64,000 nt of DNA from Vulcanimicrobiota bacterium (lineage in GTDB: Bacteria; Vulcanimicrobiota; Vulcanimicrobiia; Vulcanimicrobiales; Vulcanimicrobiaceae), in NCBI GenBank assembly GCA_003168375.1, contig PMSI01000002.1:124001-188000 (forward strand). The letters run 5' to 3'. The notes under the pieces were generated by a model. It was not told the DNA's origin. It saw nothing but the letters and a program-made list of their open reading frames with translations, and did not search any database. Of the stretch, positions 1 through 64,000 are shown piece after piece; position 1 is the first letter of the stretch, and each line of letters starts with the position of its first letter. The translations under genes and the position numbers were made by a program.

Positions 1-951
1 CTCGTTGTAGTCGTAGCCGAGGTCGATGTAGGCTTCGGGCCGCATCGGGTCGGAACGGATCGCGCGGTTGTAGTACGTGATCGCCGTCTTCCAGTCGCCC
101 TGCATGTCGTAGATGTAGCCGATGTCGACCAGCGCCTCGGTCCCCTCGGGACGAATCCCCAGCGCGCGGTCGAGGTACGGGCGAGCGGCCGCGGCGTCGT
201 TCTTCTCGAGATAGGCTTCGCCCAAGTTGACGACGGCCGGATAGTAGTTGGCGTCGGTGCCCAGACACGACTTCAGGTGCACGATCGCCGCATCGACGCG
301 GCCGAGATCGACCTGCGCGTTCGCGACGTCGACCCGCGCACCGCACGAAGACGGGCGAATCGCCACGACGTGGCTGAACGCGTCGTACGCCGCTTCGTAT
401 TTGTGGAGCGCGCGTTGCGCCTGCCCGAGCTCGCTCCAGCGGCCGACGTCGAACGGATGCTGATCGGTGTCGGCCTGCAGCTTGGCCATGTACTGCGCGA
501 GGTCGCCGGCGCGCTTGTGGACCATCACCAGCCCGGCGTAGCCGCTCTTGCTCGGCAGGCTCTGCTGGAACTCGAACAGCGCGTCGCTGACGCGATCCAG
601 GACGGCGTAGAGGGCGCCCAGCCGGCTGTGCGTCTCGCGGTCGGCGGAATCGATCGTGAGGATCGCCTTCCACACCTTCTCGGCCTTGGGGTAGTCGGGG
701 ACGCGGAAGTACAGGTCGCCGAGCAGCCGGCCGGCCGGGATATCCTGGGGATGCCCTGCAACGTACGGCGCCAGCCCCTCGATCGCGCCCTTCGTGTCGC
801 CGGCGGCGACCCTCGCGCGCGCCGCGTCGAGGACGGCCGGATCGGTCGGGTTCGCGTCCGGGAAAACGACCGTGTGCTCGGTGGCGAGCGAAGGCCCGGC
901 CTGGATGGCGACGAGAGCAGCCACAACGGCGATGACGCGGAACAGACGCAT
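1..951 (-). CDS. secreted TPR-repeat protein, C-terminus outside the window
   Basis: The frame is open from the ATG at 951 to the window edge: 317 codons without a stop, so the gene is incomplete. It begins with a short basic end and a hydrophobic signal peptide ([19 protein letters not shown]), implying export. The rest is a run of tetratricopeptide-type helical pairs. The clearest are in the last 100 residues, for example [20 protein letters not shown] and [16 protein letters not shown], with the usual Ala-Leu-Pro spacing. TPR proteins act as protein-binding scaffolds; nothing here identifies the partner. It is divergent from fumC with about 127 bp between the start codons. I am confident of the TPR call and have no basis for a specific function. 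Confidence 0.85.
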
Positions 952-1078
952 GTGGAAGACGCTCCTTCCGGCGGGACGACAACTAAAGTATACAGGATGC
1001 TGGGAATCAGGGCCTAGAGCCCCGTGCGACGTTTCTCGCGGAGTGCCGCAGCGGGGTGCCGACGAAGCCTGCGCGGCT

Positions 1079-2506
1079 ATGTCCACCACGAAGACGAACG
1101 GTTCGGTCGGGCACACCCGCGTCGAGACCGACTCGATGGGGAAGATCGACGTCCCCAGCGACAAGTACTACGGGGCGCAATCGGCCCGCTCGCTGATCCA
1201 CTTCGACATCGGCGACGACTCGACGCCGCGCGACGTGATGCCGCGCGAGGTCATTCGCGCGATGGCCGTGCTCAAGAAAGCCGCGGCGCTCGTCAACCAC
1301 GATCTCGGCAAGCTCGACGACGAGAAAACGAAACTCATCGCGCAGGCCGCCGACGAGGTGATCGCCGGCAAGCTGTACGAGCACTTCCCGCTGCGCGTGT
1401 GGCAGACCGGCTCGGGAACGCAGACCAACATGAATGTGAACGAAGTGATCTCCAACCGCGCGATCGAGATCGCCGGCGGCGAGATGGGCTCCAAGAAACC
1501 GGTGCACCCCAACGATCACGTCAACATGTCGCAGTCGTCGAACGATACGTTCCCGACCGCGATGCACATGGCGGCGGCGGAAGCGATGGTCGCGATGCTG
1601 CCGGCCGTCGAAGCGCTGCGCGACGCCCTTGACGCCAAGGCGCGGCAGTGGAAGGACATCGTCAAGGTCGGCCGCACGCACTTGCAGGACGCGACCCCGC
1701 TCACGCTCGGCCAGGAGTTCTCCGGCTACGTCAGCCAGCTCGACCGCGACCTCAAGCGCTGCCGGCAGTCGCTCGACGATCTCTACGATCTCGCAATCGG
1801 CGGAACCGCGGTCGGAACGGGGCTGAACGCACACCCCGAGTTCGCCGAACGCGCCGCGAAGCAGCTCGCCGAACTGACCGGCCTGCCGTTTCGCTCGCAC
1901 CCGAACAAGTTCGCCGCGCTCGCGTCGCACGACGAGGTCGTGGCGGCGTCCGGCTCGCTCAAGACGCTCGCGGCGTCGCTGATGAAGATCGCGAACGACA
2001 TCCGGTGGCTGGCCTCCGGCCCGCGCGCCGGAATCGGGGAGCTGATCCTGCCCGAGAACGAGCCGGGTTCCTCGATCATGCCCGGCAAGGTGAATCCCAC
2101 CCAGTCGGAAGCGATGACGATGGTCTGCGTGCAAGTGTTCGGCAACGATGTCGCGATCGGGTTCGGCGGCTCGCAGGGCAACTTCGAGCTCAACGTGTTC
2201 AACCCGGTGATGATCTACAACTTCCTGCACTCGTGCCGGCTGCTTGGGGACGCGTGCACGATGTTCCGCGAGCACGCGGTCGAAGGGCTCGCGGCGAACG
2301 AACCGGTCATAGCGAAGTACCTCGCGGAGTCGCTGATGACCGTCACCGCGCTGGCGCCGAAGATCGGCTACGACAAGTCGGCGGAGATCGCCAAGAAGGC
2401 CCATCACGACGGCTCGACGCTCAGGGAGGCCGCCCTCGCACTCGGCTATGTGAGCGGCGAGGACTTCGACAAATTCGTCGTCCCGGTCAACATGACGCAT
2501 CCCTAG
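1079..2506 (+). CDS. fumC: class II fumarate hydratase
   Basis: Fumarase interconverts fumarate and L-malate in the TCA cycle in the cytoplasm. The 475-residue product has the usual FumC length and carries the superfamily signature [11 protein letters not shown] near residue 335, with the catalytic Ser in that loop. Other conserved pieces are the N-terminal [21 protein letters not shown], and the [18 protein letters not shown] block that distinguishes fumarase from argininosuccinate lyase. The ATG at 1079 precedes [18 protein letters not shown], matching typical fumarase N-termini; the frame is open further upstream but without homologous residues. No strong Shine-Dalgarno is visible. It stands alone, divergent from the TPR gene. 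Aspartase is the nearest alternative, but the ordering of motifs favours fumarase. Confidence 0.95.
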
Positions 2507-2616
2507 CCAGGGCTAGCACGAAAACGTGAGCCCGCCGTGAAAAACGGGGGCGCTCGCGCGCGCCCGCCGCGAAAAAACGGGGGGCTCCGTCCCGTCGAGG
2601 TGGAAGGCCCGGGGCG

Positions 2617-3084
2617 ATGATCGTGCGGCGCCTCCTCACGGGCGTGCTCCTGAGCGGACTCGCCTTCGCGCCGGCGGCGGCCGCCGAACCCGAGGCGTCG
2701 CCGGCTCCCGCGGCGTCGTCCGTGCCCGCGCCGGCCGACACCGACCGGCCGCTCCCCCCGCCGATCGCGTCCGTCCCCTCGCCCGAGATCGCGACGCGCG
2801 CGCGCGCGGAGTTCGAAGCCAACAAGATCGGCAAGATCGACCGGGCGCGGTATACGCCGGAGATGAACGCCCGGATCACCGACGCCGCCCTGTCCGAAGT
2901 GTCGGCGGTGTTGCGCTCGCTCGGCACGGTGAGGACCTTCACGCAGGTCCGAAAGATCACCAGCGGCACGCTGACGCTCTACGTGTTCCGGGTCGAATGC
3001 GAGAAGCCGCCGCTGATCGAAGTGGCGATCGGCTGGGATCCCGCCGGCAAGGTCGATTACCTGCAGCTCGGTCCGGCCCGATGA
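2617..3084 (+). CDS. small secreted protein, function unknown
   Basis: This 155-residue protein starts with a signal peptide (MIVRRLLTGVLLSGLAFA, cleavage near AAAAE). A Pro/Ala/Ser-rich linker of about 35 residues follows, then a compact alpha/beta domain of about 95 residues. That domain (EFEANKIGKIDRARY ... YVFRVECEKPPLIEVAIGWD) has two helices and several strands, reminiscent of NTF2/DUF3887-like folds; this is a guess from pattern only. No catalytic motif is visible. Its stop codon overlaps the start of the downstream hydrolase by 4 bp (ATGA), so the two are translationally coupled and may share a role. I do not recognise the family. Confidence 0.7.
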   Translation: MIVRRLLTGVLLSGLAFAPAAAAEPEASPAPAASSVPAPADTDRPLPPPIASVPSPEIATRARAEFEANKIGKIDRARYTPEMNARITDAALSEVSAVLRSLGTVRTFTQVRKITSGTLTLYVFRVECEKPPLIEVAIGWDPAGKVDYLQLGPAR

Positions 3085-3899
3085 AGGCGATCGACCCCTA
3101 CGACGCGGCGGCCACGGTCGGCGACGTCACGGTCGTCTTCCGGCGCTGGCGCGCGTGGAGCGACGACGTGCGCGGACAGACGCTGTTCGCGCGCGACCTG
3201 CGCTACGGGCCCTCACCCGACGAAACGCTCGACTTGATGGTGCCGCACACCGGCGCACCGTTGATCGTCTTCTTCCACGGCGGCTACTGGCGCCGGCTGC
3301 ACAAAGACGACACGACGTTCGTGATGCGCGGCTTCGCGCCGCACGGCGTCGCGACCGCGGTGGTCAACTACGGTCTGGCGCCCGCAGTTCGGCTCGAGGA
3401 GATCGTCGCGCAAGCGCAGCGCTCCGTGGCGTGGCTGCGCGCGAACGCGAAGGAGCACGGCGCCGACCCCTCGCGGATCGTCGTCGCGGGCCACTCGGCC
3501 GGCGGCCATCTCGCCGCGATGTGCGCCGTCGACGCGCCGGTCGCAGGCGTCGCGACGCTGAGCGGTCTGCACGACCTGAGCCCGTTGCTGCGCTCGTTCA
3601 CCCAAGACTGGCTACAGCTCGACGAAGCACGCGCCGCGGCGCTCAGCCCGGTCCTGCTCGCGCCGGCCGCGGCGACGACCGTGTTCGCGCGTGCCGGTGC
3701 GCGCGAGAGCGACGATTTCCATCAGCAGGGTCGCGAGCTCGCCGACGCGTGGCGCGCGCGCGGTTGCGAGGCCTCGTACGAGGACACCGACGACAACCAC
3801 TTCTCGATCGTCGAGCGCCTGGTCGACCCGCACGATTCGCTCACGGGAGCGATCGCCGACTTGGCGCTGGCCGCCGGAAGGCGGCACGCCAAAGTCTAG
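3081..3899 (+). CDS. alpha/beta hydrolase, kynurenine formamidase/HSL-like
   Basis: A 272-residue serine hydrolase. It has the oxyanion-hole motif HGGYW near residue 69 and the nucleophile elbow GHSAGG near residue 137. The Asp is probably in the YEDTDDNHFSIVE segment, which also supplies the catalytic His (DNHFS). The HGGYW signature with GHSAGGHL is typical of arylformamidase/esterase members of the hormone-sensitive-lipase branch (PF20434/PF07859), which hydrolyse small esters or N-formylkynurenine. No signal peptide is present, so it is probably cytoplasmic. The ATG overlaps the preceding stop (ATGA). There are no kynurenine-pathway neighbours, so the substrate is undetermined. Confidence 0.85.
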   Translation: MKAIDPYDAAATVGDVTVVFRRWRAWSDDVRGQTLFARDLRYGPSPDETLDLMVPHTGAPLIVFFHGGYWRRLHKDDTTFVMRGFAPHGVATAVVNYGLAPAVRLEEIVAQAQRSVAWLRANAKEHGADPSRIVVAGHSAGGHLAAMCAVDAPVAGVATLSGLHDLSPLLRSFTQDWLQLDEARAAALSPVLLAPAAATTVFARAGARESDDFHQQGRELADAWRARGCEASYEDTDDNHFSIVERLVDPHDSLTGAIADLALAAGRRHAKV

Positions 3900-4441
3900 G
3901 ACCCGACCTTCCGGGTCGTATTCGACGGTTCGTCGTGAGCGTAGTCAGGCCGCATTGTGCTGCCTACCCAGAGCGGTGCCCGGTGCTCTCCTGGGCGGCG
4001 ACTCTGCCCCCGCCACGGTCCACAAGAAACGCGCCACGGTCAAGGGCGCGGCCGTTGCGGTTCATCGTCTTTCGGCGCCTCGGACCGCGTGCTGTCGTGC
4101 CTCGGCTTCTCGCCCCGAGTAGCACGTCGCATCAAGAAGTGTGTCCGACTGACCCCTCGCGGCCGGTATTCGCGGGCGTACTGTCTCGGCGTTACGTCGC
4201 GCCAGATATGCGTGGATTTCGATTGCCAGCGACTGCGAAAAGCCGATCTGGTGGGGTGTGCAGGGAGTGACGTTGACATGCGTACCCCGCTCGGTCGTAT
4301 TCGCGACGCTTCCTGCGGCGCGCGTCGTTCACCGCGATTGAAACGCGCTGGTACGTATTAGCGCTGCGCGCTGACTCCCACGCCGCTGTTGGCGCAACCG
4401 CGGGCTCGCCATTCCGCCTTTGCTGTAGGTCGCCTGCGGGG
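3900..4441. other. stretch with no convincing gene
   Basis: About 540 bp follow the hydrolase without a reading frame that looks like protein. A weak hairpin (GACCCG/CGGGTC, 3900-3917) lies directly after the stop and might act as a terminator, but no T-run follows. Base composition is patchier than in the flanking genes, and short out-of-frame overlapping ORFs on both strands lack coherent codon use. It runs into the fragment at 4442. Confidence 0.5.
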
Positions 4442-4657
4442 ACGACATGGACGGCGACGGTCACATGCTCGGGACAAGTACTGCAAAACTCAGGGGTCCA
4501 GCAACCCGCGGGCTTTGCCGACATCTTCATGATGAGCGTGTCCGGCCCGGCCCAGTGCAGTCCGATCGAGTTGGCGTTCAGCCTCCCCGCAGGCTCCGTT
4601 CCGTCGGGGACTGTGACCGTCACTTCGCTCGGCATTCCGCCGATAAAGAGGTTCTAG
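4442..4657 (+). pseudogene. C-terminal fragment of a secreted Ser/Thr-rich protein
   Basis: Read from 4442, this frame gives a coherent beta-rich, Ser/Thr/Pro-rich sequence ending ...LAFSLPAGSVPSGTVTVTSL...KRF and a TAG at 4655. It has two cysteines and looks like the end of a secreted or filamentous protein. No start codon, ribosome binding site or signal peptide is identifiable upstream, and the frame continues back into poor-quality sequence. I interpret it as a decayed remnant. An alternative is an intact small gene whose start lies upstream in the same frame. The minus-strand ORF over the same DNA looks less protein-like. Confidence 0.3.
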
Positions 4658-4722
4658 GCGCGTCACTCGCCTCTCAGTGGAAACTCGCTGCCGGCTGCGG
4701 GCGGCGTCTGAACGATTTTCCG

Positions 4723-5157
4723 TCAGATGCCGCTCGGTCCCCCGTTGTGCGGGCGGCCGCCTGGAGCGATCCAGGTCTCGTTATGAGAGTTCGGATCATT
4801 GAGGTAGAAAAGACCGGGCTCTGCCGCCGCTCGCTCTTGTGCGCTGTATGTCTGCGGGCTCCCGAACTTTTCGTGCTCGAATACCGCCTTCGATATCAAC
4901 GACGAAAAGGCGAACAAGTACAGGCATTTCGAAGCGTCGCGGTGGTTCGTCGTATACCAGCGACTGAACGCTGGCTCGAGATCCGTTAGGCGGTGGGAAC
5001 GCACGATCACGTATTCACCGAACCCACCCTGCCCTGAGCACGGTACGCTATAATGCTTGACCACGTCGTACGCGCCGCGATCGGACGCGCTAGGACTGCT
5101 GCAACCTGTGGACAGGATCGCAGCAACAATCCCGCCTAGGAGCACCCGCTTTGCCAC
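4723..5157 (-). CDS. small lipoprotein of unknown function
   Basis: The start was placed at GTG 5157 because GGGAGG lies seven bases upstream and the next residues form a lipoprotein signal (AKRVLLGGIVAAILSTGCSS) with lipobox L-S-T-G-C. The frame extends 40 codons further upstream but that part is charged and unlike a leader. The mature protein has about 120 residues, including the stretches YDVVKHYSVPCSGQGGFGEY and EPAFSRWYTTNHRDASKCLY with two more cysteines that could pair. No domain is recognised. Codon use is less GC-biased than in neighbouring housekeeping genes, suggesting lineage-specific or acquired origin. It is isolated, with 166 bp to the GNAT gene. Confidence 0.6.
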   Translation of the reverse strand: MAKRVLLGGIVAAILSTGCSSPSASDRGAYDVVKHYSVPCSGQGGFGEYVIVRSHRLTDLEPAFSRWYTTNHRDASKCLYLFAFSSLISKAVFEHEKFGSPQTYSAQERAAAEPGLFYLNDPNSHNETWIAPGGRPHNGGPSGI

Positions 5158-5323
5158 GTGCTTGCCTCCCGACCTCATGCCTGTATGTTCGGCATGGGAT
5201 GTCTGACGGCGGAGTTCGCGCTCGGCACGCTTGCCTTCCTCGGAGCATGACGTGTGGCTCGGGGCGGGTGCTGGCAAGGCGATAGTTGGGTGCGCCGCCG
5301 TTCCGACCTCCCGAGAGCGTGGG

Positions 5324-5776
5324 TCAGAGCCGCTTCACGTAGTGCCGGTGGCCGAGCGCGTAGCCGCGGCGCTCGTAGAAGTGTTGGGCCGGTGTGTTGT
5401 CATCGACGACGTTCAGCGTGACCATGCGGTACCCGTGCTCGCGCGACCAGCGCTCGACCGCATCCATCAGCTCGCCGCCGACGCCGGCGCCGCTGCGCGC
5501 GGCGGCGATCTCTGACACGTGCGCGTAGCGCTCGCCGGTGAAGAAATCGCGGTGCGTGACCGCGTACACGAAGCCGGCAGGCTCGCCGCCCTCCTCTTCG
5601 GCGATCAGAAAGACGTCGCCGCGCTGCGGATGCTGCAGCGCCTCCCGCAGGACGCGCGACGTCCCTTCGATGACCTCGTCGCGCGTGTGACCGCCGGCGA
5701 TGCCGTTTTCCACGAAACGCGGGACGAGGCCGACGACGAAATCCACGTCGGCAGCGCGCGCGTCGCGCAGGATCAT
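5324..5776 (-). CDS. GNAT-family N-acetyltransferase
   Basis: A 150-residue single-domain GNAT enzyme that transfers an acetyl group from acetyl-CoA to an amine. Visible features are the N-terminal MILRDARAADVDFV strand-helix, the acetyl-CoA pyrophosphate loop SGAGVGGELMDAVERW (R/Q-x-x-G-x-G/A type), and the C-terminal LNVVDDNTPAQHFYERRGY characteristic of the family. The ATG overlaps the nuoN stop (ATGA, 5773-5776), so it is the last gene of the nuoE-N operon. It is not a Complex I subunit; co-transcription could be accidental, or it may modify a respiratory protein. Substrate unknown. Confidence 0.88.
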   Translation of the reverse strand: MILRDARAADVDFVVGLVPRFVENGIAGGHTRDEVIEGTSRVLREALQHPQRGDVFLIAEEEGGEPAGFVYAVTHRDFFTGERYAHVSEIAAARSGAGVGGELMDAVERWSREHGYRMVTLNVVDDNTPAQHFYERRGYALGHRHYVKRL

Positions 5777-7215
5777 TTGACGAGCGGCAGGACGTTCGAC
5801 GGGGTGAACGGGACGAGCCCGAGCACGAGCGTGGCCGCCGCGCACACCGCGACCGCGACCCACGGCAGGGCGCTGGGCGAACGCTCGTCGCGCACGTGCG
5901 CCGCATCGACCTGGGCGAACATCACCCGGACGATCTTGAAGTACACGTACGCCGAGATCGCGGTGCCGAGGATCAGCACGCCCGCAAGCCAGGCGTACCC
6001 GGCACCGACGCTCGCGGCGAGGATGAGAATCTTTCCGGTGAAGCCGATCGTCGGCGGCAACCCGGCCAGACCGATCAGGAAGAACGTCATCGCAACCGCC
6101 AGCCACGGGCGGCGATACGCGAGGCCAGCGAAGCGCGGCAGGCCGACGACCGCGTCGCCGTCGCGCGCCATCAGCGCGACGACCGCGAACGCGCCGAGGT
6201 TCATGAACATATAGCCGGCTAGGTAGAGGATCGCGTAGCGCAGCCCCAGCGCGGTCGTCCCCGCGAACGCGGTCACGATGTAGCCGACCTGCGCGATCCC
6301 GGAGTACGCCAGCAGCCGCTTCATGTCGGTCTGCGCGAGCGCCCCCAGGTTGCCGATCACCATCGAGAGCGCTGCGAGCACCCAGAGCGGGGCGAGGATT
6401 GCGGCGGCGCGGTCGGACGGCAGCGCCGCATACGCGAAGCGCGCGAGCACGGCGAGCGTCCCCGCTTTGGTGGCGACCGACATGAACGCGGTGATCGGCA
6501 GCGGGGCGCCTTCGTAGACGTCCGGCGTCCAGGCATGGAACGGAACCAGGCTTAGCTTGAACGCGAGACCGACGATGAAGAGCCCCGCACCGAGCGCGAG
6601 CAGCGGCGTGACCGTCGCCGCGGCGAGCGCGGCGAAGCCGACCGAGCCGGTCGCGCCGAAGAGCAGCGCCGAGCCGTAGAGCAAGAAGGCTGACGCCATC
6701 GAGCTCAGGATCAGGTACTTGAGCGCCGACTCGCGAGCCGTCGGCCGCTTCGACATCGCGCACAGGCAGTAGAGCCCCAGTGAGAGCAGCTCGAGGCCGA
6801 GGAAGACGATCATCAGGTTCGAGGCGCCCGCCATCAGCATCGCGCCGCTCGCGCTCCAGAGCAGGAGCGCGGTCGTGCCCGCGACCTGGTCGTCGCGGCC
6901 GACGCCGATCGAGAGCATCAGTGTCGCGATCGTCGCGACGATCACGATCTCGCTGAACACGATCGAGAAGCCGCCCTGCACGAACGCGCCGCCGAACGCG
7001 GCGTAGTCGTGCGGATACTGCATTCCCTGGAGCACCGCGGCGACGATCAGCCAGACCACCGCGATCCCCGTTGCGACGACGCGCCGCCACTTGCCGCTCT
7101 CGCGGTAGAACAGGTCGACGAACAGGATCAGCAGCGGGACGATCGCGACGATGAACGCCGGCAGCAGCGCAGCATAGTCGGCGCTCGAGGGCAGGTTACC
7201 GAGAGCCGACGACAC
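5773..7215 (-). CDS. nuoN: NADH-quinone oxidoreductase subunit N
   Basis: An antiporter-like membrane subunit of respiratory Complex I, in the proton-pumping arm. The roughly 480-residue protein has about 14 hydrophobic segments and the conserved NuoN pieces FLGLELLSLGLYCL, ESALKYLILSSMASAFLLYG, KLSLVPFHAWTPDVYEGAP and LLAYSGIAQVGY, with the pump Lys in KLSLVPFH. I chose GTG 7215 because GGAGA lies 7-8 bases upstream. An ATG at 7245 is in frame but has no ribosome binding site and would overlap nuoM by 50 bp instead of 20 bp. It is followed by an overlapping GNAT gene. Confidence 0.93.
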   Translation of the reverse strand: MSSALGNLPSSADYAALLPAFIVAIVPLLILFVDLFYRESGKWRRVVATGIAVVWLIVAAVLQGMQYPHDYAAFGGAFVQGGFSIVFSEIVIVATIATLMLSIGVGRDDQVAGTTALLLWSASGAMLMAGASNLMIVFLGLELLSLGLYCLCAMSKRPTARESALKYLILSSMASAFLLYGSALLFGATGSVGFAALAAATVTPLLALGAGLFIVGLAFKLSLVPFHAWTPDVYEGAPLPITAFMSVATKAGTLAVLARFAYAALPSDRAAAILAPLWVLAALSMVIGNLGALAQTDMKRLLAYSGIAQVGYIVTAFAGTTALGLRYAILYLAGYMFMNLGAFAVVALMARDGDAVVGLPRFAGLAYRRPWLAVAMTFFLIGLAGLPPTIGFTGKILILAASVGAGYAWLAGVLILGTAISAYVYFKIVRVMFAQVDAAHVRDERSPSALPWVAVAVCAAATLVLGLVPFTPSNVLPLVK

Positions 7216-8623
7216 GCGTGTTCTCCGCAGCGGTGATAGTGGCATGGGACGTGATAACCGGCGCCGGATTGAGTCCCAGCAGTACGAACCCGGCGACGAG
7301 CGGCGCGATCGCGAGCCCTTCGATCCAGGTCATGTCGCGGCGCTCCGGCAGGTCGGGGAGCTCGGGACCGTTCATGATCCCCTGGAACAAGCGCAGCATG
7401 TAGGCCGACGCGAGAACGATCGCGATCAGCGTGACGATCGCCGGCCACACGAAACCGTTCTCGAAGATCCCGGTGAGGATGAGGATCTCACCGCTGAACC
7501 CGGCCAGGCCCGGCAGCCCGAGCGCCGCCAGCGCGCCGAGCATCAGCGCGCCGGCCAGCTTCGGGTTGCGCACGCCGAGACCGCCCAGCCGCGTGAGATC
7601 GCGCGTCTCCTCACGCTGCTCGACCGCGCCGAGCGTCAGGAACAGCGCAGCGCTGAACAGCCCGTGGGCAACGATGTACACGACCGCGCCCTGCAGCGCG
7701 AGCGGCGAACCGCTGAAGATCGCGATCAGGATCAGGCCGAGGTGCGAGAGCGAGCTGTACGCGACGACGCGCTTCGCGTCACGTTCGGCGAGCGCGGCAA
7801 GCGCGCCGTAGACGAGTGCGATCGTGCCGAGCACAAACATCAGCGTCCGCGCCTGCAGCATCTGTTCGCCAAGGAAGGGCAGGGCGATCGCGAGGAAGCC
7901 GTAGAGCCCGGCCTTCGACTGCACCGCCGAGACGACGGCGACCGCCGAGGACGGCAGATCCGCGTACGTGTCCGGCATCCAGGTATGGAACGGGAAGACC
8001 GGCGTCTTGATCAGGAACGCGAGCGCGAAGCCGGCGAAGATCCAGCCGCCCCAGGTCGCGCCGATGACGACGTGCGCGTTCGGGTTGCCGATCAGATCGG
8101 TCGTTCCGGCGACGACGCCGAACGCGGCGGTCGCGAGGAGCAGCGCGAGCCCGCCGGCCAGGTTGTAGATCAGATATTTCCAGGCCGAGCGCGCGTGCGG
8201 CCCGGCCTCGATCAGCACCAGGAACACCGGGATCAGCATCAGATCCCAGAAAAGCGCGAACAGCAACACGTCCTTGGCGAGGAAGACGCCGTTCATCGCG
8301 CCTTGCAGGATCAGTAGCTGCGCCGCGACGTTCCGTGCGCGCGGCCCGCTCAGCGCCAGCGCCCCGCCGAAGGTGGCGAGCGAGAGCAGCAGTACCAGCC
8401 AGTACGAGATCGGACCCAAGCCGAGATGGAACGATGCCGCGAACGGGCGCGAGAGCCAGCGCAGCGAGGCGTCCGCGGCGTGCGCATCGGCGATCGCCAG
8501 GACGAACGTGAGCGCCGCGACCAGCGCGGCAAGCACCGTCGCGACCCTCGCGCGGTCGCGCGGAACGGCGTAGAGCAGGAAGCCGGCGAGGATCGGCCCG
8601 AGGACGAGCGCGGTGACGGTCAT
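7196..8623 (-). CDS. nuoM: NADH-quinone oxidoreductase subunit M
   Basis: Complex I antiporter-like subunit, 475 residues and about 14 transmembrane helices. Diagnostic stretches are FALFWDLMLIPVFLVLIEAG (the conserved Glu of helix 5), FLIKTPVFPFHTWMPDTY (helix 7-8 Lys and His), KAGLYGFLAIALP, and KRVVAYSSLSHLGLI. The ATG overlaps the nuoL stop as ATGA (8620-8623), indicating coupled translation. The C-terminus (NTRVVGSR) overlaps the nuoN start. Nothing is missing relative to the family. Confidence 0.95.
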   Translation of the reverse strand: MTVTALVLGPILAGFLLYAVPRDRARVATVLAALVAALTFVLAIADAHAADASLRWLSRPFAASFHLGLGPISYWLVLLLSLATFGGALALSGPRARNVAAQLLILQGAMNGVFLAKDVLLFALFWDLMLIPVFLVLIEAGPHARSAWKYLIYNLAGGLALLLATAAFGVVAGTTDLIGNPNAHVVIGATWGGWIFAGFALAFLIKTPVFPFHTWMPDTYADLPSSAVAVVSAVQSKAGLYGFLAIALPFLGEQMLQARTLMFVLGTIALVYGALAALAERDAKRVVAYSSLSHLGLILIAIFSGSPLALQGAVVYIVAHGLFSAALFLTLGAVEQREETRDLTRLGGLGVRNPKLAGALMLGALAALGLPGLAGFSGEILILTGIFENGFVWPAIVTLIAIVLASAYMLRLFQGIMNGPELPDLPERRDMTWIEGLAIAPLVAGFVLLGLNPAPVITSHATITAAENTRVVGSR

Positions 8624-10581
8624 CGTCCACTCCCGGTGAAAGCGAACGCGTACGCATAGTACGCGACGATGCACAGGACGCCGAACGCGATCGAGAGCGC
8701 GTAGGCGCGCACGAGCCCGGTCTGGAAGCTGCGGAACAGGTGACCGAGCCACTGCGACGTGATCGCCACCTCACGCACGCCGGCGTCGATCACGTGCGGG
8801 TCGACGAACCGGTCGAACCAGCCGCCCAGCACGCGCGCCGGGCGGACCAGCAGCGCGTCGTATGCGGCGTCGAAGTAATACGCGTTCACCAGCACCGCCG
8901 GCATGCGCACCGTCTCGGTTCGCAGCCGTGCGATCGCGTCGCGCAGCGCGGCGGGCGCGCCGTAGCGCACGTACGCGATCGCAAAGCCGGCCACGACGAC
9001 GACGAAGACCAGCACGGTCGAGATCGTCTCGGAGAACGGCGCTGCAACCGCGGCCTCGTTGACGCGCGGGAAGAACCCGGCGAAGAACTGCCTCCACGGC
9101 GCGCCCGGCCAGGCGTCGAGCCAGCCGATCGCGATCGTCGGTACGATCAGAATCCCGACCGGCACCGACATCAGCCACGCGGGCGCATGGTGGTGCGGCT
9201 CTTCTTCGTCCGAGCGGTGCCCCGTGCTCGCCGCGGTCCCGGCCAGCTCCGGATGGCGTATACCGAGATCCGACTGATCGACGTTGCCGCGGTACGCGCC
9301 GAAGAACGTGACGAACAGCAGGCGGAACATGTAGTACGCGGTGATCCCGGCGGTGACGAGGCCGACCGCATACAGCCACGGATGACCGCTCTCGAGGGCA
9401 CCGTAGATCACCGCGTCCTTCGAAAAGAACCCGCTCAGGCCCGGGACGCCGGAGATCGCGAGCACGCCGACCAGCATCGCGACGAACGCGAACGGCATCT
9501 GCTTCCACAGCCCGCCCATACGGCGTACGTCCTGCTCGTCCGCCAGCGCGTGGATCACGATCCCCGCCGCGAGGAAGAGCTGCGCCTTGAAGAACGCGTG
9601 CGTGAAGAAGTGGAAGACGCCGGCGTCGTAGGCGCCGATCCCGACGCCCATGATCATGTAGCCGATCTGCGACATCGTCGAGTAGGCCAGGATCCGCTTG
9701 ATGTCCCATTGCGCGCAGCCGAGGATCGCTCCGGCGATCGCGGTGAGCCCGCCGATCGCACCGACCAGCTCGCGCGCATCGGCCGAGGCCGACCACAGCG
9801 GCGCGAACCGCGCGATCAAGTAGACGCCCGCGGTGACCATCGTAGCGGCGTGGATCAGGGCGGAGACCGGGGTCGGGCCTTCCATCGCGTCGGGGAGCCA
9901 GGTGTGCAGCGGGATCTGGGCCGATTTCGCGGCGCAGCCGATGAACAGCCCAAGGCAGACCAGGAATAGTGCGGTCGGACTGAACGCCTGCTGGAAGTGC
10001 GCGAAGATGTCGGCGTAGCCGATCGACTGGATTCGCGCAACGATCATGAACACCGCGAACATGATCCCGACGTCGCCGACGACGTTCATCACGAACGCCT
10101 TGCGCGCCGCGGCGACCGCCGACGGCTTCTCGAACCAGAACCCGATCAGGAAGTACGAAGCAAGGCCGACCAGGCCCCAGCCGACGAGCAGCCCGATGAC
10201 GTTGTCGCTGAGCACCAGCGTCATCATCGCGAACACGAAGAAGTTCATGTACGCGAAGAAGCGCGCGAAGGCGCGGTCGCCGTCCATGTACCCGATCGAG
10301 TAGACGTGGATCAGGAAGCCGACGCCGGTGATGATCAGCGACCAGATCAGCGAGAGCCGGTCGAGCTGCAGCCCGAAGCTCCAGCCGGGAAGCCAGGTAA
10401 CGAGCCCGGCGTGCAGCCCGCCGGGCGCGGTGGCGTCGTTCCAGAGCACGACGGTCGCGACGAACGCGACGCCGATGAGCGCCGCGCCGATCGGGCCGGC
10501 CCACGACTTCAACTGCGGGCCGAACGCCCACAGCAGCACTCCGCCGAACAACGGCAGCAACCAAAGGAGATAGAGAAGCAT
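8620..10581 (-). CDS. nuoL: NADH-quinone oxidoreductase subunit L
   Basis: The largest pump subunit of Complex I, 653 residues and about 16 membrane segments. Key motifs are WGLVGLASYFLIGFW, CAAKSAQIPLHTWLPDAMEG, PVSALIHAATMVTAGVYLIA and KRILAYSTMSQIGYM. The C-terminal region after about residue 480 contains a His/Glu-rich loop (SDEEEPHHHAP) and then the long lateral helix expected in NuoL (HVIDAGVREVAITSQW on). ATG 10581 gives MLLYLLWLLPL; the nuoK stop lies 8 bp upstream and no strong SD is obvious. Length is normal for the family. Confidence 0.95.
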   Translation of the reverse strand: MLLYLLWLLPLFGGVLLWAFGPQLKSWAGPIGAALIGVAFVATVVLWNDATAPGGLHAGLVTWLPGWSFGLQLDRLSLIWSLIITGVGFLIHVYSIGYMDGDRAFARFFAYMNFFVFAMMTLVLSDNVIGLLVGWGLVGLASYFLIGFWFEKPSAVAAARKAFVMNVVGDVGIMFAVFMIVARIQSIGYADIFAHFQQAFSPTALFLVCLGLFIGCAAKSAQIPLHTWLPDAMEGPTPVSALIHAATMVTAGVYLIARFAPLWSASADARELVGAIGGLTAIAGAILGCAQWDIKRILAYSTMSQIGYMIMGVGIGAYDAGVFHFFTHAFFKAQLFLAAGIVIHALADEQDVRRMGGLWKQMPFAFVAMLVGVLAISGVPGLSGFFSKDAVIYGALESGHPWLYAVGLVTAGITAYYMFRLLFVTFFGAYRGNVDQSDLGIRHPELAGTAASTGHRSDEEEPHHHAPAWLMSVPVGILIVPTIAIGWLDAWPGAPWRQFFAGFFPRVNEAAVAAPFSETISTVLVFVVVVAGFAIAYVRYGAPAALRDAIARLRTETVRMPAVLVNAYYFDAAYDALLVRPARVLGGWFDRFVDPHVIDAGVREVAITSQWLGHLFRSFQTGLVRAYALSIAFGVLCIVAYYAYAFAFTGSGR

Positions 10582-10589
10582 GGTGCGGG

Positions 10590-10895
10590 TCAGCCCTTGA
10601 GTGCCGAGACTTCGTCGACGTCGACGAACGGCATGCGGCGGAAGGTCACCGCGACGATCGCCAGGCCGATGGCGGCCTCGGCGGCGGCGACGGTGATCAC
10701 GAGGAAGGCGAAAACGTGGCCCGCGTTGTTGGTCCATGCTCGCGCGTAGGTGACCAGCGCCAGGTTCGCGGCGTTGAAGAGCAGCTCGATCGACATCAGC
10801 ATGATCAGCGGGTTGCGCCGCGCGATCACGCCCACGACGCCGATCGAGAACAGCACCGCGCTCAGAATGACATAGTAGTCGGGGGCAACACTCAT
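10590..10895 (-). CDS. nuoK: NADH-quinone oxidoreductase subunit K
   Basis: A 101-residue, three-helix membrane subunit of Complex I. The middle helix LIMLMSIELLFNAANLALV carries the conserved proton-path Glu (MSIELLFNAANL), and the third helix has VITVAAAEAAIGLAIV with the second conserved Glu. The ATG at 10895 overlaps the nuoJ stop (ATGA). The C-terminal tail is soluble (RRMPFVDVDEVSALKG). Length and motifs are exactly those of the family. Confidence 0.95.
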   Translation of the reverse strand: MSVAPDYYVILSAVLFSIGVVGVIARRNPLIMLMSIELLFNAANLALVTYARAWTNNAGHVFAFLVITVAAAEAAIGLAIVAVTFRRMPFVDVDEVSALKG

Positions 10896-11479
10896 CGCGA
10901 AACCGTGTCTTTCACGATCGACTCGCGTTTGCCGGGGCGGCGTGGCTTGCGGCGCGAGCCGGTGACCGCATCGTCGTCGCCGGCGATCAGCACCACGCCG
11001 ATCACGGCGACCATGAGGATGAACGCCGTGACCTCGAACGGCAGCAGGTTCGTGGTGAACAGCGCGACGCCGAAGTCCGCGACGCTGCCGAACGCGTTGG
11101 CGTCTCCGGTAACGCCCACCGGCGTACGCACGATCGCCTGGGGCGTGCGGAGCGCTGTCACGGTGATCGCGATCAGCGTCAGGGACGCGACGATCGCGGC
11201 CGGGATCAGGATGCGCGGCGCGCGGTCCGGTCCGACGTCGAACGGGCGCACGCCGCTCGAGAGCAGCGCGATGACGAACACGAACAGGATCAGGATCGCA
11301 CCGCTGTAGACGACGATCTGGATCACCGCCAGGAACTCCGCCTGCAGCTCGAGATACATCCCGGCGAGACAGACGAAGTTCGCCAGCAGCCCGATCACCG
11401 AGTACACCGGCTTCTTCGCCGAGACGGTGAAGACCGCGCTCGCGATCATCAGCAGGGCCAGGATCCAGAACGCGATCAC
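10892..11479 (-). CDS. nuoJ: NADH-quinone oxidoreductase subunit J
   Basis: A 195-residue Complex I membrane subunit with five predicted helices. The family signature is ELQAEFLAVIQIVVYSGAIL followed by FVFVIALL. The start is GTG 11479, which overlaps the nuoI stop as GTGA. The last 30 residues (RRKPRRPGKRESIVKDTVSR) are strongly basic and longer than in many homologues, probably a cytoplasmic tail. Gene order and overlaps place it between nuoI and nuoK as usual. Confidence 0.93.
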   Translation of the reverse strand: MIAFWILALLMIASAVFTVSAKKPVYSVIGLLANFVCLAGMYLELQAEFLAVIQIVVYSGAILILFVFVIALLSSGVRPFDVGPDRAPRILIPAAIVASLTLIAITVTALRTPQAIVRTPVGVTGDANAFGSVADFGVALFTTNLLPFEVTAFILMVAVIGVVLIAGDDDAVTGSRRKPRRPGKRESIVKDTVSR

Positions 11480-12114
11480 TCGATCTCACCCGGCCGGCCG
11501 TCGTCGCCCTTTGCCTGCCGTAGCGTCAGGCCGCGGCGCTGCGTCTTGAGGATGTGGCCGCGGTGCGTCGCGTCGTAGCCCTCGGCGATATCGACGGTGT
11601 CCTTCGCACGGAACACGCCGCCGAGGTCGGCGGGGATCCCGTTGGGGCGCTCGTCGGGCGGCGTTCCGACGCCGGCCTCCGGCGGGACCAGCAGCCGGTC
11701 CTTGGCGTACACAAACGCGCCGCGGCGGTAGTCGGCCATCTCGAAGCGCGGCGTCAGGACGATCGCGTCGGTCGGGCACGCCTCTTCGCACAGGCCGCAG
11801 AAGATGCAGCGCAGCTCGTCGATCTCGTAGCGCGCCGCGAAGCGCTCGCCGGGCGAACGCCGGTCCTCGGGCGAGTTCTCCGCGCCGATCACCGTAATCG
11901 CGTTCGCCGGGCAGGCGATCGCGCACAGCTCGCAGCCGATGCAGCGCTCCTTTCCGTCGGCGTAGCGCCGCAGCTCGTGCAAGCCGTGGAAACGCGGCGC
12001 GTGCTGCTTCTTCACCGACGGGTACTCGACCGTCGGTTTCTTCTTGAACATGTAGCTGAAGGTCGTCGACATGCCGCGGACCAGCGCACCGACGTTGAAC
12101 AGGTTCTTACGCAT
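11476..12114 (-). CDS. nuoI: NADH-quinone oxidoreductase subunit I
   Basis: The 212-residue peripheral-arm subunit that carries two tetranuclear Fe-S clusters passing electrons from NuoG to NuoB. Both 8Fe motifs are intact: CIGCELCAIACP with cysteines 58, 61, 64 and 68, and CIFCGLCEEACP with cysteines 103, 106, 109 and 113. An amphipathic N-terminus (LVRGMSTTFSYMF) is typical. The C-terminus runs about 70 residues beyond the second cluster. The ATG at 12114 lies 5 bp inside the end of nuoH, an 8-bp overlap. Confidence 0.95.
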   Translation of the reverse strand: MRKNLFNVGALVRGMSTTFSYMFKKKPTVEYPSVKKQHAPRFHGLHELRRYADGKERCIGCELCAIACPANAITVIGAENSPEDRRSPGERFAARYEIDELRCIFCGLCEEACPTDAIVLTPRFEMADYRRGAFVYAKDRLLVPPEAGVGTPPDERPNGIPADLGGVFRAKDTVDIAEGYDATHRGHILKTQRRGLTLRQAKGDDGRPGEIE

Positions 12115-13111
12115 GAGACGGCCACAGGGCGACGGCGACGGCCGTCAGGATGAGGTTGAGCGTGGCGACCGGGAGCAGCACCTTCCACCCGAACGCCATC
12201 AGGCGGTCGTAACGGAAGCGCGGCAGCGTCGAGCGCAACCAGATGTAGAAGAACAGAAAGAAGCCGGCCTTGAGTACGAACCACAACAGGCCGAGCAGGC
12301 CGAACGAAGGCATGCCGAACGGACCGTTCCAGCCGCCCAGGAACAGCAGCGTCGCGAGACACGAGACGGTGATCATGTTCAGGTACTCGGCAATGAAGAA
12401 CAGTCCGAACCGCAGCCCCGAGTACTCGGTGTGGAACCCGCCGACGAGCTCGGTCTCCGCTTCGACCAGATCGAAGGGCGCGCGATTCGTCTCGGCGATT
12501 GCCGTGATGAGGTAGATCACGAAGCCGACGATCTGCGGGACGATGAACCAGACGCGGTACTGCGCGCCCACGATGTCGCCGAGCGCGGTCGAGCCGGCCA
12601 GGATCAGCACCCCGATCACCGACATCGACATCGCGAGCTCGTAGGAGATCATCTGCGCCGTCGAGCGCACCGAGCCCAGCAGCGGGAACTTGGAACCTGA
12701 TGCCCAGCCGGCGAGCGAGATCCCGTAGATGCCGATCGACGTCATGCAGAAGACCAGCAGGATCCCGGCGTTGACGTTTCCGACCGACCACAGCGTGCCG
12801 TCGGCGTTCGCCGAGAACGGGATGATCGCGAAGGTGCCCATCGCGGTGATCAGCGAGATGAACGGCGCCACCCGGTAGATCAGCGGATCAGCGGTATCCG
12901 GGGTGAGATCTTCTTTGAACAACATCTTGACGGCGTCGGCGGCGGGCTGGAGCAGCCCCCACGGGCCGACGCGGTTCGGTCCCGGACGCAGCTGCATCCA
13001 GCCCATGACCTTGCGCTCGGCGAGCATCGAGTACGCGAACGTCGTGATCACGACGAACAGCACGATGACGGCCTTGACCAGGACGATCAGCCAGATCGGG
13101 ACGGCGCTCAC
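12107..13111 (-). CDS. nuoH: NADH-quinone oxidoreductase subunit H
   Basis: The quinone-site membrane subunit, 334 residues and eight helices. Conserved loops are ERKVMGWMQLRPGPNRVGP (loop 1), ELAMSMSVIG, ETNRAPFDLVEAETELVGGF and FNVEYS-equivalent HTEYSGLRFGLFFIAEY, which line the quinone channel. The start is GTG 13111, overlapping the nuoG stop as GTGA. Everything expected for NuoH is present and its order is canonical. Confidence 0.95.
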   Translation of the reverse strand: MSAVPIWLIVLVKAVIVLFVVITTFAYSMLAERKVMGWMQLRPGPNRVGPWGLLQPAADAVKMLFKEDLTPDTADPLIYRVAPFISLITAMGTFAIIPFSANADGTLWSVGNVNAGILLVFCMTSIGIYGISLAGWASGSKFPLLGSVRSTAQMISYELAMSMSVIGVLILAGSTALGDIVGAQYRVWFIVPQIVGFVIYLITAIAETNRAPFDLVEAETELVGGFHTEYSGLRFGLFFIAEYLNMITVSCLATLLFLGGWNGPFGMPSFGLLGLLWFVLKAGFFLFFYIWLRSTLPRFRYDRLMAFGWKVLLPVATLNLILTAVAVALWPSHA

Positions 13112-15372
13112 GCGGTCACCGGCACCTTCTCGAGCCGGACCGCCGGCGCGCGACCGAGCGCGTTCAGCGGCGCGCGGACGACACCGTCCAGCAGCGCGAC
13201 GGCACCTTCGGCGACGCGCTCGTCGACACGCACGACGAGGTCGTACAGCGTCGTGCCGTTGTCGCCGGCGACGTTGACCGGATCGCCGTCGGCCAGCGCG
13301 AGCGCGCGCGCGGTCGCCGGGTTGATGCGCGCGTGCGGGCGCGCGTGCAGTTCGCGGATCGCGGTATCGAATGCGAGCGTTCCGCCGCCGGTGAAGATCG
13401 CCGCGTCCGCGATCACGCGCAGCGCGCCGCCGGGCGCCGCCGCGGTCGCGCGCACGTACGCCGGAACCGCGCCGTCCGCCGGAGGCGTCTTGACCAGTTC
13501 GCGGACCTTCGCTTCGAGCTCGTCGGGCATCGGCAGCGTCACGCCCAGCCGCTCGGCGAGCTCGACGAGCAGATCGCCGTCGGCGAGCACGCCGTCGGGC
13601 GGACGCACCGAACCGACGACAGGCAGCACGTCGCCGGCGAGGTCGGTCGTCGTGCCGCTTTTCTCGAACGCGCTGCAGACCGGCAGCACGAGGTTCGCGA
13701 ATTCGGCGGTCTCGGTGAGGAACAGATCGGTCACCACGACGAACGGCGTGGCGCGCAGACCGTCTTCGGCGAGCGCGCGGTCCGGGTAGCGCAGCACCGG
13801 ATTCGCGCCGAGGATCGACAGGACGTCGAGCTTCCCGTCGCGCGCGGCCGCGAACATCGCGCCGGTGCCGAGCCCGGCGCCGCGCGGGATCATGCCGAGC
13901 GCCTCGGCACCGCGCCCGTTCGGCGTCTCCGGCAGGACGTAGCGGTCGACACGCGTCGCCGCCGGGAGATCGTGCATCGCCGCGGTGAGCTCGGGCCCGC
14001 CTTCGAAGAAGACCCCGTCCCAGATCATCGCGACCCGTCCGGGATTCGCGCCGATCGCGTCCTTCAGCCCCGCGGGCGTGGTCACGTGCGTCTCCGGCAC
14101 GAAGCTGTCGGCGGCGTAGTCGCCGGCCGAGATCAGCCGCGCACCGTTGCGCGAGACCGCCTTGCGGATGCGCAGGTCGAGGACCGGCGCCAGTTGCGAG
14201 GGCGGGCGGCCCAGCGTGATGATGGTGTTCGCGTTCTCGAGGTCGACGTGGTTCGCGAACGAGCCGTGATGGACCAGGGTCTGCGTTCCGATGCGGTGGT
14301 CGAGGTTCTCGACGCCGAGCGCGCGGTGCAGGTGCGCGGCGAGCAGCGCTTCTTCGTTTAGGAGCCGCCCGCCGCCGATCGCGCCGATGCGTTCGGGACC
14401 ACCGGCCGCGAGCGCCGCCTTGATCTTCTCCGCCCACAGGTCGAGCGCGTCGGCCCAGTCGATCTGCACCCACGCGCCATCCTGCTTGAGCAGCGGCATC
14501 GTGAGGCGGCGCTCGTCGTTGACGAACCCGACGTTGTAGCGGCCGCGGTCGCACAGCCACGAATCAGAGAGCGCGTCGTCCTCGGGGACGCTCATCGTGC
14601 GCAGCACGGTGTTGCCGCGCTCGTCGACGTGCATTCGGCACCCGACCGAACATTGAGTGCACGAGGTGGTCGTGCGGTGGTTGTCCCACGGGCGCGAGCG
14701 GAAGCGATACGTCTTCGAGGTGAGCGCGCCGACCGGGCACAGCTCGGTGACGTTCCCGGTGAAGTCGGAGACGTAGGGCTTGCCGGTGGCGGTCGCGATG
14801 ATCGTCTGCACGGCGCGGTCCTCGGTGCGCAGCGATTCTTCGCGCGTGATGATCTGATCGAAGCGCACGCAGCGCTGGCAGACGATGCAGCGCTCCTCGT
14901 CGAGCACGATCGTCGGGCCGAGGTCGACCGCTTTCGGCTTCGACGTCTTCGGGTCGATCATGCGCGAGGAGCCCGAACCCCAGGCCATCGCGTAGTCCTG
15001 GAGATCGCACTCGCCGCCCTTGTCGCAGATCGGACAGTCCAGCGGATGGTTCAGCAGGAAGAACTCGAGGATCGCACGCCGGCCGTCGTCGACGCGCGGG
15101 TTCCGGGTGTGGACCTTCATGCCGTCGGCGACCACCGTGTTGCACGCGATCTGCAGCTTCGGCATCCCGTCGATCTCGACCAGGCAGATGCGGCACAGCC
15201 CGGCCGGCCCGAGCTTCTCGTGGTAGCAGTAGACCGGGATGTCGGTGTGGATCGTCTTGGCGGCTTCGACGAGCAGCGTTCCTTTCGGAACGCGCACCTC
15301 GACGCCGTCGATCGAGAGCGTCACCAGCTCTGCGTGCGAAGCAGGGTCGGTCTGCGGAACGGCGGCGGACAC
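13108..15372 (-). CDS. nuoG: NADH-quinone oxidoreductase subunit G
   Basis: The 754-residue peripheral-arm Fe-S subunit. An N-terminal [2Fe-2S] ferredoxin domain has Cys 49, 60, 63 and 77. The His/Cys-ligated cluster motif (H109, C113, C116, C122) follows, then [4Fe-4S] Cys 162, 165, 168 and 212. CTQCSVGC at 238-245 plus C274 starts a molybdopterin-oxidoreductase-like domain, so the extra N7-type cluster is probably retained. The remainder is the degenerate molybdopterin-like fold. Start is GTG 15372, immediately after the stop of the 71-residue gene with no gap. Confidence 0.95.
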   Translation of the reverse strand: MSAAVPQTDPASHAELVTLSIDGVEVRVPKGTLLVEAAKTIHTDIPVYCYHEKLGPAGLCRICLVEIDGMPKLQIACNTVVADGMKVHTRNPRVDDGRRAILEFFLLNHPLDCPICDKGGECDLQDYAMAWGSGSSRMIDPKTSKPKAVDLGPTIVLDEERCIVCQRCVRFDQIITREESLRTEDRAVQTIIATATGKPYVSDFTGNVTELCPVGALTSKTYRFRSRPWDNHRTTTSCTQCSVGCRMHVDERGNTVLRTMSVPEDDALSDSWLCDRGRYNVGFVNDERRLTMPLLKQDGAWVQIDWADALDLWAEKIKAALAAGGPERIGAIGGGRLLNEEALLAAHLHRALGVENLDHRIGTQTLVHHGSFANHVDLENANTIITLGRPPSQLAPVLDLRIRKAVSRNGARLISAGDYAADSFVPETHVTTPAGLKDAIGANPGRVAMIWDGVFFEGGPELTAAMHDLPAATRVDRYVLPETPNGRGAEALGMIPRGAGLGTGAMFAAARDGKLDVLSILGANPVLRYPDRALAEDGLRATPFVVVTDLFLTETAEFANLVLPVCSAFEKSGTTTDLAGDVLPVVGSVRPPDGVLADGDLLVELAERLGVTLPMPDELEAKVRELVKTPPADGAVPAYVRATAAAPGGALRVIADAAIFTGGGTLAFDTAIRELHARPHARINPATARALALADGDPVNVAGDNGTTLYDLVVRVDERVAEGAVALLDGVVRAPLNALGRAPAVRLEKVPVTA

Positions 15373-15588
15373 TTAGCGCGCTCTCCGGTTGGTGAAGATG
15401 TACACGATGCCGACAAACATGATGCCCGCCGCAATACCCAACAGCTTCATCGAAAGGCTGTGGTCCCCGACGAGCGCGGCCGCGATCGCCAGCACCGCGG
15501 CAGCACCGATGGCGGCCCCGACGATGCGCAGCTTCTTTCGTCCCTCCGGCGTATTCGGCGGCGCGCGGTGCCCGACGTCACGCTTCAC
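15373..15588 (-). CDS. 71-residue two-helix membrane protein inserted between nuoF and nuoG
   Basis: A short gene tightly embedded in the operon. GTG 15588 overlaps the nuoF stop as GTGA, and its own TAA abuts the nuoG GTG without a gap. The product has a basic N-terminus (MKRDVGHRAPPNTPEGRKKL), a hydrophobic helix RIVGAAIGAAAVLAIAAALV, a short polar loop, a second helix LLGIAAGIMFVGIVYIF and a basic end TNRRAR. Both termini would face the cytoplasm by the positive-inside rule. No canonical bacterial Complex I subunit sits here. It may be a lineage-specific accessory or assembly subunit. Reading frame, coupling and two clean helices make it very likely real. Confidence 0.8.
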   Translation of the reverse strand: MKRDVGHRAPPNTPEGRKKLRIVGAAIGAAAVLAIAAALVGDHSLSMKLLGIAAGIMFVGIVYIFTNRRAR

Positions 15589-16871
15589 GACGCGGCTCCG
15601 ACTGCCGGAGCCGGCGTGCGTTTGATGTAAGCGCGGAACTGGTCTTCGTACCGCGTGATCACCGAGGCCAGGAACGGCTCGATCGAATCGCCGAGCGCGC
15701 ACAGGTTGAGGCCGGTGAGCTGGTGCGCGGCCGACTTGATCACGTCGACGTCGGAGTCGACGCCGCCGCCGGCGAGGATGCGCTCGAGCGTCTTCTGGAT
15801 CCAGTGACCGCCCTCGCGGCACGGCGTACACTGACCGCACGACTCGTGCGAGAAAAACCGGATCAACGTGTAGGCCGCCTTGACGAAGTCGGTGGTGTCG
15901 TCGAACACGACCATCGCGCCGGAACCGAGCATCGAGCCCGCCTTCGTGACGGAGTCGAAGTCGTACGAGACGTCGAGGTGCTCTTCGAACAGACACGCCG
16001 ACGAACCGCCGCCGGGCTGCACGCCCATGAACGTGCGCCCCGGCCGCAAGCCACCGGCACAGTCGTAGATGAGCTGCCGGATCGTCGTGCCGAGCGGCAC
16101 TTCGTAGTTGCCGGGCTTCACCACGTGACCGGAGATCGAGACGACCTTGTAGCCCGGCGAACGCTCCGGACCGACCTTCGCGAACCACTCGGGCCCGTTG
16201 CGCATGATGTACGGCAGATACGCCAGGGTCTCGACGTTGTTGACGACGGTCGGCTCGCCGTAGAGGCCTTTGATGGCGGGAAACGGCGGCTTGAGGCGCG
16301 GCTCGCCGCGCTTCCCCTCGAGCGAGTTGAGCAGTCCCGTCTCCTCGCCGCAGATGTACGCGCCCGCGCCGCGGTGGATGGTGAACTCCAGCTTCTTCCC
16401 GCTGCCGAAGATGTTCTCGCCCAGGAACCCCGCGTCGCGCGCCTGCTGCACCGCGTCGCGCATGATCTCGTAGCCGCGCTTGAACTCGCCGCGGATGTAG
16501 ATGTACGCGTGGTCGCAGCCGATCGCATACGCGCCGATCAGGATCCCCTCGATGATTTGGTGGGGGGTCTCTTCGAGCAGCATATGGTCTTTGAACGTGC
16601 CGGGCTCGGCCTCGTCGCAGTTGCAGACCATGTACCGCGTTTTCGCGTCCTTGGGCAGGAACGACCACTTGCGGCCGGTCGGGAAGCCCGCGCCGCCGCG
16701 GCCGCGCAGGTTCGAGCCGTTGCAGATGTCGGCGACGTCTTTCGGCGAGAGCTCGACGACCGCGCGGCGCAGCTGTTCGTAGCCACCTTGCTCCCGGTAG
16801 ACTGCGATCTCGCGCAGGTTCAGCTCGCCGATGCCCTTGGTGAGAACGGGCGTGATGAGAGTGGTCGACAT
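15585..16871 (-). CDS. nuoF: NADH-quinone oxidoreductase subunit F
   Basis: The NADH- and FMN-binding subunit of Complex I, 428 residues. NADH/FMN loops LRGRGGAGFPTGRKW (about 55-69), CNCDEAEPGTFKD and GAGAYICGEETGLLNSLEG are intact, and the [4Fe-4S] cluster has ESCGQCTPCREG (C345, C348, C351) plus C391. ATG 16871 is 2 bp after the nuoE stop. Length is normal. Confidence 0.96.
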   Translation of the reverse strand: MSTTLITPVLTKGIGELNLREIAVYREQGGYEQLRRAVVELSPKDVADICNGSNLRGRGGAGFPTGRKWSFLPKDAKTRYMVCNCDEAEPGTFKDHMLLEETPHQIIEGILIGAYAIGCDHAYIYIRGEFKRGYEIMRDAVQQARDAGFLGENIFGSGKKLEFTIHRGAGAYICGEETGLLNSLEGKRGEPRLKPPFPAIKGLYGEPTVVNNVETLAYLPYIMRNGPEWFAKVGPERSPGYKVVSISGHVVKPGNYEVPLGTTIRQLIYDCAGGLRPGRTFMGVQPGGGSSACLFEEHLDVSYDFDSVTKAGSMLGSGAMVVFDDTTDFVKAAYTLIRFFSHESCGQCTPCREGGHWIQKTLERILAGGGVDSDVDVIKSAAHQLTGLNLCALGDSIEPFLASVITRYEDQFRAYIKRTPAPAVGAAS

Positions 16872-16873
16872 GC

Positions 16874-17713
16874 TCAGTGGTGTCCGTTCCCGGAGATCTC
16901 GGGCCGCAGCTGCGTCTCGCGGACGAGGCGCTCGTTGGAGCGCGACTCGTACTGCACTTTGCCGACGATCAGGTCGAACATCTGCACGCCGCTGGTATCA
17001 CCGATCCCGCCGGCGTTGTTCGGATTCGACTGGTTGAGCGCGCCGGCCGACTTGCGGCCTGTGTCCGGCTCGACTTTCCAGGTGCGCCCCGGCTTGGCGG
17101 TCTGGACCAGCGGCTTGATCTCGTAGGTGCCGGCCCGGATCGCGGCGAGCATCGCGTCGACCGACTCGCGGGTGAGATCGTAGACGAACTCGAGGTTGAC
17201 CTGCGCGCACGGCGCGCGGTCGCAAGCGGCGAGGCACTCGACCTCTTCGTACGAGATCAGGCCGTCGGCGGTGGTCTCGAGGTGCGCGATCCCGAGACCC
17301 TGGCGCGCGTACGCCATGATCTCGTCGGCACCGTTGAGCATGCACGACAGGTTGCGGCAGATTTGGATGACGTATTTGCCGACCGGCTTGCGGAAGAGCA
17401 GCGTGTAGAACGAGATCGTCGACTCGACGGCCGCCAGGGTCTCGCCGACGTGGTAGGCGATCGCGGCGACGGCGTTCGGCGACACGTAGCCCTCGTGCTC
17501 TTGGAACAGGTGCGCCAGCGGGATCAGCCCCGACCGCTTCTCCTCGTACTGCGCGATGATCCGCCCGATCTCGGGGAGCAACTGCGCGTAGAGGGTATCG
17601 AACGGGTCGCCCGGCCGCTGGGCGAAGGGTGACCAACCGGCGAGGCCGTCCCCGGCGGCGGAGCCGGGGATCGCGGCGGAGTGGACGCCCGCGGCGTCGG
17701 TCTGGGTGCTCAC
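16874..17713 (-). CDS. nuoE: NADH-quinone oxidoreductase subunit E with long C-terminal tail
   Basis: The [2Fe-2S] thioredoxin-fold subunit that pairs with NuoF. Cluster ligands are seen in CRNLSC and CLAACDRAPC (C-x4-C and C-x3-C). The N-terminal helical bundle (LPEIGRIIAQYEEKRSGLIP, LFQEHEGYVSPNAVAAIAYH) is standard. The core ends near residue 205. About 70 further residues, rich in Gly/Asn/Thr, make it 279 residues, clearly longer than the usual 160-220. GTG 17713 was chosen because the upstream frame has no homologous residues; GAGG lies about ten bases before it. It is the first gene of the nuoE-N half-operon. Confidence 0.93.
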   Translation of the reverse strand: MSTQTDAAGVHSAAIPGSAAGDGLAGWSPFAQRPGDPFDTLYAQLLPEIGRIIAQYEEKRSGLIPLAHLFQEHEGYVSPNAVAAIAYHVGETLAAVESTISFYTLLFRKPVGKYVIQICRNLSCMLNGADEIMAYARQGLGIAHLETTADGLISYEEVECLAACDRAPCAQVNLEFVYDLTRESVDAMLAAIRAGTYEIKPLVQTAKPGRTWKVEPDTGRKSAGALNQSNPNNAGGIGDTSGVQMFDLIVGKVQYESRSNERLVRETQLRPEISGNGHH

Positions 17714-17944
17714 CGGTGGTCCGCCTCGTGGTTCGATGGAAGGAAGGAAGCCCGCGACATGGACCGGCTCCCCTTCGAAATGTAAAGTGCGTGCGCCTTC
17801 GCAACGCGGCTGTTTCAGAGCGACCGGTCGTCTGTGCGTTGTGTACGCTTGCGCTCGTCCCCAGCTAAGCTTTCCGGCTGGTCCGGCCGAACCGATCTGA
17901 AGGCGCCGGATGCGCCGTGGACCCGCCCTCGAAAGGATTCGACC

Positions 17945-18724
17945 GTGAAAAGAGCAGCCGCTGCTCTTATCATGCTGGGGATGAGCGCTGCGATCGCGGG
18001 GCCGGTTTCGGCCGCCTCGACGGTCTACGGATCTTCGCAACTCAAGTACACCGTCAACGCCACCGCGTCGGTCTCGATCGCGGTCAACTACGATCCGGTG
18101 ACCGGCAGCATCAAGAACGCCGTCGCCGGCTCGATCCTTCCGTCGGCCGCGGGCAGCTGCTCGGCGGCGGTCGCCGAAGGCACGAACGCCACGCTGACGT
18201 TCGGCGGCATCTCGCCGCCCGGCGCGGGCTACACCGGCTGCTACTACAAGAACGCGATCTCGATCGGCGTCCAGTCGAACGATGCCAGCGGCGTGAAGGT
18301 GATCCAATACCTCGACGTGGCGCCGGCCGGCACCGCGGTCTGCATCTTTCCGCTCGGCGCCGCGAACACGCTCAACGCGCTGCCGACCGCGTCGGGCGCG
18401 GCCGGGAACCCCGCCGCGTACACCGGCGCGGCGTGCCCGACGGTGAACAGCGTGAGCGGAAACTTGCTGAGCGCGCTCGGCGCCGTGACCGCCGGCACGG
18501 GTTTCGGCGCCGCGGGCGCGCCGGCCGGCGTCACGACCGACGTCACCGCGAACCCCACCGCGACCGTCTACACGGCCGGCGGGACGACCGTCTATACGGG
18601 GAGCACCGGGCTCAGCGGCGTGACGTTCAAATACCTCGGCGAGGACGTTCAGATGAACGTCAACGGAACAGCGGCGTCGGGCGCGGCGACATCGGTCATC
18701 ACGGTCGCCGTCATCCCGCAGTAG
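17945..18724 (+). CDS. secreted Ala/Gly/Thr-rich protein, function unknown
   Basis: GTG 17945 follows AAAGGA with a seven-base spacer. The leader KRAAAALIMLGMSAAIAGPV ends near VSAAS. The mature protein (about 235 residues) is dominated by short beta-strand patterns rich in Ala, Gly, Thr, Val and Ser, with few charges and a handful of cysteines (SAAGSCSAA, YTGCYYKNA, GTAVCIF, GAACPTV) that may form two disulfides. It resembles secreted coat- or fibre-like proteins in composition only; I recognise no family. It is divergent from nuoE across 231 bp. Confidence 0.7.
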   Translation: MKRAAAALIMLGMSAAIAGPVSAASTVYGSSQLKYTVNATASVSIAVNYDPVTGSIKNAVAGSILPSAAGSCSAAVAEGTNATLTFGGISPPGAGYTGCYYKNAISIGVQSNDASGVKVIQYLDVAPAGTAVCIFPLGAANTLNALPTASGAAGNPAAYTGAACPTVNSVSGNLLSALGAVTAGTGFGAAGAPAGVTTDVTANPTATVYTAGGTTVYTGSTGLSGVTFKYLGEDVQMNVNGTAASGAATSVITVAVIPQ

Positions 18725-18748
18725 CGATCCCGTACCGGCAGAAGGCGA

Positions 18749-18931
18749 TCAGCGTTCTCCGTGCCCGAGATGCCAGCCGTGCTTCGGGCATGCGTACGGC
18801 CGCAGGCCGACGCTGGTGCGCGGGATCGCGCGCTCGGCGAGCTTTTTGGTCGAGAACGACGCTTTCGGCGAGCCGTTCTTATTGCGGCAGGAACGGGGTC
18901 CGCCGCGCTTGCGAGGTTTCTTCTCGTCCAA
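18749..18931 (-). CDS. small basic protein with CPxxGWHLGH motif
   Basis: About 60 residues, Lys/Arg-rich, with KASFSTKKLAERAI and a C-terminal YACPKHGWHLGHG. The Cys-Pro-x-x-Gly-Trp-His-Leu-Gly-His pattern resembles small metal-binding or zinc-ribbon-like proteins seen in many high-GC genomes. One cysteine and several histidines could bind metal, but a full zinc knuckle is not present. The TTG at 18931 is the first plausible start; the frame stays open a little further upstream into the phosphatase gene, so a CTG start near 18970 is possible. It follows the SpoIIE phosphatase and probably shares its transcript. Confidence 0.5.
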   Translation of the reverse strand: MDEKKPRKRGGPRSCRNKNGSPKASFSTKKLAERAIPRTSVGLRPYACPKHGWHLGHGER

Positions 18932-18959
18932 CTGCGGCTGCTCGATCTCCGCTCGAGGT

Positions 18960-19772
18960 TTAGGCAGCGGTTTTCGCGTCGATCTTCACGACCAGCGCCG
19001 CGATGTCGTCTTGGAGCCGCTCGCCGGCGTAATCGCGGGCGTATCTCGTCACGGCCTCGGCCTGCTGTTCCGCTTCGAACGCACGGTGTTGCTCGATGAT
19101 ATCGACGAGGGGCTCGGGACCGAGGAAGATTTGACCGGCATCGCGTGCCTCGGTGAAGCCGTCCGTCACCGCGGCGAAAATATCACCGCGGTCGAGCTGG
19201 ACCGTTTCCTGGCTGAACGCGTCATCGTCGTCCATCAAGCCGACGATCGGTCCCGTAGCACCGAGCATCCGAGGTCCAACAGGCGTGATGACGTACGCCG
19301 CTTCGTGACCCGCCGAGACGTACTGCATGGTCTGCCGGCGAGCATCCAGGATGGCGAAGAACGCGGTCGCGAAAAACTCGTACTCGTTCTCGAACGTGCT
19401 GTTCTCGATGCAGAGCCGGTTCAGCGCGCGGATCGAAGCGAGCGCATCGAGCCCGCGCGAGGCGTACGCACGCAGCGCGTACTTCGCGAGGGCCGCGTGC
19501 CGAGCGGCACGGATTCCATGGCCCGAAATGTCCACCACGGCGAGCGACGTGTGGCCGCTGCCGTATTGAAAGACGTCGACCATGTCGCCGCCATATCGAA
19601 ACTCCTTGGTCGCGCCCCAATACGCCCGCCCGACGTCGAGCCCGGGTAGGCGGCGCACCGGCGGACCATAGATGCTCTCGACGATGCGGCGCATCTCGGT
19701 CTCGAGCGAGGGCTCAGGGCTATACCGTGCGTCCGAGTTTCCCGCCTCCACCCGGATTCGAGGCGGTAGCAT
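18960..19772 (-). CDS. PP2C-like SpoIIE-family serine phosphatase
   Basis: A roughly 270-residue single-domain phosphatase of the SpoIIE/RsbU type, which dephosphorylates anti-anti-sigma or similar phosphoserine partners. Metal-binding motifs are visible: FRYGGDMVDVFQY (GGD), VDISGHGIRAA (D-x-SGHG) and LDRGDIFAAVTDGFTEA (TDG). The SAGHEAAYVI strand is also typical. I start at ATG 19772 because it overlaps the Crp/Fnr stop by one base (TGATG); an upstream start at 19832 would overlap by 61 bp. Coupling suggests a two-gene signalling unit. Confidence 0.88.
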   Translation of the reverse strand: MLPPRIRVEAGNSDARYSPEPSLETEMRRIVESIYGPPVRRLPGLDVGRAYWGATKEFRYGGDMVDVFQYGSGHTSLAVVDISGHGIRAARHAALAKYALRAYASRGLDALASIRALNRLCIENSTFENEYEFFATAFFAILDARRQTMQYVSAGHEAAYVITPVGPRMLGATGPIVGLMDDDDAFSQETVQLDRGDIFAAVTDGFTEARDAGQIFLGPEPLVDIIEQHRAFEAEQQAEAVTRYARDYAGERLQDDIAALVVKIDAKTAA

Positions 19773-20485
19773 CACGCCCCGAGGATCAACGAGGCAGCGA
19801 AGGAATCTCGACAAGCTCGATAACACTCGCATGCGGCGCGTTCCAAGATGCCACGGTCGACGATCGTCACCACGCTCCGGTGGTACGAAATGGCGCCCAT
19901 CTTCTCGAGTGCGTCCGCCGCTTCGGACACGCCGGCCGGCTGCAGGCCGAGCATGATGGCCAAGAATTCGTGACTCAGGGCGAACTGTGGTCTGCCCACG
20001 CGATCGGCCGTCATCGCCAAGAACCGAGCGCAGCGCTGGAGAGCGGGGTGCTTGAGGTTGCAGACCGTGAACTGCTGCGCGCTGAACAACGTGGCGCGCA
20101 GATTCTGACGCATGAAGCGCGCGAACGCGACGCTCGTGGCCATGCGCTCCTCAAAGCGTTCGATGCTCATCCGTCCCACGCGTCCATCCACCTGGCAGAA
20201 CGCCGTGCGGGACGACAACGCGGAATTGAGCACCGCATCGGATTCGACGAAACTCTCGCTGCCCACGGTCCCGACCTCGATCGTATCGCCGCTCTTGAGC
20301 GTGGCGACGACGGAAAGCACCGCGTCGATGGGAAAATCGACGTGCTTTATCGCTCCGCCGACCGAATGCGTCGACTGGTGCGCCTTCAGGTCGATGATCG
20401 TGAGGTCGGCTTCGAGGCTGCTCAGGTCGACGGCCGGCAGGGCGTCGAGCAGCCGATTCCCGCAGGAATACAGGGCCGCGCTCAT
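19772..20485 (-). CDS. Crp/Fnr-family transcriptional regulator
   Basis: A 237-residue protein with a cyclic-nucleotide-binding-like beta-roll (residues about 20-125, for example HVDFPIDAVLSVVATLKSGD and IEVGTVGSESFV) and a C-terminal winged helix (QFALSHEFLAIMLGLQPAGVSEAADALEKMGAI) in which the recognition helix follows LGLQPAGVS. There is no FNR-type cysteine set and no clear cAMP Arg/Ser pair, so the ligand is unknown. ATG 20485 gives MSAALYSCGNRLLDAL. It is translationally coupled to the SpoIIE phosphatase, suggesting stress signalling. Confidence 0.85.
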   Translation of the reverse strand: MSAALYSCGNRLLDALPAVDLSSLEADLTIIDLKAHQSTHSVGGAIKHVDFPIDAVLSVVATLKSGDTIEVGTVGSESFVESDAVLNSALSSRTAFCQVDGRVGRMSIERFEERMATSVAFARFMRQNLRATLFSAQQFTVCNLKHPALQRCARFLAMTADRVGRPQFALSHEFLAIMLGLQPAGVSEAADALEKMGAISYHRSVVTIVDRGILERAACECYRACRDSFAASLILGA

Positions 20486-20608
20486 GCGGTCCCGGTGGAG
20501 ATAGACCCGGGATGGAGTCCAACCACGGGCCAGGGGTCTGCCCTCATGGTGTCTCCTCAGAAGCACGTGAGCACCTCGCCGAACGAGCGGCGGAGTGCGG
20601 GGAGTAAC

Positions 20609-20640
20609 AGTATACCACCAAAACGGCCTTCTGTTCGCTC
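20609..20640 (-). promoter_or_regulatory. possible promoter of the Crp/Fnr-SpoIIE unit
   Basis: On the minus strand TATACT (20614-20609) matches a sigma70 -10 box in a locally AT-richer patch. The -35 region 17 bp upstream (CGAACA-like) is weak. A start near 20602 would give a leader of about 117 nt before the ATG at 20485. Supported by sequence pattern only. Confidence 0.35.
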
Positions 20641-20713
20641 CCGTACGAACGAGACGGATTTGGTATCGACCAGCCTGCGGGATCGCCTCTCGGTTCGGCC
20701 ATGCCCTGAGGCG

Positions 20714-21133
20714 CTAGAACCGGTGCGACTCACCTCTCGCGATGAGGAAACCGTGGCCGTCGGCGTTCGTGCAGCGCATGCCGTCGGCCGAGGAGGCGCA
20801 GAGGATCCCGTCGCCACGCCAGGTCGTCCCGTAACCGATGACCCGTGCGTTCCGGTCCAGCGCCGTGTCGCCGGCACAGACGACCGACGCCCGGCCCTTC
20901 TGCGCGAGCCAGAAGCCCTGACCCCAGTCGAGCTGGCAGCTCTTGGGCGGCGGCGGCAACGGCTTCACGCCGCCGATGACGTCACAGCGCAATGTCTTGT
21001 CGTAGTACCCGCACCCGATCGCGCCGGAAGGACTGCGAAACATCGCGGAATCCGACGCGCCGGCGATGCCGGCCGTCGCGAGGATCGCGATCAACGCACC
21101 CGCGCCGCGCGCGATCGCTGGACCGAACTTCAT
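20714..21133 (-). CDS. secreted DUF6636-type protein
   Basis: A 139-residue exported protein. It has a signal peptide (MKFGPAIARGAGALIAILAT, cleavage near AGAS) and then a small disulfide-rich domain: FRSPSGAIGCGYYDKTLRCD, SCQLDWGQGFWLAQKG, VVCAGDTAL, ILCASSADGMRCTN. The SPSG-IGC start, DWG and paired cysteines match the DUF6636 family of small secreted proteins, whose function is unknown. It is divergent from the DUF4331 gene; the 178-bp space contains a GC hairpin (GGCCGGG/CCCGGCC) near 21220. Confidence 0.75.
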   Translation of the reverse strand: MKFGPAIARGAGALIAILATAGIAGASDSAMFRSPSGAIGCGYYDKTLRCDVIGGVKPLPPPPKSCQLDWGQGFWLAQKGRASVVCAGDTALDRNARVIGYGTTWRGDGILCASSADGMRCTNADGHGFLIARGESHRF

Positions 21134-21311
21134 CGTCGAACGCCTCCCGTCAGCCTGAGCCTGCTCGGCCTTCGAAAGCGTGGCGGGTCAACCCCGCCGA
21201 GGTGGGCGGAGTCGCGGCAATCCGGCCGGGGCGCCCGGCCGTTCGTTGAAGCATCTCGCCGTCGCCCCCGCCGACCGGCGGTTCCATTCGACCTATCTGG
21301 AGGCTCGTTTC

Positions 21312-22571
21312 ATGTCACGACGGACACTTACGTCGTCGCTGGCCGTGGCCGCGCTCGTCGCACTGGCCGGAGTCGGGTCGCTCTACGGGATACGTGGCGC
21401 GATCGGTTCCGACCATGCTGACTCGCCGGCCGTGCTCGCGCGACCGGGCGCCGACCTCACCGACGTCTACGTCTTCCCCGCACCGCGAAACGACGCCAAC
21501 GTCGTCGTCGCGGTCGACGTCCACCCGCTGATCGCGCCCGGGATGGGTGCGTCGACGTACTTCGATCCGGGCGTCATGTACCAGTTCAAGATCGACAACA
21601 CCGGCGATCACGTCGAGGACCTGGTGATCCAGTTCTCGGCGAGCGCCCCGAAAGACGGTTCGCAGACGATCACGCTGTACGGACCCGCCAAACCAAACCA
21701 GGTCGGCACGTCGTCGACCTGGACCGCAAAGACCGGCACGTTCAAGTACAACGACAAGAACGCGACGGTCAACGGCATGAAGGTCTTTGCCGGGCCGCGC
21801 GAAGACCCGTTCTTCTTCGATCTGGCGCAGTTCTTCAAGATCCTTCCGGATCGGAACTTCGGGAATCACGGCCCCGGGAAGACCGTACCGCCCGCGTCGG
21901 CGAGCAGCTTCCGCGGCTTCGCCCAGGGCAGCGGCTGCGACACGAGTCCCGCGCAGGACTTCCTCGCGGCGAACAAGTTCAACGTACTCTCGCTCGTCCT
22001 CGAGCTGCCGCGCACGATGCTCGTGCCGGCGGGCGGCGCACCCGGCAAAGTCAGCGTGTGGGCGAGCGCATCGGTGACGGATCCGTCGTCGCCGTACGGG
22101 GCGAGTTACGCGCAGATCGAACGGCTGGCGCGGCCTGCGGTCAAAGAAGCGTTCGAGTCGTTCGACAACCACGACAAGAGCAATCGCAGCGCACCGACCA
22201 GCGATCCCGCGCTCAGCGACGCGATCCTGAGCTTCACGACGACGGCGGCCGGCCGCTCGGCGGAGACCGCCGGCGTCCTGCGGGCGGTGCTCGGCGTCGA
22301 CGAGACGCTCGCCGACCTCTCGCAGACGGGTGTCAAAGCGGCCTATCTCGGGACCGAGACCGGCGGCGCGACGGGCAGCAAGTTCGGCGGACGCGGATTG
22401 ACCGACGACGTGATCGACATCTCGCTCGGCGCGATCTTCGGCAACACGATCTCGGCACTCAAGCTCGCGCCGGACGACGGCAAGGAGTCGAAGTGTCTGA
22501 CGAGCGACAACGTCGGCCCGCAGGCGCATCACTTCACCGACGCGTTCCCGTACCTGGGCGAGCCCTCGTAA
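21312..22571 (+). CDS. exported DUF4331 family protein
   Basis: A 419-residue protein with an N-terminal signal/anchor (RRTLTSSLAVAALVALAGVG) and the DUF4331 opening SDHADSPAVLARPGADLTDVYVF, whose SDH-D-P and DVY-F are hallmark residues. Further matches are YQFKIDNTGDH, EDPFFFDLAQFFKIL, FNVLSLVLELP and, at the end, RGLTDDVIDISLGAIFGN followed by FPYLGEP. Function of the family is unknown; it is thought to be a periplasmic or surface beta-rich protein. SD GGAGG lies eight bases before ATG 21312. A TPR gene follows after 28 bp. Confidence 0.88.
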   Translation: MSRRTLTSSLAVAALVALAGVGSLYGIRGAIGSDHADSPAVLARPGADLTDVYVFPAPRNDANVVVAVDVHPLIAPGMGASTYFDPGVMYQFKIDNTGDHVEDLVIQFSASAPKDGSQTITLYGPAKPNQVGTSSTWTAKTGTFKYNDKNATVNGMKVFAGPREDPFFFDLAQFFKILPDRNFGNHGPGKTVPPASASSFRGFAQGSGCDTSPAQDFLAANKFNVLSLVLELPRTMLVPAGGAPGKVSVWASASVTDPSSPYGASYAQIERLARPAVKEAFESFDNHDKSNRSAPTSDPALSDAILSFTTTAAGRSAETAGVLRAVLGVDETLADLSQTGVKAAYLGTETGGATGSKFGGRGLTDDVIDISLGAIFGNTISALKLAPDDGKESKCLTSDNVGPQAHHFTDAFPYLGEPS

Positions 22572-22599
22572 CGCTCTCCCGAAACGAGCACACCGCGCG

Positions 22600-23940
22600 A
22601 TGAACCTCAGAACCGGGGCGGTCCTGGCGGCGACGGCTCTCGTAGCCCTCGCCGCGTGGCCCCGTTTCGTCGCGACGCACGTTGCGCAGGCGTCCGTCGC
22701 GACGCCTGCGCCCGTCGTCGCCGATTACCTGCAGCGCGACCGGCTGATCGCGTTCTACGAAGACGCGGTGCGGCGCCGCCCCGATCAGATCGTCACGCGG
22801 CTCCTCGCATCGCAGTACCTGCAGCGGTTTCGCGAGACCGGCGATGCCGGTGACCTGCTTCGCGGCGAGCACATCGCGCGGCAGTCGCTCGCGCTGCAGC
22901 CCCGGTTCAACGCCGGGGCGGAGATGACGCTCGCATCGTCGCTGGCGTCGCTGCACCGATTCCGCGAGGCGCTGGCGCACGCCGAGAACGCACGCCTGAT
23001 CGAACCCGGCAGCATCGCGGCCGCGGCGCAAGTCGCGAGCGCGCTGGTCGAGCTCGGGCGATATGATGAGGCTGCGCACGTCCTGCGATCGGCGCGTCGC
23101 GCGAGCATGGATGACGCCGGTCTCGCCGCCGCGTCGGCCCGCTTCGACGAGGTAACCGGGAAGCTCGCCGCGGCGCGACGCTCGATCGAGCTCGCGACGA
23201 TCGTGACCGACAGCATCATCGACAGCCCCGCCGAATCGCGCGCCTGGCTCCATTTCCGCGCGGGCGAGCTCGCCTGGAGCGCCGGCAACGGCGATGCCGC
23301 CGAACGGCAGTTTCACGAAGCGCTCGCGATCTTTCCCCGCTATCAGCGCGCGCACAGCGGCCTCGCGCGGCTTTACTGGAGCGAGCGCCGGTGGCCCGAG
23401 GCACGCGACGCCGCGACTCGCGGCGCCGAGCTCGTGCCGCTCCCGGAGACGCTCGGGTACGAGGCGGACGCGCAGCGCGCGCTCGGCGATGCAGCGGCGG
23501 CGCGCGCGACCGAGGACGCGATCATCGCGATCGCGCGGATCGGGAACACCGGCGGCATCAACGACCGCGCGCTCGCAATCTACTTCGCCGACCATCGGCT
23601 GCGGCCGGACGACGCGATCGCGATCGCGCGCCGTGACGCCGCCGCGCGCGACGACGTGTTCGCCGAAGACGCGCTGGCGTGGGCGCTGCTGCGCGCGGGG
23701 CGCTGCACCGGCGCACGCGTCGCAGCCCGGAACGCCGTCCGCGCCGGGACGCAGGATGCGCGGCTGCAATACCACGCGGGCGTCATCGCGATGGAGTGCG
23801 GTGACCGTGCCGAGGCCGCGCGCCGGCTGCGGCTCGCGCTCGAGCTCAATCCACAGTTCCACCCGTTCGACGCGGACGACGCGCGCCGGCGCCTGGCGCG
23901 CCTACGCGCTGCGGATCGCGCGGGCGGCGGCGATTTGTAG
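22600..23940 (+). CDS. TPR-repeat protein, probably exported
   Basis: A 446-residue protein with a hydrophobic N-terminus (MNLRTGAVLAATALVALAAW) followed by an almost continuous array of TPR-like helical hairpins. Examples are RFREALAHAENARLIEPGS, GRYDEAAHVLRSARRAS and AERQFHEALAIFPRYQRAHS. It begins 28 bp after the DUF4331 gene on the same strand. That pairing (DUF4331 then TPR) suggests the TPR domain binds or scaffolds its neighbour; this is inferred from context. No enzymatic motif is present. Confidence 0.8.
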   Translation: MNLRTGAVLAATALVALAAWPRFVATHVAQASVATPAPVVADYLQRDRLIAFYEDAVRRRPDQIVTRLLASQYLQRFRETGDAGDLLRGEHIARQSLALQPRFNAGAEMTLASSLASLHRFREALAHAENARLIEPGSIAAAAQVASALVELGRYDEAAHVLRSARRASMDDAGLAAASARFDEVTGKLAAARRSIELATIVTDSIIDSPAESRAWLHFRAGELAWSAGNGDAAERQFHEALAIFPRYQRAHSGLARLYWSERRWPEARDAATRGAELVPLPETLGYEADAQRALGDAAAARATEDAIIAIARIGNTGGINDRALAIYFADHRLRPDDAIAIARRDAAARDDVFAEDALAWALLRAGRCTGARVAARNAVRAGTQDARLQYHAGVIAMECGDRAEAARRLRLALELNPQFHPFDADDARRRLARLRAADRAGGGDL

Positions 23941-23974
23941 GCACGCGGGTGCCCGGCGCGCAAACGGGCGCTTC

Positions 23975-24862
23975 ATGGCGACGCTGGGATGGATCGGACT
24001 GGGCGACATCGGGAAGCCCATGGCGCTGCGGCTGATCGGCGCGGGGCACCGCGTCGTGGTGTGGGGCCGAACGCCCGACCGGCTGCAGCCCGCGCTCGAC
24101 GCCGGCGCGACGGCGGCCGGCTCACCGGCGGAGCTGGCCGCGCAGTGCGAGGCGGTGCTGCTCTGCGTCACCGACGGCGCCGCTGTCGAGGAGGTCGCGT
24201 TCGGCCCGCGGGGCCTGGCCGAAGGGGCACGCCGCGGCAGTCTGATCGTCGACCACTCGACGATCCACCCCGAGACGACACGGCTGGCCTCCCGGCGACT
24301 AGGCTCGAGCGGTGTCGCCTGGGTCGATGCGCCGGTCTCGGGCGGCGCGATCGGCGCTGCGGCGGGGACACTCTCGGTGTTCCTGGGCGGCACGCCCGCC
24401 GAGGTCGAGCGCGTGCGGCCCTGGATCGCGGCCTACGCCCGCAACGTCACGCACATGGGCGGCGCCGGCAGCGGGCAGGTCGCGAAATCGTGCAATCAGG
24501 CGGTGGTCGCCGGCTCGGTGGCGCTCTGGGCGGAGGTGATCGCCTACGCGCGCCGCTGCGGGATCGACCCGGCGCTGATGGTCGACGCGCTCGCCGGCGG
24601 CTGGGCCGACTCGGCGGTCCGCTCGGTCCACGGCCAGGATCTGGTCGCCGGCCGTTTCCGGCCGACCGAGCGGCTGATCTTGCTCAAGGACCTCGACATC
24701 ATCGGCGACATGGCCGCGATGACGAAGTCGCCGATGCCGGTGAGCGCGGCGGTGACGACGCTCTTTCGGCAACTCCTAGCGCAGGGTCACCAGCCCGGCA
24801 GTTTCGGTGCGATCATGCAGATGTACGCCGGCGCGCAGGAGGCGAAAGGCGAAGCCGGTTGA
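23975..24862 (+). CDS. beta-hydroxyacid dehydrogenase (3-hydroxyisobutyrate dehydrogenase-like)
   Basis: A 295-residue NAD(P)-dependent enzyme of the 6-phosphogluconate dehydrogenase superfamily. The Rossmann start is WIGLGDIGKPMALRLIGAGH (GxGxxG). The substrate motif is DAPVSGGAIGAAAGTLSVFLGG, and the catalytic Lys is in GAGSGQVAKSCNQ. LKDLDIIGDMA matches the C-terminal helical domain. These enzymes oxidise 3-hydroxyisobutyrate, tartronate semialdehyde or similar acids; the sequence alone does not choose. Its 3' end overlaps the convergent desaturase gene by 50 bp. Confidence 0.9.
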   Translation: MATLGWIGLGDIGKPMALRLIGAGHRVVVWGRTPDRLQPALDAGATAAGSPAELAAQCEAVLLCVTDGAAVEEVAFGPRGLAEGARRGSLIVDHSTIHPETTRLASRRLGSSGVAWVDAPVSGGAIGAAAGTLSVFLGGTPAEVERVRPWIAAYARNVTHMGGAGSGQVAKSCNQAVVAGSVALWAEVIAYARRCGIDPALMVDALAGGWADSAVRSVHGQDLVAGRFRPTERLILLKDLDIIGDMAAMTKSPMPVSAAVTTLFRQLLAQGHQPGSFGAIMQMYAGAQEAKGEAG

Positions 24863-25709
24863 CCATCTGCGGCGTCGGCAGCTTGAGATCGCGCGCGAGC
24901 CGGACGGCAGCCAGGGTCTTCACCAGAATCCAGGTGACGTCGAGCTCGTACCAGCGCAGACCGTGGCGCGCGGAGAACGGGAACGCGTGGTGGTTGTTGT
25001 GCCAGCCTTCACCCCAGCCGAGCAGCGCGACCCACCAGCAGTTCGTCGAACGGTCGCCGGTCTTGAACGACTGATAGCCGATGCCGTGCGCGGCGCTGTT
25101 GACCAGCCAGGTGAACTGGTACACGAGCGCGAGCCGCGCGAAGATCCCCCACACGACCCACGACCAGCCGCCGAATGCGAACAGAACGATCGCGAGGACC
25201 GCCGTCGGCAGAAGATAGTACGTGTCCAAGAAGCGGCAGACGGGGTCGGCGAACAGATCCGGTGCGTAGCGGCGGCGCTCGTCGCCGATCGCGAAGTTCT
25301 TGTTCGGCATCACCATCCACAGGAAGTGCGACCAGCGGAATCCCACGTTCGCGTCGTGCGGATCGCCGTCGCGGTCGGTGTTGGCGTGATGGATGCGGTG
25401 CGTCACCACCCAGTCGATCGGTGAGCCCTGCAGCGCGAGGCATCCGAATATGGTCGTCGCCCACTCGAGCGGCTTCCACAGCGTCAGGCTGCGGTGGGTC
25501 AGCGTCCGGTGGAAGCCGAGCGCGATCCCGATGCCGCCGGTGATGTAGATCAGAGCCAACATCACCGCGACCGACGACCAATGAAAGAATCCCGGCCAGA
25601 ACGCCGCCAGCGCGCCGAGATGAATGCCGATGAGCACAGAGGCCGTGGCCCAGCTCCCGTTTCGTGACTTCACAATATTCGTTACCCGAATGGTGTCGGA
25701 AGGGAACAT
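24813..25709 (-). CDS. membrane acyl-CoA/acyl-lipid desaturase
   Basis: A 298-residue integral membrane di-iron desaturase that introduces a cis double bond, probably delta-9, into saturated acyl chains. The three histidine boxes are complete: GFHRTLTH (HxxxxH), HRIHHANTD (HxxHH) and GEGWHNNHHAFP (HxxHH). Four membrane segments flank them. The WVVTHRIHHANTDRDGDPHD context is that of the stearoyl-CoA-type family. ATG 25709 is divergent from the GlcG-like gene across 80 bp, and its end overlaps the convergent dehydrogenase. It would adjust membrane fluidity. Confidence 0.93.
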   Translation of the reverse strand: MFPSDTIRVTNIVKSRNGSWATASVLIGIHLGALAAFWPGFFHWSSVAVMLALIYITGGIGIALGFHRTLTHRSLTLWKPLEWATTIFGCLALQGSPIDWVVTHRIHHANTDRDGDPHDANVGFRWSHFLWMVMPNKNFAIGDERRRYAPDLFADPVCRFLDTYYLLPTAVLAIVLFAFGGWSWVVWGIFARLALVYQFTWLVNSAAHGIGYQSFKTGDRSTNCWWVALLGWGEGWHNNHHAFPFSARHGLRWYELDVTWILVKTLAAVRLARDLKLPTPQMVNRLRLSPPARRRTSA

Positions 25710-25789
25710 ATGGAGGGTGGGAGGCGGAGCAAGCTAGCCGTAGAACGCACGTCCTTCGCACCGGACCCGATACCCGATCTGGAGGGACA

Positions 25790-26323
25790 ATGCGTTCGTT
25801 TCCGACCGCCCTGATGTTCGTGGCTGCGATGGTCTTCGGCGGGCAAGCCGTCGCGCAAACGCCGCCACCCGCGCCGCCCCCGTCGGGCGGCACCCCCGAG
25901 CAGATGCCGTTCGCCACACCGTACGGGACGCCGATTACCGTCGACCGCGCCGCGACGATCGTCGCCGCCGTCCTCGCCGAAGCGAAGAAGCACCCGACCT
26001 GGCGCTTCAACATCGCGGTCGTCGACCCGAACGGCGATCTCCTCTACTTCTACCGTATGGACGGCGCGCAGCTCGGGTCGATCGTCGTCTCGCAAGGGAA
26101 GGCGCGCACGGCGGTGCGCTACCGCCGTGAGTCGCGCGCGTTCTACAACGCGTACGAGACCGGACACCCGTACGTGAGCACGCTCGATCCGACGATCGTC
26201 GCCTCGCCCGGCGGCTTCCCGCTCATCGAGAACGGAAAGATCATCGGCGGCCTCGGCTGCAGCGGCGGCACTGGCGATCAAGACGCCACGGTCTGCGGGG
26301 CAGGCGCAGCGACGGTCAAGTAA
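25790..26323 (+). CDS. exported GlcG/HbpS-family heme-binding-like protein
   Basis: A 177-residue protein with a signal peptide (MRSFPTALMFVAAMVFGGQA), a Pro-rich linker and the GlcG/HbpS fold: ITVDRAATIVAAVLAEAKK, FNIAVVDPNGDLLYFYRMD, ARTAVRYRRESRAFY, and the final GGFPLIENGKIIGGLGCSGG. This family binds heme or senses redox stress in some members. GGAGGG seven bases before ATG 25790 fixes the start. Its last 46 bp overlap the 3' end of the convergent DUF900-type gene. Confidence 0.85.
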   Translation: MRSFPTALMFVAAMVFGGQAVAQTPPPAPPPSGGTPEQMPFATPYGTPITVDRAATIVAAVLAEAKKHPTWRFNIAVVDPNGDLLYFYRMDGAQLGSIVVSQGKARTAVRYRRESRAFYNAYETGHPYVSTLDPTIVASPGGFPLIENGKIIGGLGCSGGTGDQDATVCGAGAATVK

Positions 26324-27555
26324 CTCCGGGGCCCCGTCACGTGGGCCGAAACCGGTAGCGCCTGGGCCGGCTGCCCGGGACCCGGTCGAGGCCCCATCGA
26401 GGCAGCTGTTTCCCTGTCCGATGCGTACACGGTGACGCGATCCGCCCGAGACCGCAGCGCCTCGACGAGCTTCTCGAAGGCGTCGATGTTGATGTCGGGC
26501 GCCGCGAGCACCAACTCGCGTATGATCGGCTTTCCGGCGTCGAGGCTCATCAGCTCGATCGCCTCGGCCAGGACCCGCGAACCCAGGCTGTGAGCGATGG
26601 CGTGCACCTGTTTCGCGCCGGTGTTCCCTTTCACGACCGCGAGGAAGTCGCGCAGGTTTCCGGCGCTTGCTCGAATCTGATCGAGATCGCTTCGGTACAG
26701 GTCCCACCGTTTTTTCGAGGGCCACGAAAACAAAATCATCGGTCCGTCAAATTCTGAATCCAGTTTCAACTGCGCCGCGCGTATCGCGGCTTCGTCGAAA
26801 CTCGTGTTGTATCCGTGGACGAACAGGAGAACGTCGTCGCCCGGCCTTTGTTCGAACCGACGCTTCAACTCTGCGAAGAACCCGTCCTCCTCCACACAGT
26901 CGATCGCACGGAGCACGACATGACGATTGTCGTCTTCGAACAAGGTCAGTCCGAAGAGTTGACGCGGCCGCTCGAGGTCGCCTTTGATGTGCGACGCCGG
27001 AAAACTCACCCGGCAGGTTCCGTAGGTGACCTTTGTGGTACGGTTGCGCTGAGATCCGAAGCCGTCTGTGAGCCTACCGCGACGGCGCAAGAGCCGGTTG
27101 CGGTCCGTCACGAAATGGATCGAAACCTCGCTGCTCATTCGGGCTTCCCGCGTTACGCGAAACAGGTACGAGCGACGCTCCGTTCGCTCGATGCTGGGCC
27201 GCGTCACGCTTGCCAACTCGGCTTCGTCGTAGGCGGCGAACGCCGGCCGCACGTTCGCGGAGCCCGAGATCGGCAGACTCTCCTCGTCCATCGGCGCCCA
27301 ACGAACCCTGAACTGAAAGCCGTGCTGTGACCAATCTGCCGCGCGTATGATGGACAGAATTCGATTGATCAGCTTCGGCAACGCCTCTTCGTGTGCTCGC
27401 AGCCACGCCCGGCCTGCCTCCGTGCTTTGCAACTGCTTTATGACGAGCGCCGCAAGGTCGGGGGGCTCGAAGTCGAAGTATTCCTTGACGAAGCGGATGC
27501 CCGCGAACAGCGCCGCAACGACGACATCGTTCCGTTCGGTAACGTTCTTCGGCAT
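26278..27555 (-). CDS. DUF900-type alpha/beta hydrolase, C-terminus apparently truncated
   Basis: A 425-residue protein. Residues 1-145 are a helical region of unknown role. From about 147 the sequence SIHFVTDRNRL begins a DUF900 (PF05990) esterase domain with VLLFVHGYNTSFDEA, the nucleophile elbow AIAHSLGSRVLAEAIE and the acid in LVLAAPDINIDAFE. After YASDRETAASM the expected family continuation (HG..RAG..., ending with the catalytic His in an HSYF-like motif) is absent. Instead about 40 Pro/Ala-rich residues run into the antisense of the GlcG-like gene. It may be inactive. Third gene of a cassette with a CHAP protein and a membrane protein. Confidence 0.75.
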   Translation of the reverse strand: MPKNVTERNDVVVAALFAGIRFVKEYFDFEPPDLAALVIKQLQSTEAGRAWLRAHEEALPKLINRILSIIRAADWSQHGFQFRVRWAPMDEESLPISGSANVRPAFAAYDEAELASVTRPSIERTERRSYLFRVTREARMSSEVSIHFVTDRNRLLRRRGRLTDGFGSQRNRTTKVTYGTCRVSFPASHIKGDLERPRQLFGLTLFEDDNRHVVLRAIDCVEEDGFFAELKRRFEQRPGDDVLLFVHGYNTSFDEAAIRAAQLKLDSEFDGPMILFSWPSKKRWDLYRSDLDQIRASAGNLRDFLAVVKGNTGAKQVHAIAHSLGSRVLAEAIELMSLDAGKPIIRELVLAAPDINIDAFEKLVEALRSRADRVTVYASDRETAASMGPRPGPGQPAQALPVSAHVTGPRSYLTVAAPAPQTVAS

Positions 27556-27563
27556 CGGACGTA

Positions 27564-28319
27564 TCAGGGACTGATCGGCGCCGTCCAGAGTACGTTCCAG
27601 GTGAGCGGTCCGACGACGCCATCAACGTCGAGACCCTTGTTCGCCTGGAACGACTTCACGGCGATTGCCGTCTCCGCACCGAAATCGCCATCGACCTGAA
27701 TGGTGAAGCCTCGGTCGGAGAGCCGCTGCTGTACCTGGCGGGTCGCGTTGTCGTGCGAGCCCAGGGAACAATAACCGGGGAATTGCGGTACCGTAACGCC
27801 GGCCGGCGGATCCGGCACGGCCGGCGGCGGCTGGGCCGCGACGCCGTCGTACGGCGGCCGGCAATACGCCAGGATCAGCGACGGAGCGCGTTCCTTGCGC
27901 TCGACGACATTGTTCGACGTATTGCCTTCGATCGCGATGATGCTCCCGTCCGGCAGAACGCTCTCAACCAATCCCGTGTGATCGGGGACGTTGTCGGGGT
28001 GCCAGTGGTACGTTACGATGTCGCCCGGCACCGGGCCGGCGGTAAACGCACGGCGCGCGTCTCGAAAGTTGTTCAGCAGGTACGGGACATAGGCCCAACC
28101 GCACTTCGTGGTCTGTACGACACCGGGAACCGTCAAGCTCGCCCCGCCGTCGCGGCTGAAACCGGCGTGAGCGAGTACCCACGAGACGAACATCGCGCAC
28201 CACGGTCCGTCGCCTGCGCCGTACCACACGGTGAAGAGATTGTGATTTGAATTCGGGGGCGTCTCCCCGATGCCGATCTCGACGCGAGCGGTCTTCAGGA
28301 TGTCCTCGGCCGTCGGCAC
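27564..28319 (-). CDS. CHAP-domain amidase/peptidase with peptidoglycan-binding domain
   Basis: A 251-residue protein. Residues about 1-155 form a CHAP (NlpC/P60-like) hydrolase: catalytic Cys in GDGPWCAMFVSWVLAHAGFS, His in PDHTGLVESV, and GDIVTYHWH plus IAIEGNTSNN typical of the fold. A Pro-rich linker then joins a PG_binding_1 domain (NATRQVQQRLSDRGF, DGDFGAETAIAVKSFQ). Such enzymes cut peptidoglycan crosslinks. No signal peptide is visible. GTG 28319 was chosen because GGAGGG lies eight bases upstream, inside the end of the preceding gene, with 1 bp between the genes. This implies co-expression with the membrane protein, which might act in its export. Confidence 0.85.
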   Translation of the reverse strand: MPTAEDILKTARVEIGIGETPPNSNHNLFTVWYGAGDGPWCAMFVSWVLAHAGFSRDGGASLTVPGVVQTTKCGWAYVPYLLNNFRDARRAFTAGPVPGDIVTYHWHPDNVPDHTGLVESVLPDGSIIAIEGNTSNNVVERKERAPSLILAYCRPPYDGVAAQPPPAVPDPPAGVTVPQFPGYCSLGSHDNATRQVQQRLSDRGFTIQVDGDFGAETAIAVKSFQANKGLDVDGVVGPLTWNVLWTAPISP

Positions 28320-28320
28320 G

Positions 28321-29136
28321 TCAGCTACCCTCCGTCGACTGCGAGGCCAACGACGGATCGTGTCCGAGTGCAGCCGCCTCCTCCGTGACGACGACGTCTT
28401 GCGCGGATGCCAGCTTGGACACGCTCGCAACCGTCGGCGGCGGCGTCGGCGGCGGCGGCGGCGGCGGCGGCGGCGGATTCGCGTCGGGTGCTTTCTGGCC
28501 GATCTTGTCGGTGACGGTCTTTGCGCCGAAGTAGAAGCCGGTGACGGAACTCAGCAGCGTGCCGAGCAGAATGAGCAACTGCTTCGCGAAATCCTGCGCG
28601 GCCGAATTCGGAGTGTCGCGACGGTGGAGATCGTAGACTTGAACGGTGGCTGGCGCGGCAGACTGAGATGGCGCCGGCGATGCAGCGGTTCCGCTATTGC
28701 TGGCCGCGGGATTTTGGACGGTCCGCTCGACCACGTAAATGTTCTTACGCTCGTCCGCCGACAGACTCTGGACGAACGTTTTCTGCTGCTCCACGGTCAA
28801 ACCGCTCATGAGCATGCTGCTGGAGCCTGATGACAGGTCGGCGTAGAGAAAGATCGTGAGTATCGCAAAGATGACGACGAGGCCGAGCGCGATCACCGCT
28901 CGAACCGAGCCCGGCGGCAGCGCTAGTGCTTCCCGGTTGTCCGCGAGGCCGAATGCCGCGAACGCAACGGATGTGAGCGCGAGCGCGATCAGCAACACGA
29001 GCACGCCGAACATCGCCAGGAGCGGAAGCGTAATCTCGAATTGTTCGCCGCCGGCCTTCCCTGCGAGAAATCCGCCGACGATGAGGCCGCTGAGTACGAC
29101 GGCGAGGACCAGGCCGACCCAGCCCCTTGGATTCAT
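28321..29136 (-). CDS. membrane protein with long variable loop and polyproline tail
   Basis: About 271 residues from ATG 29136 (an upstream GTG at 29172 is possible). It has three N-terminal hydrophobic helices (GWVGLVLAVVLSGLIVGGFL; LPLLAMFGVLVLLIALALTS; VRAVIALGLVVIFAILTIFL). A polar region of about 80 residues follows, then a fourth helix, LILLGTLLSSVTGFYFGAKT. The cytoplasmic or periplasmic tail has ten consecutive prolines encoded by a GGC/GCC run near 28443-28475. No named family is recognised. It heads a three-gene unit with a peptidoglycan hydrolase and a hydrolase, 115 bp after nuoD, and might anchor or export them. Confidence 0.7.
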   Translation of the reverse strand: MNPRGWVGLVLAVVLSGLIVGGFLAGKAGGEQFEITLPLLAMFGVLVLLIALALTSVAFAAFGLADNREALALPPGSVRAVIALGLVVIFAILTIFLYADLSSGSSSMLMSGLTVEQQKTFVQSLSADERKNIYVVERTVQNPAASNSGTAASPAPSQSAAPATVQVYDLHRRDTPNSAAQDFAKQLLILLGTLLSSVTGFYFGAKTVTDKIGQKAPDANPPPPPPPPPPTPPPTVASVSKLASAQDVVVTEEAAALGHDPSLASQSTEGS

Positions 29137-29251
29137 CGGAAAACTCGACGGCACAAGGCACCCCCAACGCACCGCAGGGCCTTGTTGCGGTGTCAGGCAA
29201 TGCTAGCAGGCTTCTCTTGGCAAGTCAAGTAAGCGTATCGGCAGGGCCTGC

Positions 29252-30483
<1,232 letters not shown>

Positions 30484-30487
<4 letters not shown>

Positions 30488-31101
30488 GGCGTATCGTCCT
30501 TCGTCTTTTGGCGCGCTTGCGCGATCTGCTTCTGCAGCGCCGCGGCGGTCTTTCCGGACGCGGGCGTGCCGGCCGCGACGTTCGACTTCAGCGCGAACGA
30601 GGGTCGTGGCGTGCGTTCGCGCGCCGGACCGCGCAGCGGGTAGTCCTTGCGCAGCGGATGACCCTCCCAGTCGTCCGGCATCTGGATGCGGCGCAGATCG
30701 GGGTGACCGTCGAAGCGGATTCCGTACAGGTCGAAGATCTCGCGCTCGGCCCAGTCGGCGCTCGGCCACAGATCGGTGACGGTCGGAACCGCCGCGGCGT
30801 TCTCGGCGACGCCGCACAGGACGCGCACGCGTTCCGGCGTGCCGATCTCGGCGGCGCTCGCGATGCGCACGGGCAGCTTCAAGAGGTGGTAGACGACGTC
30901 GAAGCGCGCCGGTTCGCGGCCCGGATAGTCAGCGCCGCCGATGTCGAGCAGCATCGAAAAGCCGTCGTTCTTGAGGCCTGCGAGCGTTGCGCGCAGCTCG
31001 GCCGGCGCAACCCGGACGATCCGTGCGTCGGCGATCTCGGGACGTACGGCGGTCGGGTCGAGGGCGGTCGCCCCGGCCGGTGGCGATTGTGAACTCGGCA
31101 T
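30484..31101 (-). CDS. nuoC: NADH-quinone oxidoreductase subunit C
   Basis: The 205-residue 30-kDa-type subunit. The family signature is ADWAEREIFDLYGIRFDGHPDL followed by RIQMPDDWEGHPLRKDYPL. The N-terminal part folds as a ferredoxin-like domain (FSMLLDIGGADYPG, FDVVYHLLKLP). The C-terminal 45 residues are an Ala/Lys-rich extension beyond the usual end. ATG 31101 is 17 bp after the nuoB stop. Confidence 0.95.
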
Positions 31102-31118
31102 GTGTGGTGTCTCTGTCT

Positions 31119-31601
31119 CTAGGCCCGGGCGAGGACGCCGCCGCGGCCGCCCGACTTGATCTGCTGCTGAATGAGGTTGACGGCGTAGAGCAGCCCGTCG
31201 GGCGTCGGCGGGCAGCCCGGCACGTAGACGTCGACCGGCACGATCGTATCGACGCCCTGGACGATGGCGTAGTTGTCGAACACGCCGCCGCTCGAGGCGC
31301 AGGCACCCATCGAGATCACCCACTTCGGATCGGCCATCTGGTCGTAGAGCCGTTTGACGATCGGCCCCATCTTCTTCGACACCCGGCCGGAGACGATCAT
31401 CAGGTCGGCCTGGCGCGGCGACGCGCGGAAGACCTCGGAGCCGAAGCGCGCCATGTCGTACTCCGGGGCCGTCGCGGTCATCATCTCGATCGCGCAGCAC
31501 GCCAGGCCCATCGTCAACGGCCACACGCTGGACGACTGGGCCCAGCGGGCGACCGAGTCGACCGTCGTCAGGAGAAAATCGCCGCCCGTCCCTAGCGCCA
31601 C
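31119..31601 (-). CDS. nuoB: NADH-quinone oxidoreductase subunit B
   Basis: The 160-residue subunit that holds the terminal [4Fe-4S] cluster N2. Ligands are the tandem cysteines in [10 protein letters not shown] (C35, C36), GACASSGG (C101) and PGCPPTPDG (C130). [14 protein letters not shown]-like [18 protein letters not shown] is conserved. I start at GTG 31601, which lies 10 bp inside the nuoA end; the frame is open further upstream but without homology. Shorter than many NuoB proteins at the N-terminus. Confidence 0.94.
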
Positions 31602-31945
31602 TGGAACCCGCCTCGTTTCCACACGTAGGCATATCCGACGGCGAGGACGATCACGAACATCAGCATCTCCGCCAGGCCGAAGAGGCGGAGCTGGTGCATC
31701 TGCACCGCCCACGGATAGAACGACGCCGCCTCGACGTCGAAGATCACGAAGAGCATCGCGATCAGGTAGAATCGAACGGGAAAGCGGCCGGAGACGTCGG
31801 AGGTCGGTTCAACGCCGCACTCGTACGCTTCTGACTTCACCGCATTCGGTTTCTTGCGAGCCAGGACACCCGGCAACAGGCAAAAGCCGAGGGACGCCAG
31901 GAACGCGACGGCGAGATAGATAGCGACCGGACCATAGGGAGACAC
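31592..31945 (-). CDS. nuoA: NADH-quinone oxidoreductase subunit A
   Basis: A 117-residue, three-helix Complex I membrane subunit. Diagnostic sequences are [13 protein letters not shown] (the conserved Cys loop 1) and [22 protein letters not shown] with the conserved Asp/Glu pair. The start is GTG 31945; no good Shine-Dalgarno precedes it. The divergent lipoprotein gene begins only 3 bp away, so the nuo promoter must lie inside that gene's coding region. Confidence 0.94.
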
Positions 31946-31948
31946 GAC

Positions 31949-32320
31949 CTGAAGATATACACGAACTCAGGCCCGCGCGCCTTCGTCCTCGGTCTCTTCG
32001 CCGTGGCGGTGCTGGCAGCGTGCGGCCCCAACCCGAACGGCCTGGGGGTCACCGACATGGGATCGGTCGTCGGGACGGTGGTCGATGCCAAGAACCAGAC
32101 CCAACCGATCCAGAGCGTCACGATCCAGATCGGGATCCAGGTGCGGCGGCTTTCACCCTCCGACAACGGGCAGTTCACGATCGACAACGTCCCGACCGGG
32201 ACGCAGACGATCACGATCAGCTCGCCCGGCTACACGAGCTATTCGGCGCAGGTGATCGTCCGGAAGGGGCAGACAACCGAGCTCGGCCTGATCGGACTCG
32301 CATCGACGACGGGACTCTGA
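31949..32320 (+). CDS. lipoprotein with carboxypeptidase-regulatory-like domain
   Basis: I place the start at CTG 31949. AGGGAGA lies seven bases before it, and only this start yields a full lipoprotein signal (KIYTNSGPRAFVLGLFAVA, lipobox V-L-A-A-C); a GTG at 32003 would give a leader too short to work. CTG starts are rare, so this needs confirmation. The mature 95 residues form one beta-sandwich of the CarboxypepD_reg/PEGA type: VVGTVVDAKNQTQPIQSVTI, NGQFTIDNVPTGTQTITISSPGY. Such domains bind surface partners or stabilise envelope proteins. It overlaps regulatory space with divergent nuoA and is 7 bp from the ion-channel gene. Confidence 0.65.
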   Translation: MKIYTNSGPRAFVLGLFAVAVLAACGPNPNGLGVTDMGSVVGTVVDAKNQTQPIQSVTIQIGIQVRRLSPSDNGQFTIDNVPTGTQTITISSPGYTSYSAQVIVRKGQTTELGLIGLASTTGL

Positions 32321-32327
32321 CCAGGGC

Positions 32328-33410
32328 GTGATCGCGCTCGACCTCCTGGCCGCCCTAGCGGGCGCCGGTCTCGTCGTCTCGTCGCTCTTCGACCTCTTCC
32401 AGTCGGTCGTCGTCCCGCGTTCCGTCGCCGGGCGGTTCCGCGCCAGCACGCTGATCTCGCGCTTCGGGTGGCGGATGTGGCGCGGCGCTGCAATGCGGAT
32501 CGCCGATGCGGAGCGTCGCGAGGACACGATGGCGCTGTTCGCGCCGATGCTGATGGTGACGCTGCTCGTGTACTGGGTCTGCTCGCAGATCGTCGGTTAC
32601 GGGCTGCTGTTCTGGGCACTGCGCTCCGGCCTGCGACCCGAGCCGCATCTCGGCGGGGCGATGTACTTCGCCGGCGCCTCGCTGCTGACGATCGGCTACG
32701 GCGATATCGTGCCGCTGCACTGGTACACGCGGCTCCTGGCCCTGTTCGCCGCCGGCGGCGGCCTCGCGACGCTCGCGATCGTGACCACCTTCTTGTTCCA
32801 GACGTTCGGCGCGTTCCAGCGGCGCGAAGCGTTCGTGGTGACGATCTCGGAACGCACCGGCGCACCGCCGAGCGGCCTCGAGTTCCTGATACGGCACCTC
32901 AAACTCGGCATGATGGACGACGTCGGAGCGATCCTGCGGGAATCGCAGCAATGGATCGCCGAGGTGATGGAGACCCACCTCGCCTATCCGATCCTGACGC
33001 TCTTCAGATCGAGCCACGACGACGAGTCGTGGGTCGGAACCCTCGGCGCGCTACTCGACGCCTCGACGCTGTTGATCACGACGCTCGAGATGGACCACCG
33101 CGGCCAGGCCGAGATCACGCTGCGCATCGGCACGCATCTCGTACGCGACTTCAGCGGCTTCTTCCACCTCCCGGCCGGCGACGAGGGCGGGGTCGATTTC
33201 AACGAGTTCGCGACAGCGTACGGCGCGCTGCGCGAGCTGGGTGCGCCGCTGCGGCCGCTCGAGGACGCGTGGCCGGCGTTCGCGGAGAAGCGCGCCAAAT
33301 ACGCCGCGCCGCTCGACGCGATGGCGCGGTGGTGGCGCATCCCGCCGGCCCGCTGGATCGGCGACCGCTCGCGCGTACGCCTCCACGTCAACGTCGGCGT
33401 CCCGCACTGA
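32328..33410 (+). CDS. two-helix potassium channel family protein
   Basis: A 360-residue membrane protein. The pore loop contains the K+ selectivity filter TIGYGD (near residue 122) between helices LLVYWVCSQIVGYGLLFWAL and LLALFAAGGGLATLAIVTTF. An N-terminal hydrophobic segment (ALDLLAALAGAGLVVSSLF) adds a third helix. The 200-residue C-terminal part is helical and cytosolic; it is not an RCK/TrkA Rossmann domain as far as I can see. It probably conducts K+, gated by an unknown signal. GTG 32328 starts 7 bp after the lipoprotein stop. Confidence 0.85.
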   Translation: MIALDLLAALAGAGLVVSSLFDLFQSVVVPRSVAGRFRASTLISRFGWRMWRGAAMRIADAERREDTMALFAPMLMVTLLVYWVCSQIVGYGLLFWALRSGLRPEPHLGGAMYFAGASLLTIGYGDIVPLHWYTRLLALFAAGGGLATLAIVTTFLFQTFGAFQRREAFVVTISERTGAPPSGLEFLIRHLKLGMMDDVGAILRESQQWIAEVMETHLAYPILTLFRSSHDDESWVGTLGALLDASTLLITTLEMDHRGQAEITLRIGTHLVRDFSGFFHLPAGDEGGVDFNEFATAYGALRELGAPLRPLEDAWPAFAEKRAKYAAPLDAMARWWRIPPARWIGDRSRVRLHVNVGVPH

Positions 33411-33421
33411 GCGGGCCGGCG

Positions 33422-34162
33422 TCAGCGCCGGGCGGCTTGCGTTCGCGGGTGCGAGGCGAGGAAGCGCGTTGCGAGATCGATCGGCGTCGCGAAGCCGATC
33501 GCGCGCTCTTCTTCGAAGCGGGACTCGGCGATGCCGATCACCTCGCCGGTGGCGGCGTCGAAGACCGGGCCGCCGCTCTCGCCGGGGATGATCGCGACGT
33601 CGATCTCGAGCGCGCCCTTGCGGATGCTCGCGACGTGGCCGGTGTAGAGCGAGACCGTCGTACCGAGCCGCTCGTCCTGGAACGCGTCGGGGATCGGATA
33701 GCCCAGGACACCGATCGCGGTGCCGGGCTCGAGGTGCTCGATGCTGCCGAGTTTGGCGGCCCGCTGATTCTTCAGCGGCACGTCGACGATCGCGAGGTCC
33801 TCGGCTTCGCCGGTGGTAGCGACGACGTGCGCGGGCGCGTGCGGTCCGTCGCCGATCGTCGCGATCAGATCCTTGGCGTCGACGATCACGTGGGCATCGG
33901 TGAGGATACGCGAACCCCACGAGCCGCTCTCGACCACGACGCCGCTCCCGTACGCCTCGTCCCACTCGCCCTTTCGCTTCGGATCGTCGGACGGGATCTT
34001 CATCGTGAAAAGCACGACCGACGGATGCAGCTGCCGGAACGCTTTGACGTAGAGATCGGTCGGCTCCGCGGTGCCGTGCCCGTCGCGCGCGGCGGCACAC
34101 GCCGCGAGGACGGTTGCGGCCAGCACGGTGAGCGCGAGCGATCGCAAGTCGAGCCGTCGCAC
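33422..34162 (-). CDS. trypsin-like serine protease lipoprotein (HtrA-like core)
   Basis: A 246-residue protein with a lipoprotein signal (DLRSLALTVLAATVLAAC, lipobox V-L-A-A-C). The triad is complete: His in ILTDAHVIV, Asp in EDLAIVDVPL, Ser in IIPGESGGPVFD. There is no PDZ domain, unlike DegP. It should act in the periplasm on misfolded or specific proteins. It is 4 bp upstream-side of hflX's stop, in the same orientation, so the two may be co-transcribed. Confidence 0.87.
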   Translation of the reverse strand: MRRLDLRSLALTVLAATVLAACAAARDGHGTAEPTDLYVKAFRQLHPSVVLFTMKIPSDDPKRKGEWDEAYGSGVVVESGSWGSRILTDAHVIVDAKDLIATIGDGPHAPAHVVATTGEAEDLAIVDVPLKNQRAAKLGSIEHLEPGTAIGVLGYPIPDAFQDERLGTTVSLYTGHVASIRKGALEIDVAIIPGESGGPVFDAATGEVIGIAESRFEEERAIGFATPIDLATRFLASHPRTQAARR

Positions 34163-34166
34163 GATC

Positions 34167-35276
34167 CTACGTGGTTCGCAAACGCCCCGCGATCGCCTCG
34201 CGGAGACGGTCGATCCCCGCGCCGGTCGATGCGCTGACCTCGATCGCCTGCGGCGGGAGCGCGCCCAGTGCCGCGGGGTCGAGCTTGTCGATCTTGTTGA
34301 ACACCGCGATCACGGGTTTCTCGTCGAGCTTCAGCTCGCGCAGGATCGTCTCGACCGAGGCTTTTTGCCGCGGCCAGTCGGGATTCGAGGCGTCGCTGAC
34401 GTGCAGCAGCAGATCGGCGGCATCGAGCTCCTCGAGCGTTGCGCGAAACGCGTTGACCAGCTCTTGCGGGAGCGCGGTGATGAAGCCGACCGTATCGGCC
34501 AGGCGAACGTTGAGATCGGGCGCGACGTAGGCGCGGCGCAGCGTCGGGTCGAGCGTCGCGAACGGCTGGTCGGCGACGAACGCACCTTCGCCTTTCCCGG
34601 AGCCCGCGAGCCGGTTGAGCAGCGAGGACTTACCGACGTTCGTGTAGCCGACAAGGGCGACGAACGGGTCGCGCCCGCGGCCGGAGCGGCGCGTCTCGCG
34701 CTGCCGGCGGACGTCGTCGAGCTGGCGCTGCAGCAGCGTGACGCGCTGCTGGATCTTGCGCCGGTCGACTTCGAGCTTCGTCTCGCCGGGGCCGCGCGTC
34801 CCGACGCCGCCGCCCAGCCGCGAGAGCGCCGCACCGGCGCCGATCAAGTTCGACTGGCGGTAGCGCAGCTGCGCGAGCTCGACCTGCAACTGCCCTTCGC
34901 GCGAGCGCGCGTGCAGCGCGAAGATGTCGAGGATCAGCATCGTGCGGTCGACGATCGGCAGCGGGACGATCTTCTCGAGGTTCGAGCGCTGGCGCTGGCG
35001 CAGATCGTTGTAGACCATCAGCACGTCGGCGTTGAGTTCCTCGGCGCGCTCGGCGATCTCGCGCGCTTTTCCGCTGCCGACCAGCGTCGCAGGATCGACG
35101 TGCTGCAGCTTCTGCACGATCTCGCCGACGACGACCGCGCCGGCGGCCTTCGCGAGCGCGATGAACTCCGCGAGCTCGGGCGCGAGCGGCCGCGCCGGAT
35201 CCTGCAGGTCGACCGCGACGACGAGCGCTCGCTGCGGCGCCGCGACGGTCGGGTAAAGGCGGCGATCTTCGTTCAC
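34167..35276 (-). CDS. hflX: GTPase HflX
   Basis: A 369-residue ribosome-associated GTPase that splits stalled or hibernating ribosomes. The N-terminal HflX domain shows VGSGKAREIAERAEELNAD and the linker LGGGVGTRGPGETKLEVDRR, a family hallmark. The G domain has G1 GYTNVGKSSLLN, G3 ADTVGFI, and G4 NKID. The start is GTG 35276, overlapping the btuF-like stop as GTGA, an unusual neighbour for hflX. Confidence 0.95.
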   Translation of the reverse strand: MNEDRRLYPTVAAPQRALVVAVDLQDPARPLAPELAEFIALAKAAGAVVVGEIVQKLQHVDPATLVGSGKAREIAERAEELNADVLMVYNDLRQRQRSNLEKIVPLPIVDRTMLILDIFALHARSREGQLQVELAQLRYRQSNLIGAGAALSRLGGGVGTRGPGETKLEVDRRKIQQRVTLLQRQLDDVRRQRETRRSGRGRDPFVALVGYTNVGKSSLLNRLAGSGKGEGAFVADQPFATLDPTLRRAYVAPDLNVRLADTVGFITALPQELVNAFRATLEELDAADLLLHVSDASNPDWPRQKASVETILRELKLDEKPVIAVFNKIDKLDPAALGALPPQAIEVSASTGAGIDRLREAIAGRLRTT

Positions 35277-36121
35277 GTCGGGACTTTCTGGAGCGTCGCG
35301 ATGAGCCAGGCGAGGCCATCGTTGTAGCGTGGGCCGGGACGCTCGAGGATCGCGGCATCAGGGAGTGTGTAGACCCGGTGTTCTTTGACGGCGCGCAGCG
35401 AACTCCATGGCGGTTGGTCCAGCACGTCGCTCAGGTGGACATCGGGATCGACGACCAGCAGGTCGGGTTGGCGTGCGACGAGCGCCTCGGCGCTGTACCG
35501 GGAGTACGGTGCGTTGACGTCGCCGGCGGCGTTGCGGCCGCCCGCCATCTCGATCAGGTTCGCGATGTACGAGCCTCTGCCGACCGTGAACACCGGCGCG
35601 TTGCCCAGCACGACAAAGACCGACGGCTTGTGCGTGCGCGGCTTCACCGAGCGCTCGAGCGCGTTCGTGCGCGCGCGCAGTCGTGCGACGAGCGCATCGG
35701 CTTGCGCGCGGTGACCGGTCACCGATCCGATCTCATGCAGGTTCCGGAAGATGTCGCCATAGCTGTCGTCATGCAGCAGAATGACGGGCACTCCCGCTCG
35801 GCGCAGATCGCCCGCGAGGCGGTCCTGCGCGACGATCCCGATCGCGAGGTCGGCGTCGAGCGCGACGATTCGTTCGGCGGCGATCGAGGCGAAGGTCGCG
35901 ACGACCGGCAGCCGCTTCGCCCGCGGCGGGTAGTCGGTGAAGGACGAAACGCCGACCACCAGATCGCCGGCACCGACGGCGAACAGATCCTCGGTCATCG
36001 AGGGCACGAGCGAGACGATGCGGTGCGGCACGTCTTCGGCGCGCAGCGCGAACTGGCTCGGTGGCGGCGTGCATGAGGTGAGTACGATCAGCGCGGCGAG
36101 CGCCATGCGGCGAACGATCAC
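35273..36121 (-). CDS. btuF: BtuF/FecB-type substrate-binding lipoprotein, probably for cobalamin
   Basis: About 282 residues, PF01497 fold. It opens with a lipoprotein signal (RRMALAALIVLTSC) and the family start RIVSLVPSMTEDLFAVGAGD. GVSSFTDYPPRAKRLPVV and PDLLVVDP match the vitamin B12/siderophore-binding proteins; SFTDYP is typical of BtuF. GTG 36121 is the likely start (an ATG at 36106 is the alternative). It is divergent from the riboswitch-controlled btuBCD genes, so cobalamin is the likely ligand (inference). Its own 5' side contains no second riboswitch. Confidence 0.85.
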   Translation of the reverse strand: MIVRRMALAALIVLTSCTPPPSQFALRAEDVPHRIVSLVPSMTEDLFAVGAGDLVVGVSSFTDYPPRAKRLPVVATFASIAAERIVALDADLAIGIVAQDRLAGDLRRAGVPVILLHDDSYGDIFRNLHEIGSVTGHRAQADALVARLRARTNALERSVKPRTHKPSVFVVLGNAPVFTVGRGSYIANLIEMAGGRNAAGDVNAPYSRYSAEALVARQPDLLVVDPDVHLSDVLDQPPWSSLRAVKEHRVYTLPDAAILERPGPRYNDGLAWLIATLQKVPT

Positions 36122-36202
36122 CGCCGAGCAGTACGCCGGGCTCTCGCCGGTACCTGGCACCGAACAAGGATGCGATCCGGCACGCCCGAACACGGTCGGA
36201 GA

Positions 36203-36344
36203 GTTCGCGTGCGCGGGAAGCCGGTTTGAATCCGGCACGGTCGCGCCACTGTCAGCGGGGAGCCGCTGCGGTCACGGCCCGGAAGGGTTGGAAGGCCGCA
36301 GCACCAGGCATCGATCCGCGAAGTCAGGATACCGGCGCGCGAAC
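36203..36344 (+). promoter_or_regulatory. cobalamin riboswitch upstream of btuB
   Basis: The core GGGAAgccGGTttgAATCC (about 36213-36232) followed by GCGCCACTGTCA is the conserved B12-aptamer segment, and GAAGTCAGGATAC (36319-36331) is the B12 box. The outer stem pairs GTTCGCG (36203-36209) with CGCGAAC (36338-36344). Downstream, CCCT near 36356 can pair with the AGGG of the ribosome binding site before btuB, suggesting translational control. Adenosylcobalamin binding would repress btuBCD. Confidence 0.88.
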
Positions 36345-36380
36345 GTTTGCCTCCACCCTCGCGTCAAAGGGAAGGACTCG

Positions 36381-38288
36381 ATGACGTTCCGCACGTTGGC
36401 GGCGATGACCGCCGCACTCACGGCACTCGGCGCCGTACCCGCGCTCGCGCAATCCGCGCCCGCGCCGGCCCCTTCACCATCCGTCTCACCGCTGCCCGAG
36501 ATCGGGCGCGTGCAGACCTCCGACCGTCGCGACGAACCGCTTCGCGACGTCGTGAAGACGACGTTCGTCGTCACCAAAGCCGAGATGATTCGCCGCGGCG
36601 ATCAGACGGTGGCCGACGCGCTCGCGCGCGTGCCGGGACTGAACGTCCAGCACAACGGTCCGCTCGGCACGCTCTCGGATCTCACGCTCGACGGGTACCG
36701 CACGAATCAGATTCTCCTGCTGATCGACGGCCGGCCGGCCGGCGGCGAGCAGGTCGCGTTTCCGGCGATCGATACGATGTCGACCACCGGCATCGAGCGC
36801 ATCGAGATCGTCGAAGGCGGCGGCGCGACGCTCTACGGAACGGGCGCGCTCGGGGGCGTGATCAACATCATCACGACCGGCGGCGTCGGCCTGCGCACCC
36901 ACCCGCGGATCGCGCTGAACGCCGACTCGCTCGGCGGACGCAGCATCGCGTTCGAGAACGGCACGTTCGCGTTCGAACGCCGCGTGAGCCCCAACCGCTT
37001 CGCCTTTCCGGCGATCGGTCCGGTCGCCGCCGGTTCTGCGGTGAACGACGACGACAGGGCAACGACGGCGCGCTTTACGACCGCCGGACGGATCGGGTCG
37101 CTGCGCATCGACGGGAGCGCCGGTTTGCACGACGACCATCTTGGCGCACCGGGCGACGTGGCGTTCCCGCCGGTTTCGCGGACCGCTCGCGAGAACACCA
37201 CGACCGGCGATGCGCGCGTGCGGCTGGGGCTCGAGCGCGCGCGCTCCTCGACGACACTCGAGTTCAGCGGGACGACCCTGACCTCGACGTATTCGTTCGA
37301 TCCGAACGACCCGGCCGTCGCCGCCTTCAACCTGTTCGGCGGAACGACACAGATCACGCGTGAAGGCCGCGTGCAGGCCAGCCTGCGCAACGTCGTTCAG
37401 AGCGATACGTCGACGCTGGTGGCAGGGATCGACCTCGCGCGCGGAGTCGGTCGCGTCGACGACGGCCTTGCGCCGGCGACGCTCGGCTTCGCGCAGACCG
37501 CGGCGTACGCCCAGGAATCGTTCACGGTCACCGGCGGCACGCGGTTCGATCTCGGCGTGCGCGGCGAGCGCGACGGCGGATACGGCGGGATCGTCGCACC
37601 GTCGCTCGGCGCGCGCATCCCGCTCGGCGGCGGCGTACAGCTCCGCGCAAACTACGCCACCGGGTTCCGCGCCCCCAACATCACCGACCTCGCCTTCCCG
37701 ACGTTCTCGAACCCGAATTTGCGGCCGGAGCGTTCGCACGGCGGTGACCTTTCGCTGGCCGCGCCGCTGCTCGGCGGGGCTTCGCTGCGCTGGTTCGTCG
37801 AGAACGGGAACGACTTGATCGCAACGAACTCGAACTACGATTTCAGTTTGCCGACCTCGGGTTCAAATCCGTTCCTGATCAACGTCGAGCGCTTCTCGAT
37901 CGCCGGATTCGTCGGCACGATTCACAGCCGCCCGTTCCACGGCTTTACGACCTCGCTCGCGCTGACCGACACCTACCGCGCGCTCGACCTGACCGGGACC
38001 GCGGTGCGCCTCGCACGCCGTCCGGTGATCGCGAGCGACCTAACGCTGGAGTACGCGAACGCACGGCAGGGCGTGCTCGACGCGGCGGGATTCCTCGCGC
38101 ACGTCGTCGGCCCGCACGATACGCCGGACACCGAGTACACACGAGTCGATGCGTACGTGCGCTTCCGCGCCGCTCCGGGCGCGCTGCTTTCGCTGCGCGC
38201 GTTCAATCTGGGCGACGCACGCTACGCCGACGTCTCCGGATTTCCGATGCCGGGGCGCTCGTTCGCGCTCGAGCTCTCGACGCGCTGA
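36381..38288 (+). CDS. btuB: TonB-dependent vitamin B12 outer-membrane receptor
   Basis: A 635-residue outer-membrane barrel. It has a signal peptide (MTFRTLAAMTAALTALGAVPALA). The plug domain shows VVTKAEMIRRGDQTVADALARVPG, LDGYRTNQILLLIDGRP and IERIEIVEGGGATLYG. The TonB box would be near the N-terminus but is not clear. The barrel contains YATGFRAPNITDL and NLRPERSHG, standard receptor motifs. AAGGGAAGG upstream fixes ATG 36381, 36 bp after the riboswitch. The final residues (ALELSTR) lack the usual terminal aromatic. Regulation and neighbours point to cobalamin. Confidence 0.92.
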   Translation: MTFRTLAAMTAALTALGAVPALAQSAPAPAPSPSVSPLPEIGRVQTSDRRDEPLRDVVKTTFVVTKAEMIRRGDQTVADALARVPGLNVQHNGPLGTLSDLTLDGYRTNQILLLIDGRPAGGEQVAFPAIDTMSTTGIERIEIVEGGGATLYGTGALGGVINIITTGGVGLRTHPRIALNADSLGGRSIAFENGTFAFERRVSPNRFAFPAIGPVAAGSAVNDDDRATTARFTTAGRIGSLRIDGSAGLHDDHLGAPGDVAFPPVSRTARENTTTGDARVRLGLERARSSTTLEFSGTTLTSTYSFDPNDPAVAAFNLFGGTTQITREGRVQASLRNVVQSDTSTLVAGIDLARGVGRVDDGLAPATLGFAQTAAYAQESFTVTGGTRFDLGVRGERDGGYGGIVAPSLGARIPLGGGVQLRANYATGFRAPNITDLAFPTFSNPNLRPERSHGGDLSLAAPLLGGASLRWFVENGNDLIATNSNYDFSLPTSGSNPFLINVERFSIAGFVGTIHSRPFHGFTTSLALTDTYRALDLTGTAVRLARRPVIASDLTLEYANARQGVLDAAGFLAHVVGPHDTPDTEYTRVDAYVRFRAAPGALLSLRAFNLGDARYADVSGFPMPGRSFALELSTR

Positions 38289-38294
38289 CGAGAT

Positions 38295-39284
38295 ATGCGC
38301 GTGTTGCGCCTGGCGGCGCTCGCCGCGCTCGTGCCGCTCGCGATGCTGATCGGCATCGCGTTCGGCGGGGCAGCGCTCGCGCCGGACGCGCTCGTACACG
38401 CGCTGCTGCACCCCTCGAGCGGCGGCGATGCGGCGACGATCGTGTGGCAATTGCGCGTCCCGCGCGTCGCGATCGCCGCCGTCGTCGGCGCGTCGCTGGC
38501 GCTCGCCGGAACGCTGCTGCAGGCGCTGCTGCGCAATCCCATCGTCGACCCCTACCTCACCGGCGTCGCGAGCGGTGCCGGCGCATCGATCGCGATCGCC
38601 GCGACGATCGGCGTCGCACCGGTGCTCGTTCCGCCGCTCGGCTTCGGCTCTGGGCTCGCAACCGCGGTGCTAGTCGCCGTGCTCGCGCGCCGCGGTCCGC
38701 GGCTCGACGCCGAGCGGCTCGTCCTCGCCGGCGTCTCGCTCTCCGCGCTGCTCGCGGCGATCGTCACCCTGGCGATCGAACGGCTCGCGCGCGGGACGGC
38801 GAGCGAAGCGATCCTCGCGTGGCTCGCCGGCTCACTCGCGGGCCGCGGCTGGAGCGATCTCGGCGCGGCCGCGCCGGAAGCGATCCTCGGCGCGCTGCTC
38901 GGCGCAGCGACGATCCCGGCGCTCAACGTGCTCCGGCTCGGCGAAGGGCGCGCTGCCTCGCTCGGCGTCGACGTCGTTCGATTGCAGTGGGCACTGCTGG
39001 TCGCTTCAACGCTGCTGACGGCGGCGGCCGTCGCCCTCGCCGGGCTGGTCGGCTTCGTCGGACTCGTCGTTCCGCATCTGGCGCGCCGCGTCGTCGGCGC
39101 AGACCTGCGCATGCTCGTACCGGCGAGCGTGCTGGTGGGCGCATCGCTCGTGGTCCTTGCCGACGCCCTCGCACGCACGCTCGCTGCGCCGGCGGAAGTA
39201 CCCCTTGGGGTGCTGCTCGCCTTCATCGGGGTCCCGACGTTCTTGGTGCTCTATTTGCGTGGGGCCGCACGTGCCTATGCGTGA
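38295..39284 (+). CDS. btuC: FecCD/BtuC-type ABC permease
   Basis: A 329-residue inner-membrane permease with about ten helices. Conserved elements are LRVPRVAIAAVVGASLALAGTLLQALLRNP, GVASGAGASIAIA, LGVDVVRLQW and GLVGFVGLVVPHLARRVVG, the last being the coupling-helix region that contacts the ATPase. It begins 6 bp after btuB and ends overlapping the region of the next start; it would move cobalamin across the inner membrane with BtuD and BtuF. Confidence 0.92.
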   Translation: MRVLRLAALAALVPLAMLIGIAFGGAALAPDALVHALLHPSSGGDAATIVWQLRVPRVAIAAVVGASLALAGTLLQALLRNPIVDPYLTGVASGAGASIAIAATIGVAPVLVPPLGFGSGLATAVLVAVLARRGPRLDAERLVLAGVSLSALLAAIVTLAIERLARGTASEAILAWLAGSLAGRGWSDLGAAAPEAILGALLGAATIPALNVLRLGEGRAASLGVDVVRLQWALLVASTLLTAAAVALAGLVGFVGLVVPHLARRVVGADLRMLVPASVLVGASLVVLADALARTLAAPAEVPLGVLLAFIGVPTFLVLYLRGAARAYA

Positions 39285-39294
39285 GAGCGGCGCG

Positions 39295-40068
39295 ATGACG
39301 CTGACCCTCGAGCGGGTCGAGATCGAGCGCGGCGGGCGAACCCTGCTGCGTGACGTCTCGCTCCTGCTCGGAGGCGGCGTCGTCGCCGTCGTCGGCCCGA
39401 ACGGGGTCGGCAAGACGACGCTCCTGCGCGCGATGGCGGGCTCGCTCGCCGTCGCCGCCGGTTCGATCGCCCTCGACGGCGTCCCGATTCGCTCGCTCGA
39501 TCCGCGCGATCGCGCTCGCCGCGTCGCACTGGTCGATCCGACGGAGCCGGTGCTCGCGGCGCTGACGGTTGCGGACGCCGTCGCGTCGGCGCGCTTTCCG
39601 CACCACCGCTGGTGGGAGTGGGAGGCGACCGAGGACGACGCCGCCGCCGTCGACGATGCGCTCGCGCGCACCGGGATGAGCGCGTTCCGCGACCGCGAGC
39701 TGGGGACGCTCTCCGCCGGCGAGCGGCAACGCGTGTGGATCGCCCTGGCGATCGCGCAGCGCGCCGGCGTCGTGCTCCTCGACGAACCCACCTCGCACTT
39801 GGACCTCAAAGCCTCGGTCGAGACGCTGCTGTTGGTGCGCGAGCTCGCCGCCGGCGGCGCGCTGGTCGTGGCGGTGCTGCATCAGCTCGAAGAGGCGGCG
39901 GCGTTCGCCGACCGCGTCGTCGTGCTCGGCCGCGAGCGGGTGATCGCCGACGGCACGCCCGAGCACGCGCTGACCTCGCAGAACATCGAGGACGCGTTCG
40001 GCGTCGTCGTCACGGTGGAACGCCGCCCCGAAGGGCTGGCGTTTCACCGCAACGTTTCCGGCGGCTAG
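39295..40068 (+). CDS. btuD: ABC transporter ATP-binding protein, cobalamin uptake
   Basis: A 257-residue ATPase. Walker A is GPNGVGKTT, the signature motif LSAGERQR, Walker B VVLLDEPTSHLD and the H-loop AVLHQ. I favour ATG 39295; an ATG at 39277 in frame would overlap btuC. The stop TAG (40066-40068) lies in a CTAG that also supplies the stop of the convergent porin gene. Energises BtuC. Confidence 0.92.
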   Translation: MTLTLERVEIERGGRTLLRDVSLLLGGGVVAVVGPNGVGKTTLLRAMAGSLAVAAGSIALDGVPIRSLDPRDRARRVALVDPTEPVLAALTVADAVASARFPHHRWWEWEATEDDAAAVDDALARTGMSAFRDRELGTLSAGERQRVWIALAIAQRAGVVLLDEPTSHLDLKASVETLLLVRELAAGGALVVAVLHQLEEAAAFADRVVVLGRERVIADGTPEHALTSQNIEDAFGVVVTVERRPEGLAFHRNVSGG

Positions 40069-41288
40069 AACTTCACCAGGACTTGCGCCGCGATGCTTTG
40101 CATCGTGCTGTGCAGCGAGCCGATGGAGTCCGCCCAAACCGCGTGGTTCGAGGAATCGCTGCGTCCCTCGATGCGGAAAACGAGCGGTGCCGAAGGCGCG
40201 TACGCCAGCGTCAGCGTTCCCTCGCGCCACTGCTGGTCGAATCCGGTGCGGTATCCCCCGTTGTCGGTGAACGTCTCGCCGCGCAGCGTCGCCGAGAGCT
40301 TGTCGGTGAGCTGGTACGTCGCGTAGCCGGCGAAGCCGTTCCACGTCGCCGTGCCGAGCCCGCCACGGATCGGTACCAACGCACCGGTCGAATCGACCAG
40401 CGGCGCCGCAGTCTGCCGGCCGGTGTCGAAGTTGCCGACGAGCGTGAACTTCGGCGTCGCCTTGAACGTCGCCACGACGTCGACCAGCGCACGATGTCCG
40501 GCCGGCGAGTCGCCGGTCGCCGACCACATGCTGTTCGAGAACCGTTCCATTCCGAAGTACCCCTGCGCGGTCACCGTCAGGACGCTGCCGTTGTAGGCAA
40601 GGCCCAGCTCCGCGGTCCTCGGGCCGCCCGGACCTTTGAGATTGTCCCACCCGTTGTTCACGCCGGCGATCGCGGTGAACATCGAGCTTGCCGTATAGGT
40701 CAGGCGCGCGCCGGTATGCGTGAACGGCACGGCGTAGCCGAACAGGATCGAGCGCGAGATGTTCGCGTCGGCGGGATCTTCGATGACCTCCGCGCCGGCC
40801 AGCGTCTCGAACTTACCGGCCTGGAACGCGAACGGGCCGCTGGTATAGCCAAGGTAGGCCTGCGTGATGTCGAACGCGGTCTGCAGCGCGTTTGGATTGT
40901 TGGCGTACGGATACGACGCGATCACGTTCGCATTCGTTCCTGCCGTGAGCTCGAGCTTGCCGAAGACCGGACCGTTCTTCTGGAGTTGGACGTTGACCGC
41001 ATTGAGCATCGGCTGGCGGCTGATCGTGTCGAAGACGCGCGAGACTCCGCCGTTGGCGAACGAGAACCCGGCCGTTCCCGGCCCAAGCGACGAAGCGTTG
41101 TACGACGCTGCCGCGAACCCCGAGGCTTGCCACGCACGCGGCGTCGGCGAGGGTGACGGTGTCGGAGATGGCGACGCGGCGGCGGCCGGCGCGGCGGTCG
41201 CGGCCGCCAGGGTCGGACTCGTCTGCGCCAAGGCCGGGACGGCGCTGAGGGCGCATGCGGCTGTCAAGGCCGCGACCAGTGTTTTCAA
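40065..41288 (-). CDS. porin-like outer-membrane beta-barrel
   Basis: About 407 residues. A signal peptide follows the probable TTG start at 41288 (KTLVAALTAACALSAVPALA), with a strong AGGAGGAGG just upstream; an earlier start at 41315 is possible. An Ala/Ser/Pro linker precedes about 330 residues of alternating beta-strands (GPFAFQAGKFETLAGAEVIE, SRSILFGYAVPFTHTGARLTY, LSATLRGETFTDNGGYRTGF) that match the BBP2/OmpL-type putative porin family, ending in LVKF with the C-terminal Phe needed for barrel assembly. It probably allows passive solute diffusion. Convergent with btuD, sharing a CTAG stop palindrome. Confidence 0.83.
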   Translation of the reverse strand: MKTLVAALTAACALSAVPALAQTSPTLAAATAAPAAAASPSPTPSPSPTPRAWQASGFAAASYNASSLGPGTAGFSFANGGVSRVFDTISRQPMLNAVNVQLQKNGPVFGKLELTAGTNANVIASYPYANNPNALQTAFDITQAYLGYTSGPFAFQAGKFETLAGAEVIEDPADANISRSILFGYAVPFTHTGARLTYTASSMFTAIAGVNNGWDNLKGPGGPRTAELGLAYNGSVLTVTAQGYFGMERFSNSMWSATGDSPAGHRALVDVVATFKATPKFTLVGNFDTGRQTAAPLVDSTGALVPIRGGLGTATWNGFAGYATYQLTDKLSATLRGETFTDNGGYRTGFDQQWREGTLTLAYAPSAPLVFRIEGRSDSSNHAVWADSIGSLHSTMQSIAAQVLVKF

Positions 41289-41598
41289 ACCTCCTCCTAA
41301 CGAAGGTGCGCACAAAAGAAACCGAGCCCCGGCGTCATCGGCATGACGAGGGCTGCCGAGGCTAATACCCAGGCGGTATCGCCGGCGCTGATCTTGTCCA
41401 CGTGCTCATTCTAGGTGGCCTGCGGACGCGCGCCATTGGGGATTTGACAAACGTTTTGGTGATCGCGCTCGACAATTCGTCGGGCTTGCGGAGCACGTCG
41501 ATGAATGTCGCACGCCATACGGAACCACAGCACCGCCGGGTCGCTCGACAAATGGCGAACGCACGCGCGCTCGTGCTTTGCGAGCAAGCCCGCGTGCG

Positions 41599-41985
41599 TT
41601 AGCGCTTTGCGATCTCGTGCACGTCCTCGGAGGTGACCCAACCGTAACGGCCTTTGCTCGGACCGTTGGTCATGCGGATCCCGATCGCGTCGCGCGCATC
41701 GCCGGACTTCGTGCGAACGAGGCCGGGATAACACTGAACGATGACCGCCCTCGTGCCGGGTTTGGCGAGGAGCGTGTGGACGACGACCTCGTGGCTGTCT
41801 CCCCAATTGCCGCCGGCGTAGTCGACGACGCGCTGCTTCGTGTCCCAGACGAACACGTCAGGGTCCAACTCGCCCGACTTCAGATAGACGGCGTGGCCGA
41901 CCGGGACGGAACCGCACGGCGCCGCTTGCACGGGATAACCCAGCGCGGCGAGCAAGGCGAGTGCGCCGAGAACGCGGGCGACCAC
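41599..41985 (-). CDS. small secreted SH3-like protein
   Basis: About 128 residues from GTG 41985 (a TTG at 42039 is the alternative). A signal peptide (ARVLGALALLAALGYPVQA) leads to a domain with two cysteines (APCGSVPVG, VIVQCYPG), HEVVVHTLLAKPGTRAVI and the end GRYGWVTSEDVHEI, which reads like a bacterial SH3 domain (WV/SEDV ending). Such domains bind cell-wall or peptide ligands. Divergent from the hydrolase. The 283 bp between it and the porin gene hold no recognisable gene. Confidence 0.6.
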   Translation of the reverse strand: MVARVLGALALLAALGYPVQAAPCGSVPVGHAVYLKSGELDPDVFVWDTKQRVVDYAGGNWGDSHEVVVHTLLAKPGTRAVIVQCYPGLVRTKSGDARDAIGIRMTNGPSKGRYGWVTSEDVHEIAKR

Positions 41986-42074
41986 GAGCGGCGCTTGCGA
42001 CGAGGGTCCCGTGCGGTCCTTGTGGGTACCTCGAAACAAAGCTGGGCCCGCCGTCGTTCCACCGTCAGGACACC

Positions 42075-43031
42075 GTGAAGAGACTCGTTCGACCGCTCCT
42101 TGCCGGCGCCGGCGTAACCGGTGCGATCGCCGCCACGAATCGCGCGCTCAGCAATGCCCCGCTGCCGACGAACGCGCTCGGCGGGACGCCCAGGGCGTGG
42201 AACTGGCGGGGGCGCGAGATCTTCGCCACCGAGGCCGGCTCGGGATCGCTGGTCGTCCTCATCCACGGCGTCTCCACCGGCGCCTCGTCCTACGAATTCC
42301 GCAAGCTGTTCCCGCTGCTCGCCCGGCGCCACCGGGTCGTCGCGTTCGATCTCCTCGGCTGCGGGCTCTCGGAGAAGCCGCGGCTCGCCTACGGCACCGA
42401 GCTCTTCGTCGAGCAGATCGTCGACGCGCTCGATGCGCTGGGCGGCGAGCCTGCCGCGATCGTCGCCTCCTCGCTCGGCGCAGCCTTCGCGATCCGCGCG
42501 GCGAGCCGCGTCCCCGGCCGCATCGCGCAGCTTGCCGCGATCTGCCCGGCCGGGCTCGCCGGTACGTTCGACAAGGGACCGGGCCGTCCGGGCACCGCGA
42601 TCACCGCGTTCTTTCGCTCGCCGCTGATCGGCGAAGCCGCGTTCAACGCGCTCGCCTCACGCGCATCGCTCCGCTGGCTCCTCGAACATCGCGTCTACGG
42701 CGATCCCTCGCACTGCACGCCCCAGATCGTCGACCACTACTACGCCGTAACGCACCAGCCGGGCGCGCGATACGTTCCGGCCGCGCTGGCCGGGGGCGCA
42801 CTCGACTGCAAGATCGCTCGCGATCTGCCGTTCCTCGAAGTGCCGCTTCAGGTGCTTTGGGGCGAGAAAGCGCCCGCGAGCGCGCCACGCGATGACGCCG
42901 ACGAGTTTCTGCGGCTGGCACGCGACGCCCGTGTCGCCACGTTCTCGCAGAGCGGTTTGCTCCCGCACGAAGAAGAACCCGAAGCCGTGGACGCCGCGCT
43001 CGCGTCCTTCCTCAGCCCCGTCGCGCACTGA
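42075..43031 (+). CDS. alpha/beta-fold hydrolase, possibly membrane-anchored
   Basis: A 318-residue protein starting at GTG 42075 with a weakly hydrophobic N-terminus (VRPLLAGAGVTGAIAA). The fold elements are SLVVLIHGVSTGASSYEFRK (HG oxyanion motif), VVAFDLLGCGLSEKP, the nucleophile elbow AIVASSLGAAFAIRA (S-x-S-x-G with Ser central), an acid in the VLWGEKAP region and a late His in SGLLPHEEEPEAV. This is the general lid-type lipase/haloperoxidase-like family; the substrate is not evident. The 22-bp palindrome follows the stop directly. Confidence 0.85.
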   Translation: MKRLVRPLLAGAGVTGAIAATNRALSNAPLPTNALGGTPRAWNWRGREIFATEAGSGSLVVLIHGVSTGASSYEFRKLFPLLARRHRVVAFDLLGCGLSEKPRLAYGTELFVEQIVDALDALGGEPAAIVASSLGAAFAIRAASRVPGRIAQLAAICPAGLAGTFDKGPGRPGTAITAFFRSPLIGEAAFNALASRASLRWLLEHRVYGDPSHCTPQIVDHYYAVTHQPGARYVPAALAGGALDCKIARDLPFLEVPLQVLWGEKAPASAPRDDADEFLRLARDARVATFSQSGLLPHEEEPEAVDAALASFLSPVAH

Positions 43032-43033
43032 AC

Positions 43034-43055
43034 CCGCGTTGACGCGTCAACGCGG
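43034..43055. repeat. 22-bp perfect palindrome with a third half-copy nearby
   Basis: CCGCGTTGACG is followed immediately by its exact reverse complement CGTCAACGCGG (43034-43055). A further direct copy of GTCAACGCGGG lies at about 43090-43100, just before the next start codon. It could be an operator for a dimeric regulator or a bidirectional terminator; no T-run follows on either strand, so I favour an operator. Confidence 0.6.
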
Positions 43056-43104
43056 ATTGACACTTCGTAAGGAATGATCTCGCCGGGTTGTCAACGCGGG
43101 AGCG

Positions 43105-43350
43105 TTGCTCTACGCTGATCTCGTGATTCTGCACCAGCACGCCTTCGCAACGCTGCGTTCTGTGCTCGGCGTTCCCTTGCGTACGTTCCACTACCAGGGC
43201 AGCGGTCTGCCGAACTGCGACGATCACATCTGGCGGTGCGGCTGCGCCGCGCGCGAGAAAGCCGGGATGTGCGATCTCACGCCCTGCGGTGCGCACACCG
43301 ACCTGAACCGGACGGCGTTTCTTCGCGCGGCCTGGGCCGGCCGCCGCTAA
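43105..43350 (+). CDS. small Cys/His-rich protein
   Basis: About 81 residues from TTG 43105. The C-terminal half is cysteine- and histidine-dense: LPNCDDHIWRCGCAAREKAG and MCDLTPCGAHTDL, six cysteines and several histidines in 40 residues, suggesting metal binding or disulfides. No family is recognised. A GTG at 43123 is an alternative start. The gene lies right after a palindrome and its stop overlaps that of the convergent pilin gene (CTAA, 43347-43350). Coding bias is consistent with a real gene but evidence is moderate. Confidence 0.5.
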   Translation: MLYADLVILHQHAFATLRSVLGVPLRTFHYQGSGLPNCDDHIWRCGCAAREKAGMCDLTPCGAHTDLNRTAFLRAAWAGRR

Positions 43351-44108
43351 GGCGACGGGCGATTTCCGTTCGACCAGCGCGCGCCTGCGCGCAGGTCGGC
43401 GTCAGGATCCGGAGGCGCGGCGTTCGCGCACGAGCCGGCGCCGTCGTGACACTCGTAACGCACGTGGATCAGCGTGCCGCCGGCCGGCCACGGACTCGCC
43501 GCGGGCGCCGTCGGCGAACCGCTGAGCGTATCCCCGCCGACGTCGCCTTCGTGGGCGGGTGCTGCGAGCGCATTCGCGCTCGCCGGATCGCCGGCCGCCG
43601 CGTCCTTTCGTCCGACGACCGCGCTGTACGGCGGCTCGACGAAGAGCCGCAGCGTGACGAACTGATCGCGCTGTGCGAGTGTCGCGCCGGCCGCATCGAG
43701 AACACGCGCCGTGACGCGCAGCGAGGCGCGCGACTCGGCGACGTTCCCGTTGCACTGCAGCCACCCGATCGTGTCCGGGGCGCTCGGCGGTTCGGAGGGA
43801 GCGGAACACGACGGCGGCGCGAGCGTCGTCGGCGTCACCTCGTAGGCGACGGTGAGACCCGCGCCGCCTGATCCGTCGCTGGGGTCCGCGGGATACGTCC
43901 GGTGCAGCGAGCTCGCCGGCGGCGTGCCTTGCGCGATCGCGGTTTGCAGGGCGACTTGATAGTCCGCGACCGCGTCCTGCATCGCGGCCTCCACCGCGTG
44001 GTCGGCGGCGGCGTGGACGCCCGAGCGTCCGAATGCGGCGGCGGCATCGAGCATCGTCGCCGCGAGCAGACCGATCGCGACGACAAGCCACAGCGTCGTG
44101 CCGAGCAC
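43347..44108 (-). CDS. pilus/secretion-associated protein with single membrane helix
   Basis: A 253-residue protein from GTG 44108, starting one base after the preceding pseudopilin stop. An N-terminal transmembrane segment (GTTLWLVVAIGLLAATMLDA) precedes a mostly extracytoplasmic Ala/Gly/Pro-rich domain with HAAADHAVEAAMQDAVADYQ, LQCNGNVAESRASLRVTARV and FVTLRLFVEPPYSAV. It lacks the GFTLxE prepilin site but its position third in a pseudopilin run and its PilX/GspK-like helix plus globular part suggest a minor pilin or tip protein. Stop is shared in a CTAA overlap with the convergent gene. Confidence 0.6.
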   Translation of the reverse strand: MLGTTLWLVVAIGLLAATMLDAAAAFGRSGVHAAADHAVEAAMQDAVADYQVALQTAIAQGTPPASSLHRTYPADPSDGSGGAGLTVAYEVTPTTLAPPSCSAPSEPPSAPDTIGWLQCNGNVAESRASLRVTARVLDAAGATLAQRDQFVTLRLFVEPPYSAVVGRKDAAAGDPASANALAAPAHEGDVGGDTLSGSPTAPAASPWPAGGTLIHVRYECHDGAGSCANAAPPDPDADLRAGARWSNGNRPSP

Positions 44109-44109
44109 G

Positions 44110-44658
44110 CTACATCCGCGCCGGCGGAGCGATGTCGCGATGCACGACCTGTCCGGGCGGGTACGCCGACGGCGGCAGCGTCTCGGCCAGCGTGACGGTC
44201 GCGGCATCGTCGTCCGGAATCGTGCCGTCGGCCGCGACGCGGCACGGATCGCGCGGATACGTCACGACCACGACGAAGCGCTCGTTCGGCGCGTCGTACG
44301 TCGCCGCCACCGGAAGCTGCAGCACGCGCGGCGCGTTCGCACCGCAGAGCGCGCTGGCGCGGAGCTGCGCGCCGGCGACGTAGGTGCTCGGGCCGGGCAC
44401 GAGCGCCCACGAGCGGTCGGCCAGCAGCGCGGTTCCGTCCTGCACGGGCGACGATGCGTACGCGATCGCAGCGCGCGCTCGCGCCATCGCGTTCTCGCCG
44501 GCCATCAGCGCGACGTCACGCGCACCGCCCGGGGCCGCGTTGCGCGCGACCGCCGCGAACGCGCCGAGCGCCGCCGCGCTCGCCAGCGCGAGGATCCCGA
44601 CGCACAGCAGCAGCTCCAGCAGGGTGAAGCCGCGCTCATCCGTTCGCGTAGAAGCCAC
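44110..44658 (-). CDS. type IV/II prepilin-like protein
   Basis: About 182 residues from GTG 44658. The prepilin peptidase site is clear: RTDERGFTLLELLLCVGILA, with Gly before Phe+1 and the conserved Glu+5. The hydrophobic helix continues with LASAAALGAFAAVARNAA. The globular C-terminal part contains NERFVVVVTYPRDPC. It overlaps the upstream pseudopilin by 23 bp. Member of a minor-pilin operon for type IV pili or type II secretion. Confidence 0.82.
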   Translation of the reverse strand: MASTRTDERGFTLLELLLCVGILALASAAALGAFAAVARNAAPGGARDVALMAGENAMARARAAIAYASSPVQDGTALLADRSWALVPGPSTYVAGAQLRASALCGANAPRVLQLPVAATYDAPNERFVVVVTYPRDPCRVAADGTIPDDDAATVTLAETLPPSAYPPGQVVHRDIAPPARM

Positions 44659-45811
44659 CGCTCGCGCCCTGTTGCTGCACCGCGTCGCAGCGCTGCCGTT
44701 CCGCCGCGATCGCGGTTCGCTCGCCGGTCGCGAGGTACGGCGCGAAGTCGGCCAGCCACGCCGGCGGCGGCTCGCTGCGGACGTCCCACGGCGCGAAGCT
44801 CCCCGCGCTGGAGCCGTCGGCCGCGGCGCGGTCGGGCGGAAGCACGGCGTAGTCACGCGCGACGTCCCAGTTCGTCGCCGGGTACGGCTTCGCGAGCGTG
44901 TCGGTCCCGCCGTCGGACGCGCGCGTCCCGCTGTACGTGAAGACGAACGCACCGCCGATGAACCACCCGCTCGGAAAGGTCAGCGAGCCGTCGGGATTGG
45001 TCGCGCTGTCGTTCCAGCGGACGAACGTGCTCCACGAGGGCTGCCACGACACGGCGCAGCCGGTGAGCGTCTTCGGTCCCGCGGTGTCGTGCCCGACGTC
45101 GCAGCGCTCGGGACACGTGTAGCGCAGCACCTCGGTGAACCCGTTCGGAAATACGCCCGGCACGAGATCGACGACGCGCGAAGCGTCGCCGGTATCGATG
45201 CGCAGCTCGACGACGGCGTTTCCGCCCTGCAGCGGGACGCCGCGCGCATCGAGCACGCCGAGCGCGACCGGCGGAGTCGCCGGCACACTCGTGGCGACGA
45301 ACGGCGAATCACTGCGATCGACGTAGGGATCGCGGTGCGCGGAGAGCGCGCTCGCAGCGGTCGTCGCGACCGCGAGCGGCGCGCGGATCCCGCCGAGCAC
45401 GACCGCACCGCCTTGCGAAGCGTCGCACGGCGCGAGCGGTGCGCGGGCCGCGAGCCGCACGAGCGCGTCGGGCGGGATCGCATCGCCCGGGCTGTGGTTC
45501 GGAAAGTTCCGATAGCTCCAGAACGCCGGCCCGGCCGCGTCGGCGGTGAAGAAATCGACCTGCACGCAGTCGTCGGGCGCCGCGCCGGCGCTCGGCGAGC
45601 CGGCCCAGATCGCCGTCGCGGTGCGGGCCTCGGCGCGCAGCTGCGCGCTGAGACGCTCGAGCGCTGCGTACCCGAGGTGCCGCGCGGTCAAGTGCCGAGA
45701 CTGGGCGGCGAGCTGGCGGACCGCTTCGAACGCGCCCAACGCCACGACGCCGAAGAGCGCCGTGGCGATCAGGACCTCGATCAGGGAGAATCCGGCTTCG
45801 GCAGCCCGCAC
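44636..45811 (-). CDS. large pseudopilin-like protein
   Basis: A 391-residue protein starting at GTG 45811, with prepilin motif RAAEAGFSLIEVLIATALFG (cleavage G/F, Glu+5) and then a long globular region of about 350 residues including FWSYRNFPNHSPGDAI and cysteine pairs (YTCPERCD). It is much bigger than most minor pilins, so it may be the tip adhesin-like component. First of three coupled genes. The gene is divergent from the transketolase gene across 90 bp. Confidence 0.8.
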   Translation of the reverse strand: MRAAEAGFSLIEVLIATALFGVVALGAFEAVRQLAAQSRHLTARHLGYAALERLSAQLRAEARTATAIWAGSPSAGAAPDDCVQVDFFTADAAGPAFWSYRNFPNHSPGDAIPPDALVRLAARAPLAPCDASQGGAVVLGGIRAPLAVATTAASALSAHRDPYVDRSDSPFVATSVPATPPVALGVLDARGVPLQGGNAVVELRIDTGDASRVVDLVPGVFPNGFTEVLRYTCPERCDVGHDTAGPKTLTGCAVSWQPSWSTFVRWNDSATNPDGSLTFPSGWFIGGAFVFTYSGTRASDGGTDTLAKPYPATNWDVARDYAVLPPDRAAADGSSAGSFAPWDVRSEPPPAWLADFAPYLATGERTAIAAERQRCDAVQQQGASGGFYANG

Positions 45812-45901
45812 ACCGGAGCAGGTGCCCGGCCCCGGCTGCGGTCATGCAAGCAAGGGCCTCCCTGTGAGGACTCCGGGAGCACGGGGGGATATTCGGCTGG
45901 T

Positions 45902-46759
45902 ATGGATTCTCTCTCGCCCGAAGCTCTGCGCGATCTGGAGCTGCACGCGAACGACGTGCGCGTCGGCATCATCCGTTCGCTCCTCGCCGCAGGCTCGGGG
46001 CACGCGGGCGGCTCGCTCGACATGGCCGACATCTTCACGGCGCTCTATTTCCACTTGATGCGGCACGATCCAACGAACCCGGAGCTGCCGGATCGCGACC
46101 GGCTGCTGCTCTCGTGCGGCCACATCGCGCCGGTTCGCTACGCGGCGATGGCGTGCGCCGGCTACTTCCCGGTCGAGGAGCTGCTCACGCTGCGCCACTT
46201 CGGGACGCGGCTTCAAGGCCACCCGGAGCGCGTGAGCCTGCCGGGGCTGGAGACGACCTCGGGGCCGCTCGGCGAAGGCCTCGCCCAGGGCACGGGGATG
46301 GCGCTGGGGGCGAAGATGGACGGCTCAGACTGGCGCGTCTACGTCGTGACCTCGGACGGCGAGCACCAGTGCGGGCTGCACTGGGAAGCGATGATGACCG
46401 CCGGCAAGTTCAAGCTGGACAACCTCACCTGCATCGTCGATCGCAACGTGATCCAGATCGACGGCAGCACCGAGGACGTGATGCCGCTCGAACCGTTCGC
46501 CGACAAATACCGCGCCTTCAACTGGGAAGTGTTCGAGTGCGACGGTCACGACATCGCCGCGTTCGTCGACGCCGTCGAGAAGGCAAAGCAGGTCAAAGGG
46601 AAGCCGCAGGTCGTCATCGCGCACACCGTGATGGGCAAGGGCGTGTCGTTCATGGAAGGCGACTACCTCTGGCACGGCAAGCCGCCGAAGAAGGATGAAG
46701 CCGAGCAGGCGCTGCGCGAGCTCAGCGAAGCGCGCGAGCTGATCGGGGCCGGACGCTGA
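45902..46759 (+). CDS. transketolase, N-terminal subunit
   Basis: A 285-residue protein covering the thiamine-diphosphate-binding (PP) half of transketolase. Signature parts are LLAAGSGHAGGSLDMADIFT, DRLLLSCGHIAPVRYAAM, GPLGEGLAQGTGMALGAKMD, and the metal/TPP motif SDGEHQCG. The final IAHTVMGKGVSFMEG is also conserved. Its TGA overlaps the next ATG by one base (TGATG), so the two subunits are translated together. The enzyme shuttles two-carbon units in the non-oxidative pentose phosphate pathway. Separate N and C subunits are known in some archaea and bacteria. Confidence 0.93.
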   Translation: MDSLSPEALRDLELHANDVRVGIIRSLLAAGSGHAGGSLDMADIFTALYFHLMRHDPTNPELPDRDRLLLSCGHIAPVRYAAMACAGYFPVEELLTLRHFGTRLQGHPERVSLPGLETTSGPLGEGLAQGTGMALGAKMDGSDWRVYVVTSDGEHQCGLHWEAMMTAGKFKLDNLTCIVDRNVIQIDGSTEDVMPLEPFADKYRAFNWEVFECDGHDIAAFVDAVEKAKQVKGKPQVVIAHTVMGKGVSFMEGDYLWHGKPPKKDEAEQALRELSEARELIGAGR

Positions 46760-47784
46760 TGGCGAGCGCGACAAGCGCCAACGCCGCGAGCGCGGCGATG
46801 CACCTCGTTGACTACGCGGACCCCGGCGCGATCAAGCAGGTGCCGACGCGCAACGGGTTCGGCGAAGGCCTGATCGAAGCCGGGCGGCGCGACGAGCACG
46901 TGATCGCGATCTGCGCCGACCTCTCCGAGTCGACGCGAATGGAAGGCTTCAAGAAGGCGTTCCCCACGCGCTACCTCGAGATCGGCGTCGCCGAGCAGAT
47001 GCTGGTCGCGATGGCGGCCGGCCTCGCCGCGACCGGCAAGGTGCCGTTCATCGCGAGCTACGCGATGTTCAATCCCGGCCGCTCGTGGGAGCAAGTCCGC
47101 ACCACGATGGCGCTCAACCAGACGAACGTCAAGATCGCCGGCGCGCACGCGGGCGTCTCCGTCGGCCCCGACGGCGCGACGCACCAAGCGGTCGAAGACG
47201 TTGCGATCATGCGGGTCATCCCGAAAATGACGGTCGTGGTGCCGTGCGATTCGGTGCAGACGAAGAGAGCGACGCTCGCCGTCGCCGCGCAGTGGGGTCC
47301 CGCGTACCTGCGCTTCGCGCGCGCCGAGTCGGCGGTCGTCACGACCGAGGAGACGCCGTTCGAGCTGGGCGTGGCGCAGACGTTCCGCGAAGGCGGCGAC
47401 GTCGCGATCGTCGCCTGCGGCATCCTCGTGTACAACGCCTTGATCGCCGCCGACGAGCTCGCCAAGGACGGCATCGAGTGCCGGGTCGTGAACAACCACA
47501 CGATCAAGCCGATGGACGAGCCGGCGATCGTCGCGGCGGCGCGCGACTGCGGCGCGGTGGTGACCGTCGAAGAGCACCAGGTCCAAGGCGGAATGGGCTC
47601 CCGCGTCGCCGAGATCCTCGCCGCGCAGCATCCCGCGCCGATCGAGTTCATCGGCGTGCACGACCGGTTCGGACAGTCCGGGACGCCGGCTGAGCTGACC
47701 GAAGAATACGGGATGGGCGTCGCGTCGATCCGCGCCGCGGTCTTGCGCGCGCTGGGCCGCAAGCGCGCGCGCAACGGCCGCTAG
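46759..47784 (+). CDS. transketolase, C-terminal subunit
   Basis: A 341-residue protein with the pyrimidine-binding and C-terminal domains. Key sequences are RYLEIGVAEQMLVAMAAGLA (conserved Glu that activates ThDP), GAHAGVSVGPDGATHQAVED (with the conserved His) and the nucleotide-binding-like end GGMGSRVAEILA. ATG 46759 is one base into the preceding stop. The extra N-terminal 35 residues are Ala/Ser-rich and may be dispensable. Works as a heterotetramer with the previous gene product. Confidence 0.93.
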   Translation: MASATSANAASAAMHLVDYADPGAIKQVPTRNGFGEGLIEAGRRDEHVIAICADLSESTRMEGFKKAFPTRYLEIGVAEQMLVAMAAGLAATGKVPFIASYAMFNPGRSWEQVRTTMALNQTNVKIAGAHAGVSVGPDGATHQAVEDVAIMRVIPKMTVVVPCDSVQTKRATLAVAAQWGPAYLRFARAESAVVTTEETPFELGVAQTFREGGDVAIVACGILVYNALIAADELAKDGIECRVVNNHTIKPMDEPAIVAAARDCGAVVTVEEHQVQGGMGSRVAEILAAQHPAPIEFIGVHDRFGQSGTPAELTEEYGMGVASIRAAVLRALGRKRARNGR

Positions 47785-47819
47785 GTCTCACCGTTTTGAC
47801 TTCCGAAAGCCGTCCGGTC

Positions 47820-49172
47820 ATGCCCAACGCGTTCGACACGTCGATCTTCAAGAGCTACGACGTCCGCGGGATCGTCGGAACCCAGCTCACGCCGGAGGTC
47901 GCCTACCTGATCGGCCGCGCGTTCGTGCAGGCACTCGGTCGCACCAACATCTGCATCGGGCGCGACATGCGCCCGTCCGGAACCGACCTGCTCGAAGCGC
48001 TCACCCGCGGCGCGACGGACGCGGGCGCCGACGTGACGCACATCGGGATGATCTCGACCGACGCGCTCTATTTCGCGGTCGGCCACTACGGGTTCGACGG
48101 CGGCATGATGATCACGGCCTCGCACAACCCGGCGCAGTACAACGGCCTCAAGTTCTGCCGCGAGGAAGCTCAGGCGATCTCCCTCGACACCGGGCTCGGC
48201 GCGGTTCGCGACCTAGCCCTCTCGGGCAACTTCACCGAGTCGGCGCGCAAAGGCAGCGTCGGCTCGCGCGAGGTCCTCGACGACTTCGGCAGGCACTGCG
48301 TCTCGTTCGTGCGCGACCCGGCGAAGATCAAGCCGTACAAGATCGCGATCGACGCCGGCAACGGGATGGCCGGGCTCACCGTCCCGTACGTCTTCAAGTA
48401 CCTCCCGCAGGTCGAAGTGATCCCGCTCTTCTTCGAGCTCGACGGAACGTTTCCGAACCATCCGGCCTCGCCGATCGAGGACGAGAACAAGCTCGACCTG
48501 CGCAAAGCCGTGCTCGAGGGCGGGTGCGACCTCGGCGCGGCGTTCGACGGCGACGCCGACCGCATGTTCCTGGTCGACGAGAAGGGCGGCTTCCCGGACG
48601 GCAGCATCGTCACCGCGGCGGTCGGCGTCGCCACCCTCAAGAAGTATCCGGGCTCGAAGATCCTCTACAACCTGATCTGTTCGCGCAGCGTCCCCGAAGC
48701 GGTTTTGAAGCACGGCGGGATCCCAGTCCGCTCGCAGGTGGGACACTCGCTGATCAAGCCGCAGATGCGCGCAGAGAACATTCCGTTCGGCGGCGAGCAC
48801 AGCGGCCATTTCTATTTTCGCGAAAACTGGTTCGCCGACTCCGGGATGATCGCGCTGCTGCAGTGTCTCGACCTCTTCAGCGAGATCGACGGGTCGATCA
48901 CCGAGGCGATCGCACCGTACAACACGCGCTTTCGCTCCGGCGAGATCAACTTGCCGGTCGCCGACGCCGACCGGGAGATGCGCGCGCTCGAGGAACATTT
49001 CGCGGACGCGAAGATCGACCATCTCGACGGCATCACGGTCGAGTATCCCGCCTGGTGGCTCAACGTGCGGAAATCGAACACCGAGCCGGTGCTCCGGCTC
49101 AACGTCGAAGGCGACACGCGCCCCCTGATGGAGCAGCACCGCGACGAGGCCCTCGCCGTCATTCGCGGCTAG
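47820..49172 (+). CDS. manB: phosphomannomutase/phosphoglucomutase
   Basis: A 450-residue alpha-D-phosphohexomutase. Active-site loops are the phosphoserine loop TASHNPAQYNG, the metal-binding DGDADRMF, the sugar-binding GGEHSGHFYF and the phosphate-binding RKSNTEPVLRLNVE, all complete. Such enzymes convert mannose-6-P to mannose-1-P or glucose-6-P to glucose-1-P for exopolysaccharide or glycoconjugate synthesis. ATG 47820 is preferred; a TTG at 47796 is possible. It continues the sugar-phosphate theme of the transketolase and nagA neighbours. Confidence 0.93.
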   Translation: MPNAFDTSIFKSYDVRGIVGTQLTPEVAYLIGRAFVQALGRTNICIGRDMRPSGTDLLEALTRGATDAGADVTHIGMISTDALYFAVGHYGFDGGMMITASHNPAQYNGLKFCREEAQAISLDTGLGAVRDLALSGNFTESARKGSVGSREVLDDFGRHCVSFVRDPAKIKPYKIAIDAGNGMAGLTVPYVFKYLPQVEVIPLFFELDGTFPNHPASPIEDENKLDLRKAVLEGGCDLGAAFDGDADRMFLVDEKGGFPDGSIVTAAVGVATLKKYPGSKILYNLICSRSVPEAVLKHGGIPVRSQVGHSLIKPQMRAENIPFGGEHSGHFYFRENWFADSGMIALLQCLDLFSEIDGSITEAIAPYNTRFRSGEINLPVADADREMRALEEHFADAKIDHLDGITVEYPAWWLNVRKSNTEPVLRLNVEGDTRPLMEQHRDEALAVIRG

Positions 49173-49183
49173 GGCTCGTTCCC

Positions 49184-52021
49184 GTGTACGATCCGCTCGA
49201 GAGGTACCGCGGCGCCCGTGACGACATCGCGGCGCTGCTCGACGAGTTGCGCGAGCTGGTCGGCACCGAAGCCGAACGCTGGCACGATTCGGGCGAGGAC
49301 GCACAGGCGCTCGCGCGGACCGTCGCCCGCCTGCGCGACGGGCGCTTCGTGCTGGCCGTCGTCGGCGAATTTTCGAGCGGGAAATCCTTCCTGCTCAACG
49401 CGCTGCTCGAAAAGGTCGGGTTCGAGGATCGGACCGGCGGAAAGCGCATCGCCGGCCTGCTCGCGACCGACATCAATCCTTCGACCGCGACGATCACCGA
49501 GCTGTCCTACGCTGCGGACGAGTCGGCGACGGCGGTGTTCGCGAGCGGGCGCGAGGAACGCGTGCCCCTCGGGCGCCTGGCACGGTTCGTCGCGGTCGGT
49601 GAAGAGGGCAAGCTGCACGACGCGACCGACGCGGACGATTCTGATGCGCCGGTGCTCGTGCGCGTCGCCGTCGACTCCGCGTTCTTGAAAGGGGGTTTCG
49701 TCGTCGCCGACACGCCGGGGCTCGCCTCGATCAACCCGGCGCACCGGCGCGCGACGCTCTCGTATCTCCCGGGCGCGGATGCGGTGCTGTACCTGATCGA
49801 CACGCAGCAGCCGTTCACCGAGGGCGACGCATCGTTTCTCGGGATCGTCCGCCGCTACATCGAGTCGGTGTTCATCGTCCAAACGAAGATCGATCTGTGG
49901 CGCATGCGCGATCCGTCCGGACACGGCGAGGCTTGGCAGGCGGCGGCGCAGCGCATCCTCGCGCAAACCGCGAAGCACGCGCCGGGGACGCCGGTCTTTC
50001 CGCTCTCCGCCCGCGAGTACGCCGAAGGCCTGCTGACACAGGACGACGCGCTCATCGCGCAAAGCCGCTTCGGTGAATTCCGCGGCGCGCTCGACGCCTC
50101 ACTGGTCGCGACGACGGGCCGCTCGCGTCTGCGCCGTGCCGCCGGCGAAGCGCGGCGCGTCGCGACGCGCGCAGCCGACGCGCTCGCATTCGATGCCCAA
50201 GCGCTTGAAACGCCGCCGGCGATGCTGCGCGGCAAGCGGGACGCCGTCGCACCGGCGCTCGACGCGTTCGCCGCGGCCGCAGCCGCCGCCGCGTCCCGCC
50301 TGGGTGAGGCCGGCACAAACCTCGCGGCGACGACGCGCGCGCGCGGCGAAGCGGCGCGCACGACGCTCGCGCGCACGCTGACGCGCGCGTTCGATACCGC
50401 CGACGTCGCGCGGCTCCGCGACCGCGCCAAGCTGCACATCCTGGTCGACGACGTCCTCGCGACGGTGATCGGCCGCTTTGCGATGGATGCCGCCGAGCTG
50501 GTCGCAAAGCGGGTGCGCGACGAGGCGCAGGCCGCATCGGCGTCGATCGTCGCGGCGGCACACGGCGCCGACCCCGACGGCGTGCTCGCGCCGCTGCTCG
50601 ACGCGATCGCCGCGGAGCGCCTGCCGGTCACCGAGGACGCAGCGCTAGCGTTCGGGGGCGATGCCTCGAGCGGTGCGTGGAGCACCGATCTCGAGACCGG
50701 CTTGCGCAGCTCGATCGTGCTGGGCGCGCTCGGCGGTCCCGCGGTCGGGCTGGTCGACGCGATCGCGCGCCGTTTCGCCGCGGTACCGCCCGGCGCGTAC
50801 ATGAAACGCGAGCTGCTCGCCGATCTCGACGCCGGAATCTACCCCGCCTTCGACGCCGAGCTGGCGTCGTACGTCGACGGGATCGCCGCACGCGTCGAGA
50901 CGATCGCGCGGGGGCTCGGCACGCGCGTCGCGGCGCTCGCCCCACGCGTGCGCGCGGAGGCGCTCGGGCCGCTCGACCGCGCGCTCGCCGCGAACCTCGC
51001 CGACGCCGACCGGACCGCCTTTGCGCGCGTCGCGCACGAGCACGCCGAGAGCGTGCGTGCGATCGCGACGCGGATCGAGACCCGCGCCGAGGCGTTTGCA
51101 CGCGAAAGCCGTGCCGAGCGCGCCGAGCTGGCCGATCCGGCGGTGCCGCTCGATCCGCATGCCGGGCGCGAGCGCGTCGCTCCGGCCCGGAGCGCGCGTT
51201 TCGACCCGCTGACGTACGAGCACGGGCTACGTCCCGAACGGTGGCGCGTCCCGGTGGTCGGCGCGTTCAAGCGCGGCAAGTCGAGCCTCATCAACGCGAT
51301 CGCCGGCTCGCGCGTGCTGACCGACGAAGGCGCGGACCTCGACATGCACTTTCCGGTGCACGTGCGGTACGGGCCGGAGCGCCGCGCGTACGCGCTCGGC
51401 GACGATGCGGGCTGGAATGCGATCCCGTTCGATGACGCACGCGATGCGGCGGCGCGCACGCCGGTGCTGATCGAGACGCCGTGGACGCTCCCGCGCGAGC
51501 TCGTGCTGGTGCACACGCCGGCGTTCGATTCGGGGACGCCGCTGGCGAACGAGATCGTGCTGGCCGCGGCGTCGGCCGGGAGCGAGATCCTGGCACTCTT
51601 CTCGCGCCAGCTCTCGGACCGCGAGCTCGAGCTCTACGGTCGCATCGCCGAGAATGGCAAGCCGCTGACGTTCGTACACACGATGGCGGATCACGAAGAC
51701 TCCGCCGAGCGCCGCAACGTGGTGATGCTCGCGGAGCGCTACCTGCGCGAGCGGGCGATCGTTCCTCAACGCATTTTCACGACGTCGACCCTGGAGTATC
51801 GAGAAGCGGTCGAGGCGGGGCGTGCGCCCGCCGGCTGGAACGAGCTGATCGCGCTGCGCTCGACGCTCGAGGCCCATGCCGAAGAGCACATGGCGCGCCT
51901 CGCGCGCACCGAGTTCGACCGCGGCGAAGCGGCGCGCCTGGCGAAAGCCGTTCCGCAATCCTCAGACCCGTCTGGGAACGAGCGTGGCTCGTTCCTGCGC
52001 CGTCTTTTCGGAGGGCGCTGA
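49184..52021 (+). CDS. tandem dynamin-like GTPase (two GTPase heads)
   Basis: A 945-residue protein from GTG 49184. Head 1 has G1 GEFSSGKS at 61-68, switch I near NPSTATITE, G3 DTPG near 176, and a G4-like QTKIDLW. A long Ala-rich helical stalk follows (roughly 330-670). Head 2 has G1 GAFKRGKSS near 693, but its G3 is HTPAFDSG (the usual Asp is His) and no clear N/TKxD is visible (VHTMADHED), so it may bind nucleotide weakly. The duplicated layout resembles fused bacterial dynamin-like proteins such as Bacillus DynA, which remodel membranes. It sits between manB and nagA. Confidence 0.82.
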   Translation: MYDPLERYRGARDDIAALLDELRELVGTEAERWHDSGEDAQALARTVARLRDGRFVLAVVGEFSSGKSFLLNALLEKVGFEDRTGGKRIAGLLATDINPSTATITELSYAADESATAVFASGREERVPLGRLARFVAVGEEGKLHDATDADDSDAPVLVRVAVDSAFLKGGFVVADTPGLASINPAHRRATLSYLPGADAVLYLIDTQQPFTEGDASFLGIVRRYIESVFIVQTKIDLWRMRDPSGHGEAWQAAAQRILAQTAKHAPGTPVFPLSAREYAEGLLTQDDALIAQSRFGEFRGALDASLVATTGRSRLRRAAGEARRVATRAADALAFDAQALETPPAMLRGKRDAVAPALDAFAAAAAAAASRLGEAGTNLAATTRARGEAARTTLARTLTRAFDTADVARLRDRAKLHILVDDVLATVIGRFAMDAAELVAKRVRDEAQAASASIVAAAHGADPDGVLAPLLDAIAAERLPVTEDAALAFGGDASSGAWSTDLETGLRSSIVLGALGGPAVGLVDAIARRFAAVPPGAYMKRELLADLDAGIYPAFDAELASYVDGIAARVETIARGLGTRVAALAPRVRAEALGPLDRALAANLADADRTAFARVAHEHAESVRAIATRIETRAEAFARESRAERAELADPAVPLDPHAGRERVAPARSARFDPLTYEHGLRPERWRVPVVGAFKRGKSSLINAIAGSRVLTDEGADLDMHFPVHVRYGPERRAYALGDDAGWNAIPFDDARDAAARTPVLIETPWTLPRELVLVHTPAFDSGTPLANEIVLAAASAGSEILALFSRQLSDRELELYGRIAENGKPLTFVHTMADHEDSAERRNVVMLAERYLRERAIVPQRIFTTSTLEYREAVEAGRAPAGWNELIALRSTLEAHAEEHMARLARTEFDRGEAARLAKAVPQSSDPSGNERGSFLRRLFGGR

Positions 52022-52048
52022 GCCCCCGGACCCCGAATCGGACCGAAC

Positions 52049-53218
52049 GTGTCCGACACCTACATCCTCGGCCCCGCGCGCCTTGCGCTCGGCGACGGCA
52101 CGTTGACCCACGGTAGGGTCGCCGTCGACCGAGGCCGCATCGCACGGATCCTTCCTGAGGACGGCCCTAGCGATTTGCGTCCGCCCGACGGCGCGATCGT
52201 CGCTCCGGGCCTGATCGACGTTCACACCAACGGTGCCGACGAGTTTCTGTTCAACCGCGATCAAGGCAACGCGGTCGAAGTCGCATCGCGCGCGTACGCT
52301 CGTCAGGGCGCGACCGGCTACCTCGCCGGAATCATGACCGCGCCGTGGGAGTCGATGATGCATGCGGCCGCCGAAGTGTCGGAAGCCGCGAACCAACTCG
52401 TCGAAGCCGGCGATCCGATCGGCGCGCGATGCCTCGGAATCCACTTCGAAGGCCCGTTCCTCAACCCGAAGTTCCGGCGCGTCCATCGCGGCGAGTGGAT
52501 CCTGCAAGCGACGATGGACCGCGCGCAAGAGATGATCGAAGCGTGCCGCGGCGCGCTCGTGATGGCGACGATGGCACCCGAGGCCGACGGCGTCGACGAG
52601 GTCGCGCGCTTCTTCTTCGACCAGGGGATCGTGTGCTCGGCCGGACACACCGCCGCGCACTACCGCGAAGGGATGCTCGCGATCGGCCTCGGCTTTCGCA
52701 CGCTCACGCACGCGTTCAACGCGATGCCGCCGCTCGACCACCGCGACCCGTCGATCTTGGCGGCGTTCATCCAGGAAACGCGCACGACGGTGCAGCTGAT
52801 CTGCGACGGCTACCACGTCGCGCCGGCGATGGTCGATCTGCTCTATCGCACGATGCATGATCGGCTCGTGCTCGCCACCGACAACATGCCGCCGGCCGGC
52901 AGCGGGTACCGGATCGAGGGCGGCGTCGTCCGCGCCGAAGACGGAACGATCGCCGGCAGCGCGCTCTTGATGGATCAAGCGGTGCGCAACCTGATGTCGT
53001 ACGCCGACATCCCGTTCGAAACGGCGATCGTCAACGCGACGCGCAGCCCCGCGCGGCTGCTGAACCTCGACCATGAGCTGGGGACGGTGGAGGCCGGCAA
53101 GCGCGCCGACCTGTCGGTGTGGAGCGATGAGTACCAGGTGCTCTCGACGATCGTCGGCGGCGTCCCGGTTTTCGGCGCCGCGCACCTGTACCGCCCATCG
53201 CGAACGGCGAGCGCTTAG
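52049..53218 (+). CDS. nagA: N-acetylglucosamine-6-phosphate deacetylase
   Basis: A 389-residue amidohydrolase that removes acetate from GlcNAc-6-P in cell-wall amino-sugar recycling. Metal and catalytic motifs are APGLIDVHTNG, LGIHFEGPFLNP (metal Glu), SAGHTAAHY, THAFNAMPPL and the catalytic Asp in LATDNMPPAGSG. The end VEAGKRADLSVW is the usual amidohydrolase C-terminus. GTG 52049 starts 28 bp after the dynamin stop. All key residues are present. Confidence 0.94.
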   Translation: MSDTYILGPARLALGDGTLTHGRVAVDRGRIARILPEDGPSDLRPPDGAIVAPGLIDVHTNGADEFLFNRDQGNAVEVASRAYARQGATGYLAGIMTAPWESMMHAAAEVSEAANQLVEAGDPIGARCLGIHFEGPFLNPKFRRVHRGEWILQATMDRAQEMIEACRGALVMATMAPEADGVDEVARFFFDQGIVCSAGHTAAHYREGMLAIGLGFRTLTHAFNAMPPLDHRDPSILAAFIQETRTTVQLICDGYHVAPAMVDLLYRTMHDRLVLATDNMPPAGSGYRIEGGVVRAEDGTIAGSALLMDQAVRNLMSYADIPFETAIVNATRSPARLLNLDHELGTVEAGKRADLSVWSDEYQVLSTIVGGVPVFGAAHLYRPSRTASA

Positions 53219-53220
53219 TC

Positions 53221-53976
53221 ATGACGTCATTGGGGGTCTCGGTCGAGGACCGCGCCGGGGTTCGGCGCGTCGTGCTGGACCGGGCGGAGAAGAAAAACGC
53301 GCTGACCGTCGCAATGTACGCGGTCTTGGCCGACGCGATCGCGTCGGCCGCGGCTGACGACGTGGGCGCATTGCTCATCGAGGCGCGCGGCGACACCTTC
53401 ACGGCGGGGAACGACCTCCGCGACTTCCTCGACCAGCCGCCGCACGGCGAGGACGCGCCGGTCTCCCGGTTTCTGACCGGGCTCGTCACGACCGACGTGC
53501 CGATCGTCGCGGCGGTGCGCGGCGCGGCGGTCGGGATCGGCACGACGATGCTGCTGCACTGCGACGTCGTCTTCGCCTCCCCGACCGCGAAGTTCAAGGT
53601 CCCGTTCGTCGACCTCGGCCTGGTGCCGGAGGCAGGGAGCAGCGTGCTGTTGGCGCGGCGCATCGGGCGCGCACGCGCCGGCGCGGCGCTGTACCTCGGC
53701 GAGACGATCGGCGCCGACCAAGCCTACGCCGACGGTCTGGTGACGAAGCTCGTCGCGGACGACCTCCTCGATGCCGAGGCAGAAGCGGCGGCGCGCGCGA
53801 TCGCCGCAAAGCCGCGGCAAGCAGTGCGCGAGACGAAGCGGCTGGTGAACCACGACCGCGATGCGATCCTCGCCGCGATGGCCCGCGAGGGGAGCGCGTT
53901 TCGCGCCCGGCTCGCTTCCGACGAGGCGCGCGCCGCGATGGCGGCGTTCTTCGAGCGCGGAGCACGCGGCCGGTGA
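53221..53976 (+). CDS. enoyl-CoA hydratase/isomerase family protein
   Basis: A 251-residue crotonase-fold protein. Oxyanion-hole segments are EARGDTFTAGNDLRDFLD and AAVRGAAVGIGTTMLLHCDVVFAS; PFVDLGLVPEAGSSVLLARR matches the catalytic region, where the Glu of LVPEAGS is kept but the first hydratase Glu is less clear, so isomerase or other crotonase activity is possible. ATG 53221 is 2 bp after the nagA stop. Coupled by GTGA overlap with the SDR, pointing to acyl-CoA metabolism. Confidence 0.88.
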   Translation: MTSLGVSVEDRAGVRRVVLDRAEKKNALTVAMYAVLADAIASAAADDVGALLIEARGDTFTAGNDLRDFLDQPPHGEDAPVSRFLTGLVTTDVPIVAAVRGAAVGIGTTMLLHCDVVFASPTAKFKVPFVDLGLVPEAGSSVLLARRIGRARAGAALYLGETIGADQAYADGLVTKLVADDLLDAEAEAAARAIAAKPRQAVRETKRLVNHDRDAILAAMAREGSAFRARLASDEARAAMAAFFERGARGR

Positions 53977-54797
53977 GCCTTGCCGGCAAGACCCTCTTCA
54001 TCACCGGCTCCAGCCGGGGTATCGGACTGGCGATCGGACTACGTGCGGCGCGGGACGGCGCGAACGTCGCGGTCGTCGCCAAGACCGTCGAGCCCCATCC
54101 GAAGCTGCCGGGGACGATCCATACGGCGGCGGCCGCTATCGAGGCGGCCGGCGGCAAGGCGCTCGCGGTGCAGTGCGACGTGCGCTCGGAGGATGAGATC
54201 AAGCACGCCGTTGCGGCCGCGGTCGAGCGCTTCGGCGGGATCGACATCGTCGTCAACAACGCCAGCGCGATCCGGCTCGGCGGAACGGCGCAGGTCGACG
54301 CCAAGGCCTTCGATCTCATGACCTCGATCGGGCCGCGCGCGACGTATCTCGTCACACGAGCGGCGCTACCGTACCTCGAGAAGGGCACGAACCCACACGT
54401 GCTGACGCTCTCGCCGCCGATCGCACTGGCCTCGAAGTGGGTCGGCACCGCGCCGGCCTATACGTTCAAGAAGTACGGGATGACCCTGCTGACGCTCGGT
54501 TTCGCAGCGGAGTTTCGCGCGCGCGGAATCGCGGCCAACACGCTTTGGCCGAAGACGGTGATCGCGACGGCCGCGGTCCAGAATCTGCTCGGCGGCGACG
54601 CGGTGATCAAGGCGTCGCGCACGCCGGCGATCGTTGCCGACGCGGCCTACCTGGTGCTCGACAGCGACGCACGCGCGTGTACCGGCAACACCTTCATCGA
54701 CGAGGACGTGCTGCGAACTCACGGGATCTCGGACTTCGACGGCTACGCCGTCGCACCGGGCACACCGCTCGGCGAGGACATCTTTCTCGACGCGTAG
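53973..54797 (+). CDS. short-chain dehydrogenase/reductase, HSDL2-like
   Basis: A 274-residue NAD(P)-binding enzyme. The cofactor motif is FITGSSRGIGLAIGLRAARD, followed by VNNASAIRLGG; the catalytic Tyr/Lys are in PAYTFKKYG (YxxxK). Long insertions such as HPKLPGTIHTAAAAIEAAGG and the C-terminal TGNTFIDEDVLRTHGISDF are characteristic of the HSDL2/SDR family acting on fatty acyl or steroid substrates. GTG 53973 overlaps the hydratase stop. Substrate unresolved. Confidence 0.88.
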   Translation: MSLAGKTLFITGSSRGIGLAIGLRAARDGANVAVVAKTVEPHPKLPGTIHTAAAAIEAAGGKALAVQCDVRSEDEIKHAVAAAVERFGGIDIVVNNASAIRLGGTAQVDAKAFDLMTSIGPRATYLVTRAALPYLEKGTNPHVLTLSPPIALASKWVGTAPAYTFKKYGMTLLTLGFAAEFRARGIAANTLWPKTVIATAAVQNLLGGDAVIKASRTPAIVADAAYLVLDSDARACTGNTFIDEDVLRTHGISDFDGYAVAPGTPLGEDIFLDA

Positions 54798-54809
54798 CGG
54801 CTCACTGCG

Positions 54810-55637
54810 TTAGACGAAACCCCGCGCCGGAAAGCTCGCGCCGCGCTGCAGCCAATTCGTCGCGGCATACCGCGCGCCGGCATCGACGAAATGGAGCGTG
54901 TACGCGTGGCGGGACGTCTCGGAACGGTTCGGCGCGCTGTAGTGCGGCAGCAGGCCGTGAAACACGACCAGCGTCCCTGCCTCGACTTCGACCGGCTCGG
55001 CATCATCGTCCGAGGGCCACGGCGTCTCGTCGACGCGCTCCAGGCGGCTCCCGGCGGCGTCGACGACGAACCGTTCGCGCAGCGGCGTCCGGTGGCCGCC
55101 GCGCTGCACCCACAGGCAGCCGTTGGTCCGGTCGGCGCGCTCCAACGCGAACCACAGCGTCGTGACGGTGAGCGGCTCGGTTTGGAAGTAGGTCGCGTCC
55201 TGGTGCCAGCGGACTTCGCCCCCGATCCGCGGCTGTTTGAAGATGTACATCGACTGGTAGACGCGTGGCTGGGGGACGCCGATCTCGCGGGCGAGATCGT
55301 GCAGGCGCGGGTCGCGTGAAAAGCGCTCGAACACCGGGTCGAGGTCGTGCATCGCGTGACCGATCTTGTTGATCGAGAGCTCCTTTGGCTGACGCAACGC
55401 CCCCGATGCGTCGAACGCCTCTTCTTCGAAGAAGCACCGGACCGTTTGGCCCGACGTCAAGAAGTATGCGTCCGACTTCGTCGTCGCTTCGTCGCGGGTG
55501 GTGAAGACGGCGTTCGATTCAGCCGGGTCGAATGCGTCGACGATCGCTTTCGCGCGTTCGCGCAGCGCGACGACCTCGCCGTGACCCTTGAAATCCGGGA
55601 TGACGAGGAAACCGTCGCGCACGAAGCGCTCGTTCAC
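54810..55637 (-). CDS. phytanoyl-CoA dioxygenase (PhyH) family protein
   Basis: A 275-residue Fe(II)/2-oxoglutarate-type oxygenase. Iron ligands are WHQDATYF (His and Asp) and VFHGLLPHYSAPN (His); SMYIFKQPRIGGEVRWHQD and CLWVQRGGHRTPLRERFV are typical of the PhyH family (2OG Arg after the second His). The start is GTG 55637, overlapping the SpoIIE phosphatase stop as GTGA. It hydroxylates an unknown, probably acyl, substrate; its tail-to-tail neighbour is the SDR gene. Confidence 0.87.
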   Translation of the reverse strand: MNERFVRDGFLVIPDFKGHGEVVALRERAKAIVDAFDPAESNAVFTTRDEATTKSDAYFLTSGQTVRCFFEEEAFDASGALRQPKELSINKIGHAMHDLDPVFERFSRDPRLHDLAREIGVPQPRVYQSMYIFKQPRIGGEVRWHQDATYFQTEPLTVTTLWFALERADRTNGCLWVQRGGHRTPLRERFVVDAAGSRLERVDETPWPSDDDAEPVEVEAGTLVVFHGLLPHYSAPNRSETSRHAYTLHFVDAGARYAATNWLQRGASFPARGFV

Positions 55638-57640
55638 GAAGCTGCGTTCAGCGGCGCCGTCTGCGTGCCCGCGACGACGCCGTTCTGCCGACGTTTGCGG
55701 CGCGGGGTCAGGACGACGCGGACGTGCGACCCGCCGTCGGCGCGCTTGGTGACGTTGAAGTCGTCGGAGAGCGACCAAACGAGGAAGAGGCCGCGGCCAC
55801 GTTCGCTGAGCAGATCGGTCGGCAGCCGCGGGATGACGACGAAGCCCGGCCCGCGGTCGAGGAAGTGCACGATCGCCGGCGAGGCGCCGCTCCAGTCGAG
55901 CACGACCTCGATCGCCCCCGGCGCATAGCGCACCGCGTTGCTGAGAAGTTCACCGAAGATTAGCTCGGCGCTGAAGACGTCGTCATCGAGCATCCCGGCG
56001 TCGGCGAGAACGGAGGCGAAGAGCGCGCGCGTGCGCTGCGCCGTCTTGAGGTCCCCGGTATCGAAACTCCAGTGTCGCGAGGAGCCCGGCGTGACCGTGA
56101 CAGCCGGTTCCAGCCGCATCGCCAGGATCGCGACGTCGTCGCGCGCCCCTTCGCGCAGGACGTCGTCGTGGATCGCCTGGGCGAGATCGGGCCGCATCGC
56201 GATCTGCGGTTCTGCGAGCGCGGCGCGCAGCCGCCGTTCGCCTTCGATCACGTCCTGCGTCGATTCGATGAGGCCGTCGGTGTAGAACAGCAACGTCGCA
56301 CCGTCGGGGATATCGACGGTGCGCGCATCGGTTCCGTCACGCGTGCGCAATCCGAGCGGCAAACCTTCCGACGGCATATCGCTCACCGAACCGTCGGCGT
56401 GGCGCACGAGCGGTGCGGGATGGCCGGCGGAGCAGTACGACAGCGTGTGCGCCACGGGGTCGTAGACACCGACGAACGCGGTAACGAACCGATCGGGATG
56501 CTCGGCCTTGAGCGTCCGGTCTGCCGCGTCGATCATCGTCGCAGGATCGGCGTAGACCTGGGCGACGCCCCGGATCACTTGGCGCATCGCCGCCATGATG
56601 ACGGCGGCCGGCAGCCCGGTCCCCGCAACATCGCCGATGGTGACGAGAACGCGCCCGTCGGCGAGGCGCAACGCGTCGTACCAATCGCCGCCGACTTGCG
56701 CTTCGGCGCGGCCTGGCACGTAGACACCGTCGAACGCGATCCCGGGCACGTCGGGGAGCTCCTGCGGGAGCAGCGCCCGCTGCAGCGTCGAGGCGACGTG
56801 GTGCGCGCGCTCGTAGGCCGCCAGCGCATCCTCCTTCTGGTGCAAGGTCTCCTGAATGCGCCGCGTCATCTCGTGGTAGACGCGATCGAGGTCGGCGATC
56901 TCGTCGGCGCCGCCGATGACGGCGGTCGGCTCGCCGCTTCCGAGCCGGCGAGCGTTCTCGGTGAGCCGCAGCAACCGGCGTGCGATCCGAAACCCGAACT
57001 GACCGGTGACGAACACCGTCAGTACGATCCCGGCGACGGAAGCACCGATCAGGCCGGTTCCGAGCGACCCGAGGTCGCGGTGCAGCGCGGCATACCGGGC
57101 GAGCGCGCTCTGGCGCTCCGTCAGGCCGAAGTCGTTCCTGACCGCCTCCCATTCAGCGGCCATTCGCCGCACGCGCGGCGACACGCCCAGCTTGGCGGCG
57201 GCCGACTTCTTCCCGGCCTGCCACAGCGTCAGATATGGCGTCAGCACTTCGCTCATCAGCTGGTTGCTGAGTTCTGCATAGCGTGCCGCGCGGCGCTCCT
57301 GCGCCGGATCGTCGCGGACGAGACGCAAGAGTTGCGCCTCGTGGAGCGGGAGTTCGCGGCGGCCGTTGTCGTAACCGGCGAGCGAACCCCGCTTCGCCCC
57401 TCGCGTGTATTCCAGGAGGCTGCGGTTGGCTTCGGAGATGCTCTTCTGTATCGCGTCGGATTCGCTGAGGGCGTTCGTCGAGCGCTGCGACCAAGCCGCC
57501 ATCTGCTCGGTTCTGTTCTGCAGCACGCTCGCGATGACGCACAAGATGAGGAGAAACGTCAGCGGTACGACGCTGATCAGGATCGCCTGCGTACGAATCC
57601 TGACGCCGAACCGGCGAGCGACGTCTCGAGCCCTCGTCAT
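55634..57640 (-). CDS. membrane SpoIIE-type phosphatase with HAMP and ATPase domains
   Basis: A 668-residue protein. N-terminal helix (ILISVVPLTFLLILCVIASV), an extracytoplasmic helical sensor of CHASE3-like size (about 50-190) and a second helix (LIGASVAGIVLTVFVTGQFG) lead to a HAMP linker. A PP2C/SpoIIE domain follows: AQVGGDWYDALRL, GDVAGTGLPAAVIMAAM, FYTDGLIEST. The C-terminus is an RsbW-like HATPase (ELIFGELLSNAVRYAPG, DRGPGF, SERGRGLFLVW). Such fusions control sigma-factor partner switching in response to an external signal. ATG 57640 heads a unit with the PhyH gene. Confidence 0.9.
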   Translation of the reverse strand: MTRARDVARRFGVRIRTQAILISVVPLTFLLILCVIASVLQNRTEQMAAWSQRSTNALSESDAIQKSISEANRSLLEYTRGAKRGSLAGYDNGRRELPLHEAQLLRLVRDDPAQERRAARYAELSNQLMSEVLTPYLTLWQAGKKSAAAKLGVSPRVRRMAAEWEAVRNDFGLTERQSALARYAALHRDLGSLGTGLIGASVAGIVLTVFVTGQFGFRIARRLLRLTENARRLGSGEPTAVIGGADEIADLDRVYHEMTRRIQETLHQKEDALAAYERAHHVASTLQRALLPQELPDVPGIAFDGVYVPGRAEAQVGGDWYDALRLADGRVLVTIGDVAGTGLPAAVIMAAMRQVIRGVAQVYADPATMIDAADRTLKAEHPDRFVTAFVGVYDPVAHTLSYCSAGHPAPLVRHADGSVSDMPSEGLPLGLRTRDGTDARTVDIPDGATLLFYTDGLIESTQDVIEGERRLRAALAEPQIAMRPDLAQAIHDDVLREGARDDVAILAMRLEPAVTVTPGSSRHWSFDTGDLKTAQRTRALFASVLADAGMLDDDVFSAELIFGELLSNAVRYAPGAIEVVLDWSGASPAIVHFLDRGPGFVVIPRLPTDLLSERGRGLFLVWSLSDDFNVTKRADGGSHVRVVLTPRRKRRQNGVVAGTQTAPLNAAS

Positions 57641-57691
57641 GTAACGGTTGCCGTTCGACGGCGGGTACGGTGGAACCGCCCTCGCCGGGGA

Positions 57692-57919
57692 TCAGCGGTC
57701 CCCGGCGAGGAGCTCGTCCACCCCGACGTCGAGCGCGAGCGCCAGCGCGCTCAGTTGCCGCAGGCTGACGTTCTGGCGCCCGGCTTCAACGTTGGCAACC
57801 GAGGGCCGGCTGATCCCCGAGCGCTCGGCGAGCCGGAGCTGCGTCAGACCGCGGTCGGCGCGCAGCTCGCGGATGCGCGCGCCGACCCGCTGCTGCAGGG
57901 CTTCGGCGAGCCCGTTCAC
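57692..57919 (-). CDS. XRE-family helix-turn-helix regulator
   Basis: A 75-residue protein consisting only of an XRE DNA-binding domain: IRELRADRGLTQLRLAERSG, then RPSVANVEAGRQNVSLRQLS with the recognition helix, and LALALDVGVDELLAG. GTG 57919 overlaps the upstream HNH stop as GTGA, so the two genes are coupled; restriction- or mobile-element-style control of the nuclease is possible (inference). Confidence 0.9.
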   Translation of the reverse strand: MNGLAEALQQRVGARIRELRADRGLTQLRLAERSGISRPSVANVEAGRQNVSLRQLSALALALDVGVDELLAGDR

Positions 57920-58449
57920 CGGCCGACCCGCTCTTCGATCCCGACGCTGTAGAGCGCGAGATACTTGTCCCATTCGTCGGGCGCCGTGTTGCGGCGGACG
58001 ACGATCCACGGGATGAACCGCGGCTCGCGCGGGACGCGGCGGAGCGGCATGCGCGCCTCGTCCGGCGTGCGGTCGCGCTTGCGCGCGTTGCACGCCGTGC
58101 AGCAGGCGACGAGGTTCTCCCACGCCGAGCGGCCGCCGCGGCTGCGCGGCACGACGTGGTCGACCGTCATCGTCGCGCCGCCGCGCGAAGCGCAGTAACC
58201 GCAGACGTAGTCGTCGCGGAGCAGGACGTTCTTCTTCGTCAGCGCGACCTTCTTGCGGCGGCGCGCGACGTAGTAGAGCAGCCGCACGATCGACGGCAGC
58301 GGAAACGCCGCCGTCACGGAGCGGATCTCGCCGGCGCCGGCGTGCACGATCTCGACCTTGCGCGCGAAGAGCAGCCGCACCGCGCGGGTAACGTCGACGA
58401 CGCCCAGCGGCTCGTACGTGAAGTTGAGGAGCAGACAGTCTGAGCTCAA
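57916..58449 (-). CDS. HNH endonuclease
   Basis: A 177-residue nuclease. The start is TTG 58449 because AAAGGAGG lies eight bases upstream; a farther upstream start would run through the adjacent tRNA gene. HNH residues are seen in VCGYCASRGGATMTVDHVVPRSRGGRSAWENLVACCTACNARK: two CxxC zinc pairs and the catalytic DHVVPRS/His and Asn. This form is common as a stand-alone HNH of the McrA-like type (HNHc). It sits at the end of the tRNA array and might be part of it. The family's DNA target is unknown. Confidence 0.85.
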   Translation of the reverse strand: MSSDCLLLNFTYEPLGVVDVTRAVRLLFARKVEIVHAGAGEIRSVTAAFPLPSIVRLLYYVARRRKKVALTKKNVLLRDDYVCGYCASRGGATMTVDHVVPRSRGGRSAWENLVACCTACNARKRDRTPDEARMPLRRVPREPRFIPWIVVRRNTAPDEWDKYLALYSVGIEERVGR

Positions 58450-58495
58450 GGGAATCGCCTCCTTTCGTGCGTCGTCGAGTGTTGGGTGAAGAAAT

Positions 58496-58569
58496 TGGAG
58501 CGGCAACTGGGAGTCGAACCCAGGTCATCTGGTTGGAGGCCAGAGGCATTCCCGTTATGCAATAACCGC
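58496..58569 (-). tRNA. tRNA-Gly(TCC), divergent
   Basis: Anticodon loop CCTCCAA between TCTGG and CCAGA, giving anticodon TCC but C at the position of U33. D stem GCAT/ATGC, T loop TTCGACT, discriminator T and an encoded CCA. The acceptor stem (GCGGTTA/TTGCCGC) has one T-T mismatch. Confidence 0.75.
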
Positions 58570-58570
58570 G

Positions 58571-58644
58571 TGGAGCGGGCCGCCGGAATCGAACCGGCGC
58601 TTTCAGCACGGCGCGCTGAAACACTACCACTATGTAAGACCCGC
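58571..58644 (-). tRNA. tRNA-Gly(GCC), divergent loop
   Basis: Acceptor stem GCGGGTC/GGCCCGC, T loop TTCGATT, T73 and CCA encoded. The anticodon loop is GCGCCGT closed by TCAGC/GCTGA, giving GCC but again C at position 33 and G/T at 37/38, unlike ordinary Gly loops. Confidence 0.7.
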
Positions 58645-58645
58645 G

Positions 58646-58721
58646 TGGTGCGCAAGCCCGGAGTCGAACCGGGACCGGCTAGTCTGTTACACTAGCGCCC
58701 TTCCCAGAGGGCCTCTCGCGC
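58646..58721 (-). tRNA. tRNA-Val(AAC), unusual anticodon
   Basis: Acceptor GCGCGAG/CTTGCGC, A73, CCA, D arm GCCC/GGGC and T loop TTCGACT are fine. The loop is GTAACAG within CTAGT/ACTAG; anticodon AAC has A34, which is rare for bacterial valine tRNAs (normally GAC or TAC). It is the only valine candidate in the array. Confidence 0.6.
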
Positions 58722-58722
58722 A

Positions 58723-58802
58723 TGGTGTTGTCGGCGGGAATCGAACCCGCGACCTCCGCCTTATCAGGGCGGCGCTCTCGTGCCGGGCTGAGCTACGACA
58801 AC
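58723..58802 (-). tRNA. tRNA-Ile(GAT)
   Basis: Acceptor GTTGTCG/CGACAAC, loop CTGATAA inside CCGCC/GGCGG, T loop TTCGATT, A73 and CCA. Canonical anticodon loop; D loop somewhat long. Confidence 0.9.
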
Positions 58803-58803
58803 A

Positions 58804-58878
58804 TGGGGCTCTCGACCGGATTCGAACCGGTGTGACGACGCAGAGAACGTCGCAGCCTGGCCGCTGGCTGACGAGAGC
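58804..58878 (-). tRNA. tRNA-Glu(CTC)-like
   Basis: Acceptor GCTCTCG/CGAGAGC and T loop TTCGAAT are sound; loop TTCTCTG (CGACG/CGTCG) gives CTC. Position 37 is T and the discriminator is C where glutamate tRNAs usually have G, so identity is uncertain. Confidence 0.6.
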
Positions 58879-58883
58879 GAAGG

Positions 58884-58955
58884 TACCCCGTGACGGTTCC
58901 GACCCGTCTTTGTCGGCCTGAAAAACCGATGTCTTAGCCACTAGACGAACGGGGC
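58884..58955 (-). tRNA. tRNA-Glu(TTC), degenerate T loop
   Basis: The 5' half (GCCCCGTTCGTCTAGTGG) is a typical Glu tRNA. Loop TTTTCAG gives TTC. The T loop is GTCGGAA instead of TTCGANN, and CCA is not encoded (CCT follows A73). Possibly non-functional or divergent. Confidence 0.6.
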
Positions 58956-58958
58956 ATA

Positions 58959-59031
58959 CGGTCCCGACGAGAATCGAACTCGTACTCGCTGATCGACAAT
59001 CAACTGTGCAGAGCCACTACACTACGGGACC
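58959..59031 (-). tRNA. tRNA-Asp(GTC)
   Basis: Acceptor GGTCCCG/CGGGACC with G73, T loop TTCGATT and anticodon loop TTGTCGA in GTTGA/TCAGC. G73 and GTC fit aspartate. CCA is not encoded. Confidence 0.8.
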
Positions 59032-59032
59032 A

Positions 59033-59124
59033 TGGCGGATGACGTAGGTTTCGATCCCCCGCGGGTTTGAGCCGCGTCCACGCGAGTTTTCAGGACTCGT
59101 TGCCTGCCACAGGCGGCGTCATCC
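59033..59124 (-). tRNA. tRNA-Ser(TGA), class II, C33
   Basis: About 92 nt with a long variable arm, acceptor GGATGAC/GTCATCC, G73 and CCA. Loop CCTGAAA between CGAGT and ACTCG gives TGA with C at position 33. T loop is ATCGAAA with a weak T stem. Confidence 0.75.
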
Positions 59125-59129
59125 ACGAT

Positions 59130-59160
59130 CGGAGCGGGACGTCGGGATCCAGCCGACGGC
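59130..59160 (-). pseudogene. tRNA 3' half left beside an HNH gene
   Basis: Acceptor-like GTCCCGC, a 5-bp stem GTCGG/CCGAC around a 7-nt loop and a discriminator T look like the T arm and 3' end of a tRNA. The rest is absent; the HNH stop codon follows about 5 bp away. No matching 5' half is seen beyond the HNH gene. Confidence 0.35.
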
Positions 59161-59165
59161 CGCGG

Positions 59166-59768
59166 TTACGAATAAGCCACTGAGTCGGCTTCGGCCGACA
59201 AACCGACGGACTTAAATTGCGCCATCCGCCCGCGCCCCATATTCAGCGCGCCGTACGTCGTCGTTAGGGAGTGGCAGTTTGGGCAGAGAAGTCGGAGGTT
59301 CTCCGGCGTCGTATTTAAGAAATTCCCGTCGATATGGTCAACGTGAACGGGTACTCGTCCCGTAACGGGATGGATCTCCGCCCAGCCGCACTGCCAACAG
59401 CGCTCGCCACGAAGCGAGATCACCCAGTTCCGGACGTGTCGGGAAATCGCCACGAAGGGGCCAACGCTTCTCTTGCGACCGGTTTCGCGTCCAGCCAGCC
59501 AGCGCGCAATATATTCCGCGCGACTCACGCGACTCCAACACGCGTTGCGAGCGTATCCTTTCACCCCTCGCGCCAATTGACCGCATCCGCATCGACAGGG
59601 CTTCGTTGAAGCAAGTTTTTTCCGGCTGGGACGATGCGCGTATCGGTTCTTGCCGATGTTATTCAATCTCGCTGCGCACGACATCGAACAGAACCGAAGT
59701 CGCCCGTCGCGGTCCGCAAAGTCCTTCGCGCACGTCGGGCACGTCTTGATTGCTTTCACACTTTTCAT
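59166..59768 (-). CDS. HNH homing-type endonuclease within the tRNA array
   Basis: A 200-residue protein from ATG 59768. N-terminal zinc-ribbon-like segments (TCPTCAKDF, FCSMSCAARLNN, CRCGCGQL) precede a C-terminal HNH domain: CWQCGWAEIHPVTGRVPVHV with HVDHIDGNFLNTTPENLRLL and CPNCHSLT, the style of phage and free-standing homing endonucleases. Codon use is noticeably less GC-rich than in housekeeping genes, suggesting transfer. It splits the array: eight tRNAs lie on one side and the remainder on the other. A tRNA 3' half directly abuts its stop, consistent with insertion into a tRNA gene. The 131 bp on its 5' side hold no gene. Confidence 0.85.
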   Translation of the reverse strand: MKSVKAIKTCPTCAKDFADRDGRLRFCSMSCAARLNNIGKNRYAHRPSRKKLASTKPCRCGCGQLARGVKGYARNACWSRVSRAEYIARWLAGRETGRKRSVGPFVAISRHVRNWVISLRGERCWQCGWAEIHPVTGRVPVHVDHIDGNFLNTTPENLRLLCPNCHSLTTTYGALNMGRGRMAQFKSVGLSAEADSVAYS

Positions 59769-59899
59769 CTTGTCAAGAACATAAGCCTACGCGATGACAG
59801 CGTCTTGGCACAGTGGAGTGTTCTTGCGCGTCGAATTAACGATAGTTGACCGATATAACAACGCACCCCATCATCCGCGAAAACATCGGGCATAATCTG

Positions 59900-59972
59900 T
59901 GCCGGCGCGGAGGGTCGAACTCCGACCTGATGACTTAAAAGGACACCGCTCTACCGCTTGAGCTACGCCGGC
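59900..59972 (-). tRNA. tRNA-Lys(TTT)
   Basis: Acceptor GCCGGCG/CGCCGGC, A73, D arm TAGCTCAAGCGGTAGAGC, T loop TTCGACC. Loop CTTTTAA gives TTT; the anticodon stem GTGTC/GTCAT has one mismatch. CCA is not encoded. Confidence 0.8.
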
Positions 59973-59976
59973 GAAC

Positions 59977-60048
59977 TCGGGATCGTGACGTCGACACGTC
60001 ATAGCGGGACCAAAACCCGCAGCCTTTCCCAGACTGGCTCATCGCTTG
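59977..60048 (-). pseudogene. degenerate tRNA-Gln(TTG)-like sequence
   Basis: A perfect anticodon stem GCGGG/CCCGC encloses TTTTGGT (TTG) and GCC/GGC forms a D stem. The T arm has a 6-nt loop (TGTCGA) and the predicted acceptor halves do not pair (CAAGCGA against CGATCCC). Probably a decayed tRNA. Confidence 0.45.
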
Positions 60049-60051
60049 TTG

Positions 60052-60124
60052 TCTTCCAGGCCGGGTTCGAACCGGCGGCGCTCGCGCTTCAGAGGCGCGC
60101 GGTCTGCCGTCTGAGCTACGGGAG
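60052..60124 (-). tRNA. tRNA with anticodon CTG on an Arg-like body
   Basis: Loop CTCTGAA in CGCGC/GCGCG gives CTG (Gln). The body closely matches the tRNA-Arg(CCG) at 60525, so it may be an arginine-type tRNA with a changed anticodon. The acceptor CTCCCGT/CTGGAAG has two mismatches and CCA is not encoded. Confidence 0.55.
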
Positions 60125-60125
60125 C

Positions 60126-60201
60126 TGGAGCCCGGGGCCGGATTCGAACCGGCTACTTCGACTTTACGGGAGTCGCGCTCGTCCTAACGAGCTCCCCGGG
60201 C
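60126..60201 (-). tRNA. tRNA-Thr(CGT), C33
   Basis: Perfect acceptor GCCCGGG/CCCGGGC, T loop TTCGAAT, T73 and CCA. Anticodon loop CCCGTAA in CGACT/AGTCG gives CGT with C at position 33. Confidence 0.75.
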
Positions 60202-60205
60202 ATCG

Positions 60206-60278
60206 AGACGACGCCGCGAATCGAACGCGATCCATGATGCTTTTGCAGAGCATCGCCTTCCCACTTGGCTACGTCGTC
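60206..60278 (-). tRNA. tRNA-Cys(GCA)
   Basis: Acceptor GACGACG/CGTCGTC, T73 as expected for Cys, loop CTGCAAA in ATGCT/AGCAT, T loop TTCGATT. CCA is not encoded. Confidence 0.88.
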
Positions 60279-60279
60279 A

Positions 60280-60356
60280 TGGCTGCGGGGGCTGGGATCG
60301 AACCAGCGCATTTCCGGATTCAGAGACCGGCGCCTTACCGTCTTGGCTACCCCGCA
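60280..60356 (-). tRNA. tRNA-Gln(CTG)
   Basis: Acceptor TGCGGGG/CCCCGCA, G73, CCA and TAGCCAAGACGGTAAGGC D arm match glutamine tRNAs. Loop CTCTGAA gives CTG; the pair closing the loop is T-T. T loop TTCGATC. Confidence 0.85.
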
Positions 60357-60362
60357 ATGTGT

Positions 60363-60442
60363 TGGTGTCGGCGGCGAGACTCGAACTCGCGCATGCCTGA
60401 TTACAAAAGTTAGATGCTCTGAAGCCGCTGAGCTACGCCGGC
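60363..60442 (-). tRNA. tRNA of uncertain identity (Gln TTG or Thr TGT)
   Basis: Acceptor GCCGGCG/CGCCGAC has one mismatch; T loop TTCGAGT, A73 and CCA are good. The anticodon arm is poorly paired (CTAAC against ATCAG) around TTTTGTA, so the anticodon could be TTG or, with a shifted loop, TGT. Confidence 0.5.
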
Positions 60443-60446
60443 TTGA

Positions 60447-60520
60447 TGGCTCCCGGTCAGAGAATCGAACTCCGCTCTCGCGTTCCAAAGGCGCGCGTCT
60501 TGCCGCTAGACGATCCGGGA
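60447..60520 (-). tRNA. tRNA-Gln(TTG)-like
   Basis: TCCCGGA/ACCGGGA acceptor with one mismatch, G73, CCA, D arm TCGTCTAGCGGCAAGACG and T loop TTCGATT. Loop CTTTGGA gives TTG with G37; one unpaired base in the anticodon stem. Confidence 0.65.
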
Positions 60521-60524
60521 TCAT

Positions 60525-60600
60525 TGGACTCCCCGGCCGGATTCGAACCGGCGTCCTCGCGCTTCGGACGCGCGCGATCTTCCGACTGAGCTACGGGGAG
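60525..60600 (-). tRNA. tRNA-Arg(CCG)
   Basis: Acceptor CTCCCCG/CGGGGAG, loop GTCCGAA in CGCGC/GCGCG, T loop TTCGAAT, T73 and CCA. All stems are intact. Confidence 0.85.
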
Positions 60601-60603
60601 ACA

Positions 60604-60676
60604 AGCTGCAGCCGGGACTCGAACCCGGTACCTTGCCGATACCAACGGCACGTTCAACCGCATGAACTTCAACAGC
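60604..60676 (-). tRNA. tRNA-Thr(GGT)
   Basis: Loop TTGGTAT in a perfect TGCCG/CGGCA stem; T loop TTCGAGT. Acceptor GCTGTTG/CTGCAGC has one mismatch, and CCA is not encoded (TGT follows T73). Confidence 0.75.
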
Positions 60677-60678
60677 AA

Positions 60679-60753
60679 TGGAGCGCGCGATCGGATTTGA
60701 ACCGATAGCCGTCTCGTTAGAAGCGAGCCGCACGTCCGTCGTGCTGCGCGCGC
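60679..60753 (-). tRNA. tRNA-Arg(TCT)
   Basis: Acceptor GCGCGCG/CGCGCGC, loop CTTCTAA, T loop TTCAAAT, T73 and CCA. The D arm is short (GCAC/GTGC) and only four anticodon-stem pairs form. Confidence 0.75.
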
Positions 60754-60762
60754 GGCGAATAG

Positions 60763-60834
60763 TTGCGGTGAGCGGAGTTGAACCGCTGCCGAACAGCTTA
60801 TGAGGCTGCTGCCCTACCGCTGGGCGACACCGCA
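60763..60834 (-). tRNA. tRNA-Met(CAT), first copy
   Basis: Acceptor TGCGGTG/CACCGCA with T1-A72 paired, loop CTCATAA in GCAGC/GCTGT, T loop TTCAACT, A73. CCA is not encoded. Lacks the three G-C pairs of an initiator, so elongator (or Ile-CAT) is more likely. Confidence 0.75.
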
Positions 60835-60839
60835 ATAGA

Positions 60840-60925
60840 TGGAGGGTGAGGTCGGATTCGAACCGACAGTGCGCGTGCGCGACGGGGTTACGGCCCGCCG
60901 TCCATTCCTACAGAACGTCTCACCC
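60840..60925 (-). tRNA. tRNA-Tyr(GTA), class II, C33
   Basis: Acceptor GGGTGAG/CTCACCC, long variable arm, T loop TTCGAAT, T73 and CCA. Loop CCGTAAC in GCGGG/CCCGT gives GTA but with C at position 33. Confidence 0.75.
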
Positions 60926-60926
60926 A

Positions 60927-61010
60927 TGGTGCGATCGGCGCGACTTGAACGCGCACTCTCTTCGAACAGCGTTCTCAACGCTGCGCGTCTACCGATTCCC
61001 CCACGATCGC
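60927..61010 (-). tRNA. tRNA-Leu(GAG)
   Basis: Class II. Acceptor GCGATCG/CGATCGC, loop TTGAGAA in CAGCG/CGCTG, variable arm, T loop TTCAAGT, A73 and CCA. Looks fully functional. Confidence 0.9.
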
Positions 61011-61011
61011 A

Positions 61012-61098
61012 TGGTCGGCGACGAGCGATTCGAACGCTCACGTCTGTTCGACGGCCGGGTCTGAGCCGGCTGGGTCTACCAAATTCCCCCAGTCACCG
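61012..61098 (-). tRNA. tRNA-Leu(CAG)
   Basis: Class II. Acceptor CGGTGAC/GTCGCCG, loop CTCAGAC in GCCGG/CCGGC, T loop TTCGAAT, A73 and CCA. Confidence 0.88.
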
Positions 61099-61103
61099 AT
61101 ATT

Positions 61104-61180
61104 TGGAGCCCGCGGCCAGATTCGAACTGGCTGAGATCTGGTTACTGCGCCAGACGCTCGTCCCAACGAGCCCCACGGGC
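61104..61180 (-). tRNA. Thr-type tRNA with 8-nt anticodon loop
   Basis: The body matches the tRNA-Thr(CGT) at 60126 (GCCCG start, GGGCTCGTTGGGACGAGC D arm, T loop TTCGAAT, T73, CCA). TCTGG/CCAGA closes an eight-base loop CGCAGTAA rather than seven. A four-base anticodon or +1 frameshift reading is possible. Confidence 0.7.
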
Positions 61181-61181
61181 A

Positions 61182-61259
61182 TGGTGCGCGACCGGAGATT
61201 CGAACTCCGCATTCCCTCGGGTAAGAACCGAGACTATTCCAGACGTCAGTTTGTCGCGC
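61182..61259 (-). tRNA. tRNA-Lys(CTT)
   Basis: Acceptor GCGCGAC/GTCGCGC, loop TTCTTAC in CTCGG/CCGAG, T loop TTCGAAT, A73 and CCA. Confidence 0.88.
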
Positions 61260-61262
61260 GAT

Positions 61263-61339
61263 TGGTATGGGCGGTGAGACTCGAACTCACGATCTCGTGC
61301 TTCCGACGCACGCAGGATGCCCAGCTTCCCTACGCCCAT
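61263..61339 (-). tRNA. tRNA-Pro(CGG)
   Basis: Acceptor ATGGGCG/CGCCCAT, loop GTCGGAA in CGTGC/GCACG, T loop TTCGAGT, A73 and CCA. Confidence 0.85.
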
Positions 61340-61351
61340 GTGATGAATATA

Positions 61352-61425
61352 TGGATTGCTAGAGAATCGAACTCTACACAGCGGCATTGCAAGTGCTGCT
61401 CGCCAGCCTTGGTACATGGCAACCC
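61352..61425 (-). tRNA. tRNA-Ala(TGC)
   Basis: Acceptor GGGTTGC/GCAATCC, A73, loop CTTGCAA, T loop TTCGATT. One A-C mismatch in the anticodon stem, an unusual D arm and no encoded CCA. Confidence 0.7.
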
Positions 61426-61429
61426 AAAA

Positions 61430-61504
61430 TGGAACCCCCGGGCGGATTCGAACCGCCGATGGACAGCTTCGTAGACTGTCGCTTTTCCGCTTAGCTACGG
61501 GGGC
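61430..61504 (-). tRNA. tRNA-Arg(ACG)
   Basis: Acceptor GCCCCCG/CGGGGGT, loop CTACGAA (the standard inosine-type ACG), T loop TTCGAAT, T73 and CCA. Confidence 0.88.
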
Positions 61505-61506
61505 GT

Positions 61507-61593
61507 TGGAGGAACGGGCGGGACTCGAACCCACGCGGGCTTTCACCCTCGTCGCACTAGCATTGCGATGCCTTACCGCTCGGCCACCGTTCC
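61507..61593 (-). tRNA. tRNA-Ser(GCT)
   Basis: Class II. Acceptor GGAACGG/CCGTTCC, loop ATGCTAG in TCGCA/TGCGA, long variable arm, T loop TTCGAGT, T73 (Ser usually G) and CCA. Confidence 0.85.
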
Positions 61594-61692
61594 TGGACAC
61601 GGCGAGCTGCACCGGTCGCGGACCCATCGCGACCTGGTGCTTGGCGCACGTCGGAGAGCCGACGGCGCCGACGGACCGCGCGGCTCGCCGTG
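61594..61692 (-). ncRNA. 99-nt tRNA-like structured element ending in CCA
   Basis: In the tRNA spacing pattern but not a normal tRNA. The ends pair over 10 bp (CACGGCGAGC/GCTCGCCGTG) and are followed by T-CCA. Inside are two long hairpins: GGCGC-CGTCGG-CTCT-CCGACG-T-GCGCC, and GCACC-A-GGTCGCG-ATGGGTC-CGCGACC-GGTGC. There is no proper D arm or 7-nt anticodon loop, and it does not fit selenocysteine tRNA. It may be a fused or degenerate tRNA or an unrelated small RNA. Confidence 0.4.
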
Positions 61693-61713
61693 AACGCGCG
61701 GTCCTGGGGGAGA

Positions 61714-61784
61714 TGGTTGCGGACCCCGGAACCGCCCCGGGTTTGCAGGCATATGAAACCCGCCTCGCACTCTGCGTGCCCGCA
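61714..61784 (-). tRNA. tRNA-Met(CAT), second copy
   Basis: Acceptor TGCGGGC/GTCCGCA, A73 and CCA; loop TTCATAT in CGGGT/GCCTG. The T loop (GGCGGTT) and the short D arm are degenerate. Directly abuts the next tRNA without a gap. Confidence 0.6.
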
Positions 61785-61859
61785 TGGCTCTCGGAGAAGG
61801 ACTCGAACCCTCAATGAGCCGGGTAACAACCGGCTGCCTTACCTTTTGGCTACCCGAGA
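61785..61859 (-). tRNA. tRNA-Asn(GTT)
   Basis: Acceptor TCTCGGG/TCCGAGA, G73 and CCA; loop TTGTTAC in GCCGG/CCGGC; T loop TTCGAGT. All features fit asparagine. Confidence 0.88.
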
Positions 61860-61862
61860 TCG

Positions 61863-61938
61863 TGGCGGGAACGGATGGAGTCGAACCATCTTCTTCTGGG
61901 CTTCAACCAGACGCTAGAACCGTTGCAGCTGCGTTCCC
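61863..61938 (-). tRNA. tRNA-Phe(GAA)
   Basis: Acceptor GGGAACG/CGTTCCC, loop TTGAAGC in TCTGG/CCAGA, T loop TTCGACT, CCA. The discriminator is G where Phe usually has A. The 197 bp beyond it contain no gene. Confidence 0.82.
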
Positions 61939-62135
61939 AAATGCGATCTCGTGCGCTTCCTCTCACTCGGAAGACGGCGCGATGCCCCGATCGCGGGGGC
62001 GTGCGAGACCGGCCCAACGGCACGGCGCATCGAAGCGCGCCGCGCGAGAGTCTCGCGCAAGGTTATTCTTGACGAACGATTCAGTTTTCAAAGGACGCGT
62101 TGAATCAGACGTGCACGACCGTGCACGCGCAGAAT

Positions 62136-62212
62136 TGGTGTGACCGGTGGGGCTCGAACCCACTTCGACTCGCGTCACAAGCGAGTGCCTCGACCTCTTC
62201 GGCCTCGGCCAC
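62136..62212 (-). tRNA. tRNA-His(GTG)
   Basis: Loop TTGTGAC in CTCGC/GCGAG; acceptor GTGGCCG/CGGTCAC preceded by an encoded G (-1). T loop TTCGAGC and CCA. The discriminator is A rather than the C expected for histidine, and the D loop is long. Confidence 0.7.
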
Positions 62213-62216
62213 CATG

Positions 62217-62284
62217 CAGGCCCGGAACGAATCGAACGCTCATCTCACGGGTTGGAATCGTGATCGTCGCCTTGACGCGAGCCT
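62217..62284 (-). tRNA. tRNA-Trp(CCA)
   Basis: Acceptor AGGCTCG/CGGGCCT, G73 as for Trp, loop TTCCAAC in CACGA/CCGTG (one mismatch), T loop TTCGATT. The D arm is very small (CGTC/GACG with a 5-nt loop) and CCA is not encoded. First tRNA in transcription order. Confidence 0.65.
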
Positions 62285-62325
62285 AAGAAAAGACCGAGGG
62301 GACCGGCTGCGCGCCGATCCCCTCG
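62285..62325 (-). terminator. rho-independent terminator just before the tRNA array
   Basis: On the minus strand an 8-bp stem (CGAGGGGA/TCCCCTCG) plus an inner 4-bp stem (CGGC/GCCG) is followed at once by GTCTTTTCTT, whose end touches the first tRNA. Either it ends the small upstream transcript or it is an attenuator for the array. Confidence 0.75.
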
Positions 62326-62354
62326 TGATGTTCACAGGAGTACCAGAGCGTCAG

Positions 62355-62486
62355 CTATCGATGCAGCGGGTTCCCCCGCTTCGCGCCGATCTGTCCCGAC
62401 ATACCGACGACGTCGAGGCAATACGAATCCGCGGACCACAGACTGTGGCCTTTGGCTCGTGGGAGGATCAACGGGAATCGTTGCAT
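62355..62486 (-). CDS. possible 43-codon leaderless ORF upstream of the array
   Basis: ATG 62486 lies about 3 bases from the transcription start predicted from the promoter at 62496-62525. The frame gives MQRFPLILPRAKGHS ... SGQIGAKRGNPLHR and ends with TAG at 62355. RNA hairpins are also evident in the same stretch (CCACAG/CTGTGG, and AGCGGG-GGAA-CCCGCT with a GNRA-like loop), so this could be a small RNA rather than a peptide gene. Confidence 0.25.
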   Translation of the reverse strand: MQRFPLILPRAKGHSLWSADSYCLDVVGMSGQIGAKRGNPLHR

Positions 62487-62495
62487 GACGTGCCG

Positions 62496-62525
62496 ATCCT
62501 AAAGCCAGTCCCGTGTACTTGTCAA
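62496..62525 (-). promoter_or_regulatory. sigma70-like promoter facing the tRNA array
   Basis: Minus-strand TTGACA (62525-62520), 18-bp spacer, TAGGAT (62501-62496). A start near 62489 would yield a transcript of about 200 nt up to the terminator, or the whole array if read-through occurs. The -35 is a perfect consensus. Confidence 0.65.
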
Positions 62526-62851
62526 GCGGTCGCGCAATGTTTTTCACCTTGACACAATGTTTCGGTGACGAAATCCCGTCCCGGAACGTATTGACAAAGG
62601 TCGTATCACTCACGTAAGCTCCGAGGCGAGTTCATATGCTTCAACCATCCGTCGTCCGACCCGATCAGAAATCCGGCTGCGCAAAGCGACAGCTGCTGAC
62701 GTCGTCGTACGCCGCGATCGGGAGCTTCCCGGTCTAACCTCGAGCGCGAACCCACGGACGCTGTCGGAAGCGGGGTGAGCGATGCGCTCGCCCCGCTTCT
62801 GCTATCATCCCGAAAGGAGGTCACCGCCAAGATCGATCGCGCTGCCGAAGC
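62526..62851. other. non-coding stretch with hairpin
   Basis: No convincing gene. A plus-strand TTGACA-18 bp-TAAGCT pattern occurs near 62590-62620. A near-perfect 14-bp hairpin AAGCGGGGTGAGCG/CGCTCGCCCCGCTT lies at 62768-62798 without a T-run, and an AAAGGAGGT lies at about 62813 with no start codon after it. Confidence 0.5.
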
Positions 62852-62880
62852 TTCACTGGCCCGCGCGCTCGTGGTACAAT
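62852..62880 (+). promoter_or_regulatory. promoter of the LAGLIDADG gene, leaderless
   Basis: TTCACT (62852-62857), 17-bp spacer, TACAAT (62875-62880). The predicted start falls at or next to the ATG at 62887, so the mRNA would have essentially no 5' leader; no Shine-Dalgarno is present before that ATG. Confidence 0.6.
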
Positions 62881-62886
62881 TGCGGC

Positions 62887-63720
62887 ATGGGTGTGAAACA
62901 CGAGCAGCCGTTTGCCATAGATCCGCATTGCGAAGATCATGCCTACTTTCTCGGCTTACTCGCGACGGACGGTACGATTTCGGAGGCGACCAGAAATAGA
63001 GGTCGCGTATCGTTCGAGCTGAGCGCCACGGACGGTTCGATCCTCGCGGAGCTTGCATCTCGTATCCCGTACCGCTCGCACCTGAGCCGACGGTTTCGGA
63101 CGACGAACTTCCGCGCTAATTACGAGTCGGTCGTCCTGAGCTTCCACGACTTGGGGCTTCGGCGCGGACTTGTGAGCCTTGGGTTTCGAGCGGGCAAAAA
63201 GTCCTTGACGATTGCTCCACCGACAAAGCCGTATCACGAGACCGGTTTCTGGCGGGGCGTCATTGATGGCGATGGGTCACTCGGCATAATGGGCGATGGC
63301 CGGCCCTTCCTGTCGCTCGTTACGGCCAGCGAACCCTTGCGCAACCGGTATGTGGAATTCGTCTCTCGGATCATCGGTCGTCGGCCGAACCCGAACCGCA
63401 ACCGGCGCGACAACGTGTATAACATCGTGCTATTCGACGAGTCCGCCCAGTTATTTGCGTCCACGCTCTATCTATTCGGAGGAATCGCCATTGAGCGTAA
63501 GGCGCGTGCTGCTCGGTCGATTGCGGACTGGCGCCGATCCGCCTCGCGACCGCGGATCACATTCGAGCGACGCCGGTGGCTCCCAAACGAAGATCGAATC
63601 CTACTCACAAGTCCGTCGCTGCGGGCCGCTGCAGAAATTCTGAATCGAACTCAAAAGAGCGTTAACATCCGTCGCTGCCGCCTCCGGAACGAAGCCGAGG
63701 GCGCTAGCATCCAACAATAG
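62887..63720 (+). CDS. LAGLIDADG-family homing endonuclease
   Basis: A 277-residue protein from ATG 62887. Two LAGLIDADG helices are seen: HAYFLGLLATDGTISE (about residue 20) and ETGFWRGVIDGDGSLGIMGD (about 118), each with the catalytic acidic residue. The C-terminal 60 residues include SLRAAAEILNRTQKSVNIRR, which reads like a DNA-binding helix-turn-helix. Codon use is less GC-biased than in housekeeping genes and matches the HNH gene in the array. It is free-standing (no intein or intron borders seen), next to the tRNA array, and probably cuts there or nearby (inference). Confidence 0.87.
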   Translation: MGVKHEQPFAIDPHCEDHAYFLGLLATDGTISEATRNRGRVSFELSATDGSILAELASRIPYRSHLSRRFRTTNFRANYESVVLSFHDLGLRRGLVSLGFRAGKKSLTIAPPTKPYHETGFWRGVIDGDGSLGIMGDGRPFLSLVTASEPLRNRYVEFVSRIIGRRPNPNRNRRDNVYNIVLFDESAQLFASTLYLFGGIAIERKARAARSIADWRRSASRPRITFERRRWLPNEDRILLTSPSLRAAAEILNRTQKSVNIRRCRLRNEAEGASIQQ

Positions 63721-64000
63721 GGAACATCAAGGGCTGACGCGGGGTCGCGGGCCGTACGGGGCGGGTTCTCTGGGAGCCTATGGTTCGAATCCAAAGGTAT
63801 CGCGCGCGCAAGCTCGCGCTGCCGGCAGGGACGCGAGGTGTCGTCCCGCTCCCGCTTCACTTCTCGCCCGCGATCCTTCGTCACCCTTCCATAACCGGTC
63901 TGTCATCCTGAACTTGTCGAGAACCGGCCGTGGGCCGGACGTTCGAGGTTATCGTCTCCACACGGCTGTTCGTAAGAACTCGGGGACGGGTCTACGGGTG
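63721..64000. other. intergenic end of window
   Basis: No gene is seen. A plus-strand piece GGTTCGAATCC near 63783-63793 looks like an isolated tRNA T arm without the rest of a tRNA. TCATCCTGAACTTGTCGAG near 63904 resembles a dispersed repeat type I have seen in environmental genomes; this is only an impression. Confidence 0.4.

What the first reader, a model, noticed from the sequence alone, without database searches (positions are those of the whole stretch)
58496..62284. Dense tRNA array of about 34 genes covering all 20 amino acids
About 34 minus-strand tRNA genes are packed with 0-10 bp gaps, apart from the HNH insertion and two spacers. My manual anticodons include Gly, Val, Ile, Glu, Asp, Ser, Lys, Gln, Thr, Cys, Arg, Met, Tyr, Leu, Pro, Ala, Asn, Phe, His and Trp. 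Compact tRNA arrays exist on plasmids, ICEs and phages of other lineages, but a full 20-amino-acid set flanked by two homing-type nucleases in what looks like this phylum is, to my knowledge, not well described.
Basis: partly seen in the sequence, partly recalled or inferred. Interest (0 to 1): 0.85.

Follow-up and report, generated by a model that had tools for sequence, protein, structure and literature searches.

The report
tRNA array joined to RNA-repair genes
This soil bacterium carries a second, spare set of about 30 tRNA genes for all 20 amino acids, packed beside RNA-repair genes (Ro60, a Y RNA and, in sister species, the RtcB RNA ligase), which suggests a backup kit for restarting protein synthesis when the normal tRNAs are damaged.

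Summary
The array is real. ARAGORN finds 28 minus-strand tRNAs at 58496-62284; Rfam adds Phe, and reading adds two probable and two degraded ones, so all 20 amino acids are covered. The genome (Candidatus Eremiobacterota/WPS-2) has 43 other tRNAs, so the array is a redundant second set. The main point lies just past the window edge: a Y RNA and a Ro60 (TROVE) gene. In most sister species the RNA ligase RtcB sits between array and Y RNA; here its reading frame is replaced by a LAGLIDADG gene. The module (HNH, array, RtcB, Y RNA, Ro60) is syntenic in the genus and absent as a block from a complete sister genome. tRNA stems show strong compensatory change, anticodons are kept, but anticodon-loop flanks diverge. 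A promoter, a conserved hairpin and an rRNA-type boxA lead the array. Among 80 Ro60 loci from GTDB, 31 carry tRNA arrays, 21 of those with the same HNH family (1 of 41 without arrays). Best reading: a tRNA-replacement and RNA-repair island; expression and function are untested. TROVE in archaeal tRNA clusters was already reported, so this is a new variant of a known kind.

The parts
58496..62284 (-). tRNA array: 28 ARAGORN tRNAs plus Phe (Rfam); order in + coordinates Gly Gly Val Ile Glu Glu Asp [Ser] [HNH gene] Lys [Gln-like] Gln Thr Cys Gln Gln Gln Arg Thr Arg Met Tyr Leu Leu [Thr-like][Lys] Pro Ala Arg Ser Asn Phe His Trp
   Evidence: syntenic arrays in sister genomes
59036..59128 (-). tRNA-Ser(UGA), missed by both programs; Ser(tga) lies between Asp and Thr in G001
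   Evidence: fold with 8-bp acceptor and anticodon stem; G001 array
61866..61938 (-). tRNA-Phe(GAA)
   Evidence: Rfam RF00005, 49 bits
61179..61256 (-). probable tRNA-Lys(CUU); weak
   Evidence: sequence reading; anticodon and T arms only in the centroid fold
61103..61178 (-). Thr-like tRNA with 8-nt anticodon loop; position of Thr(cgt) in G004
59976..60050 (-). degraded Gln-like tRNA
   Evidence: no acceptor stem
57916..58506 (-). HNH protein next to the array, same family as HNH genes in other tRNA arrays
   Evidence: Pfam HNH/HNH_5; syntenic in relatives; 21/31 array-bearing Ro60 loci
57692..57913 (-). XRE-type HTH regulator directly downstream of the HNH gene
   Evidence: Pfam HTH_3; orthologs in G002 and G005
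59166..59768 (-). HNH homing-endonuclease-like gene inserted inside the array
   Evidence: PF13392; PADLOC homing endonuclease hit; arrays of relatives have protein-gene-sized gaps at other places
62887..63720 (+). LAGLIDADG endonuclease-like gene in the exact place of rtcB
   Evidence: PF14528; replaces the G004 rtcB ORF, flanks 96-98% identical
62496..62525 (-). predicted array promoter TTGACA-18-TAGGAT, -35 conserved in 5 genomes
62295..62325 (-). strong leader hairpin with U-rich tail (attenuator or terminator-like) immediately before tRNA-Trp; hairpin conserved in 6 of 6 genomes
62083..62093 (-). boxA-like element CTTTGAAAACT after tRNA-Trp and tRNA-His, preceded by an inverted repeat (62110-62127); nearly the same core as in the host rRNA leader
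63725..64000 (+). Start of the segment that leads into the Y RNA and Ro60 gene; those lie beyond the window end at G000:C7:188073-188137 (YrlA match; 73-137 bp past the end) and G000:C7:188213-189820 (Ro60)
   Evidence: 97% identical to the rtcB-YRNA-Ro60 segment of G004; Rfam RF02553 36.2 bits, below gathering; PF05731 6e-40 and PF25045 4e-63

Best explanation
The array is the RNA-substrate half of a chromosomal tRNA-replacement and RNA-repair island. When the housekeeping tRNAs are cut or translation is poisoned, transcription from the leader promoter reads through the leader hairpin and, helped by rRNA-type boxA antitermination, makes one long noncoding transcript that is processed into a full spare tRNA set. 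The spare tRNAs keep their anticodons but have altered anticodon-loop flanks, which could make them poor substrates for anticodon nucleases. The partner genes deal with the damage: RtcB (in most sister species) reseals cut tRNAs, and Ro60 with its tRNA-mimicking Y RNA sorts or decays damaged RNA. Shown here: the array, its redundancy, its linkage to Ro60, Y RNA, RtcB and HNH, selection on tRNA folds, the conserved leader elements and the loop divergence. Inferred: inducibility, nuclease evasion, the boxA role, and the roles of the HNH and XRE proteins. In this particular genome RtcB is lost, so the replacement part would act without ligation.
For: The second tRNA set is redundant to 43 dispersed tRNAs and is not a recent copy of them (median 69% identity to the best host tRNA). 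Arrays of similar order lie at the same site in six further genomes of the genus; G009 has a rearranged one directly upstream of Y RNA and Ro60. RtcB lies between array (or its remnant) and Ro60 in G001, G004, G005, or beside one of them at contig breaks (G003, G007, G008). Within the genus, Ro60 is found in genomes with an array or remnant and in neither G006 nor G010, which lack it; in G008 it is cut off at the contig end. Stem pairs that changed were kept paired in 71% of cases, 316 by double change, against 28-34% in shifted registers. Anticodons diverge 0.129 and T loops 0.123, but loop positions 32/33/37/38 diverge 0.293; non-canonical loops in 55 of 177 array tRNAs versus 1 of 44 host tRNAs. 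Promoter, hairpin and boxA-like leader are conserved. Of 80 Ro60 loci, 31 have at least 5 tRNAs in 4 kb, over six named phyla; HNH in 21 of 31 versus 1 of 41; RtcB or an ATP RNA ligase in 11 of 31 versus 4 of 41. Published parallels: the Anabaena trn operon of 26 tRNAs is induced by translational stress, and its repressor TrcR also controls rtcB and an HNH gene (PMC10272220); Salmonella rsr-yrlBA-rtcBA is induced by damaged tRNA (PMC7790460); phage tRNAs carry anticodon-loop mutations predicted to evade nucleases (PMC10264068).
Against: No expression, processing, charging or phenotype data exist. This genome and G002 lack RtcB, and RtcA and RtcR are absent from the whole genus. 41 of 80 Ro60 loci have no array, and the 80 are the best-scoring loci, not a random or independent sample. 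Nostocales and Mycobacterium plasmid arrays have the HNH gene, but no Ro60 is annotated in the stretches read. Altered loops, especially loss of U33, could also mean relaxed constraint and poor decoding. Two or three genes in the window array look degraded. The leader hairpin is only a consensus match as a terminator, and its U tail is weak in several genomes. The Y RNA match is below Rfam's gathering score.
Confidence: 0.55

Rival explanations
1. It is a captured phage or plasmid tRNA array kept or eroding as a selfish or neutral passenger, spread by homing endonucleases; the neighbouring Ro60 and RtcB are phage-type RNA-repair cargo that came with it.
For: Phages carry arrays and Ro60 (10 of 80 viral Ro60 loci with arrays; 361 phage records with Ro60). 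Homing-type HNH and LAGLIDADG genes sit in the locus. Individual tRNAs have mosaic relationships between species. G006 has an empty site.
Against: Fixed location across the genus with conserved gene order, strong compensatory evolution of stems, conserved promoter/hairpin/boxA, and recurrent array-Ro60 association (at least 11 label changes on the Ro60 tree) argue for maintained function. An ancient phage origin is still possible and compatible with the best explanation.
Confidence: 0.2
2. Gene dosage or codon compensation: the extra tRNAs simply raise tRNA supply for fast growth or for particular codons.
For: All 20 amino acids are supplied and anticodons are conserved.
Against: Apart from Val(AAC), the array anticodons duplicate host anticodons; many loops are non-canonical, which is unexpected for optimal decoding; one 16S gene was found, not a fast-growth profile; codon compensation does not explain Ro60, Y RNA and RtcB. 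Codon usage itself was not computed.
Confidence: 0.1
3. Decoy or sponge: the array RNAs are bait that absorbs tRNA-cleaving toxins or supplies tRNA-like RNAs for Ro60 to bind, rather than being translated.
For: Non-canonical anticodon loops, degraded members, and the linkage to Ro60, whose Y RNA is itself a tRNA mimic. PMC7790460 suggests YrlA as a possible competitive nuclease inhibitor.
Against: Conservation of anticodons and of at least one gene per amino acid points to decoding; a bait for anticodon nucleases would be expected to keep the normal loop.
Confidence: 0.12

Closest known systems
tRNA array units of Mycobacterium chromosomes, plasmids and phages (PMC5966550, PMC12803027)
   Same: At least 20 tRNAs at more than 2 per kb, redundant 20-amino-acid set, embedded HNH gene and XRE regulator; the HNH family of this window is found inside mycobacterial plasmid arrays.
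   Different: Here the array is chromosomal at a fixed site and linked to Ro60, a Y RNA and (in sisters) RtcB; those papers mention no TROVE gene.
trn operon of Anabaena sp. PCC 7120 and related Nostocales plasmid arrays (PMC10272220)
   Same: Long redundant tRNA operon; rtcB and an HNH gene belong to the same TrcR regulon; HNH of the window's family directly precedes arrays in five Nostocales plasmids.
   Different: Plasmid-borne, no Ro60 reported; whether the Anabaena HNH gene is of this family was not tested.
rsr-yrlBA-rtcBA RNA repair operon of Salmonella (PMC7790460)
   Same: Ro60 (Rsr), Y RNA and RtcB in one locus (RtcB in sister species).
   Different: No RtcA or RtcR in the genus, and a complete tRNA array is part of the locus.
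Archaeal (mainly haloarchaeal) tRNA gene clusters with a TROVE gene in 20 of 29 (PMC6333295)
   Same: tRNA cluster accompanied by TROVE.
   Different: Archaea; reported as a gene-content remark; the passages read give no Y RNA, RtcB, leader or selection evidence.
Jumbo and mycobacteriophage tRNA arrays with Ro-like proteins (PMC7824862, PMC10264068)
   Same: Arrays, Ro/TROVE proteins and RNA ligases; anticodon-loop mutations relative to host tRNAs.
   Different: Here in a cellular chromosome with conserved synteny.

Membership tests
[quoted passage not shown] Morgado and Vicente) | 20 or more tRNAs at 2 or more per kb (PMC5966550) | tested here: met
   28 ARAGORN tRNAs in 3.79 kb, 7.4 per kb
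[quoted passage not shown] Morgado and Vicente) | isotypes redundant with the rest of the genome (usual, not strictly required) | tested here: met
   43 other tRNAs covering the code
rsr-Y RNA-rtcBA RNA repair operon | Ro60/Rsr protein in the locus | tested here: met
   TROVE and vWA_Ro60 over cut-off; NCBIfam Rsr equivalog 553 bits but below its 900-bit cut-off
rsr-Y RNA-rtcBA RNA repair operon | Y RNA next to rsr | tested here: inconclusive
   YrlA matches of 36-48 bits in four genomes, below the 69-bit gathering score; fold has a closing Ro-type stem and permuted tRNA-like arms
rsr-Y RNA-rtcBA RNA repair operon | RtcB ligase in the locus | tested here: not met
   absent from the window's genome, replaced by LAGLIDADG; met in G001, G003, G004, G005, G007, G008
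rsr-Y RNA-rtcBA RNA repair operon | RtcA cyclase and RtcR regulator | tested here: not met
   PF01137 and PF06956: 0 of 11 genus genomes
Mobile element (ICE, plasmid, prophage) carrying a tRNA array | integrase, att sites or structural/conjugation genes around the array | tested here: inconclusive
   none among the flanking genes scanned; array lies between the same chromosomal genes in sister species. The whole window was not screened for integrases or att repeats.
Homing endonucleases (internal HNH, LAGLIDADG) | domain match and variable presence at the site between close relatives | tested here: met
   PF13392, PF14528; LAGLIDADG absent at that site in G004
Homing endonucleases (internal HNH, LAGLIDADG) | site-specific DNA cleavage that drives homing | not testable with these tools
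   needs biochemistry
Stress-inducible tRNA operon (Anabaena trn type) | silent in normal growth, induced by translational stress | not testable with these tools
   only leader hairpin and promoter predicted

The most novel reading that the evidence does not exclude
Bacteria of several phyla keep a chromosomal translation-reboot island: a full spare tRNA set with nuclease-resistant anticodon loops, transcribed by rRNA-style antitermination, physically coupled to Ro60, a Y RNA and an RNA ligase, used to recover from tRNA-cleaving toxins or defence nucleases. The poorly known role of bacterial Ro60 would then be handling of tRNA damage.
Probability: 0.4. Interest if true: 0.85.

Novelty: new variant of a known kind. 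Interest (0 to 1): 0.7.

Why it matters
The function of cellular tRNA arrays and of bacterial Ro60 and Y RNAs are both open questions. A recurrent physical link between them, with an RNA ligase in some and an HNH gene in most of the array-bearing loci, gives each a testable partner, and Sorangium cellulosum strains with complete genomes carry the locus. The altered anticodon loops of a cellular array extend an idea so far argued for phage tRNAs.

Tried and rejected
The idea that both flanking nucleases are homing genes was dropped for the 57916 HNH: it is syntenic in relatives, and tree and linkage suggest repeated recruitment of a cellular HNH. The HNH family alone is not a marker of arrays: four plasmid hits have none nearby. 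Ro60 on a Bosea plasmid has one distant tRNA and no array, and a Sinorhizobium phage Ro60 has no tRNA annotated nearby. Ro60 genes outside the genus but in the phylum had no dense arrays, at most three tRNAs. Rfam hits to Plastid-ycf2 and similar on the opposite strand are reverse-complement noise. boxA-like motifs in other phyla were found near tRNAs in only two array loci, so that part is claimed for the genus only. Burroughs and Aravind 2016 is not in the library, so I could not check whether it mentions tRNA arrays.
Full report
Observation. ARAGORN reports 28 tRNA genes, all minus strand, from 58496 to 62284. Rfam's tRNA model reports 25 in the same stretch and adds Phe 61866-61938. Reading and folding give four more weak or degraded candidates: Ser(UGA), Lys(CUU), a Thr-like gene with an 8-nt loop and a broken Gln-like gene. 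The Lys candidate's minimum-energy fold is not a cloverleaf. All 20 amino acids are present. The density, 7.4 per kb, passes the published array definition of 20 tRNAs at 2 per kb (PMC5966550). The assembly (4.43 Mb, 7 contigs, 97% complete) holds 43 further tRNAs at dispersed sites that cover the code, so the array is a spare set. Sister contigs name the lineage as Candidatus Eremiobacterota / WPS-2.

Neighbourhood. Downstream of the last tRNA lies an HNH gene (57916-58506) and an XRE-type regulator (57692-57913). On the other side, 213 bp past the window end, begins a Ro60 protein with TROVE and Ro60-vWA domains. Just before it a YrlA-like Y RNA scores 36 bits, below the gathering score of 69, with E 2e-5; similar matches of 38-48 bits occur at the same place in G005, G007 and G009. 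The predicted fold has a closing stem and T, acceptor, D and anticodon-like arms in permuted order, though its energy is not below that of shuffled sequences.

Sister genomes. Six same-genus genomes carry arrays of similar order at the same site. RtcB, the RNA ligase, lies between array and Ro60 in G001, G004 and G005 (in G005 the array is reduced to one tRNA), and beside one of them on broken contigs of G003, G007 and G008. G000 (this window) and G002 have none. Compared with G004, window 62201-62828 and 63725-64300 are 96-98% identical, but the rtcB reading frame between them is replaced by a LAGLIDADG gene. G009 has a rearranged form: 17 tRNAs, Y RNA, Ro60, then two tRNAs on one strand, with RtcB left at the usual site. 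In complete genome G006 the flanking genes SDR and LivF are adjacent and the module is missing; G006 and G010 also lack Ro60 and RtcB.

Selection. Reciprocal-best tRNAs between the window array and seven other arrays show 598 changed stem pairs; 71% still pair, 316 of them by change on both sides, against 28-34% kept in shifted registers. Over all array pairs, anticodons diverge 0.129, T loops 0.123, stems 0.219, and loop positions 32/33/37/38 diverge 0.293. Loops that break the Y32-U33-R37 rule occur in 55 of 177 array tRNAs and 1 of 44 host tRNAs. This fits selection to keep decoding while the loop flanks change, as argued for phage tRNAs that evade anticodon nucleases (PMC10264068). Relaxed constraint on the flanks is not excluded. 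Array tRNAs are only about 69% identical to the best host tRNA, and the best match of individual tRNAs switches among sister species, so the arrays are mosaics.

Leader. On the minus strand: a promoter-like TTGACA-18-TAGGAT (62525-62496; 3 promoter-like sites found in the region against 0.3 expected), a leader of about 170 nt, and a 13-bp hairpin with a U-rich tail that ends about 10 bp before tRNA-Trp; the hairpin is present in all six genomes compared. After Trp and His comes CTTTGAAAACT, exact in seven of eight genomes and with one mismatch in the eighth. The same genome's rRNA operon has CCTTGAAAACTGAA 316 bp before 16S and a near-identical copy downstream of 16S. I read this as a boxA, the rRNA antitermination signal, which would let a long untranslated transcript be completed; this is inference.

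Wider linkage. The Ro60 alignment was used once against GTDB contigs. Of the best 80 loci, 31 have at least five tRNAs within 4 kb: 15 Myxococcota, 7 Verrucomicrobiota, 4 Eremiobacterota, 2 Actinomycetota, and single Armatimonadota, Dormibacterota and one unassigned delta-proteobacterium. The HNH family of the window occurs in 21 of these 31 and in 1 of 41 Ro60 loci with at most one tRNA. RtcB (8) or a DRB0094-type ATP RNA ligase (3) occurs in 11 of 31, against 4 of 41. On the Ro60 tree the array label needs at least 11 changes, so the link recurs or is repeatedly lost. Array HNH genes of Eremiobacterota group with the ordinary HNH genes of their own lineage and the label needs at least three changes in all, which suggests repeated recruitment; the tree has long branches. 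The same HNH family borders or lies inside arrays on five Nostocales and three mycobacterial plasmids, and not on four other plasmids. In viral contigs 10 of 80 Ro60 loci have arrays, none with this HNH or RtcB. The 80 loci are the best scoring, not a random or independent sample.

Known work. TROVE genes in 20 of 29 archaeal tRNA clusters were noted in 2019 (PMC6333295). Ro60, Y RNA and RtcB as an operon induced by damaged tRNA are known in Salmonella (PMC7790460). The Anabaena trn operon is silent until translational stress, and its repressor TrcR also controls rtcB and an HNH gene (PMC10272220). HNH and XRE genes are typical of one group of mycobacterial arrays (PMC5966550). Text searches found no paper that joins bacterial chromosomal arrays to Ro60 and Y RNA; most subscription papers are not held, and Burroughs and Aravind 2016 could not be read.

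Verdict. The mobile-element framing is only partly right. The best-supported reading is a tRNA-replacement and RNA-repair island; the window's copy has lost its ligase to a LAGLIDADG gene. Expression, charging and phenotype remain untested.

Noticed in passing
62829-63724: The rtcB reading frame of sister G004 is replaced from about start codon to stop codon by a LAGLIDADG cassette, with both flanks 96-98% identical.
   Followed up: yes
L167:8793-9941, L163:4956-5957, L178:12147-13148: Myxococcota Ro60-tRNA arrays carry a DRB0094-type ATP RNA ligase instead of RtcB.
   Followed up: partly
L072:9901-10356 and L228:204-647: A DIP1984-family protein (DUF6847) lies inside the G002 array, and a similar-looking protein lies in a Verrucomicrobia array locus; function unknown.
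   Followed up: no
L076:3441-3527: A tRNA read by ARAGORN as Val(gac) in G008 is 94% identical to window Leu(cag); either an identity switch or a mis-placed anticodon.
   Followed up: no
58646-58721: tRNA-Val with anticodon AAC, unusual for bacteria and the only anticodon not also found in the host set; the G004 copy is read with an 8-nt loop.
   Followed up: no
62216-62284: Array tRNA-Trp is short (69 nt) with the anticodon at position 30, as in G001, G002, G004 and G008, suggesting a reduced D arm.
   Followed up: no
63934-63961: GGCCGGACGTTCGAGGTTATC, a motif that opens the Y RNA beyond the window end, also occurs here upstream, suggesting a second Y RNA.
   Followed up: partly
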